Under the pieces are notes generated by a model. The model was not told the origin of the DNA, searched no databases, and saw only the letters and a program-made list of their open reading frames with translations. A program made the position numbers and the translations under genes. A DNA stretch of 24,456 nucleotides from Sulfurimonas sp. (GTDB lineage: Bacteria > Campylobacterota > Campylobacteria > Campylobacterales > Sulfurimonadaceae): NCBI GenBank assembly GCA_022712775.1, contig JAFLJZ010000218.1, positions 1-24,456 of the forward strand, written 5' to 3'. Positions 1 to 24,456 of this stretch are shown in pieces. Position 1 is the first letter of the stretch; each line of letters opens with the position of its first letter.

Positions 1-1
1 T

Positions 2-478
2 GCACCAATGCAACTTGATATTTGTGCAAATGTTATTAACTCTGGTTTTTCTTTGTTGTATCAAAAACATCTTATGCAGGGTCTAAAAAAATCACTTCAA
101 AAAAAATATGAAAAACATGAAATGCAATCACTTCTTAATTTCAAAGAAAAAGATATTAAAAATCTAAAAACATTTTGGGATTTTGATGGTACATATACAG
201 CTCCGATTCATGGCTTTTCTTCTGCACAGGATTACTACACACAATCTAGTGCAAAACAATTTCTTAAAGATATTTACACAAAAACTTTAATCATACATGC
301 AAGTGATGATCCTTTTATGAACGATACTGTTTTACCAACTAAAGATGAAATATCACCATCTATTGTCCTTGAGGTATCCTCGCACGGTGGACATGTTGGA
401 TTTATACAAGGAAGTATTTTTAAACCTAACTACTGGTTAGAATCTAGGATTATTACTTATTTTAACGAACATAAATAA
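2..478 (+). CDS. YheT-family alpha/beta hydrolase, C-terminal part (5' end outside window)
   Basis: The frame is open from the window edge, so the gene is truncated at its 5' end and the ATG at 8 is internal. The visible 158 residues match the C-terminal part of the YheT/Abhydrolase_1 family: PMQLDICANVINSGFS, then an IHGF segment, then THE acid-bearing LIIHASDDPFM, then the catalytic-His segment SSHGGHVGF and WLESRI near the end. The nucleophile serine must lie upstream of the window. Family members are cytoplasmic serine hydrolases, some with esterase activity; the physiological substrate is unknown. A hairpin overlaps the stop codon. Family assignment is confident, substrate is not. Confidence 0.85.
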   Translation, partial: APMQLDICANVINSGFSLLYQKHLMQGLKKSLQKKYEKHEMQSLLNFKEKDIKNLKTFWDFDGTYTAPIHGFSSAQDYYTQSSAKQFLKDIYTKTLIIHASDDPFMNDTVLPTKDEISPSIVLEVSSHGGHVGFIQGSIFKPNYWLESRIITYFNEHK

Positions 479-500
479 AATTATTTATGTTCTCTTATTT
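467..500 (+). terminator. Probable intrinsic terminator of the YheT-family gene
   Basis: Perfect 10-bp inverted repeat, GAACATAAAT at 467-476 and ATTTATGTTC at 483-492, with a 6-base AT spacer, followed by a T-rich tail TCTTATTT. The TAA stop codon lies at 476-478, inside the hairpin. The stem is AT-rich, so strength is uncertain. Confidence 0.5.
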
Positions 501-511
501 AATACCTCATT

Positions 512-517
512 TATAAT
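512..517 (+). promoter_or_regulatory. -10 box (TATAAT) upstream of the chemoreceptor gene
   Basis: Perfect TATAAT with no clear -35, as is usual for Campylobacterota housekeeping promoters. A start near 524 would leave about 27 nt before the position where the chemoreceptor frame opens (after the TAG at 550-552), but about 137 nt before the first usable ATG at 661. Confidence 0.45.
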
Positions 518-660
518 AATTGAGATAAACTATTAAAGACATTATCAACTAGGGATTATTTACAAGCTCAAAAGTACCTCTTGTAGAGTATGAAAAACTT
601 CAAAGTGAAAACAATTTACTCAAAGATGAAAATGTAAGGCTTCAAGCAATATTTGATGAC

Positions 661-1581
661 ATGGAAGCAAAAAAAAATATTATGGATATTCAAGGTAATA
701 TGGCCGAATCTGTTGCAAGTTCAAAGGAGAACATCTCAAGAAATACTTCCCTTGCTAAAAGTATCGCAAATATTTCTAAAAGAACAAACTCTGTTGTTGA
801 TGTACTTGATACGCTAAGCGAGATTACAAATACATCTATACATACTGTGCAAGGACTCTCTGAAAGAACAACCGATATCACAAGTATCTTATCTCTCATT
901 AAAGATATATCTGACCAAACAAATCTTCTTGCTTTAAACGCAGCAATAGAAGCTGCACGTGCTGGTGAACATGGGCGTGGATTTGCTGTTGTTGCTGATG
1001 AAGTTAGAAAATTAGCTGACAAAACAGATAAGGCAGTTAGTGAAATCAACATATCACTTCAATCAATGCGACAAGATGTTGATAGTATGAGTGAACAGTT
1101 TAATCATATTCAAACTAATGTTAGTGAATCAAATAACTCAATTATGGAGCTTAATGAATCACTCGCTCACGATTCGAATGAGATGAAAAAATCTACTATA
1201 AATATGTCATATACAAATGACCGCGTATTTATGTCTTTGGCAAAACTAGACCATGTTTTATGGAAAGTGAATACTTACTATTCAGCTGTAACACAAGAAG
1301 AACAATTTAAATTTGTAGACCATCATAATTGTCGTTTAGGTAAATGGTACTACGAAGGTGATGGAAAAGAAAACTTTGCAAATACACCTCACTTTGCACA
1401 GCTGGAATCTCCTCATGCCACTGTACATGATGGTACAAAAAAGGTATTTGATATTATGATAGGTGATGAGAATGGACATCATGTAGATGTAAAAGCTTTA
1501 GCAGCAGCATTTGATGAGATGGAAAAAGGTAGTGACGAAGTATTTAAAACTTTAGATACCATTCTTCAGGATAAAAATTAA
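661..1581 (+). CDS. Cytoplasmic methyl-accepting chemotaxis protein with C-terminal CZB domain; start codon probably lost
   Basis: Soluble chemoreceptor of 306 aa from the ATG at 661. The signalling hairpin tip lies at about residues 81-122 ([18 protein letters not shown], then [16 protein letters not shown]). No membrane segment is present. The C-terminus is a chemoreceptor zinc-binding (CZB) domain with likely ligands H198, C224 (in [12 protein letters not shown]), H252 and H256. CZB domains bind zinc and have been linked to sensing oxidants such as HOCl. The frame continues upstream of 661 for 36 coiled-coil-like codons to an in-frame TAG at 550-552, with no ATG, GTG or TTG in between. The ATG at 661 has no clear Shine-Dalgarno, whereas a -10 box sits at 512. 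The gene may be N-terminally shortened, or a recent pseudogene with an intact body. CheA/CheW interaction is inferred. Confidence 0.85.
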
Positions 1582-1595
1582 AAAATTAAAAAGTA

Positions 1596-1604
1596 TGATA
1601 TAAT
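1596..1604 (+). promoter_or_regulatory. Extended -10 promoter of the cytochrome c gene
   Basis: TGATATAAT, an extended -10 (TGn plus TATAAT). Transcription would start near 1611, giving a leader of about 20 nt that carries AAGGA at 1622-1626. Confidence 0.55.
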
Positions 1605-1632
1605 ATTATTATTAATATAATAAGGATATTAT

Positions 1633-2067
1633 ATGAAAATAATAAATATATTTGTTATATCTCTCTTTTTCAATCTTACAATAAGTACAAATTTATTCGC
1701 CCAAACAGATGGTAAAAATTTATTTATTGAAAAATGTTCCTCATGCCATTTCTTAGAATTTCCAGATTCGAGGTCTAAATTAAAGGCATCTCCTGTACCA
1801 GGGATGATGTATCAACTAAATAAAAATATATATAGTGATGAGAAAATAATTGCTTTTATAAAAGATTTTGCAATGAATCCTAGTGAAGATAAAATTATAT
1901 TCAATCGCTTACGAAAATTTGGAATGATGAAGTCCCTTAAAGGTGCAGTAACAAAAAAAGAATTAGAATTAATCGCTCAATGGATGGTCGAAGATGTATT
2001 TATAACAAGAAAAAATTATAAAGCAGCAAAACTTCGTATGAAGCATTCTGATACTAAAGTAGAATAA
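1633..2067 (+). CDS. Small periplasmic class I c-type cytochrome
   Basis: 144-aa secreted haem protein. Residues 1-23 form a signal peptide (basic MK start, hydrophobic core, cleavage near LFAQ). A single CSSCH haem-attachment site lies at residues 35-39. A distal methionine ligand is probably one of M97/M98 in FGMMKSL or M58/M59 in GMMY. The C-terminus is basic. The start is supported by AAGGA 6 nt upstream. The likely role is electron transfer in the periplasm, but the redox partner cannot be inferred because no oxidase or reductase gene is adjacent. Its stop codon abuts the stop of the convergent membrane-protein gene with no base between them. Confidence 0.85.
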   Translation: MKIINIFVISLFFNLTISTNLFAQTDGKNLFIEKCSSCHFLEFPDSRSKLKASPVPGMMYQLNKNIYSDEKIIAFIKDFAMNPSEDKIIFNRLRKFGMMKSLKGAVTKKELELIAQWMVEDVFITRKNYKAAKLRMKHSDTKVE

Positions 2068-2295
2068 CTACTCTTGAACATTATATGATTTGCTAAAACC
2101 GTCTGTATTTTCTTTTAATGAATCAACCATTTCATTTTTAAAATTTGTTGCAGTATTTCCTGTTTCATGTGAGTATACAATATATATACCTATAACTATT
2201 GCGATTAATGCAAGTAGAGGACTATTATTTTGGTTCAAAGTAAAAGCCACAATTCCTATAACAATTAAAACACCATAATACATAAATCCATCCAT
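2068..2295 (-). CDS. 75-aa small membrane protein, unknown function
   Basis: A short protein with two hydrophobic segments, at about residues 5-19 (YYGVLIVIGIVAFTL) and 26-42 (PLLALIAIVIGIYIVYS), followed by a polar tail of about 32 residues. This suggests a double-spanning inner-membrane protein with a soluble C-terminal tail. The start is supported by AAGGAT 6 nt upstream and an extended -10 further up. It is convergent with, and directly abuts, the cytochrome c gene. I do not recognise a family. Confidence 0.75.
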   Translation of the reverse strand: MDGFMYYGVLIVIGIVAFTLNQNNSPLLALIAIVIGIYIVYSHETGNTATNFKNEMVDSLKENTDGFSKSYNVQE

Positions 2296-2318
2296 ATTTT
2301 ATCCTTTCGTTTAAGAAG

Positions 2319-2327
2319 AGTATAACA
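2319..2327 (-). promoter_or_regulatory. Extended -10 promoter of the 75-aa membrane protein gene
   Basis: On the minus strand TGTTATACT, an extended -10 with TATACT at 2319-2324. The predicted start near 2312 gives a leader of about 17 nt containing AAGGAT. Confidence 0.5.
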
Positions 2328-2375
2328 TATAATAATAAGTTTGCTTGAATTTAAAGGGAGGGATTACTTAAGGTG

Positions 2376-2409
2376 TAAAGAAAACAAACACGAAACTTTT
2401 CGTGTTTGT
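2376..2409 (-). terminator. typA: Intrinsic terminator of typA
   Basis: Arms at 2384-2395 and 2398-2409 are perfectly complementary (ACAAACACGAAA core) and the stem carries the only GC pairs nearby. Read on the minus strand the stem is followed by TTTTCTTT, so it terminates typA transcripts about 10 nt past the stop codon. There is no T-tract in the plus direction. Confidence 0.75.
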
Positions 2410-2419
2410 AAAATAAAAT

Positions 2420-4231
2420 CTATTTAGGAGATTTGCGAGATTCTCTTTTTCTTGAGTTTTCATCTAAGAATTTTTTACGGATACGAATAGACTTAGGAGT
2501 TACTTCAAGTAATTCATCATCTTCAATCCACTCTAAAGCACGCTCTAAAGACATATCTCTAAATGGGATAAGCTTGATAGCTTCATCAGCACCAGATGAA
2601 CGTACATTTGATTGTGCTTTACCTTTAATAGGGTTAACTACTAAATCATTTGAACGTGAGTGCTCACCAATAATCATACCTTCGTATACTTCAGTCTGAA
2701 CACCAATGAAAAGAGCACCACGATCTTGAATACCAAATAATGAGAAAGCAAGAGTTGAACCTGGAGTCATAGAAACAAGTGCGCCGTAAGAACGAGACTC
2801 AACCGCACCAGTATATGGACGGAATTCTATAAATGAGTGATTCATAACACCTTCACCTTTAGTATCTGTTAAGAACTGACCACGGAAACCGATTAAAGCT
2901 CTTGCTGGAATTTCAAACTCGATACGTTGGAAACCTTGACCCATTGGCAACATTGATTTCATCTCAGCTTTTCTTTTACCAAGACGCTCAATAACACCAC
3001 CAGATAAATCTTCAGGAACATCAATCACTAAATGCTCATACGGCTCACATTTAACACCTTCGATTTCTTTAACAATAACTTCTGGACGAGAGATAGAAAA
3101 TTCATAATCTTCACGACGCATGTTTTCTGCAAGAATTGTAATTTGAAGCTCACCACGACCTGATACTTTAAATTTACCTTCACCAACTGTTTCAAGTTTC
3201 ATTGCAACGTTAGTAACCATTTCAGATTCTAAACGCTCACGAAGTTTGTTAGATGTTACGTGTTTTCCTTCTTTACCAGCTAACGGACTGTCATTTACTG
3301 CAAACACAACTGTTAGTGTTGGTTCTTCAATATGCATAGGGTCAAGTGCAACAGGGTTGTTAAGATCAGCAATAGTATCACCAACATCAACAGTTTCCAT
3401 TCCTGCAAATGCAACAATGTCTCCAGCTTCTGCTTGCTCAATTTCCATTCTATTTAGACCATGAAAACCGATTAGTTTAGAGATTTTTCCCTTAACCATT
3501 TCACCATTAGCTTTTGCAAGCATAACAGTTTCACCTTTTTTAACTGAACCGTTAAAAATACGAGAAATACCAATTTTACCAACATAGTTATCATAATCTA
3601 ATGTGAAAACCTGTGCTTGAAGGGGATTAGCTGCATCACCTTCTGGCTCTGGAACATCATTAATAATTGCTTCAAAAATACAAGTGAAATCTCCATCAGG
3701 ATCTGCCATATCCATTTTAGCCATACCATCTCTTGCTGCTGCATAAATAATTGGGAAATCTTGTTGCTCATCTGTTGCATTCATATCAGCAAAAAGGTCA
3801 AACATTTCATCAACTACGCGATCTGGATCAGCAGAGTCTTTATCTATCTTGTTAATTACAACAATTGGTTTTTTACCAAGTGCAAGCATCTTTTTAACAA
3901 CGAATTTAGTTTGTGGCATAACACCTTCGTATGCATCCACTAAAACTAAAACACCATCAACCATCTTAAGAACACGTTCAACTTCACCACCAAAGTCCGC
4001 GTGACCCGGAGTATCAATGATGTTAATCTTGTAATCTTTATAACGAATTGCTGTATTCTTAGAAAGAATCGTAATACCACGTTCTCTTTCAAGGTCATTA
4101 CTGTCCATTACTCTTTCATCATGTTGTTCATGATCACCAAATGTACCAGATTGCTCTAGTAGTCCGTCTACAAGTGTTGTTTTACCATGATCAACGTGTG
4201 CGATAACGGCAATATTTCTAATTTTTTGCAT
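2420..4231 (-). CDS. typA: Ribosome-binding GTPase TypA/BipA
   Basis: 603-aa translational GTPase that binds the 70S ribosome and helps ribosome assembly and stress or low-temperature growth. The G domain shows AHVDHGKTT (G1), RGITI (switch), DTPGHADF (G3) and NKIDK (G4). EF-G-like beta-barrel and alpha/beta domains follow, then the TypA-specific C-terminal domain with [14 protein letters not shown] and FRPYTG. The frame is open 15 codons further to 4276, but the ATG at 4229-4231 is chosen because AAGGAA sits 8 nt before it and [16 protein letters not shown] is the usual family N-terminus. A TATAAT box at 4266-4271 lies in the discarded extension. Confidence 0.97.
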
Positions 4232-4265
4232 TAGATGTTTCCTTATTGTGGGGAAAATTTTTGCG

Positions 4266-4271
4266 ATTATA
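4266..4271 (-). promoter_or_regulatory. typA: -10 box (TATAAT) of typA
   Basis: Minus-strand GGGTATAATCG: perfect -10, predicted start near 4259 and a leader of about 28 nt ending in AAGGAA before the ATG at 4231. It supports the shorter TypA start. The remaining intergenic DNA to 4442 is AT-rich with a TATAAA at 4409-4414 that may serve the plus-strand gene. Confidence 0.55.
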
Positions 4272-4442
4272 CCCAAATAAATGTAAGAGTTTGATGAAAA
4301 TAGTGATATACTTATGAATAATATAAGTTTATATATCCCACTTCATTAAAATAGATTCATATTATTCAAATGTTTTATTCATATTTATACTTAAAACCAA
4401 AGTATTTTTATAAATAAATACAATATTTAAGGAGACAATCTC

Positions 4443-5699
4443 ATGAAAGATATAAATTTATTTGATTATCCAAAGTATTTAAATATTATATTTGATAAAC
4501 TAAACAATAATGGAATTAAACCTATAATTGTAGGTGGATATCTTAGAGATTTTTTTCTTGATATTTCTTCTAAAGATATAGACATTGAACTTTATGGTAT
4601 AACTTCTTTTAAACAACTAGAAAGCATTCTCGAAGAATTTGGCTCGCTTAACAATGTTGGAAAAAGTTTTGGTGTGTGTAAATTGTCTTTAAAGGATTGT
4701 GAAATAGACTTTACGCTTCCTAGAATCGACAATAAAATATCTCCTGGGCATTCTGGTTTTTTAATTGAGGTCAACAATAACTTAGATTTTAAATCTGCAA
4801 GTTTACGTAGAGATTTTACGATTAACTCTATGGGATATGATGTTATAAATAAACAACTACTTGATCCCTTTGATGGTTTAAATGATTTAAAAAATAAGAT
4901 ACTTAAAGCAGTAGATAGTAGTACCTTTTCACAAGACCCTCTACGAGTATATAGGGCTGTCGGTTTTGCTAGTAGATTAGATTTTACAATGGATACAAAA
5001 TTGTTTTTACTTTGTAAAACTATGTGTGAAGAAAATATTTTGAGTGAGCTCCCAAAAGAGAGAATTAAAGAAGAGTTAAAAAAAATACTTTTAAAATCAG
5101 CACATCCGTCTATCGCCTTTCATCTTTTAAAAGAGTTACACGGGCTCAAGTATTTAGCACCTCTAAATAAACTCAATAATACTGATTTCATATTTATACT
5201 CAAGGCTCTAAATAAAACTGTAAAACTTAAAACTACAAACAATACAACTAACATTTTATTATTCATGTCTGTTTTATGTTATAAATTTAATGAAGAAGAA
5301 ACAAAACAATTTATCTCAAGTATAACTAACAATACAACTTTAACAAAAGATATTCTTACTTTAACAAAAAATAAATTTATACTTTCCTATGATGATTCTG
5401 AATTACTCTTACTTGCTACACAAGTAAATATAGAACGCTTTTTAATTTTTTCGCAGGCAATACATGATTCTATTGATAAAGATATATTTAAAAAAATTAA
5501 AAGACAGGCGATAGAATTAAAAATTTTAAATAACAAAGAAAAAGCTTTTTTACAAGGAAGAGATATACTTAAGTATGGAATAAATCCTTCTCCAAGATAT
5601 GCGGAAATATTATCTAAGGCTTACCAAGCTCAAATAAATTTAGAAATCAGAAGCCATGAAGAAGCTCTAGTTTGGTTAAAAAAATATTTAACCACCTAA
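4443..5699 (+). CDS. cca: Class II CCA tRNA nucleotidyltransferase / poly(A) polymerase family protein
   Basis: 418-aa nucleotidyltransferase expected to add or repair the 3' CCA of tRNAs in the cytoplasm. Motifs seen: GGYLRDFFLD (residues 31-40), catalytic DxD as D45/D47 in KDIDIELYG, the RRDFTINSMGYD template region, DPFDGLNDLKNKIL, and the PolyA_pol RNA-binding motif RVYRAVGFASRLDF. AAGGAG lies 8 nt before the ATG. Class II enzymes can be CCA-, CC- or A-adding, or poly(A) polymerases, and sequence alone does not separate these, so the symbol is the default assignment. The 3' end overlaps the convergent 155-aa gene by 12 bp. Confidence 0.9.
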   Translation: MKDINLFDYPKYLNIIFDKLNNNGIKPIIVGGYLRDFFLDISSKDIDIELYGITSFKQLESILEEFGSLNNVGKSFGVCKLSLKDCEIDFTLPRIDNKISPGHSGFLIEVNNNLDFKSASLRRDFTINSMGYDVINKQLLDPFDGLNDLKNKILKAVDSSTFSQDPLRVYRAVGFASRLDFTMDTKLFLLCKTMCEENILSELPKERIKEELKKILLKSAHPSIAFHLLKELHGLKYLAPLNKLNNTDFIFILKALNKTVKLKTTNNTTNILLFMSVLCYKFNEEETKQFISSITNNTTLTKDILTLTKNKFILSYDDSELLLLATQVNIERFLIFSQAIHDSIDKDIFKKIKRQAIELKILNNKEKAFLQGRDILKYGINPSPRYAEILSKAYQAQINLEIRSHEEALVWLKKYLTT

Positions 5700-6155
5700 G
5701 ACTTTCATCTTTTTTTGCATCTCACTCATTGTTTGTACAATTGCAATAGCATTGGTAAGTGAATCTTTGAGTTTTGATTCATAAATTTGCATATTGTCTT
5801 TATCGAACTTTAAAATTATATCTTTATATAAATTACTAAAATTTTGTATTAATTCTAAGGTAACTACTGTTAGATATTTTGTCGTACCTATTAGTATCAC
5901 TAAGTCGAAAGCTTTTTTTATCTTAGAATCCATAGCATCACTCTCTATAAATCTTTTTTCTTTAGCATCCTTAGAGATTAGTTTACGCATAACTTCATTC
6001 ACGCCATCTTCACATATCTTAAAGTCAGTAAGCTTGTTATTCACATACATTTTCATATCAGTTAAATTCATTTTTGAAACTTTTTCAACTATTACTGAAT
6101 GTTGATCATTTTCTTTAGTTTCTTCTTTATTTTTTCCTAATAACTTTCCAAACAT
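5688..6155 (-). CDS. 155-aa conserved-looking cytoplasmic protein, unknown function
   Basis: No recognised family. Residues 6-20 are charged and low-complexity. The rest is predicted to be almost entirely helical, with two Lys/Glu-rich amphipathic stretches and a Met/Lys-rich C-terminus (MSEMQKKMKVLGG). It has no signal peptide or clear membrane segment, although residues 85-100 (FDLVILIGTTKYLTVV) are fairly hydrophobic. AAGGAAAG precedes the ATG. It lies 27 nt after queF on the same strand, so it is probably the last gene of the gyrB-GGDEF/EAL-queF run. Its last 12 bp overlap the 3' end of the tRNA nucleotidyltransferase gene on the other strand. Confidence 0.7.
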   Translation of the reverse strand: MFGKLLGKNKEETKENDQHSVIVEKVSKMNLTDMKMYVNNKLTDFKICEDGVNEVMRKLISKDAKEKRFIESDAMDSKIKKAFDLVILIGTTKYLTVVTLELIQNFSNLYKDIILKFDKDNMQIYESKLKDSLTNAIAIVQTMSEMQKKMKVLGG

Positions 6156-6182
6156 ATCGCTTTCCTTAAGTTTTAAATAAAT

Positions 6183-6569
6183 TTACATCTTTGAACTGTC
6201 TATCTCTATTACTGTATGTACATTTCCTCGAGGGTTATAATCAGCTATCACCTTCATGTACTTGGGCTTTAGTTTTCGCTCTAATACCTCATATATTTCA
6301 TTTGCTGAGTTTTCATGTGACACATGCTTATCGCGAAATGAATTTATATATAATTTAATTGCTTTTAATTCTACTACCCACTCATCTGGTGTATACTCTA
6401 GGTAAATTGTAGCATAATCTGGATATCCACTTCTAGGACATAGACAAGAGAACTCTGGTAATGTCATTTTAATTAAATAATCTCTTTTATGCTCATTTGG
6501 CCATATCTCTAAATCTTTTTCTACATCGAATGCATTAACTATTTTTTCACCGTACTTAAGAGTTGGCAT
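6183..6569 (-). CDS. queF: NADPH-dependent 7-cyano-7-deazaguanine (preQ0) reductase QueF
   Basis: 128-aa unimodular type I QueF, reducing the nitrile of preQ0 to the amine of preQ1 in queuosine biosynthesis. The catalytic pair is C44 (in SCLCPRSGYPDY) and D51, equivalent to Cys55/Asp62 of the B. subtilis enzyme. The QueF motif is seen as ELKAIKLYINSFRDKHVSHE, which contributes NADPH and substrate contacts. The ATG is preceded by a very strong GGGAGG Shine-Dalgarno. No preQ1 riboswitch was recognised in the leader. It sits 70 nt after the GGDEF/EAL gene and 27 nt before the 155-aa gene, so co-transcription is likely. Confidence 0.96.
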   Translation of the reverse strand: MPTLKYGEKIVNAFDVEKDLEIWPNEHKRDYLIKMTLPEFSCLCPRSGYPDYATIYLEYTPDEWVVELKAIKLYINSFRDKHVSHENSANEIYEVLERKLKPKYMKVIADYNPRGNVHTVIEIDSSKM

Positions 6570-6597
6570 TTAGTGCCTCCCTGCATTGAATTTTTAG

Positions 6598-6618
6598 AAG
6601 TGCTAAGCAATTGCACTT
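6598..6618 (-). repeat. Small hairpin in the queF leader
   Basis: Minus-strand AAGTGC, a 9-nt loop, then GCACTT, between the GGDEF/EAL stop and the queF ribosome-binding site. It has no T-tract, so it is not a convincing terminator. It could modulate queF expression, with no further evidence. Confidence 0.3.
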
Positions 6619-6639
6619 TCCACTTTGAATTCTTATCAT

Positions 6640-8046
6640 TTATATTTCCTGTTCACTTATTTTTAATTGTGCTAATTCTTTGCCCTGTGTATAGTCAATA
6701 CCAATACTGTATGCAAACTCTATAACTTTTCTACTTTCAAGCATTTTAAGCCATGTTTTAACGCCTTTTTTTTGTGCCATTGTATTAAAACCATCTAAGA
6801 TACTCTTATATTTTTTATTCTCACTATCTTTCGTATAAAATTTATCAAACCTTACTATATCTATCTCTAAGTCTCTAAGGTATAAAAAGCTTGTATGTAG
6901 AGATCCTAATCTATCTATTGCTATTTTAACACCTTCTTTTCGTAAAGATTGTAAAGTACTATTATATCTATCTACATGTGAATAATATTCTGTTTCACTT
7001 AGTAAAAATACAAGTTTATTTTTTATCTGTAAATTATCACGCATAAGTTCTTTTGCTTTTGTTAAAAAATTACTATTTCTTAATGAAGTTGGATCTAGTT
7101 TTATACATAATAAAGTATCATTATTAGTACGAGCTAAGATACTTTTTTCTAGAATTAAAAAATCATATTCTGCACTTAATCCTAGTTTATTTACAACTTT
7201 CATATAAGATTTTGGATGCAATTTTTTCCCATCAAAACTTTTAAGTCTTGCAAAACATTCTTGCATAACAGGCTTATCATTTTCGTATACATCTTGAAAC
7301 ATTATTTCTAGCGCTTTCTCATTTATAGCGTTGATAACATAAGATTCTAGTTCATTAGGACTTATTTCTATTCTATTTTTGAGGATTTTTTTTGTTCTAT
7401 TTGCTTCTTGTAATTCAAAAAGCTTTTCTATCATATACTCTAAATTATTTGAAAACAAAGTATCTGTTATTGCTCCAGAGATATTAACTTCTATCTCGTC
7501 GATTTTAAATTCACTACTTTTAAGACATAAAAGTTCTAAAATACTATTATAATCCTCTTTTTTTCCTTTGAGACCAATAACAAAATCTCCACCTTTTATA
7601 TGACCCATAGGATAATTACTTATCTTTTTATCTTTAAAGTACTCACTAATGTAGCGTACAATACCGTAAAGGACTTTATCACCATTTTTAATACCATAGC
7701 GTGTATTTATATCATTGAGATTATCCACACTAAGAAGAATGAGTGTATATTCCTTATTCTTTTTAATCTCTTTGATTAAATATTTATATAAATATTCCCG
7801 TGTAAATGCCTTCGATATATTTTCAGTTATTCTTACATCAAAACCTCTATAAATAAGAAAAAATATAAAATAAATACTGAATGCTAAAAGTAATATAGAT
7901 ATAAAATAAAAAGAGGGTTGAAGAGATTGGTAAGTAGTAATTAAAGTACTTGAGATAAAAGCTAAAATAAGAGCAAAAATAGGGAGACCCATTCTAAGCG
8001 CTAACTTAAAACGGTATTCTCTTTCTTTTATCTCTGGCAGTAACAT
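6640..8046 (-). CDS. Membrane-anchored GGDEF-EAL protein with both domains degenerate
   Basis: 468 aa with two membrane segments (about residues 19-36 and 48-66), then a GGDEF-like domain (about 75-215) and an EAL-like domain (about 235-460). The GGDEF signature is reduced to KGGDF at 151-155, one residue short of GGDEF or GGEEF. The EAL motif is ECF at 263-265, DDFG is DRLG at 378-381 and the catalytic Lys of the KID motif is replaced (VRFDKF). Both domains are therefore likely inactive as cyclase or phosphodiesterase and may bind c-di-GMP or another partner. The start is 7 nt after the gyrB stop, with AGG upstream. It belongs to the gyrB-queF run. Confidence 0.85.
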   Translation of the reverse strand: MLLPEIKEREYRFKLALRMGLPIFALILAFISSTLITTYQSLQPSFYFISILLLAFSIYFIFFLIYRGFDVRITENISKAFTREYLYKYLIKEIKKNKEYTLILLSVDNLNDINTRYGIKNGDKVLYGIVRYISEYFKDKKISNYPMGHIKGGDFVIGLKGKKEDYNSILELLCLKSSEFKIDEIEVNISGAITDTLFSNNLEYMIEKLFELQEANRTKKILKNRIEISPNELESYVINAINEKALEIMFQDVYENDKPVMQECFARLKSFDGKKLHPKSYMKVVNKLGLSAEYDFLILEKSILARTNNDTLLCIKLDPTSLRNSNFLTKAKELMRDNLQIKNKLVFLLSETEYYSHVDRYNSTLQSLRKEGVKIAIDRLGSLHTSFLYLRDLEIDIVRFDKFYTKDSENKKYKSILDGFNTMAQKKGVKTWLKMLESRKVIEFAYSIGIDYTQGKELAQLKISEQEI

Positions 8047-8053
8047 TTAAGAC

Positions 8054-10372
<2,319 letters not shown>

Positions 10373-10381
10373 TTATTTTCC

Positions 10382-11449
10382 TTATATTACTATCGGCATA
10401 ACAACCGTTTTAAAATTTTCGTCACTTAAAATAAAAGGTAAGTTACCTTCATTAAGACCTATATTAAACTCAGAATTATTTATAGTATTTAAAAAATCTA
10501 ATAAATATCTACTGTTAATTGCTATAACAAATGGTTCGCTAAAACCTGTAGAAAAACCTATTTCAGTTTTTGCTTCAATATTATCATCACTTAAAGATTC
10601 AAAAGTAATAGTTTCGTTTAAAAATGTAATTTTTACATCTGTTGATATTGTAGTTATTTGTTTTATAGAATCTATCATTGCAGCCTTTGGTAATAAAAGA
10701 TTGTTTGCAGTTTCTTTTGGAATAATTCTAGAGTATTCTGGAAATTTACCATTAATTAATTTAGTAAAAAATGTATATTGATCAGAATGTATTATTAAAT
10801 TAGTCTCATCATAATAAAGCTCTATATCATTAAAAAAGAGTTTTTGTATTTCAACGATTGCTTTTTTAGGAAGTATAATCGACAATTCAGTACTACCTTG
10901 ATTTGGTAATGTTACTACAGCTAGTCTTCTTGTATCTGTAGAGGCAAAATTAATACTATCCGGCTTGATATCTATTAAAGCACCATTTAATTCAAATTTA
11001 GGGTTATTTGTATCAATAGCTGGTGTAACTTTTTTTAATGATTCAATGAGAGAGAAAGAATCGATACTTATACGATTTTTTCCTTCATAAGATGGAAATT
11101 CTGGAAAATCATTATGTTGAAATGTTGGTAATTTAAAATTTGAATGCGATTGAGAAATATACAACATTTCATTTTTAACTTCTAAGTTAATATCTCCATC
11201 TTTTAAAATTCTAATAATATCTAATAATTTTTTACCATTAGCAGTTGTACTACCATCACCAATTATATTTACATTATTTGTTTTTATAAAATAACCTATT
11301 TCATAATCAGTAGCTTTAATAGTTAAAGTGCCATTTGAAACATTAATATAAACATGAGATGTAATTTGAGAAGTATCTTTTTTTTCTAAAAAAGGAGTAG
11401 CTTGAATTAAAATATTTTCCATGATTGATTTAGAAACAATAATCTTCAT
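10382..11449 (-). CDS. dnaN: DNA polymerase III beta sliding clamp
   Basis: 355-aa ring clamp of the replisome, also the platform for regulatory inactivation of DnaA. Three DNA-clamp repeats are visible. The start is at MKIIVSKSIMENIL; landmarks include LKDGDINLEVKNEMLYI, the second-repeat STDTRRLAVV and the C-terminal FVIAINSRYLLDFL with the ending VVMPIVI. AGGAT precedes the ATG. The leader and ribosome-binding site lie within the AT-rich side of the putative unwinding region of oriC, so initiation and dnaN transcription share the same DNA. Confidence 0.97.
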   Translation of the reverse strand: MKIIVSKSIMENILIQATPFLEKKDTSQITSHVYINVSNGTLTIKATDYEIGYFIKTNNVNIIGDGSTTANGKKLLDIIRILKDGDINLEVKNEMLYISQSHSNFKLPTFQHNDFPEFPSYEGKNRISIDSFSLIESLKKVTPAIDTNNPKFELNGALIDIKPDSINFASTDTRRLAVVTLPNQGSTELSIILPKKAIVEIQKLFFNDIELYYDETNLIIHSDQYTFFTKLINGKFPEYSRIIPKETANNLLLPKAAMIDSIKQITTISTDVKITFLNETITFESLSDDNIEAKTEIGFSTGFSEPFVIAINSRYLLDFLNTINNSEFNIGLNEGNLPFILSDENFKTVVMPIVI

Positions 11450-11496
11450 ATAAAATCCTATATATTATATAATTTTAGTAAGTAGTAGTAGGGGGG

Positions 11497-11513
11497 AGTG
11501 AATATGTGAATAT
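11497..11513 (-). promoter_or_regulatory. Two tandem DnaA boxes next to the DnaA-trios
   Basis: AGTGAATAT and TGTGAATAT (minus-strand ATATTCACT and ATATTCACA) overlap by one base and directly follow the G-run. They are in the same orientation, as needed to load a DnaA filament onto the adjacent trio strand. Confidence 0.65.
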
Positions 11514-11567
11514 CACTTTTGTAGCCCTATTTTAAGAGATGTTTAGATGTGATGAACACTTCCATCT

Positions 11568-11586
11568 CTATTCACACTTATTCACT
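11568..11586 (+). promoter_or_regulatory. Two tandem DnaA boxes at the dnaA 3' end
   Basis: CTATTCACA and TTATTCACT in the same orientation, one base apart, 30 bp past the dnaA stop codon. They face the 11497-11513 pair across a 54-bp spacer. Confidence 0.6.
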
Positions 11587-11615
11587 AATATAATTATATC
11601 TTTTTTTTGTGGCTT

Positions 11616-12923
11616 TTAAGTAGATGAAGTTATTTTATTTGTTAATTCATCTATTTTTGTTTTAAAGTCTTCATCTGTTTCGATAAGAGAGTTAATTTTT
11701 TTAATGGTGTGAGATATAGCTGTATGGTCTTTCATACCGAAATACTGAGCGAGTTGAGGCATAGTGTTTTGTGTTAAATCTCTACAAATATAGATAGCGA
11801 TTCTTCGTGCATACACAAGGTTTTTACTTCTTCCTTTAGAACGAATTTCACTTGGTTTTATATTTAAATCTTTAGCAACACATAAAGTGATTGATTCCAT
11901 ACTAAGACTGGCTCTATTTTCATGAAACTGATCTTTTAAAGCATTTTTAGTAAATTCTAAATCTATATCTATATGCATGAGACGTGAATAGGCGTGAAGT
12001 CGAGAAAGAATACCCTCAATTTCACGAACATTGTTATCTATAACAGTAGCTATATAATTAACAATATCAGAGCTAAGTTTAACCTTATTTATCTCACATT
12101 TACTTTTGATAATAGCTATCTTCGTTTCAAGTTCAGGAGGCTGTATATCTGCAACAAGACCCCATTCAAATCTACTCTGAAGTCTTTTTTCTAAACCACC
12201 TATTTTTTTAGGGTGTTTATCAGCAGTTAAAATAATTTGTTTTCCACTTCCTCGTAATGCTTCAAAAGTGTGAAAAAATTCTTCTTGAATACCTTCTTTA
12301 CCACTTAAAAATTGAATATCGTCTATGAGTAGTACGTCACACTTACGATATTTCTCTTGAAACTTATCCATTGTTTTATTTCTAATATGTCGAACAAAAT
12401 CATTTAAGAGTTGTTCACTTGTTGTATAAATTACATTCTTACCCTGATTCTCAAAAACATTACCAGCTGATTGCATAAGGTGTGTTTTACCAAGACCAAC
12501 ACCACCATAGATAAAAAGAGGATTATAAACATTACCAGCATTTTCACTTACACTTTTAACTGCTGCATAAGCAAATTGGTTTGAACCACCAACCATAAAG
12601 TTGTCAAATATTTGAGATGGGTTTAAAAGAGAATGTATTTGTTTCTTTTCAATTTTCTTTATACTTTTTCTTTTTTCTGTAGAATTTTTTAATGTGATTC
12701 TAACACTTACTTTAGAACCATTGTTTACTTCAAAAAGATGTGCTATCTTTTGAGTGTATTTACTTTGAATCCAGTTGGATACAAGGGCATTAGATGCATA
12801 AAATATAGCTAAATCACTTGTTGATTTTTTAGAATCATATGTAAGTAGTTTTATGTATCTGTTATATTCAGATTCTGTTATTTCTTCTTTAAGTTGTTGG
12901 AGTACTTCTTGACCTATATTCAC
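11616..12923 (-). CDS. dnaA: Chromosomal replication initiator DnaA
   Basis: 435-aa AAA+ initiator. Domain I is at about 1-80 and a short lysine-rich linker at 81-105. The ATPase has Walker A GGVGLGKTHL (140-149), Walker B DVLLIDDIQFL (196-206) and arginine-finger box GLEKRLQSRFEW. Helix-turn-helix domain IV has the signature region GMKDHTAISHTIKKI (396-410), which reads the TTATTCACA-type boxes. The start is a GTG at 12921-12923 with AAGG at 12930-12933 upstream; no in-frame ATG gives a full domain I. The GTG lies inside a DnaA-box-like sequence and another box covers a putative -10, so autoregulation is likely. Confidence 0.98.
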   Translation of the reverse strand: MNIGQEVLQQLKEEITESEYNRYIKLLTYDSKKSTSDLAIFYASNALVSNWIQSKYTQKIAHLFEVNNGSKVSVRITLKNSTEKRKSIKKIEKKQIHSLLNPSQIFDNFMVGGSNQFAYAAVKSVSENAGNVYNPLFIYGGVGLGKTHLMQSAGNVFENQGKNVIYTTSEQLLNDFVRHIRNKTMDKFQEKYRKCDVLLIDDIQFLSGKEGIQEEFFHTFEALRGSGKQIILTADKHPKKIGGLEKRLQSRFEWGLVADIQPPELETKIAIIKSKCEINKVKLSSDIVNYIATVIDNNVREIEGILSRLHAYSRLMHIDIDLEFTKNALKDQFHENRASLSMESITLCVAKDLNIKPSEIRSKGRSKNLVYARRIAIYICRDLTQNTMPQLAQYFGMKDHTAISHTIKKINSLIETDEDFKTKIDELTNKITSST

Positions 12924-12953
12924 ATGGTGCCTTGTTTTTTGATGTATATGTGA

Positions 12954-12962
12954 ATAATATCA
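12954..12962 (-). promoter_or_regulatory. dnaA: Putative extended -10 of dnaA, overlapped by a DnaA box
   Basis: Minus-strand TGATATTAT (TGn plus TATTAT at 12954-12959), with a start near 12947 and a leader of about 24 nt. The TTATTCACA box at 12949-12957 overlaps the -10, so DnaA binding should block the promoter. Confidence 0.45.
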
Positions 12963-12976
12963 TTACTTTACATAAT

Positions 12977-12996
12977 TTCACATAAATTTATGTGAA
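12977..12996. repeat. 20-bp perfect palindrome made of two facing DnaA boxes
   Basis: TTCACATAAATTTATGTGAA reads the same on both strands. It contains the cores of AATTTCACA and TGTGAATAA head to head, with a third box 5 bp further on. Confidence 0.8.
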
Positions 12997-13029
12997 TAAC
13001 TTTATGTGAATAAGTGAATTAACTTTTGT

Positions 13030-14031
13030 TTAAAATAACCAAGAAACGACAATACTACCTACACCATGTGTATCTTTTTGTAATTCAAATTGTTTAGTAG
13101 TTTCAAAAGCCATTAAATCAATAACGAGACTTTCATAACGCAGAGTAGCACCAGCCCCGTAGTAAGCTACTAAAGGCTTTTTTTCTACGGAGTGGCTACT
13201 CTTGAATGTATTTCCATCTAAAAATATATCTCTTACAATTACGGATCCAGCAGCTGTAAAGTTAAAACTAAAACTCCATGGCTTTGCCTTCATATTTGTG
13301 TATGCACCATATACTGGAATGCCAGGGTCCGCTCCTATATCTATGGAAGAAACACCATAGTCTTTAGGAATATTCCAACCAATTCTAGCCATCATTCCCC
13401 CACTTGCATTTATAGAGATATTTCCTAGTTCTGCAGACAAGTAAGGAACAAGGGAAGCTTCTAAGTTATTTGATACTTTTGAGTAGTATCTCCATTTTTG
13501 TGTGTATTCGAGTGTGATTCCAAGTTCATTTTCAAGTTGGTTAGACCATCCATGCACGGTAGCTGTATCAATTCGTCTATGAAACTCATTTTGTATTTGT
13601 TGTGAACCAGAGGCAGGACCTATAACACCAACTTTTAATGATAAAGAGCGAAGTTGCGTTTTTGTTGTCTTATGCATTGTTGTTTCAAAGTAGGTCCAAC
13701 CAGCGTAAGGTCTATCATCAGGAATAAGCTCTCTTGTTAAAGTATCCGTTGGTGTGAATATTTGATTTGTTAGTGAAAAGGTTATGTAAGAGTATGTTTT
13801 TTTATCTTCATAACCAAGCAAGTTATAAAGTGTATAGTTTTCTTGTGGTATATAATAAAGTGCAGTTATTCTCTCTCCAGTCGAGTAATCATTATCTGTA
13901 CCAAAGTATTTATCATTTTCAATATAAATATTTAGCCTATCAAAAATCCAGTCTTTGTCATTTTTTATTTCTTCTTGAGCAAATAAAGTGGATGATAAAA
14001 GTATAAATAGTGTGCTTAGTAAGTATTTCAT
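13030..14031 (-). CDS. LpxR-family lipid A 3'-O-deacylase, outer-membrane beta-barrel (DUF2219)
   Basis: 333 aa. Residues 1-19 are a signal peptide ([16 protein letters not shown]). The family landmarks are [17 protein letters not shown] (39-55), [11 protein letters not shown] (104-114) and GPASG followed by H151 in FHRRI and a WxNQLxNE segment. These match the Asn/Asp, Thr/Asp, His and Glu that form the LpxR active site. The protein ends in Phe after alternating hydrophobics (SIVVSWLF), typical of an outer-membrane barrel. The expected role is removal of the 3'-acyloxyacyl group of lipid A. There is no Shine-Dalgarno, and a TATAAT box starts only 8 bp upstream of the ATG. It lies between oriC and ruvC. 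Confidence 0.85.
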
Positions 14032-14038
14032 AGCGACA

Positions 14039-14044
14039 ATTATA
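14039..14044 (-). promoter_or_regulatory. -10 box (TATAAT) very close to the LpxR-like start codon
   Basis: Minus-strand GATATAATTG. Expected transcription start at about 14032-14033, that is 1-2 nt before the ATG at 14031, so the mRNA may be leaderless. Confidence 0.45.
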
Positions 14045-14075
14045 TCGAAAAAATTGCTTTATTTAATTTTTTGTA

Positions 14076-14081
14076 TATAAT
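14076..14081 (+). promoter_or_regulatory. ruvC: -10 box (TATAAT) of ruvC
   Basis: TTGTATATAATGC: perfect -10, start near 14088 and a leader of about 22 nt with AGGAAG at 14101-14106. It lies inside the upstream frame extension, so it favours the ATG at 14110 as the true start. It is divergent from the LpxR-like promoter. Confidence 0.6.
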
Positions 14082-14109
14082 GCAAGTCTATATATATTTT
14101 AGGAAGAAA

Positions 14110-14586
14110 ATGATTATACTTGGAATAGACCCGGGGACTAGAAACATGGGGTATGCTCTTATATCTTTAGAGAAGGGGAAAATCTCTTTAGTTGAAGCAG
14201 GACTTATTAAAATGAAAGCCGAAGTACTGCAGTTTCAGATTCCACAAATGACTGAAGGTTTAAGTACAATATTCGGGAATCATGCCATAGATGAAGTTGC
14301 GATGGAAGATATTTTTTATGCACACAATCCGGCTACTACGATAAAATTAGCGCAGTTTCGTGGGGCCATTATGTTAAAGATTTTACAAGAGTTTGGGCAG
14401 TTTAGTGAATATACAGCGCTTCAAGTAAAAAAAGCACTTACTGGCAAGGGAAAAGCCTCTAAGGAGCAAGTAAATTTTATGGTAAAAAGACTTTTAAACA
14501 TAAAAAAAGAGATAAAGCCCCTAGATATTTCAGATGCTATGGCGGTTGCTATAACACACTCTCAACGTGTAAGGTTAAGAAAATAA
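14110..14586 (+). CDS. ruvC: Holliday-junction resolvase RuvC
   Basis: 158-aa dimeric endonuclease that resolves Holliday junctions with RuvAB. The four acidic catalytic residues are present: D7 ([12 protein letters not shown]), E66 (AMEDIFY), D139 and D142 ([10 protein letters not shown]). The frame is open from 14071 via a TTG, but ATG 14110 is chosen for AGGAAG 3 nt upstream and for the canonical N-terminus [10 protein letters not shown]; the extension is also crossed by the -10 box. ruvC close to dnaA is a common arrangement in Campylobacterota. Confidence 0.97.
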
Positions 14587-14610
14587 TTATGTACAAACAA
14601 AAGCTTTGGA

Positions 14611-14616
14611 TATAAT
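14611..14616 (+). promoter_or_regulatory. ppnP: -10 box (TATAAT) of ppnP
   Basis: GGATATAATTT, start near 14623 and a leader of about 15 nt with a short AGGGA. It suggests ppnP has its own promoter although ruvC is only 51 nt upstream. Confidence 0.5.
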
Positions 14617-14637
14617 TTTAAAAAATAGGGAAAATAA

Positions 14638-14973
14638 ATGGCAACTCTAGATAACGCAAGTATAGTAAAAAAAGCAAATATTTATTATGATGGAAATGTT
14701 ACTTCTCGCACAGTTAATTTAAGTGATGGAACTACACAGTCTCTTGGAATCATGCTCCCTGGTGAATATACATTTTCAACGAACGAAGCTGAAATTATGG
14801 AGATGTTAAGTGGTGAGTTAGATATAAAGCTCCCAGGTGAAGAGTGGAAGACACTTAATACACCAGAGACTTTTAATGTGCCTGCAAATTCTTCTTTTGA
14901 TTTAAAAATTAAAACAGTAACTGATTACTGCTGTTCGTATATCAAGGACTATAAAAACTGTGAGACTAACTGA
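14638..14973 (+). CDS. ppnP: Pyrimidine/purine nucleoside phosphorylase PpnP (YaiE/DUF1255)
   Basis: 111-aa cupin-fold protein. The family signature is MLPGEYTFSTNEAEIMEMLSG and LPGEEWKTLNTPETFNVPANSSFDLK. E. coli PpnP phosphorolyses a wide range of nucleosides to ribose-1-phosphate and base, so nucleotide salvage in the cytoplasm is expected. An unusual CC pair occurs in the C-terminal DYCCSYIKDY. The 3' end overlaps the convergent trxC coding end by 25 bp, within a perfect 11-bp hairpin. Confidence 0.93.
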   Translation: MATLDNASIVKKANIYYDGNVTSRTVNLSDGTTQSLGIMLPGEYTFSTNEAEIMEMLSGELDIKLPGEEWKTLNTPETFNVPANSSFDLKIKTVTDYCCSYIKDYKNCETN

Positions 14974-15371
14974 GATAAGTTAGTCTCATCTAATGCACCA
15001 GATACACGATGCACTTCTTTGCCATCTTTAAATATCATTAAAGTAGGAATACTTCTAATCCCAAATCTAGCCCCTAAGTTTTGCTCATTTTCAGTGTTAA
15101 CTTTTACAAAAAGTGTTTTAAGAGGAAATTTTGTAGCAGATTTTTCAAAATTAGGTCCCATCATTTTACAAGGTCCACACCAAGGTGCCCAAAAATCTAC
15201 TATAACAGGTATATCACTATTGACGATAACTTCGTCAAAGTTAGTGCTTGTTAGTTCTAGTGGTTTTGTTTCTAAAAGTGAGTTTTTGCATTTACCACAC
15301 GAAGCTTTTTTGTATGATTCTTTTAGAGGAACATTATTTACACTTAAGCAATGAGGACAGATAACACGCAT
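14949..15371 (-). CDS. trxC: Thioredoxin 2 (zinc-ribbon thioredoxin)
   Basis: 140-aa disulfide reductase. The N-terminal zinc ribbon has CPHC (C5, C8) and CGKC (C25, C28). The thioredoxin fold has the active site WAPWCGPCK (C65, C68) and the cis-proline loop IRSIPTLMIF. Its ATG overlaps the kinase stop codon by one base (TAATG), so it is translationally coupled to the histidine kinase. The coding end contains an intrinsic-terminator-like hairpin and overlaps ppnP. Zinc-ribbon thioredoxins are often linked to oxidative stress; the genetic link with a CheY/CheC/kinase set is unusual. Confidence 0.95.
   Translation of the reverse strand: MRVICPHCLSVNNVPLKESYKKASCGKCKNSLLETKPLELTSTNFDEVIVNSDIPVIVDFWAPWCGPCKMMGPNFEKSATKFPLKTLFVKVNTENEQNLGARFGIRSIPTLMIFKDGKEVHRVSGALDETNLSQLVSQFL
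14955..14988 (-). terminator. trxC: Terminator-like hairpin inside the trxC coding end
   Basis: Perfect 11-bp stem, arms 14961-14971 and 14978-14988 (TGAGACTAACT / AGTTAGTCTCA) with a 6-nt loop. On the minus strand it is followed by CAGTTTTTATAG, where TAG is the trxC stop codon, so the T-tract lies before the stop. No T-tract follows in the plus direction. Confidence 0.55.
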
Positions 15372-16924
15372 TATACTTCCTCCTTTATAATAAGAGCCTT
15401 TGGTAGCTCTATGATTGTTTTTGTTCTATTATTACTACTTCGCATTGTTATTTTCCCCCTAAGATGTTCTTCTATAATTGTCTTACAAACATAAAGTCCA
15501 AGACCTGTACCATTCTTCGATTTTGTAGAAAAATAAGGCTCAAAAACTTGCTTTAATATCGGAGGACTAATGCCACCCGCATTATCCTCTATCTCTAAGC
15601 TTATATGTGTTTGTGTTTGGAATGCTGTTATAGATAAAATTTGTTCATCTTGAGGATTTTCCCTAAAGGCATCAACAGAGTTTTTTATTATATTTATCAT
15701 TGTTTGTATTAGTTCATTTTGGTATGTAGTAATTTCAAGATCTTTTTCAACATTTTCAATGTATTTTATATTGAGTACTTCAAATTCACTTAGCAAAAGG
15801 CTATTTGACTTATCAAGTATATTTTTAAGAGAAATTGTCCGCAGTTCTTTGTTCTTTTTAAAGAAGTTTCTAAAATCATCAATAGTCTCTGAAAGATAGT
15901 CTATTGTTGATTCTATCTTTGTATAAGATTCTTTAATAAGAGAATCTGGAAGTATATTAAGCTCTTTTTTTATCTTTAATGTTGCAATAATTGTATTGAT
16001 TACAGTTAGTGGTTGTCTCCACTGATGTGCTATCATACTAATCATTTCACCCATAGCAGCTGTTCTTGAATTTTCTAAAAGTTTAGCTTGATGTTTTTGA
16101 TTGAGTTTTGAACTTGTTATATTATCTGAAAAAATTATAAAGCCTATATGGTTTGCATTTTGATCATATTCTGGAACTAGAGTATTAACTAGCCATACCT
16201 CTTTACCTTTTTGGCTTATATTTATTTTTTCATATTTTAAAACTTTTTTTATTTTCATATGATAGAGAAGATCTTTTTTTAAATCACCTGTTAGTGTTAG
16301 TATTTCATATTTAAATAGATTTGTACCTAAGACATCTTCGTCGTCAAAGCCTAAAAGTTTTTTATATGCTTGTGAAATCTCTTTTATTATATGCTTAGTA
16401 TCTATTTTCATGAGTATAACTCTCTCATCAATAGTTTCTTTTTCTTTTAGGAGTTCTTTATTTAATTCTTGTACTTTTTGAATGTTAGATTCTAAAAGGT
16501 TATGTGTGTTTGTCATGTTTGTTTGGTCTGTAATTATAAGTGCTACAAGGTTTTTTTCTGTATCAAATGGTATAATACTTACATCTTGACGCATATGTTC
16601 AAAGCTAGATACTTTGATCTGATTTATTTTAATTGGAATTAAATACGAAGTTACGGTAGCTGTATAAAATGTAGGAGTTCCCATACGAAGAGCAGTTCTT
16701 ATTTTTCTTTGAAGTGTTTTAATCTTGATATTTGAAAATACATTAAAAATATTTAAACCGAGAATATCTTTTTCTTTTATGGATGTGTGAAGTTCTAGCC
16801 ACTTGTTATAGTATAAGATTTGAAGTTCATTATCAAGGATAATGATTCCATTGTCAAGACTAGTGACTAGCTTTTCATTTACATTAATGCTTCTAAGATA
16901 CTGCCCAGTTGTTTTTTCAGCCAC
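15371..16924 (-). CDS. Soluble PAS-domain sensor histidine kinase
   Basis: 517 aa without membrane segments, so a cytoplasmic sensor. There are two PAS-like domains (about 20-133 and 180-275) joined by a coiled coil (about 140-170). HisKA has H300 in MISMIAHQWRQPL. The HATPase_c domain has an N box IIKNSVDAF, G1 DNAGG (447-451), F box FEPYFSTK and G2 NGTGLGL (471-477). The start is a GTG at 16924 with GGATGG about 10 nt upstream, giving a 46-nt overlap with the CheC-type gene; no later ATG keeps the first PAS domain. The TAATG overlap with trxC and the gene order suggest the CheY-like protein is its receiver. Confidence 0.9.
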   Translation of the reverse strand: MAEKTTGQYLRSINVNEKLVTSLDNGIIILDNELQILYYNKWLELHTSIKEKDILGLNIFNVFSNIKIKTLQRKIRTALRMGTPTFYTATVTSYLIPIKINQIKVSSFEHMRQDVSIIPFDTEKNLVALIITDQTNMTNTHNLLESNIQKVQELNKELLKEKETIDERVILMKIDTKHIIKEISQAYKKLLGFDDEDVLGTNLFKYEILTLTGDLKKDLLYHMKIKKVLKYEKINISQKGKEVWLVNTLVPEYDQNANHIGFIIFSDNITSSKLNQKHQAKLLENSRTAAMGEMISMIAHQWRQPLTVINTIIATLKIKKELNILPDSLIKESYTKIESTIDYLSETIDDFRNFFKKNKELRTISLKNILDKSNSLLLSEFEVLNIKYIENVEKDLEITTYQNELIQTMINIIKNSVDAFRENPQDEQILSITAFQTQTHISLEIEDNAGGISPPILKQVFEPYFSTKSKNGTGLGLYVCKTIIEEHLRGKITMRSSNNRTKTIIELPKALIIKEEV

Positions 16925-17478
16925 TCTATTGATCCATCCTTTGTGAGTATAAATATCTCAGCATTTATTTTTTGATCTTTGAAATTTAGTTGTGTTTCTA
17001 TCACAATTACTTGTGAATAATACTTAATTGTTTCATTTTTTTCTAAGTCCGCTAGAGGCACTTTACTTATGCTAGGAATGGAAAACTTAACTTCAGTATT
17101 CATCTCCTGTGCTAGTTGTGTTGTAAGTGAAGATGTAAGTATGTTTGTTAGTTCCAAAATAGCATCATCTAAATCTTCATCACTTTCAATCTCGAGGTGA
17201 GCTGCTAAGTTCTGTGCACTTTCATTATCAATAAAAAAAGCACTTTCTCCACTAAATTCTCCAACAAAAGCCTGTGTAGAGAAGAAGTAACTTTCACCTT
17301 TTAAGGAGTGAAGTTCATTTAAAAGCTCAGAGGTTTTCATTATCTTTATATTTGGAATACTTAAAGATGCAAAAGCATCAAGCATATCAGCTACGACAGC
17401 GGTAGCCGTTCCATAAGCTACATTCATTAATTCTTGTAAAACATCTTTTTCATCTTCTGTGAGTGTTATTGTTTTCAT
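16879..17478 (-). CDS. CheC-type CheY-P phosphatase with two active sites
   Basis: 199 aa of the CheC/CheX/FliY superfamily. Both copies of the phosphatase consensus [DS]-x3-E-x2-N-x22-P are complete: D12, E16, N19 and P42; and D, E and N in DDAILELTN with P 23 residues after N. Two intact sites indicate a CheC-like enzyme that removes phosphate from a CheY-type receiver. Its ATG overlaps the CheY-like stop by one base (TAATG), which makes that receiver the likely substrate. It is not next to flagellar genes or cheA, so it may serve the adjacent kinase instead of the main chemotaxis pathway. A symbol is withheld because CheC and CheX subclasses overlap. Confidence 0.85.
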   Translation of the reverse strand: MKTITLTEDEKDVLQELMNVAYGTATAVVADMLDAFASLSIPNIKIMKTSELLNELHSLKGESYFFSTQAFVGEFSGESAFFIDNESAQNLAAHLEIESDEDLDDAILELTNILTSSLTTQLAQEMNTEVKFSIPSISKVPLADLEKNETIKYYSQVIVIETQLNFKDQKINAEIFILTKDGSIEWLKKQLGSILEALM

Positions 17479-17831
17479 TATATTATCTCTAAAAGTTCTT
17501 TCATTTTAGCTGCATTAATAGGTTTATTAATATGTAGTTTTGCACCAAGTTGTATCACTTTTGCTTTTGCTCTCTCTTGAACATCTGCTGATATAACAAT
17601 AACTTTTATGTTTGGGTGTGATTCAATCATCAAGGGTAATGCTTCATAACCATCCATTATGGGCATGGTTAAATCTAAAAATACTATATCAGGTTTTTCT
17701 TCTAGCACTATGTTTATGGCTTCTTGACCATTTGTTGCTTGATAAATATCGGCATCACTAACATGTGCTTTTAGTGATTTGATAAGACTAAGTCTTGCTA
17801 ATTTTGAATCGTCTGTTACTAAGTATTTCAT
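17478..17831 (-). CDS. Single-domain CheY-like response regulator
   Basis: 117-aa receiver domain without an output domain. It has acidic pocket D7/D8 (VTDDSK), phospho-acceptor D53 (FLDLTMP), S81 (VISADV) in the Thr/Ser switch position and K103 (INKPI). It is followed with 1-bp overlap by the CheC-type phosphatase and then the kinase, a self-contained kinase-receiver-phosphatase set. The Shine-Dalgarno is weak (AAAGAG) and lies in a possible upstream 26-codon ORF in the same frame that ends 3 nt before the ATG, so re-initiation coupling is possible. Confidence 0.93.
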   Translation of the reverse strand: MKYLVTDDSKLARLSLIKSLKAHVSDADIYQATNGQEAINIVLEEKPDIVFLDLTMPIMDGYEALPLMIESHPNIKVIVISADVQERAKAKVIQLGAKLHINKPINAAKMKELLEII

Positions 17832-17834
17832 ATT

Positions 17835-17915
17835 TCACTCTTTAAATGATTTAATTGTTTCACTCATCCCAAAGTCTGGATATTTTTTAGAATCTAAGAC
17901 TACCCTATAATCCAT
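17835..17915 (-). CDS. Possible 26-aa leader ORF upstream of the CheY-like gene
   Basis: ATG at 17913-17915 to TGA at 17835-17837, encoding a peptide starting MDYRVVLDSKKYPDF and ending in a charged TIKSFKE. It is in the same frame as the CheY-like gene, separated from it only by TGA-AAT. Codon use looks ordinary for the neighbourhood, but the Shine-Dalgarno is poor and no family is recognised. It could be a coupling leader, or a remnant of a longer N-terminus cut off by the TGA. Confidence 0.35.
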   Translation of the reverse strand: MDYRVVLDSKKYPDFGMSETIKSFKE

Positions 17916-17928
17916 ATATATATTTCTT

Positions 17929-18288
17929 TTAAAAGTTAGCTTCTTCAAACTTAATAGCTAATGCTTCTATATAACAAGATGAGCTTTTTACACTTGCTTC
18001 ATTATAGCATTCACCAATCCCAAAAGCAAGTGAATTTGTGTTGTTTATAATACTTATGCCTTCACTCATATCTAATAGGGGAAGTTTAGAATCTTCTACT
18101 AATTGTGCACTAATAATATTAGTAAACTCTAGGTTAACTGAAACCCAATCAAAAGCTCTCGCTTCATCTTGTCCAGCTAAATGTATTAACATAGTTGTAG
18201 GTGAAATGATTTCTATAGAACGAAATTCACCATCTTTAAAATGATTAAAGCGTTTTAAAAATGAATCTATGTTAGTTAATGGTTTCAT
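17929..18288 (-). CDS. 119-aa protein of unknown function coupled to nrdA
   Basis: Cytoplasmic by lack of signal or membrane segments. Mixed alpha/beta pattern with a central DEARAFDWVSVNLEF segment. Three cysteines occur in the C-terminal third (GECYNEASVKSSSCYIEA). Not recognised. Its ATG directly follows the nrdA stop codon (TAAATG), so it is almost certainly translated from the nrdA mRNA. A role linked to ribonucleotide reduction can only be guessed from this position. Confidence 0.7.
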   Translation of the reverse strand: MKPLTNIDSFLKRFNHFKDGEFRSIEIISPTTMLIHLAGQDEARAFDWVSVNLEFTNIISAQLVEDSKLPLLDMSEGISIINNTNSLAFGIGECYNEASVKSSSCYIEALAIKFEEANF

Positions 18289-20655
18289 TTATTGGCAACC
18301 TACACATTCCATACTTCTATCTTCTACATCGTTAGCAATTTCTGGTGATTGTGAACGAAGATAGTAAGTTGATTTCAATCCTAATTTCCATGCTAACATA
18401 TAAATTTCATTTAAGTATTTACCACTTGCTTTGTCAAGTGTTATAAATATATTTAAAGACTGTCCTTGGTCTATCCATTTTTGACGAATTGCAGCAGCTT
18501 TAATTAGGAGTGTTTGATTTAAGTCATAGGCTGGAGTATAGTATGCCCAGGTATCTGGTGAAAGCTTTGGAACTACAACTGGAATTAGACCAGACAAGTT
18601 TTCTTCAAACCACTTTCTTTTAAATACTGGTTCAATGGCTTGTGTAGTTCCTGTTAGAATCGAGATTGATGAAGTTGGTGCAACCGCCATAAGGTAACCA
18701 TTTCTCATGCCTTGCGATTTTACTTTTGTGCGTAAGTCTTCCCACTCGTATGTTGAAGCAAAAAGTCCACCACGGTCAACAAGATTTATAACTTCTGCAT
18801 TTGCATGATCTTGAGGCATTATTCCCTTAGACCAATCAGAACCTTCATAGTCTGGATATGCACCTTTTTCTTTTGCTAAATCAGAGGAAGCCGAAATAGT
18901 GTTATAACAAACTGATTCCATGATTTCATCTATCTTGTCAAAGTGTTCTTGCGTTCCCCAAGTGATTCCTTGTTCTGCTAACATTTGAGCTTCACCCATA
19001 ACACCTAAACCAATAGCACGAGATTTCATGTTTGTACGCTTTACTTTTTCAACTGGATAAAAATTTAAATCAATTACATTATCTAAACATCTAACAGCAA
19101 TTGGAACGATTCTATTTATTTCTTCTTTTGTATTTATGCGAGATAAGTTTACAGAAGCAAGATTGCAAACAGCAGTATCACCATTTATTTTTTCTTTTTC
19201 AACTACAAATATTGGAAGTCCTCCGAGAGAATCAAGTGCAGTTACTTTTTTTGCAGGTTTTGTTATTCCAGAATCAACAGTTACCATTTCTTCTTCTTCG
19301 TAAGAGATAGAATCTCCATTTTCAAAAATGAATTTTGTTTTATAATGATTAGGGTTAGTGTTTTGAAAAATCTCTGTACAAAGGTTTGAACTTCGAATGG
19401 TCCCTTTATGTTTGTTAGGATTGGCTCGGTTAGCATTGTCTTTAAAACAAAGGAAAGGTGAACCAGTTTCAAAGTACGAAGTTAGTATCTTTTTCCAAAG
19501 GTCTTTCGCTTTTATCTTTTCTTTGATAATACTTTCATCTTCTTCTAACTCTTTATAACGTGTGTTAAAATCTTCACCATAAAGTGTAGCTAACTCTCTA
19601 ACATCATAAGGATCAAAAAGAGTCCAAATTGCATCTTCTTGAACTCTTTGCATAAACAAATCGTTTAGCCACATTGCTGGAAATAAATCATGTGCACGAC
19701 GACGCTCTTCTCCAGAGTTTTTCTTTAGGTCTAAAAAGTCATTTATATCAATATGCCATGGTTCCATATAAACAGCGATAGCACCTTTTCTTGTTCCAAG
19801 TTGATCAACTGCAATAGCTATATCATTTGTAATCTTTAGAAATGGTACAGTTCCACCAGCTGCATTTTTATGTCCATCAATGAATGAACCCATTGAGCGA
19901 ATACCTGTCCAATCCCATCCGATTCCACCACCGAACTTCGAAAGCATTGCCATCTCTTGATACGAGTCAAATATACCTTCAATATTATCTGGAGTTGAAC
20001 CAATGTAACAAGAAGAAAGTTGATGTCTTGTAGTTCTTGCATTTGAAAGTGTTGGGGTAGCTAACATTACTTGAAATTGAGAAATCATGTCATAAAACTT
20101 TATAGCCCATTCATGCTTGTTCTCTTCACGTTGTGCTAAGAACATAGATATAGCCATAAACATATGTTGAGGAAGCTCTATAGCCTCTCCATCCACATTC
20201 TTAATAAGGTATCTATCATAAAGTGTTTTAACACCAAGGTAGTTAAATAGCATATCACGTTCAGGTACGATATGTTTGTTTAGTCTTTCTAAATCATACA
20301 TATCTGCTAAACCTAAAAGAAGACGTCCAGCTTTTTCACCACGTTTGAAATATTTTTCTAGAGTACAGTAACCAGTAAAACTATTAACTTGATGATAAAG
20401 GTTAAACATAAAAAGACGTGAAGCAACAAAAGTCCAGTTAGGTGCATCGATGTCAATCTTATCAACAGCTGTTTTGATTAATGTTTGTTGTATCTCTTGA
20501 GATGTGATTCCATCACGGAAGTGAATCTGTGCATCTACCTCAAGTTCGCTTTGCGATACGTTCGTTAAATCTTTAACTGCTGCAGCTGTATATTTTTGGA
20601 TTTTTGTAATGTCAAGTGGCTCTGTTCTACCGTTTCTTTTTATGATTGTTATCAT
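18289..20655 (-). CDS. nrdA: Class Ia ribonucleoside-diphosphate reductase alpha subunit
   Basis: 788-aa catalytic subunit making dNDPs; it needs the NrdB radical subunit, which is not in this window. An N-terminal ATP-cone (about 1-90) is present, so dATP feedback is expected. Active-site features: SSCYIGS, the NxCxE motif in SSNLCTEI, and TAVCNLASVNL for the redox cysteine pair. The paired tyrosines lie in the C-terminal barrel, and the tail CVGCQ carries the shuttle cysteines. The start is ATG 20655 rather than the TTG at 20667, because GGGGAAG just upstream of it serves as Shine-Dalgarno. No convincing NrdR boxes were found. Confidence 0.96.
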   Translation of the reverse strand: MITIIKRNGRTEPLDITKIQKYTAAAVKDLTNVSQSELEVDAQIHFRDGITSQEIQQTLIKTAVDKIDIDAPNWTFVASRLFMFNLYHQVNSFTGYCTLEKYFKRGEKAGRLLLGLADMYDLERLNKHIVPERDMLFNYLGVKTLYDRYLIKNVDGEAIELPQHMFMAISMFLAQREENKHEWAIKFYDMISQFQVMLATPTLSNARTTRHQLSSCYIGSTPDNIEGIFDSYQEMAMLSKFGGGIGWDWTGIRSMGSFIDGHKNAAGGTVPFLKITNDIAIAVDQLGTRKGAIAVYMEPWHIDINDFLDLKKNSGEERRRAHDLFPAMWLNDLFMQRVQEDAIWTLFDPYDVRELATLYGEDFNTRYKELEEDESIIKEKIKAKDLWKKILTSYFETGSPFLCFKDNANRANPNKHKGTIRSSNLCTEIFQNTNPNHYKTKFIFENGDSISYEEEEMVTVDSGITKPAKKVTALDSLGGLPIFVVEKEKINGDTAVCNLASVNLSRINTKEEINRIVPIAVRCLDNVIDLNFYPVEKVKRTNMKSRAIGLGVMGEAQMLAEQGITWGTQEHFDKIDEIMESVCYNTISASSDLAKEKGAYPDYEGSDWSKGIMPQDHANAEVINLVDRGGLFASTYEWEDLRTKVKSQGMRNGYLMAVAPTSSISILTGTTQAIEPVFKRKWFEENLSGLIPVVVPKLSPDTWAYYTPAYDLNQTLLIKAAAIRQKWIDQGQSLNIFITLDKASGKYLNEIYMLAWKLGLKSTYYLRSQSPEIANDVEDRSMECVGCQ

Positions 20656-20778
20656 ATACTTCCCCAAGTAATTGTTTATAAGTATATGGATTTTATCTCA
20701 ATTTATCTGATAGAGAACTTTAAAAAAAAGGTTATTTCAAAGTTGTTAAAAAGTTATTTTCTATATAAAAAAGGATGA

Positions 20779-20812
20779 TAATTATTATAACCAGACTAGG
20801 TTATAATAATTG
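20779..20812. terminator. 13-bp hairpin between purB and nrdA, probable purB terminator
   Basis: AATTATTATAACC (20780-20792) and GGTTATAATAATT (20799-20811) form a perfect stem with a 6-nt loop. On the minus strand it lies just after the purB stop, with a T-run 7 nt further on; on the plus strand GTTTT follows. It is AT-rich, so efficiency is uncertain. Confidence 0.55.
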
Positions 20813-20820
20813 TTTTAAAG

Positions 20821-22152
20821 TTATTTTTCGAATACTCTTTTGAAGATTGCATCAACATTTTTAGTGTAGTAATCGTAGTTAAAACATTCACGAATTTGTT
20901 TTTCGCTTAGTGATTTTCCTAACTCTTCATCTGCTAACAAATGGTTCAAGTAAAGTGATTCACCTTTTTCGTTTGTAGAAGATTTTCCTTGTTGAATCTC
21001 TTCCCAAACTTTCATTGCGTTTCTTTGTACGATTCTATATGCATCCTCGCGAGATACACCTTTGATTGGTAGTTCAAGTAAAACACGTTGTGAGAAAACT
21101 AACCCACCTGTTAGGTTAAGGTTTTTCATCATGTTCTCAGGATACACAGTTAGTTTAGATATAACACTATTCATACGGTGAAGCATAAAGTTAGTTGTGA
21201 TAAAAGCATCTGGTAACCAGAATCTTTCAGTTGAAGAATGTGAGATATCTCTTTCGTGCCAAAGTGCTACATTTTCCATAGCAGGCATCGCGTAGGAACG
21301 TATCATACGAGCTAGACCTGTTATGTTTTCTGTTAGGATTGGATTACGTTTGTGAGGCATAGCAGATGAACCCTTTTGCCCTTTTGCAAAGAACTCTTCA
21401 GCTTCATATACTTCTGTACGTTGTAAGTGTCTCACTTGAACTGCGAACTTTTCTACTGATGATGCCATAGATGCTAAGGCTGTTGCTAGTCTTGCATATC
21501 TATCACGATGCACCACTTGGTTAGAACATGGTTCAGGTTTTAAACCTAACTCTGCCATTGCATATTCTTCTAGTTCTAATGGAGCATGTGCAAAGTTACC
21601 CATAGCACCAGAGATTTGACCAACAGAGATAACCTCCATAGTCTGTTCTAGGTTTAATAAGTGTCTTGCCATCTCATCATACCAAACTGCTAACGTTAGA
21701 CCGAATGTAATAGGTTCACCATGGATACCATGACTTCTCCCAACCATTAAAGTCATCTTATGTTCTTCTGCTCTTACTTTAATAGATACCATAAGCATTT
21801 TAACATCAGCGATGATAATTTCTAGTGAAGCTTTCATTTGAAGTGCTACACCAGTATCAACTGCATCCGAAGATGTCATACCATAGTGAAACCATCGTGA
21901 CTCATCACCTAATGATTCTGATACACTTGTATTAAACGCGATTAAATCGTGTTTAGTAATTGCTTCAATCTCTTCGATTCGCTCAACTGAGAAGGTAGAA
22001 TTTTTTACAATTTTGTCTGCATCTTCTTGAGGAATTTTCCCAAGTTTTGCCCAAGCTTTAACTGCTGCTTTTTCAACTTCTAGCCATGCTGCATATCTTG
22101 CATGCTGTGTCCATTTTTCTGCCATCTCTGGTCTTGAGTAACGTTCTACCAT
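20821..22152 (-). CDS. purB: Adenylosuccinate lyase
   Basis: 443-aa homotetrameric lyase of the fumarase/aspartase superfamily. It splits SAICAR and adenylosuccinate, each releasing fumarate, in purine synthesis. Seen: the N-terminal MVERYSRPEMAEKW, H141 in GRSHGIHGEPITFG, the flexible signature loop GSSAMPHKRNP (261-271) and the catalytic serine within it. AAGGTAAT precedes the ATG. The upstream region is a short divergent promoter with an 11-bp inverted repeat shared with the pseudouridine synthase gene. Confidence 0.97.
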   Translation of the reverse strand: MVERYSRPEMAEKWTQHARYAAWLEVEKAAVKAWAKLGKIPQEDADKIVKNSTFSVERIEEIEAITKHDLIAFNTSVSESLGDESRWFHYGMTSSDAVDTGVALQMKASLEIIIADVKMLMVSIKVRAEEHKMTLMVGRSHGIHGEPITFGLTLAVWYDEMARHLLNLEQTMEVISVGQISGAMGNFAHAPLELEEYAMAELGLKPEPCSNQVVHRDRYARLATALASMASSVEKFAVQVRHLQRTEVYEAEEFFAKGQKGSSAMPHKRNPILTENITGLARMIRSYAMPAMENVALWHERDISHSSTERFWLPDAFITTNFMLHRMNSVISKLTVYPENMMKNLNLTGGLVFSQRVLLELPIKGVSREDAYRIVQRNAMKVWEEIQQGKSSTNEKGESLYLNHLLADEELGKSLSEKQIRECFNYDYYTKNVDAIFKRVFEK

Positions 22153-22169
22153 TTATGATTACCTTATTG

Positions 22170-22210
22170 AGTATTTATGATAGAATTTTACAGAAATTTT
22201 CATAAATACT
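22170..22210. repeat. 11-bp inverted repeat in the purB / pseudouridine synthase divergent promoter
   Basis: AGTATTTATGA (22170-22180) and TCATAAATACT (22200-22210), perfect, with a 19-bp spacer. The spacing of arm centres is 30 bp. A plus-strand extended -10 (TGATAGAAT, 22178-22186) overlaps the left arm. This could be an operator acting on both genes. Confidence 0.5.
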
Positions 22211-22227
22211 TAATTAAGGGTTACACA

Positions 22228-23148
22228 ATGCCATTCGTAAAAAAGACGATGTTTGCAAAAGAGAGAAAAAAAGCTTTTCTTTTTTTAATGGAAGACCTCG
22301 GTTACACACAAAGAGAAGCACAAAGGTTCATATCTAAAGGAAGAGTATTGGTTAATGGCGAGAAGATGCTTAAAACAGCCGGAGAGATTGAAGGTGAATT
22401 TGAATTTATTTACTTTGAACCGATTACAAAAGGTTTAGTTCCTAATCATATAGATGAAGAGTTTGTACTCTTTGATAAGCCAAGTGGAGTCCTTATTCAT
22501 CCACAAACAAAAGCTACACCTTATTCTTTAATAGATGAACTTAAATATCAGTTTGGGCGTGATGCAAACATCGCTCATAGGATTGACCAAGAAACAAGTG
22601 GATTAGTTTTATGTGCTAGAAATAAGATAAGTGAAAGAGAAATAAAAATGATGTTTCAAGAAAGAGAGATGAAGAAAAAGTATCTTGCTTTAGTTCATGG
22701 AGAGTTTAAAGATTCTATTGTCTGTGAAGCACCACTTTTAAGAAGTAAGGCTGAAAGTGCAATTGTTAGAATGGTTGTAAAAGTTGATGATTCTGGGAAA
22801 GCTTCAAAAACTGATTTTAGACCATTAGAATATTTCGAAGAGTTAAATATGACCTTAGTTGAATGCTCACCTTTTACAGGAAGACAACATCAAATTCGTG
22901 TACATCTGTTTCACGTGAAACATCCAATTGTTGGAGATCCAATTTATGGTCAGACAGAAGTTGATAGAACTAAATTTTTAGATAGAGAATTAACACCGCA
23001 AGATAGAATAAATAAAAGTGGAGCTTCAAGGTTGTTACTTCATGCAAATGAATTAGAATTTAGTTTATACGGAAAAGATTATCATCTTAAGAGTAAAGTT
23101 GACTTTATACAAGAAGTTCAAAATAGTTTAGGAACACCATTAAAATAA
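22228..23148 (+). CDS. RluA/RluD-family 23S rRNA pseudouridine synthase
   Basis: 306-aa enzyme isomerising uridine to pseudouridine, probably in 23S rRNA; the exact target cannot be read from sequence. The N-terminal S4-like RNA-binding domain is at about 13-55 (YTQREAQRFISKGRVLVNG). The catalytic motif HRIDQETSGL has D120, followed by KKYLALVHG and GRQHQIRVHLFHVKHPIVGDPIYG. The ATG at 22228 is preferred over 22177: AAGGG lies 8 nt upstream and the extension overlaps the promoter. The codons for LFHVKH contain a perfect parS site. No terminator follows closely; the next plus-strand one is at 23555. Confidence 0.93.
   Translation: MPFVKKTMFAKERKKAFLFLMEDLGYTQREAQRFISKGRVLVNGEKMLKTAGEIEGEFEFIYFEPITKGLVPNHIDEEFVLFDKPSGVLIHPQTKATPYSLIDELKYQFGRDANIAHRIDQETSGLVLCARNKISEREIKMMFQEREMKKKYLALVHGEFKDSIVCEAPLLRSKAESAIVRMVVKVDDSGKASKTDFRPLEYFEELNMTLVECSPFTGRQHQIRVHLFHVKHPIVGDPIYGQTEVDRTKFLDRELTPQDRINKSGASRLLLHANELEFSLYGKDYHLKSKVDFIQEVQNSLGTPLK
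22907..22922. other. Perfect parS centromere site (ParB binding)
   Basis: TGTTTCACGTGAAACA, identical to the canonical 16-bp chromosomal parS palindrome. It is intragenic (pseudouridine synthase codons for FHVK and flanks) and about 11.4 kb from the putative unwinding site. parA and parB are not in this window. Confidence 0.93.
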
Positions 23149-23184
23149 ATTTTAGATATTGTATTGAGGAGAGAAATTGACGCA

Positions 23185-23353
23185 AAACCCTATAAATAGG
23201 AACTCTTCTAATCTAAAATGTGAATAACTTTTAGAAACAGTATAAGGACATCGTAATAGAAAAGATTATATATCACATCAAATCCATCTAAAGCCCTATT
23301 TATAGGAGTTTAAGCTACTTTAAAGTATTTAAATTCAGCTCTATTTTAGATTA
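23185..23353. repeat. Interleaved long inverted repeats (possible structured RNA)
   Basis: Pair A: 23189-23200 (CCTATAAATAGG) with 23295-23306 (CCTATTTATAGG), extended by AAAC at 23185-23188 with GTTT at 23308-23311 across one bulged A, about 16 bp. Pair B: TAATCTAAAAT at 23209-23219 with ATTTTAGATTA at 23343-23353, 11 bp. B overlaps a local hairpin TCTAAAA / TTTTAGA (23212-23218 and 23229-23235). The order A-B-A'-B' would form a pseudoknot or exclusive alternatives. Confidence 0.6.
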
Positions 23354-23439
23354 AATATTACTTAAAAAAAGAAAGAATTTTAAAATTTATTTGATGAATA
23401 GTCACTAACTATTCACATTTTACAACATTGTGTGAATAG
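23219..23439. promoter_or_regulatory. Third DnaA-box cluster, outside oriC
   Basis: TGTGAATAA at 23219-23227 (minus-strand TTATTCACA, identical to the oriC boxes), CTATTCACA at 23409-23417 (plus) and TGTGAATAG at 23431-23439 (minus). The last two form a 10-bp inverted repeat (ACTATTCACA / TGTGAATAGT). A related GAATAGT lies at 23396-23402. Confidence 0.6.
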
Positions 23440-23539
23440 TACACACTTTTCATAAATTTTGTAACTTTGTAGTTGTTTTTTGATTTTTTTAAGAGTTTGA
23501 TTTCATTTTGTGGATTATTTTTCTATAAGAAAACTAAGG

Positions 23540-23593
23540 TATTATTACATTTATAAACGACCTCCCTGGTGTGTTGGTCGTTTTACTTTTTTT
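23540..23593 (+). ncRNA. Candidate short RNA with C-rich anti-Shine-Dalgarno loop, or terminator only
   Basis: TATTAT at 23540-23545 could be a -10 giving a start near 23552. It is followed at once by AAACGACC (23555-23562), a 13-nt loop TCCCTGGTGTGTT, GGTCGTTT (23576-23583) and TTTTACTTTTTTT. The hairpin with T-tract is a convincing plus-strand intrinsic terminator. Whether a separate RNA of about 40 nt starts here or a longer transcript ends here is open. CCTCCCTG at the stem-loop junction is complementary to CAGGGAGG, the queF ribosome-binding site. Confidence 0.4.
23555..23593 (+). terminator. Strong plus-strand intrinsic terminator
   Basis: 8-bp GC-containing stem (AAACGACC / GGTCGTTT) followed by an 11-T tail broken by AC. 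The only upstream plus-strand gene is the pseudouridine synthase, 407 nt away, which implies a long 3' untranslated region or an independent RNA. On the minus strand no T-tract follows, so it is weak for the 78-aa gene. Confidence 0.75.
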
Positions 23594-23598
23594 AGAGG

Positions 23599-23835
23599 TT
23601 AAACTCCATTGTATCTTTTTATGATTTTTTTCACACGTGCTCTTAGATTTCTTAATGCATCTGTACTTGATTTTCCATCAGCAGTTAAGTTTGCAAAATC
23701 TTCACCAAGTTGAGCTTTTGCCATCCAACCAATTTTGTTATGGTATTTTATACCTACAAATCTAACATCACCAAAGTGACCTTTACAAAGTTTATATATT
23801 TCTCTGATTCTATCGCCATCTAATTTTTCTGCCAT
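23599..23835 (-). CDS. 78-aa basic protein, unknown function
   Basis: Small cytoplasmic protein with no recognised family. Order: a helix EKLDGDRIREIYKLCKGHF, a beta-rich middle DVRFVGIKYHNKIGWMAKAQLG, and a basic C-terminal helix ALRNLRARVKKIIKRYNGV. The basic end suggests nucleic-acid or ribosome contact, but that is only a guess. AAGGAAT lies 7 nt before the ATG. The 181-bp upstream gap contains four hairpins. Confidence 0.75.
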   Translation of the reverse strand: MAEKLDGDRIREIYKLCKGHFGDVRFVGIKYHNKIGWMAKAQLGEDFANLTADGKSSTDALRNLRARVKKIIKRYNGV

Positions 23836-23863
23836 CTGAGTATTCCTTTATTTTATTACATAA

Positions 23864-23962
23864 AATGAAGGAAACCCTTCATTGTTTTCCAACAAAGGAA
23901 CAAAGTCCCTTTGTCTTCGCTAAAGCCGCTAAGACTACTAAAGCTTGCCTTTAACAAGGCAG
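23864..23962. repeat. Row of four hairpins between the 34-aa and 78-aa genes
   Basis: AATGAAGG / CCTTCATT (23864-23871, 23876-23883, loop AAAC); ACAAAGG / CCTTTGT (23892-23898, 23908-23914); GTCTT / AAGAC (23913-23917, 23931-23935); GCCTT / AAGGC (23947-23951, 23956-23960, loop TAAC). The first may act as a minus-strand terminator (tail TTATG). The local composition is richer in G and C than the flanks. Confidence 0.55.
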
Positions 23963-24016
23963 ATTACTTTTCTATTTATATTTTATCTCAAAACTATTAC
24001 AATATAGCTTTAGAAG

Positions 24017-24121
24017 TTATTTTTTCTTATCATCACTTGTTGCAGCTTTATAAAAACCAATAAGTCCAACACTAAACACAGCAACTATAAATACTATCTG
24101 AGCTATTTCAACATATCCCAT
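24017..24121 (-). CDS. 34-aa single-span membrane miniprotein overlapping rlmN
   Basis: ATG at 24119-24121 to TAA at 24017-24019. The peptide has a short N-terminus (MGYVEIAQ), a hydrophobic span at about residues 9-24 ([16 protein letters not shown]) and a charged tail [10 protein letters not shown], so it should be an inner-membrane protein with a cytoplasmic basic end. A GGGAG Shine-Dalgarno lies 8 nt upstream, within rlmN. The start overlaps the rlmN stop by 14 bp in another frame, which implies translational coupling. It is too short for usual gene finders. Family unknown. Confidence 0.75.
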
Positions 24122-24456
24122 TATCTTCTCCCTCAATTTTTTCTTTTAATTGACCACAAGCAGCGCTTATATCTATACCCTTAGAATCCCGTATAGTACA
24201 TAATAAGCCATGTTTAATCAAATACTCTTGGAAAGCTACCATATCAGCTCGTGAAGGTCTATCGTACGTTGTTCCAGGGTAAGGATTAAAATAGATAAGA
24301 TTTACCTTTGCTTTTATGTCGCTAAGGAGTTTTACAAGTTTTTTTGCAGAGCCGATATCATCATTTTTATTTTTAATAACGAGGTACTCAAACATAACTC
24401 TTTTTCGTGTATCTATCGGAAAGCGTTTTACAGCTTCTATAATAGAGTTAATGTTA
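24108..24456 (-). CDS. rlmN: Dual-specificity rRNA/tRNA methyltransferase RlmN, C-terminal part (5' end outside window)
   Basis: Radical-SAM enzyme methylating C2 of A2503 in 23S rRNA and A37 in some tRNAs. The frame stays open to the window edge, where it reads [16 protein letters not shown], so the ATG at 24395 is internal and the gene continues outside. Further landmarks: [19 protein letters not shown] and [13 protein letters not shown], whose Cys is the methyl-carrier residue (Cys355 in E. coli). The radical-SAM CxxxCxxC motif lies outside the window. The stop overlaps the 34-aa miniprotein start. Confidence 0.95.

Follow-up and report, generated by a model that had tools for sequence, protein, structure and literature searches.

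A conserved one-base register slip in the DnaA-trio array of a predicted oriC2 in Sulfurimonas and its relatives

The window analysed here is the whole stretch of 24,456 nucleotides from Sulfurimonas sp. (assembly GCA_022712775.1, contig JAFLJZ010000218.1), and its features are collected in Table 1. The dnaA and dnaN genes are separated by a spacer of 166 nt, which holds an array of DnaA-trios together with DnaA boxes. The gene order ruvC-dnaA-dnaN-gyrB is broken by an LpxR-like gene placed between ruvC and dnaA, the dnaA-dnaN-gyrB part being intact. Among the 80 related loci described below, an LpxR-like gene was seen upstream of dnaA only in L001 and L002, many of the loci ending short of that position, and a homologue was present downstream of dnaA, on the other strand, in five further loci.

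Table 1. Features of the window around the dnaA-dnaN spacer (positions count from the first base of the window).
Feature	Position	Strand	Remarks
gyrB	8054-10369	-	Pfam
dnaN	10382-11449	-	PF00712, PF02767, PF02768
AT-rich DNA unwinding element (predicted)	11450-11475	.	2 G/C in 26; overlaps the dnaN leader
Probable dnaN ribosome-binding site, AGGA	11456-11459	-	our own reading of the sequence
Distal trio pair, TAG-TAA	11476-11481	+	one base off the register of the proximal trios
Extra base, G, between trio 3 and trio 4	11482	+	shifts the register
Three proximal DnaA-trios, TAG-TAG-TAG	11483-11491	+	three in-phase trios in 77/77 spacers
Five-G spacer, box to trios	11492-11496	+	the G at 11491-11496 include that of the last TAG
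Trio-proximal DnaA box	11497-11505	-	AGTGAATAT on the plus strand; ATATTCACT on the dnaA strand
Second co-oriented DnaA box	11505-11513	-	TGTGAATAT on the plus strand; ATATTCACA on the dnaA strand
TAGGG element	11525-11529	-	its end is some 11 nt from the outer box, on the upstream side
Opposite-orientation DnaA box	11568-11576	+	CTATTCACA
Opposite-orientation DnaA box	11578-11586	+	TTATTCACT
dnaA	11616-12923	-	PF00308 (2.5e-63), PF08299, PF11638
oriC1-like DnaA box cluster upstream of dnaA	12924-13029	.	cores at 12950, 12975, 12992, 13006, 13014
LpxR-like outer-membrane gene	13030-14031	-	PF09982 (1.2e-79)
ruvC	14071-14586	+	PF02075 (9.7e-52)

The two co-oriented boxes overlap by one base, so that their cores are spaced 8 bp. 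A sequence-only reading of the window had proposed an oriC at this place, made of AAG-TAG-TAG-TAG trios, a G-run and tandem boxes next to AT-rich DNA. The letters AAG TAG TAG TAG at 11480-11491, the boxes, the G-run and the AT-rich DNA all check against the sequence, and so does the order and polarity likened to that of B. subtilis (boxes, spacer, trios, AT-rich DNA), a pattern that is unique in the window. When both strands were scanned, two TTCAC cores followed by three trios were found at one place; the box-then-CTA order was present on the minus strand only, with 0 matches on the plus strand, and TAGTAGTAG occurred once in the 24,456 bases. As a chance test, the 166-nt spacer was put through 20,000 dinucleotide shuffles. 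None of them gave perfect cores with relaxed trios, and one gave cores with at most one mismatch each followed by a strict triple CTA. One mismatch per core combined with relaxed trios was met 68 times, and a triple CTA alone 59 times. A chance origin of the array is ruled out by these shuffles.

For comparison, we used the best 80 of 146 dnaA relatives (L001-L080), in which the closest relatives are mostly Sulfurimonas and the top identity is 91%. Four loci (L013, L024, L055 and L078) were left out for want of a dnaN match, which gave 76 spacers, or 77 with that of the window; these spacers are mutually related, so that the counts below are not independent. The spacer of L039 measures 1,468 nt, probably because an early stop is met in the dnaA frame, and its dnaN-proximal part alone was used. 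Three in-phase [C/T]TA (dnaA strand) were found beside the tandem boxes in 77/77 spacers, and the conservation of the trios, on which the sequence-only reading depended, is thereby confirmed. The first nine bases of the array are CTACTACTA in 71 of the 77; in the other 6, one or two trios begin with T instead of C. Column conservation was calculated on 56 of the 59 rows of the slip class defined below (L023, L052 and L070 were dropped, their core-to-trio distance not being 11), and the middle and third bases of the proximal trios are invariant in all 56.

The tandem boxes are kept as well. The TTCAC core of the trio-proximal box is exact in 55 of the 77 spacers, with one mismatch in 20 and two mismatches in 2, and the core of the second box is exact in 72, with one mismatch in 5. 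The period of the tandem is 8 in 76/77 spacers, and the distance from core to trio is 11 in 72 and 10 in 4. The odd row for both values is L052, whose proximal core is altered and for which the automatic call gave a period of 11 and a distance of 8. In the opposite orientation, a GTGAA core is present within the first 80 nt of 75/77 spacers. At the TAGGG stretch, TAGG is kept in 52/77 spacers; it resembles no DnaA box, and may possibly be a site for another origin-binding protein. In the middle of the spacer, TCATCAC is found in 44/77 cases, and looks like a weak DnaA box.

As for the gap between box and trios, CCCC (dnaA strand) is found in only 17 of the 77 spacers, and the columns of the G-run carry 0.10 to 1.22 bits (56 slip-class rows). 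Over the 77 spacers, the gap has a mean GC content of 0.56, compared to 0.27 for the spacers as a whole. The G-run, one part of the architecture read as textbook, was dropped as a conserved signal: its length is nearly fixed, its sequence is free. This pattern agrees with the results reported for Helicobacter pylori, where unwinding does not crucially depend on the GC-rich stretch, whose role may be one of spacing (PMC8235120). On the dnaN side of the trios, 3 G/C are counted in the 30 bases of 11450-11479, and columns 16-32 from the trio start are almost all A/T in the 56 relatives. An AGG-type stretch precedes dnaN in the listed relatives.

The layout that is kept, on the plus strand, is TAG-TAN, one extra base, then TAG-TAG-TAG. 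A distal CTA (dnaA strand) was found at offset 13 from the trio start, i.e. one base out of phase, in 59/77 spacers, and in phase in 15/77 (offset 12, and 15 in one row); L076, L077 and L079 have a run of five trios, then a slip at 16. No [C/T]TA was found at offset 11, 14 or 17 in the 77 spacers. Among the 56 slip-class rows, the distal TACTA is invariant, and the extra base varies (C 48, A 7, G 1, dnaA strand). Position 11481 of the plus strand, the middle base of the AAG, has 0.18 bits, the minimum of the array (T 20, A 19, C 13, G 4, dnaA strand). Since the middle base of a trio is its conserved adenine (PMC8287927) and should be kept, yet 11481 varies, we conclude that the AAG is a mis-parse and has to be withdrawn as a fourth trio. 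The array is not the "textbook" one announced for this site: towards dnaN, the three TAGs in phase give way to a slip of one base and then to the TAG-TAA pair.

The distribution of the two states was followed on a dnaA protein tree, built by a quick method with SH-aLRT support only, where the slip label needs 7 changes, 4 of them forced by starred branches. Slip versus in-phase, with L076, L077 and L079 left out, needs 6 changes, and the starred branches force 3 for the in-phase label. Because the tree requires several such changes, both states are viable and have been interchanged several times; related species carry both, the slip having been gained or lost several times.

The survey of the wider class covered 60 stretches (L101-L160), taken from 60 of 150 genomes picked for spread. 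The family boundary was drawn by dnaA identity, and 54 of the 60 stretches fall outside the family. With a scoring that favours in-phase starts, the distal CTA of these 54 is in phase only in 31 of the 34 arrays having one, 2 others being in phase 2 and 1 mixed; 17 stretches are without a distal CTA and 3 (L152, L156 and L157) without an array. Inside the family (L101-L106), CTA stands at 13 in 5 of 6 stretches, some of which are identical or near to members of L001-L080 (the spacer of L104 is the same as that of L065), and L102 has CTG there. Downstream of its dnaA, L124 has CTAACTAACTATTACTAACTA, an irregular array with trio-like units partly at four-base steps. On the simplest history, the array would at first have had about five trios, all in phase; one base would then have been inserted behind trio 3 in an ancestor of the family, and reversions would have followed.

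Turning to the other side of dnaA, 5 box cores lie in the 200 nt upstream of the gene in the window. At least two cores are found upstream of dnaA in 77/78 relatives (two of the 80 loci, being too short, were left out), compared to 8/75 in a control stretch. Box clusters flank dnaA on both sides, an arrangement in line with the bipartite origin reported for this class (PMC5043019). G133 is a complete relative with a dnaA (positions 111-1412) of 84% identity and a slip-type spacer, L101. Within the 400 kb examined, its cumulative GC skew reaches a minimum 12.3 kb ahead of the record start, next to dnaA, and this supports an origin near this gene. In the other long contig, G001, which contains 21,889 N, the curve forms a broad trough between about 80 and 180 kb; its lowest point is at 101 kb and dnaA is at 173 kb, which is only loosely consistent with such an origin. 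Within the window, GC skew makes no clear turn at 11.5 kb.

How such a site would work can be considered from studied systems. In B. subtilis, the DnaA filament that grows from two co-oriented boxes takes up bases of each trio in its pockets. The residue in contact with the middle adenine is Asn187, and changing the middle base of trios 1-3 to G or T leaves less growth and initiation than changing it to C (PMC10721633). Asn174 of the window DnaA aligns with this residue (residues counted by hand), and Asn is present at the same motif in 75/75 pattern matches from the 80 loci. In H. pylori, unwinding needs the trios; KMnO4 modifies thymines of the first trio there, and the start of opening maps to 3 nt downstream of the box (PMC8235120). 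DnaA-dependent unwinding of oriC2 was mapped with P1 nuclease in 2016 in Arcobacter butzleri, Sulfurimonas denitrificans and Wolinella succinogenes, the authors noting a DnaA-trio in each of these species (PMC5043019). Unwinding at this type of site is thus not new, oriC2 having been mapped in S. denitrificans.

The search rule published for the basal unwinding system (BUS) requires a DnaA box and, no more than 16 bp from it, three or more contiguous NAN trios (PMC8287927), and the window has three TAG at 11483-11491, five bases from the box. The co-oriented pair, which belongs to 57% of predicted BUS and is therefore not strictly required, is present at 11497-11513. Polarity is the same, with 5'-TAG-3' on the strand where the trios lie 5' of the boxes, as for 3'-GAT-5' in B. 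subtilis, and Asn174 stands for the residue contacting adenine. The five or six in-phase trios typical of H. pylori and B. subtilis are not found, as three are in phase and the pair is one base out; such a number is typical, not required under the rule of PMC8287927.

We estimate at about 85% the probability that the site is oriC2, the unwinding part of a Sulfurimonas-like chromosome origin, with boxes leading to a trio filament and the filament to opening. The sequence, its conservation, the phase of the trios and their phylogeny are established by the comparisons above; DnaA-dependent strand separation is predicted at the window site, and we infer DnaA binding, strand opening and looping by analogy with the relatives studied. 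DnaA would bind the two co-oriented boxes at 11497-11513, and its AAA+ domains would build up along the plus strand from 11491 towards dnaN, each TAG taking one protomer. The duplex would open first in the trios, then in the AT-rich dnaN leader. Opening had been placed by the sequence-only reading at 11450-11480, and this segment is indeed AT-rich and in the dnaN leader; judging from the KMnO4 results in H. pylori (PMC8235120), it should start in the trios and not there alone. The three proximal trios would be the strict core, and DnaA would presumably read the distal TAG-TAA as a weaker further site, which it might, hypothetically, reach by looping out or skipping base 11482. Looping would let the oriC1 cluster and the inverted boxes at 11568-11586 hold the complex.

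As an origin the site is ordinary, and comparative evidence makes it one of a known, published kind. The conserved slip is a natural test of whether reading by a DnaA filament has to go in strict threes. If threes were strict in the slip class, the middle base would be variable in trio 4 and, on the trio strand, a G in trio 5, and the filament would either halt at three protomers or skip one base onto the distal pair. The latter seems preferable because the distal pair is invariant. It is conceivable, but doubtful, that the Sulfurimonadaceae array is a 3+2 device, where three trios of rigid spacing would seat the first protomers on single-stranded DNA, one base would be looped out and a second pair, itself in register, would seat two more, the extra base being a break that limits or times filament growth. 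If this were true, the DnaA filament need not keep three bases per protomer throughout. The rule of PMC8287927, which takes contiguous NAN only, would leave the shifted pair apart from the three trios; slips elsewhere may have escaped notice.

An origin of three trios, in which the distal TACTAAAA would be kept for another purpose, for instance in the promoter or the leader of dnaN or as the edge of the AT-rich DNA, is a possibility that we take seriously while leaning against it. Trios 1-3 are essential in B. subtilis, where three is the minimum (PMC10721633, PMC8287927), the distal element does sit in the dnaN leader, and the variable middle base of the in-phase trio 4, followed by the G of trio 5, would halt a filament at three. 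However, of the 34 arrays with a distal CTA found outside the family, 31 have it purely in phase, and H. pylori DnaA is described as covering five perfect trios (PMC8235120). Because of this in-phase position elsewhere and of the five trios of H. pylori, the simplest view is that the distal element was ancestrally a trio. A promoter role would, in addition, leave the absence of offsets 11, 14 and 17 unexplained.

The slip might also be neutral, a one-base insertion tolerated since the Sulfurimonadaceae ancestor and devoid of mechanistic meaning, which we find unlikely. The tree contains at least six changes between slip and in-phase, meaning that both states work, and the extra base itself varies; against this, the flanking TA and CTA are invariant in 56/56 rows, and unconstrained drift should have yielded the offsets 11, 14 and 17, which are absent from the 77 spacers. 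As to the idea that the boxes are a regulatory site of dnaA or dnaN and that replication starts elsewhere, it is highly improbable in view of the conservation of the array, the skew turn near dnaA in G133 and the P1 mapping published for S. denitrificans (PMC5043019). The oriC2 reading is the one that we retain, with the conserved slip as its sole feature for which we found no published description in the DnaA-trio literature consulted, and which may already be shown elsewhere, for example among the trios of Epsilonproteobacteria in Figure S8 of PMC8235120.

The site can finally be set beside origins already described. Like the oriC of Campylobacter jejuni, where the DUE and boxes occupy the intergenic region with part of the dnaA 3' end, it has its predicted DUE and its DnaA boxes in an intergenic region; the C. 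jejuni trio differs in being reported as degenerate and without a GC-rich region (PMC6052347). With the oriC2 of S. denitrificans, A. butzleri and W. succinogenes it shares the place between dnaA and dnaN, a DUE-proximal box directed towards the DUE and a DUE-distal box in the opposite orientation, as well as the TTCAC core, the trio noted there and an oriC1 upstream of dnaA (PMC5043019). In these three species, a single DUE-proximal box is described and binding to a head-to-tail pair was not confirmed in vitro (PMC5043019), whereas conservation in the window and its relatives supports a fused pair. The window differs further by the LpxR-like gene that parts ruvC from dnaA, and by the register slip, of which no mention was met in the passages of PMC5043019 consulted. 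H. pylori oriC2 offers the same succession of fused or overlapping tandem boxes (ts1/ts2), GC spacer, trios and AT-rich region, with five perfect repeats where the window has three, one extra base and two (PMC8235120). A fused box pair is also known in B. subtilis, boxes 6/7 (PMC8235120). The BUS of that species resembles the window by its two co-oriented boxes, its short GC spacer, the polarity of its trios and its AT-rich region (PMC6669920, PMC10721633), and differs by its box sequence and by its six trio repeats (PMC8235120), to which correspond, in the window, three trios and a shifted pair.
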